A stretch of DNA of 5,328 bases from Deltaproteobacteria bacterium (GTDB lineage: Bacteria; Desulfobacterota; Desulfobacteria; Desulfobacterales; ETH-SRB1): contig JAFCZU010000351.1 in NCBI GenBank assembly GCA_019314185.1, positions 1 through 5,328 of the forward strand, in the 5' to 3' direction. Both the position numbers and the translations under genes were made by a program. A model generated the notes under the pieces. That model worked only from the letters and a program-made list of their open reading frames with translations. It was not told where the DNA came from and ran no database searches. Below, piece after piece: positions 1-5,328 of this stretch (within the stretch, counting starts at the first letter, position 1; each line of letters opens with the position of its first letter).

Positions 1-1
1 T

Positions 2-613
2 GAAGAGGAAGAGAAGAAAAAGAAAATTCTCAAGTTTATGAATGCGGCGGATTTGTCGATTACAGATATCTTTTTGGAGAAAAAAGAATTTTCCACAAAG
101 GACTTGCCCGCCGAAATGCCGCAAAACATTAAAGAAAAAATCAGCAAAGAGCTCGATGTCAAGAAACTGATCAGTCTATTTTTTATGCATCCATCTTCTG
201 ATAAAGGTGAAGATGTGGCTCTTGAATTCGACGAAGAGTCTGCTGGCACTCGCAAGCTTTTTACCCTGGCTGGCCCATGGCTGGATGTCCTGGACAATGG
301 GCTTGTTCTCTTTGTGGATGAACTGGATACAAGCCTGCATCCTCACTTGGTCCGATTCCTTTTGAATCTGTTCTATAACCCCGAAACAAATCGACACAAC
401 GCCCATTTGGTTTTTACTACCCATGATACCACTGTCCTGGATCAAACTCTCATGCGGCGGGATCAGGTATGGTTTGTTGAAAAGGATGCTGAAAATGCCA
501 CCCGCCTCTATCCGCTATCGGATTATAAACCACGCAAGGGCGAAGCCCTGCAAAAAGGTTATTTATACGGCAGGTATGGCGCTTTACCGTTTCCAGGCGA
601 ATTGAGGTTTTGA
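2..613 (+). CDS. AAA15/RloA-family ATPase, C-terminal part (5' end outside window)
   Basis: The frame is open from base 2 through the first ATG (38), so the gene enters from the left and the ATG is internal. About 203 codons remain, roughly the C-terminal half of a protein of this family. Visible ABC/SMC-type ATPase motifs are a signature-like ESAGTRK (236-256), Walker B LVLFVDE (302-322, with the catalytic Glu), the D-loop LDTSLHP (323-343), and the His switch VFTTHD (410-427). The tail RKGEALQKGYLYGRYGALPF is typical of COG1106/AAA15 ATPases (RloA-like). The Walker A half lies upstream of the window. RloA-type ATPases are usually paired with RloB and are found in restriction and anti-phage islands, and the rloB-like start that overlaps this stop codon fits that pairing. 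An acidic-then-basic run (EEEEKKKK) opens the visible part and is probably the linker arm. The family is clear; the biological role is inferred. Confidence 0.9.
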   Translation, partial: EEEEKKKKILKFMNAADLSITDIFLEKKEFSTKDLPAEMPQNIKEKISKELDVKKLISLFFMHPSSDKGEDVALEFDEESAGTRKLFTLAGPWLDVLDNGLVLFVDELDTSLHPHLVRFLLNLFYNPETNRHNAHLVFTTHDTTVLDQTLMRRDQVWFVEKDAENATRLYPLSDYKPRKGEALQKGYLYGRYGALPFPGELRF

Positions 614-687
614 TGGGTACCGACGATCTGTTTCACCCTGGTGCATTCCATGGTGGAATATTTGCGGGATTTGTGAAGAAGCAATAA
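613..687 (+). pseudogene. rloB-like gene stub, cut off after about 8 codons
   Basis: The ATG overlaps the ATPase stop (TGATG at 611-615), the usual translationally coupled arrangement of RloA/RloB pairs. The reading begins MGTDDLFH, which from memory matches the N-terminus of RloB-like proteins (typically followed by a basic KRKA-type stretch and then a CEGEKTEPNYF-type Toprim-like motif). From about base 636 the sequence turns into PGAFHGG and stops after 24 codons. A normal RloB is about 200 residues, and no frame downstream restores its core motifs. I therefore see a gene whose body has been deleted or replaced. The family identification rests on only eight residues plus position, so confidence is moderate. 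The alternative is a genuine tiny coupled ORF of unknown function. Confidence 0.5.
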
Positions 688-868
688 AAGAAATCGAAGC
701 GGCTGTAGCCCAGACGGCTAAAAGCAGTGCTTTTTGAAAGATGGCAGACTTGAACAAACATGTGAGCATATTGGAGCAGCTCGCAATCTATCGGAATCGG
801 GGAACAGTCATATTATTGCCTTTTTTCTTTGGGGAATAGGCATACTGTCCATGGAATCCCAAAAGTAA
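639..868 (+). pseudogene. possible frameshifted 3' fragment of an unrecognised gene
   Basis: There is no intact gene between 688 and 906, but two open stretches join into one plausible protein tail. The frame read from 639 gives WWNICGICEEAIKEIEAAVA and continues to a TGA at 735-737. If the five-T run (731-735) had six bases, the reading would pass into AFLKDGRLEQTCEHIGAARN and run to a TAA at 866-868. There is no start codon, and the left edge abuts the point where the rloB-like stub loses its identity. I do not recognise the product. The second half overlaps the direct repeat at 794-850, so it may simply be noncoding. Chance open frames of this length are common. Confidence 0.2.
794..850 (+). 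repeat. imperfect direct repeat, copy A, with internal hairpin
   Basis: This block matches 1214-1275. Both copies share GAATCGGGG, then ATATTATTGC, TTTTTTC, and a 23-base tail ending CTGTCC with 17 identities, in which all six mismatches are transitions. Copy A lacks about six bases between the first two blocks. A hairpin can form at 817-842: TGCC/GGCA at the base, then T-A, one T-T mismatch, two T-A, two T-G, and C-G closing a TTTG loop. The repeat lies 56 bases before the 98-residue gene, so it could be a leader or attenuator for it, a decayed element end, or the scar of a duplication. Confidence 0.65.
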
Positions 869-893
869 ACATTCTGTAACAAAAACGTGGAAG

Positions 894-902
894 AAAGGAG
901 GT
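894..902 (+). promoter_or_regulatory. strong Shine-Dalgarno site
   Basis: AAAGGAGGT is close to the full complement of the 16S rRNA tail and lies four bases before the ATG at 907. It fixes that start and implies efficient translation of the small protein. Confidence 0.85.
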
Positions 903-906
903 AAAA

Positions 907-1203
907 ATGGCTGAAAGTCGATCTCACAAAACCACAGCAAACCGTATCGCTAAAAAGATGAATACTGAATATAATAACGGAAAGGGCGTCGATATCAAGT
1001 CCAAAAATATAACCATAGAAGTAGAAACTCCAGAAACCGTGGGCGATGCCCTGGGACAGTTACGAGGTTACCGTGGTCCAGCCTTTATTGCCGGCACGAA
1101 CAAAGAAGCCGTCAATAAAGCTATGGAGACAACAAAAGGGACTACGGTTGGCGTTATGGATAACCAAGGACACATCGTAAAGCCGTCGACACGCAAACGA
1201 TAA
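907..1203 (+). CDS. 98-residue basic protein, possible minimal RecB/PD-(D/E)XK-like fold
   Basis: I do not recognise a named family. The start is fixed by the ribosome binding site at 894-902. The first 25 residues are basic and polar (SHKTTANRIAKK). A compact alpha/beta core follows: GVDIKSKNITIEVET (residues 27-41), QLRGYRG (51-57), PAFIAG (58-63), a helix around 64-75, and TTVGVMD (79-85), with a basic tail KPSTRKR. Asp29, then Glu38-x-Glu40, then Gln51-Leu-x-x-Tyr55 resemble the D...(D/E)xK plus QhxxY pattern of RecB-like nucleases. Glu replaces the usual Lys, as in some restriction enzymes such as BamHI. The fold and a nucleic-acid role are inference. There is no signal peptide or membrane segment. 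The gene sits between two copies of a direct repeat and ahead of restriction-modification genes, which suggests a defence accessory role. It may also be non-catalytic. Confidence 0.8.
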   Translation: MAESRSHKTTANRIAKKMNTEYNNGKGVDIKSKNITIEVETPETVGDALGQLRGYRGPAFIAGTNKEAVNKAMETTKGTTVGVMDNQGHIVKPSTRKR

Positions 1204-1213
1204 ATGCCGTATA

Positions 1214-1275
1214 GAATCGGGGGGCAACAACATACATATTATTGCTTTTTTCTTCGGAAAACAGGTATGCTGTCC
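1214..1275 (+). repeat. imperfect direct repeat, copy B, with internal hairpin
   Basis: This is the partner of 794-850, beginning ten bases after the stop of the 98-residue gene. Its hairpin (1245-1264) lies at the same place as in copy A, with C-G closing a TTCG tetraloop, four T-A pairs, one mismatch, then T-A and C-G. The stem T-G pairs of copy A are T-A here, so pairing is kept despite base change. The structure is weak (mostly A-T), but the TTCG loop is a favoured RNA tetraloop. It may act as a terminator or attenuator between 907-1203 and the gene at 1416, or be part of a small dispersed repeat. Confidence 0.65.
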
Positions 1276-1297
1276 TTAGAATTCAAACTTTTTTGTC

Positions 1298-1378
1298 ATT
1301 CCCGCGCGGATATCGCCATATGCCATATATTGTATTACAAATCAATGTGTGTTATGTGGTCCAATACAAGACGGGAAT
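1298..1378 (+). repeat. interrupted inverted repeat ATTCCCG ... CGGGAAT
   Basis: GTCATTCCCGCGCGG (1295-1309) and ACGGGAATCCGGGG (1371-1384) look like the two arms of the TCATTCCCGCG / GCGGGAATCC palindromic intergenic repeat seen in many proteobacteria, but they are separated by about 67 bases instead of a few. The 7-base arms are exact complements. The loop is AT-rich and contains a small TTGTA-T-TACAA palindrome (1330-1340). Nothing in 1276-1415 looks coding. The arms are short enough that this may be coincidence. Confidence 0.3.
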
Positions 1379-1415
1379 CCGGGGAATAAAAATTTCCTAA
1401 AGAGAGGTACATCCC

Positions 1416-1637
1416 ATGCAAAAGTTATCAGAACATAAAACTGGGCATGAAAAGTTGGATGATTCCATCCGAAACATAATAAGTTCGGCTTTTCAACAGG
1501 TGGGGTACTCTGAAAAAGAAAAGATGCTTCTCCGTGTCTCCGTGATATACGTTTTGTCTGGAAGGGAGAAAAATCCCACGAGGCAGATATGGTGGCCTAT
1601 TCAAGTCCCATACGTCAAGATTCAGATACGGCTGTAA
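1416..1637 (+). CDS. N-terminal piece of the methyltransferase gene, shifted out of frame
   Basis: The ATG is preceded by AGAGAGGT (1401-1408) at good spacing, the best ribosome binding site for this locus. The 73-codon reading is plausible up to ...VLSGREKN (codon 53, near 1574), with amphipathic helices (IRNIISSAFQQVGYSEKEK). It then becomes the unlikely PTRQIWWPIQVPYVKIQIRL. If the run of five A at 1569-1573 had six, the frame would continue SGREKKSHEADMVAYSS into the large ORF that starts at 1589. I therefore take this as the first 52-53 codons of one protein of about 963 residues, not a separate gene. The run is not a canonical -1 slippery heptamer (G AAA AAT), so an indel or sequencing error is likelier than programmed frameshifting. 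If real, the product is a short orphan peptide whose translation would bring ribosomes near the internal ATG at 1589. Confidence 0.6.
   Translation: MQKLSEHKTGHEKLDDSIRNIISSAFQQVGYSEKEKMLLRVSVIYVLSGREKNPTRQIWWPIQVPYVKIQIRL
1580..1591 (+). promoter_or_regulatory. possible internal ribosome binding site and ATG for restart
   Basis: GAGG (1580-1583) stands five bases before the ATG at 1589, inside the upstream overlapping frame. It could allow re-initiation and production of the methyltransferase domain without the first 53 residues and without the presumed nuclease Asp. It is a short match that may be coincidental within EAD codons. Confidence 0.3.
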
Positions 1638-4306
1638 TATCTGTAAAAGGCACGGAAAATACAGACGAAATTCAATTTGATTTAGAAATTTCTCCATTCC
1701 GTGCATTGGCTACACCAGTAATAGTGCTTGCAGAATATAAAAAAATTCGTGGCATGGCCGAATCCAGGGTGATAACAGTAGGCCTGTGTAAAGATGCAGC
1801 TACATTTAAACGGGAAAAAGCAAAAAGCGAAATTATTCCTCTTTCCAGATTTGAAGAATACCTTAGAGATAAACAGCAATTTTTTACGCCACGTCGTTTA
1901 GAAAAAGCGAAGTTTGTTCCCGAACAACTCACGTTGTTTGATATTGCGCCAAACCTTATTGGGCAAGCAATTCAAATTGCTAATAAAGAACTTGTTGGGC
2001 GATTTGAAAAGGGTATCGGGGAAGTATTAAAAACAACAAACGAAAAATACAAACAAAGTGTTATCAATGCGGCTATTGCTATTCTTGGCGCTCGAATTCT
2101 TCGTGACCGATTGAAGGAAAATTGGCCCCTCACATCTGGCGTAGAATTATTGTCTTCTGCCAACAAAATTTTGCCTGAATACTTTAAAATCCCCAAGGGA
2201 ATCGCAAAAAGGCTTGATCCACTTCTCAGTCGGTTGCATTCTGCTTTTGATTTCTCTCAGGTAAGTCTGGACATGGTTGGTAAGTTCTACGCATCAGCTT
2301 TCGTTACAAAAGAGCTTCGCGATCAATGGGGAATTCATTATACGAAATCTTTGTTAGCGAAAACACTTTTGCGACGTATGCCTATAGAAGAGCTTCCTCC
2401 AGACAACCGGATTTTGGCAGATCCAACTTGCGGATCGGGAAGTCTTTTAATGGCAGGGTATGAACGACTTGCGAATGCTACTTATCTCAGCATTCCACGG
2501 GATGAAAGGCATCAACGACTCGTTAGCACCATCTTTGGAAATGACAATGACGAATTTGCGGTCAAGATAGCGCGTATGACTTTGATGTTGTTTCATCCAC
2601 CTCATAAAAACAATTGGAAAGTAACCCATCTGGACGCAGAAAGTAAACAATTTGATAAAAGGTGGGTACAAAAAATAAAAGTTAGGCCAACTATTATTGT
2701 GGCTAATCCGCCCTTTGGTGGGGCAGGTGGGAGTATCTCTCACGCAACCCAACCAAGGACAAGACATCAGCGTGATCGATCTGCTATAATACTAAGCCAT
2801 TGTTTGGATATTCTACCAGAGGGCGGTTTATTAGGCATTATCCTTACTGACACAGTATTAGATCAACAGTTAGTAAAAACAATCAGACATAAGATTTTAA
2901 AGGAATGCCGAATCTTAGAACAGTGGGATATACCGGTGGGATGGTTTGATAATGTGGAACGTCCAGCCATTGCATGGGTTATACGCAAGACCGCCCCTTC
3001 GTCTAAGATGGTTTATGTCCGTTCCCTGTCCGATGTTCCATCCCCCGGGCGAGAGGCAAAATTACAAGGGACTATCCATATTGATGTTACCAGTCCTCCT
3101 GAAAATCTTGTTCCAACAGTTTTTGATGATATTTTATCGAAAATAGAAATGAGTCCAAATCGCATAAAGGATTATTATATTGTGAAAAATGGGCTTCAAC
3201 CTCTCAAAGCTAAGATAAAGGATGAAAAATCTAATACAACACATCCATGGAGTGGTAATGCTAAAGGTACTGATCCGTATTCGGATTTAAGCAGTGATAA
3301 CAATGGATGGTTGGAGCTTATAGACAAAAATTTTAGAATAAGAGCCAGGGGGACAAGTTTACGAAAATATCTGGAAGGTAATGAACCTATGGTGATGCTT
3401 CGTGCAAACCGAAACATACCATGGCAAAATAAATGGAGTTCAGTATCTCTTATCGATGTCCCAAATAAAACGAAGAAAGTTGTGGCTCCATCTGAAAATT
3501 TTGATGCGACCTTTTCCAAAAGCACTAAAATAGTCAACAAGAAAAGATATATATATGCATTATGGGCAGTTTTAAACCACCCACTATCCAGCTTATGGTT
3601 TCATGAGCGACTAAGAGTCCAGAAGATACCAATCAAGAATTATCGCAAAAAATTTCCATTGCCAAGCAACTGGAATATAGAAAAAGTCCAATCATTAGCT
3701 TCTATTGCAAAAAAGCTTATTGATGCAAAGAGAAATATGAGGTCAAAATCGTTGGATGAGCCCCATGACAATCTAAAAATAAAAACCATTGTAAAAAAAA
3801 TTGATGACGTAATCTACCGGATGTATGAAATCACGAAAAGCGATAGGAGCAGAATCGAAGCCTGGTTTGGTGAAGAACAGCGCCCTTTACTGAAGGGTGT
3901 CTGCCAAAGTAAAAAGCCTGATAAAACAAATAACAATGGCAGCCGCATCAATTATGAAGAACCAGAATGGGAAACTACCTGTGAAACATTAGAACTTCGC
4001 TTAAAAGACAACTTAATAAGACTCGTTATGGATGGCCTGATGGACGATTCTGAAGATATTGAATTTGCCGAAGATGGGATCTGGCTGAAAATAATTCCTG
4101 CCATGCCTGGATGGCTTCTGGAGAAGGGAGCCGTGGGCTGGGTAGAACTTACTACGGATAGCGCCAAAAGATTAAAACAATCCCCTGAAAAATATATCGT
4201 TGGATTTCATCTTCATAAGAATGCATACAAGACTCAAGATGAAATTGATAAAGATTTGCAAAGCATTCTTGATACGGAAATAAACAAGGCAGAGGCAAAT
4301 GGGTAA
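1589..4306 (+). CDS. N6-adenine DNA methyltransferase, type IIG-like restriction-modification protein
   Basis: This 905-codon reading carries class I methyltransferase motifs: GIHYTK (residues 248-253, motif X-like), ADPTCGSGSLL (277-287, motif I, SAM binding), GNDND (317-321, acidic motif II), THLDA (346-350), and VANPPFGG (371-378, catalytic NPPF). It should methylate adenine N6 in DNA. Residues about 500-700 (MLRANRNIPW, then HERLRVQKIPIKNYRKKFPLP) look like a specificity domain, followed by IDDVIYRMYEIT (738-749), as in type IIG and Eco57I-like enzymes. The N-terminal part resembles a PD-(D/E)XK nuclease, with Glu49-Tyr-Lys51 after VIVLA and the likely Asp just before Met1, in the HEADMVAY readable only after frame correction. 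A separate C-terminal region (about 790-905) is unrecognised. The true gene probably begins at 1416. The internal ATG has GAGG five bases upstream, so a truncated, methylation-only product is possible. It overlaps the next gene by 8 bases. Confidence 0.9.
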   Translation: MVAYSSPIRQDSDTAVISVKGTENTDEIQFDLEISPFRALATPVIVLAEYKKIRGMAESRVITVGLCKDAATFKREKAKSEIIPLSRFEEYLRDKQQFFTPRRLEKAKFVPEQLTLFDIAPNLIGQAIQIANKELVGRFEKGIGEVLKTTNEKYKQSVINAAIAILGARILRDRLKENWPLTSGVELLSSANKILPEYFKIPKGIAKRLDPLLSRLHSAFDFSQVSLDMVGKFYASAFVTKELRDQWGIHYTKSLLAKTLLRRMPIEELPPDNRILADPTCGSGSLLMAGYERLANATYLSIPRDERHQRLVSTIFGNDNDEFAVKIARMTLMLFHPPHKNNWKVTHLDAESKQFDKRWVQKIKVRPTIIVANPPFGGAGGSISHATQPRTRHQRDRSAIILSHCLDILPEGGLLGIILTDTVLDQQLVKTIRHKILKECRILEQWDIPVGWFDNVERPAIAWVIRKTAPSSKMVYVRSLSDVPSPGREAKLQGTIHIDVTSPPENLVPTVFDDILSKIEMSPNRIKDYYIVKNGLQPLKAKIKDEKSNTTHPWSGNAKGTDPYSDLSSDNNGWLELIDKNFRIRARGTSLRKYLEGNEPMVMLRANRNIPWQNKWSSVSLIDVPNKTKKVVAPSENFDATFSKSTKIVNKKRYIYALWAVLNHPLSSLWFHERLRVQKIPIKNYRKKFPLPSNWNIEKVQSLASIAKKLIDAKRNMRSKSLDEPHDNLKIKTIVKKIDDVIYRMYEITKSDRSRIEAWFGEEQRPLLKGVCQSKKPDKTNNNGSRINYEEPEWETTCETLELRLKDNLIRLVMDGLMDDSEDIEFAEDGIWLKIIPAMPGWLLEKGAVGWVELTTDSAKRLKQSPEKYIVGFHLHKNAYKTQDEIDKDLQSILDTEINKAEANG

Positions 4307-5120
4307 GATACAATATGATTACGAAGCCATATTTGTTGATGTAGGCCAGGGTGACGCTACAATTATACACAACTTGTCAGATATGCATTCTGTTTTAGTT
4401 GATGCAGGTATTCCCAATCCGGTCTTGTCTGTCCTGAAACAACATGCCGAACTTGAAGCGATTTTCATTACACATTGGGATAAAGATCATATTGGCGGTA
4501 TGCCTGCCGTTATTAACTGGATTAAAGATCAACGTCAGAAAGCTGTGAAAGTTTTTGTAAATCGTCAATTTCCATCTTCTAATATTTCAAAAAGACTGCG
4601 CAAGACACTTGATGAAGCATTAGGAAATGGAACAATTATTCATAGCATGGCCTATAAAGACTTTCCAAAGCAGGTTAAGTTGATAGGTGGGACTTTTTTT
4701 ATTTTGTGGCCTTTTCATGAAATCGGATTGCTTTATCCGGATGACAGGAATCTTGATTCAGTAATTCTTCGCTTTGAAATGGAAAAATTCAGTTTGCTTC
4801 TCGGCAGTGATGCTAAAGGGGATGTGTGGCCTCAGCTTGACCGGACCGCACTTAAAGCGGATATTTTTCGGTATCCCCATCATGGAGGGAAGTTATATAA
4901 AAATAAAGATGACTGGTCTGCTGATGAACTCATTTCAAAAGTGAACCCTGATTGGGTTGTGGTATCAGTGGGCAAAAATAATCCACATCGCCATCCTTCT
5001 GAAGAATTCAGGCAAGCAAAATCAAAATATCCGACCATACAGTTTCTTGACACAACCAAAGGTAATATCAGGTTGCAAATAGAAAACTCTACCGGCAATA
5101 TTATTAAGATGAGGGAATAA
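4299..5120 (+). CDS. stand-alone ComEC/Rec2-like metallo-beta-lactamase-fold hydrolase
   Basis: The 273 residues match the metallo-hydrolase domain found at the C-terminus of ComEC/Rec2 competence proteins, here with no membrane segments or signal peptide, so it is a cytoplasmic soluble enzyme. Motifs in order are FVDVGQGDA (12-20), VDAG (34-37), ITHWDKDHIGG (57-67, metal ligands His59, Asp61, Asp63, His64), NLDS (151-154), LLLGSDA (166-172, bridging Asp171), YPHHGG (192-197), and VVSVGKNNPHRHP (221-233). All expected ligands are present, so it should be an active metal-dependent phosphodiesterase or nuclease. The substrate is unknown. The ATG at 4299 overlaps the methyltransferase stop by 8 bases, with AGAGG at 4291-4295, indicating translational coupling. 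Placement between two methyltransferase genes suggests it is the effector or accessory nuclease of a restriction-like system; this is inference. Confidence 0.92.
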   Translation: MGKIQYDYEAIFVDVGQGDATIIHNLSDMHSVLVDAGIPNPVLSVLKQHAELEAIFITHWDKDHIGGMPAVINWIKDQRQKAVKVFVNRQFPSSNISKRLRKTLDEALGNGTIIHSMAYKDFPKQVKLIGGTFFILWPFHEIGLLYPDDRNLDSVILRFEMEKFSLLLGSDAKGDVWPQLDRTALKADIFRYPHHGGKLYKNKDDWSADELISKVNPDWVVVSVGKNNPHRHPSEEFRQAKSKYPTIQFLDTTKGNIRLQIENSTGNIIKMRE

Positions 5121-5192
5121 ATGGCTGAGAAAAAGAAAGGCACACGAGTTGAAGACTACCGTCACGATGAAAAACAAACACACCCCCCATAA
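5121..5192 (+). pseudogene. type III Mod-like DNA methyltransferase gene, 5' stub only
   Basis: The ATG follows the hydrolase stop with no gap (TAAATG), and GAGGG (5111-5115) is well placed, so this is a genuine third gene of the operon. It reads 23 codons, including RVEDYRHDEK followed by PP, then TAA. This resembles the N-terminus of large site-specific DNA methyltransferases of the type III Mod group, which often carry a Y-x-H-D ... NNPP segment before the methylase domain. Identity is lost directly after PP, at the six-C run (5183-5188). Removing one C gives a frame reading HNNLIIHG, reminiscent of the NNLIxGDNL segment of the same family, but it then fails again. Either the gene has been disrupted by deletion or insertion, or the assembly ends in low-quality sequence. 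Family assignment rests on about a dozen residues. Confidence 0.45.
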
Positions 5193-5328
5193 CAATCTCA
5201 TCATCCACGGGTGCGGGACGTTATGTTGCCAGTTTAGTTATGTTGTGAGTTTTGGATATACTTCCCTTTAAATATCAAAAATATATTTTCTTTGAATTTG
5301 ATTCTTATACTTGAGTTGTTATCAGAAT
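5193..5328. other. AT-rich terminal stretch, no gene recognised
   Basis: This stretch is strongly AT-rich from about 5250. It contains CATAAC (5188-5193), its complement GTTATG (5220-5225), and a direct repeat of GTTATGTTG (5220-5228 and 5238-5246). No open frame with a ribosome binding site is seen on either strand. It may be the end of an inserted element that interrupts the gene at 5121, or simply decayed sequence. Confidence 0.35.

What the first reader, a model, noticed from the sequence alone, without database searches (positions are those of the whole stretch)
1416..5192. Candidate undescribed operon: methyltransferase/nuclease + ComEC-like hydrolase + second (Mod-like) methyltransferase
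Three genes are packed with an 8-base overlap and then zero spacing, each with its own ribosome binding site: a type IIG-like N6-adenine methyltransferase, a soluble metallo-beta-lactamase-fold hydrolase with all metal ligands, and a Mod-like methyltransferase start. A ComEC-type hydrolase between two DNA methyltransferases is not the make-up of the standard restriction, BREX, DISARM or Dnd systems as I know them. The small RecB-like protein at 907 and the RloA-type ATPase upstream add to the defence context.
Basis: partly seen in the sequence, partly recalled or inferred. Interest (0 to 1): 0.7.

Follow-up and report, generated by a model that had tools for sequence, protein, structure and literature searches.

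The report
DNA methyltransferase paired with ComEC-like nuclease
Two overlapping bacterial genes, a DNA-marking enzyme and a compact DNA-cutting-type enzyme, form a pair kept together in distant bacteria, and relatives of the marking enzyme are instead coupled to toxin-like proteins, which suggests an undescribed modular antiviral system.

Summary
An N6-adenine DNA methyltransferase (MTase) overlaps by 8 bases a soluble ComEC-like metallo-beta-lactamase (MBL). I read 13 other loci where the two abut, in several phyla and down to about 25% identity. The partners co-diverge, and MBL-linked MTases carry a C-terminal domain of about 100 residues that their relatives lack.

Those relatives abut other effectors: PIN (12 loci), HEPN-like (2), RES (1). 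At one chromosomal site two genomes share flanks and a 93%-identical MerR regulator, but one carries MTase-MBL and the other MTase-PIN. Several cassettes abut type I, III, IIG or Ssp DNA-modification loci.

Three corrections. In the window the MTase is frameshifted near its start by an 8-base duplication. The "Mod-like methyltransferase" is a 23-codon remnant. No nuclease motif was found in the MTase.

It is not 6A-MBL, MADS, BREX or AVAST by NCBIfam cut-offs, and the MBL lacks the gating insertions of protease-activated MBL nucleases. Best reading: a defence module in which the MTase controls a swappable effector, PrrC-like. That function is inferred, not shown.

The parts
1416..1535 (+). First ~40 codons of the MTase gene in their own frame (annotatable only as a 73-aa ORF 1416-1637)
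   Evidence: tblastn of intact relative P0122: residues 1-40, 93% identical
1529..1544 (+). 8-base tandem duplication that shifts the MTase frame
   Evidence: two copies here, one in L001 and L183
1589..4306 (+). N6-adenine DNA methyltransferase, main open frame (905 aa); homology in this frame begins at about 1535
2420..2443 (+). MTase motif I (DPTCGSGS, AdoMet binding)
   Evidence: invariant in the 19 rows of A1
2705..2716 (+). MTase motif IV (NPPF, catalytic)
   Evidence: sequence; NPP[FYW] in 44 of 51 rows of A3, NLP[FYW] only in 6 more
3962..4285 (+). C-terminal extension of the MTase (beta-rich, PGW motif), found only in MBL-linked MTases; candidate docking domain
   Evidence: HMM test, model residues 848-955 of P0122; coordinates by offset from P0122
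4299..5120 (+). Soluble ComEC-like metallo-beta-lactamase-fold hydrolase (273 aa), predicted DNase effector
4473..4490 (+). MBL metal motif H-W-D-K-D-H (HxDxDH)
   Evidence: H59, D63, H64 invariant in A4
5121..5192 (+). 23-codon remnant resembling the N-terminus of a type III Mod methyltransferase
   Evidence: compare L188 10135-10314 and L192 5658-8225; likeness judged by eye

Best explanation
The window holds a frameshifted copy of a two-gene defence cassette: a specificity-bearing N6-adenine MTase coupled to a compact ComEC-type MBL nuclease. It is one branch of a wider family in which such an MTase is coupled to one swappable effector (MBL, PIN, HEPN-like or RES), often behind a MerR/HTH regulator and in several cases next to DNA-modification systems. 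Proposed mechanism: the MTase marks and surveys DNA; in the MBL branch its C-terminal domain docks the nuclease and holds it silent or steers it. When the MTase meets unmodified DNA or is blocked by a phage anti-restriction factor, the effector is released, DNA is degraded and infection is aborted. Shown here: gene coupling, conservation, co-divergence, effector exchange, domain-effector match, predicted folds, active-site motifs. Inferred: enzymatic activities, physical docking, trigger, anti-phage effect.
For: MTase next to MBL in 13 loci besides the window. In one sample of 389 genomes, 7 of the 8 genomes with a soluble-size MBL hit have a family MTase next door. MTase and MBL distances correlate: Spearman 0.897 over 24 pairs and 0.704 over 11 divergent ones, 0 of 2000 permutations as high in each (13 of the 24 pairs, 2 of the 11, were matched only by equal contig length). 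A C-terminal-domain HMM trained on the window's clade hits 7 of 7 remote MBL-linked MTases, at the C-terminus (E 2e-9 to 0.007), plus the one with an MBL remnant (0.01), and 0 of 16 others below E 1. MBL-linked MTases are one side of a branch, 100/100. MTase-effector gaps lie between -38 and +18 in 28 of 28 listed (values typed from earlier outputs; L184, whose MTase is broken, is not in the list). Same-site exchange, MTase-MBL vs MTase-PIN behind a 93%-identical MerR. Defence and R-M neighbours. Precedents: MBL nucleases as effectors (PMC12799240); PrrC held by PrrI (PMC3710099 passages).
Against: No activity, trigger or phage phenotype is known. MBL- and toxin-linked MTases are separate deep branches, so the MBL branch could work as ordinary restriction rather than abortion. 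The C-terminal domain and MBL may go back to one ancestral event, so the contrast is not made of independent observations; single E-values are modest and L244's match spans only 17 model positions. HEPN assignment is weak (L194 E 2e-4, just under the Pfam cut-off; L229 no Pfam hit but 57% identical to L194's). The family is rare (0 of 274 genomes of the Vibrio class at E 1e-50). One soluble MBL (G454/L207) has no family MTase. MTase L237 has no recognised effector. My narrow motif I pattern matched only 21 of 29 MTases. The window copy is itself frameshifted.
Confidence: 0.55

Rival explanations
1. A two-gene restriction-modification system of conventional logic: the MTase protects host sites and the MBL is the cognate endonuclease that cuts unmodified DNA, recruited by the MTase's specificity domain. 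The PIN/HEPN/RES-linked relatives are a separate system.
For: MTase keeps NPP[FYW] in 29 of 29 locus representatives and a CamA/BseCI-like body; the MBL is nearest to the ComEC domain; MBL-linked MTases form one side of a branch with a dedicated domain.
Against: A related MTase at the same site and behind the same MerR carries a PIN (RNase-type) effector, which plain DNA restriction does not explain. Activated HamM of Hachiman cuts DNA indiscriminately (PMC12799240, Results read).
Confidence: 0.25
2. A toxin-antitoxin or element-stabilising module, the effector poisoning cells that lose the MTase, with defence only incidental.
For: Toxin-type effectors, MerR, MqsA/SocA-type or XRE-IrrE regulators upstream in some loci, plasmid copies.
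Against: Several copies lie beside housekeeping genes or on megabase contigs; the MTase is far larger than antitoxins (recalled); R-M and defence neighbours recur.
Confidence: 0.13
3. Unrelated genes thrown together in defence islands, with no functional link.
For: Genes beyond the effector vary; the third gene is a remnant.
Against: Overlapping pair kept across phyla, co-divergence and the effector-matched domain.
Confidence: 0.03

Closest known systems
MBL nuclease-protease pairs of AVAST, Hachiman, Lamassu, DRT and Canu (Tuck et al. 2025, PMC12799240)
   Same: ComEC-like MBL-fold nuclease as an interchangeable effector of defence systems; the window MBL also matches LmuA, RTasMBL and Avs1a models weakly.
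   Different: Those studied there are proenzymes with two active-site-blocking insertions and a protease partner. The window MBL is compact (273 aa, 245 residues superpose on the 266-residue ComEC domain, no stretch under pLDDT 50) and its partner is an MTase.
PrrC-PrrI (anticodon nuclease held latent by a type Ic R-M system; PMC3710099 and PMC3506569 passages, PMC2610378 listing)
   Same: Toxin coupled to a DNA-modification enzyme, second line of defence; some HEPN-, PIN- and RES-linked relatives abut R-M loci.
   Different: Here a single dedicated MTase abuts the toxin, and effectors are exchanged; latency not shown.
6A-MBL system (NCBIfam NF058524)
   Same: ComEC-like MBL in a small operon.
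   Different: In four of the five Vibrionaceae loci above the cut-off, which I read, it is MBL + ~600-750 aa protein + a further gene, no family MTase; the window MBL scores 36 of 220 bits.
MADS (methylation-associated defence) and BREX PglX
   Same: N6-MTase domain matches; L240 MerR weakly resembles mad1 (4e-6).
   Different: MTase scores far below cut-offs (46 of 720; 27 of 400; 24 of 500 bits).
Ssp phosphorothioation system
   Same: In L190 a remote MTase-MBL pair lies between sspC and sspD.
   Different: Ssp genes were recognised only there, neighbours elsewhere having been scanned in part; SspE or SspFGH (listing of PMC8092258) are the known partners.

Membership tests
6A-MBL | MBL protein above NF058524 cut-off (220 bits) | tested here: not met
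   36.4 bits
6A-MBL | partner genes as in Vibrionaceae loci above the cut-off | tested here: not met
   L203-L206 show no family MTase; the MBL's neighbour in the window is an MTase
MADS | MTase above NF047738 (MAD2) cut-off | tested here: not met
   46.2 of 720 bits
BREX | PglX above cut-off | tested here: not met
   27.3 of 400 and 23.8 of 500 bits
AVAST type 1 | MBL above Avs1a cut-off | tested here: not met
   20.1 of 420 bits
Protease-gated MBL nuclease | ComEC-like MBL fold | tested here: met
Protease-gated MBL nuclease | two disordered insertions over the active site | tested here: not met
   273 aa, no segment under pLDDT 50; shorter than 6A MBLs of 382-384 aa in alignment. Some remote MBLs (346-379 aa) do carry extra segments
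Protease-gated MBL nuclease | adjacent protease gene | tested here: inconclusive
   none recognised beside the pairs, but not every neighbour was scanned
ComEC/Rec2 | TIGR00361 cut-off and membrane domains | tested here: not met
   66.9 of 190 bits; only positions 445-660 of 663 matched
Type IIG R-M | PD-(D/E)xK nuclease fused to MTase | tested here: inconclusive
   N-terminal alpha-beta-beta-beta-alpha-beta order, but the acid of ExK is S/A/G/V/T/L, never D/E/Q, in the 50 of 51 rows with a residue there; motif place inferred
Type II R-M pair | cognate endonuclease blocked by the methylation | not testable with these tools
   needs biochemistry
PrrC-PrrI-like | toxin gene coupled to DNA-modification enzyme | tested here: met
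   gap -38 to +18 in 28 of 28 listed
PrrC-PrrI-like | toxin held silent by that enzyme | not testable with these tools
   needs experiment

The most novel reading that the evidence does not exclude
A previously unrecognised class of antiviral system: a DNA methyltransferase that serves as sensor and leash for one exchangeable effector (DNase MBL, RNase PIN or HEPN, RES), with an effector-specific docking domain in the MBL branch, swapped as cassettes at a fixed chromosomal site behind a resident MerR regulator, and able to plug into R-M and phosphorothioation operons.
Probability: 0.4. Interest if true: 0.85.

Novelty: new variant of a known kind. Interest (0 to 1): 0.72.

Why it matters
Interchangeable effectors are known for CBASS, Avs, retrons and Lamassu (PMC12799240, introduction). 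A methyltransferase core with exchangeable toxins would extend that logic to DNA modification and give the PrrC-PrrI case a family of small, testable relatives. It would also show a defence MBL nuclease controlled without a protease. The same-site MBL-to-PIN difference and the effector-matched domain give direct experiments.

Tried and rejected
6A-MBL was the obvious name from the NCBIfam hit; reading four of its five loci above the cut-off showed no family MTase. PADLOC PDC-M48B matches MBLs of remote members (1e-9 to 4e-4); it has no paper in the library and its partner gene was not identified here. The genome-contig scan with A1 gave 80 loci of which only L001 is a full-length relative; L002-L080 are generic MTases (in the 90 best rows printed they score about 94 bits or less). 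Viral scans with A1 and A2 gave 41 and 28 loci, of which L145 alone is a family pair in that ranking. L145's MTase found nothing in phages. Two matches, L246 and L254, were dropped as not of the family (model positions 257-785 and 227-782 only); L253 is a fragment; L235 ends before its effector; L237 has no recognised effector; L239 is truncated; L219's PIN is contig-cut and was not scanned. 33 of 91 MBL proteins share a longest-contig length with an MTase: indirect, kept only as support.

Papers: searches (open-licence PMC only) listed no paper that I recognised as describing this pair; seen: PMC12799240 abstract, introduction, Results and passages; passages of PMC3710099, PMC3506569, PMC10853773; the others only as listings. 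A description elsewhere is possible.
Full report
WHAT IS IN THE WINDOW. An MTase ORF (1589-4306, 905 aa) and an MBL ORF (4299-5120, 273 aa) overlap by 8 bases; a further ATG at 5121 abuts the MBL stop but opens only 23 codons. Pfam: N6_Mtase 2e-18 and Eco57I 3e-9; Lactamase_B 3e-6. For these two proteins no NCBIfam model reaches its cut-off and PADLOC matches are partial. The MTase gene really begins at 1416: most full-length relatives are about 930-970 aa, and the two parts of the N-terminus lie in two frames, separated by an 8-base tandem duplication at 1529-1544 that is single in L001 and L183. The window copy is therefore frameshifted; intact copies exist. It may be a mutation, an off state or an assembly fault; I cannot tell which.

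A CONSERVED PAIR. Protein searches gave 136 MBL (120 listed) and 114 MTase proteins, the window's own included. In DNA that I could read, a family MTase directly precedes an MBL in 13 loci: L001/L188 (one genome, MBL split over two contigs), L183, L184 (MTase broken), L185, L186/L187 (MBL interrupted, its end on another contig), L189, L190, L240, L244, L245, L252, plasmid L212 and IMG/VR contig L145. L232 keeps only a 41-residue MBL remnant. In a sample of 389 genomes of the order of G001 (a Desulfobacteraceae MAG), MBL profile A2 hit 22; 14 of these have open frames of 402-934 aa (13 of them 822-934, ComEC size) and 8 have soluble-size frames. Of these 8, 7 (G001, G400, G482, G514, G640, G657, G706) have a family MTase next door; G454 does not. 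MTase profile A5 on that sample gave 19 matches in 16 of 389 genomes: 9 matches (8 loci) MBL, 1 MBL remnant, 5 PIN, 1 HEPN-like, 1 no effector, 1 contig end, 1 truncated. Profile A1 on 395 genomes of the phylum gave 6: G001 and five remote ones, four PIN (L191-L193, L195) and one HEPN-like (L194). Elsewhere A5 gave 3 of 101 (phylum of a Ktedonobacteria genome: two MBL pairs, one not of the family), 3 of 117 (phylum of a Leptolyngbya genome: one MBL pair, one fragment, one not of the family), 1 of 115 (class of a Ruegeria genome: PIN) and 0 of 274 (class of a Vibrio genome, E 1e-50). Distances of the two partners correlate (Spearman 0.897, 24 pairs; 0.704, 11 divergent pairs; 0 of 2000 permutations as high); 13 of the 24 and 2 of the 11 pairs were matched only by equal contig length.

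OTHER EFFECTORS. Relatives of the MTase with the same N-terminal part abut a PIN protein in 12 loci (L191-L193, L195, L209, L211, L219, L233, L234, L236, L238, L248); 11 were scanned and all 11 pass the Pfam PIN cut-off, L219 is contig-cut. They abut a RES protein in L210 (Pfam 1.5e-16) and a HEPN-like protein in L194 and L229 (weak). The MTase of L209 (PIN) is 46% identical to that of L210 (RES), an effector exchange between relatives. A MerR-type gene lies just upstream in eight loci of both branches (MBL: L186, L240; PIN or cut: L192, L219, L233, L234, L235, L236), with a weaker one in L212; L209, L210 and L248 have another regulator-like gene there.

SAME-SITE EXCHANGE. Genomes G657 (L186/L187) and G620 (L233) share a chromosomal site: four pieces over 1.5 kb are 94.0-97.5% identical, the 613-base MerR piece 90.7%. 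The MerR proteins are 93% identical over 150 residues; DNA similarity stops near the MTase start. G657 then has MTase (959 aa) and MBL, G620 has MTase (846 aa) and PIN; these MTases are 23% identical. Similarity resumes after the effector.

EFFECTOR-MATCHED DOMAIN. MBL-linked MTases extend about 100 residues past the end of the others. A profile of this part, trained only on the window's clade, found it at the C-terminus of 7 of 7 remote MBL-linked MTases (L190, L212, L145, L240, L244, L245, L252; E 2e-9 to 0.007), in L232 (0.01), and in 0 of 16 PIN-, RES-, HEPN-linked or effector-less ones below E 1. The E-values are modest and refer to about 30 sequences; L244's match spans 17 positions. Eight of the 16 negatives, and L240, L244, L245 and L252, were fetched after I noticed the domain. 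On a tree of the shared core the MBL-linked MTases are one side of a branch (100/100; rows of unknown effector lie among them), while the other side needs effector changes. The contrast may thus rest on one ancestral event; its persistence is the evidence.

NEIGHBOURHOOD. Window: AbiLi piece upstream. L190: SspB, SspC, MTase, MBL, SspD (PADLOC 2e-92, 0, 1e-101 for the Ssp proteins). L192 and L234: type III Mod and Res after PIN; L191 and L194: type I subunits; L210: a type IIG-like enzyme; L240: Gabija; L209: Shedu; L188: BrxD-like; L193: TmtA. These neighbours were chosen by eye; loci such as L185, L186, L233, L244, L245 and L252 showed no R-M genes that I recognised, and were not scanned through. 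Mod N-terminal remnants follow the effector in L188 (59-aa ORF), L193 (54 residues, 89%) and the window (23); L239 is an MTase fused to a Mod tail and followed by Res.

MECHANISM. Unifying reading: the MTase is a DNA-surveying core and the effector is its weapon. The precedent is PrrC, kept latent by the PrrI R-M complex and released when a phage inhibits it (PMC3710099, PMC3506569 passages). For the MBL branch the predicted act is DNA degradation. Alternatives: conventional R-M with an MBL endonuclease, or toxin-antitoxin maintenance. None of the activities was tested.

NOVELTY. Ten literature searches in open-licence PMC showed no description of this pair that I recognised. Model libraries used: Pfam, NCBIfam June 2026, PADLOC 2023, PHROGs. 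I call it a new variant of modification-coupled defence; if the leash model holds it would be a new class.

Noticed in passing
L190 2728-12136: A remote MTase-MBL pair sits between sspC and sspD of an Ssp phosphorothioation operon, as if it were the operon's restriction partner.
   Followed up: partly
L186/L187 versus L233: Same chromosomal site carries MTase-MBL in one genome and MTase-PIN in the other behind a shared MerR gene; the MBL of G657 looks interrupted near residue 216.
   Followed up: yes
L239 4474-6573: ORF that joins an MTase (to about model position 660) with a Mod tail in nature, followed by nucleotidyltransferase-like, HEPN-like and Res genes: a deletion scar.
   Followed up: partly
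window 907-1203: 98-aa orphan ORF with a strong ribosome-binding-like site; no Pfam, NCBIfam, PADLOC or PHROGs match and no match in other loci held.
   Followed up: partly
window 2-613: C-terminal part of an AbiLi/AAA_21 ATPase, cut by the window edge.
   Followed up: no
P0218, P0220, P0221, P0223: A sub-clade of the MTases has NLPF in place of NPPF at the catalytic motif.
   Followed up: no
L145 6957-11107: MTase-MBL pair on an IMG/VR contig (IMGVR_UViG_2671180531_000009); whether it is a provirus was not checked.
   Followed up: no
L188, L193 and window 5121-5192: A short Mod N-terminus is left behind the effector in three loci with different genes beyond it, perhaps a recombination boundary.
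   Followed up: partly
L248 6920-7408 and L209 7495-7992: A second regulator-like family (54% identical to each other) takes the MerR position in alphaproteobacterial MTase-PIN cassettes.
   Followed up: partly
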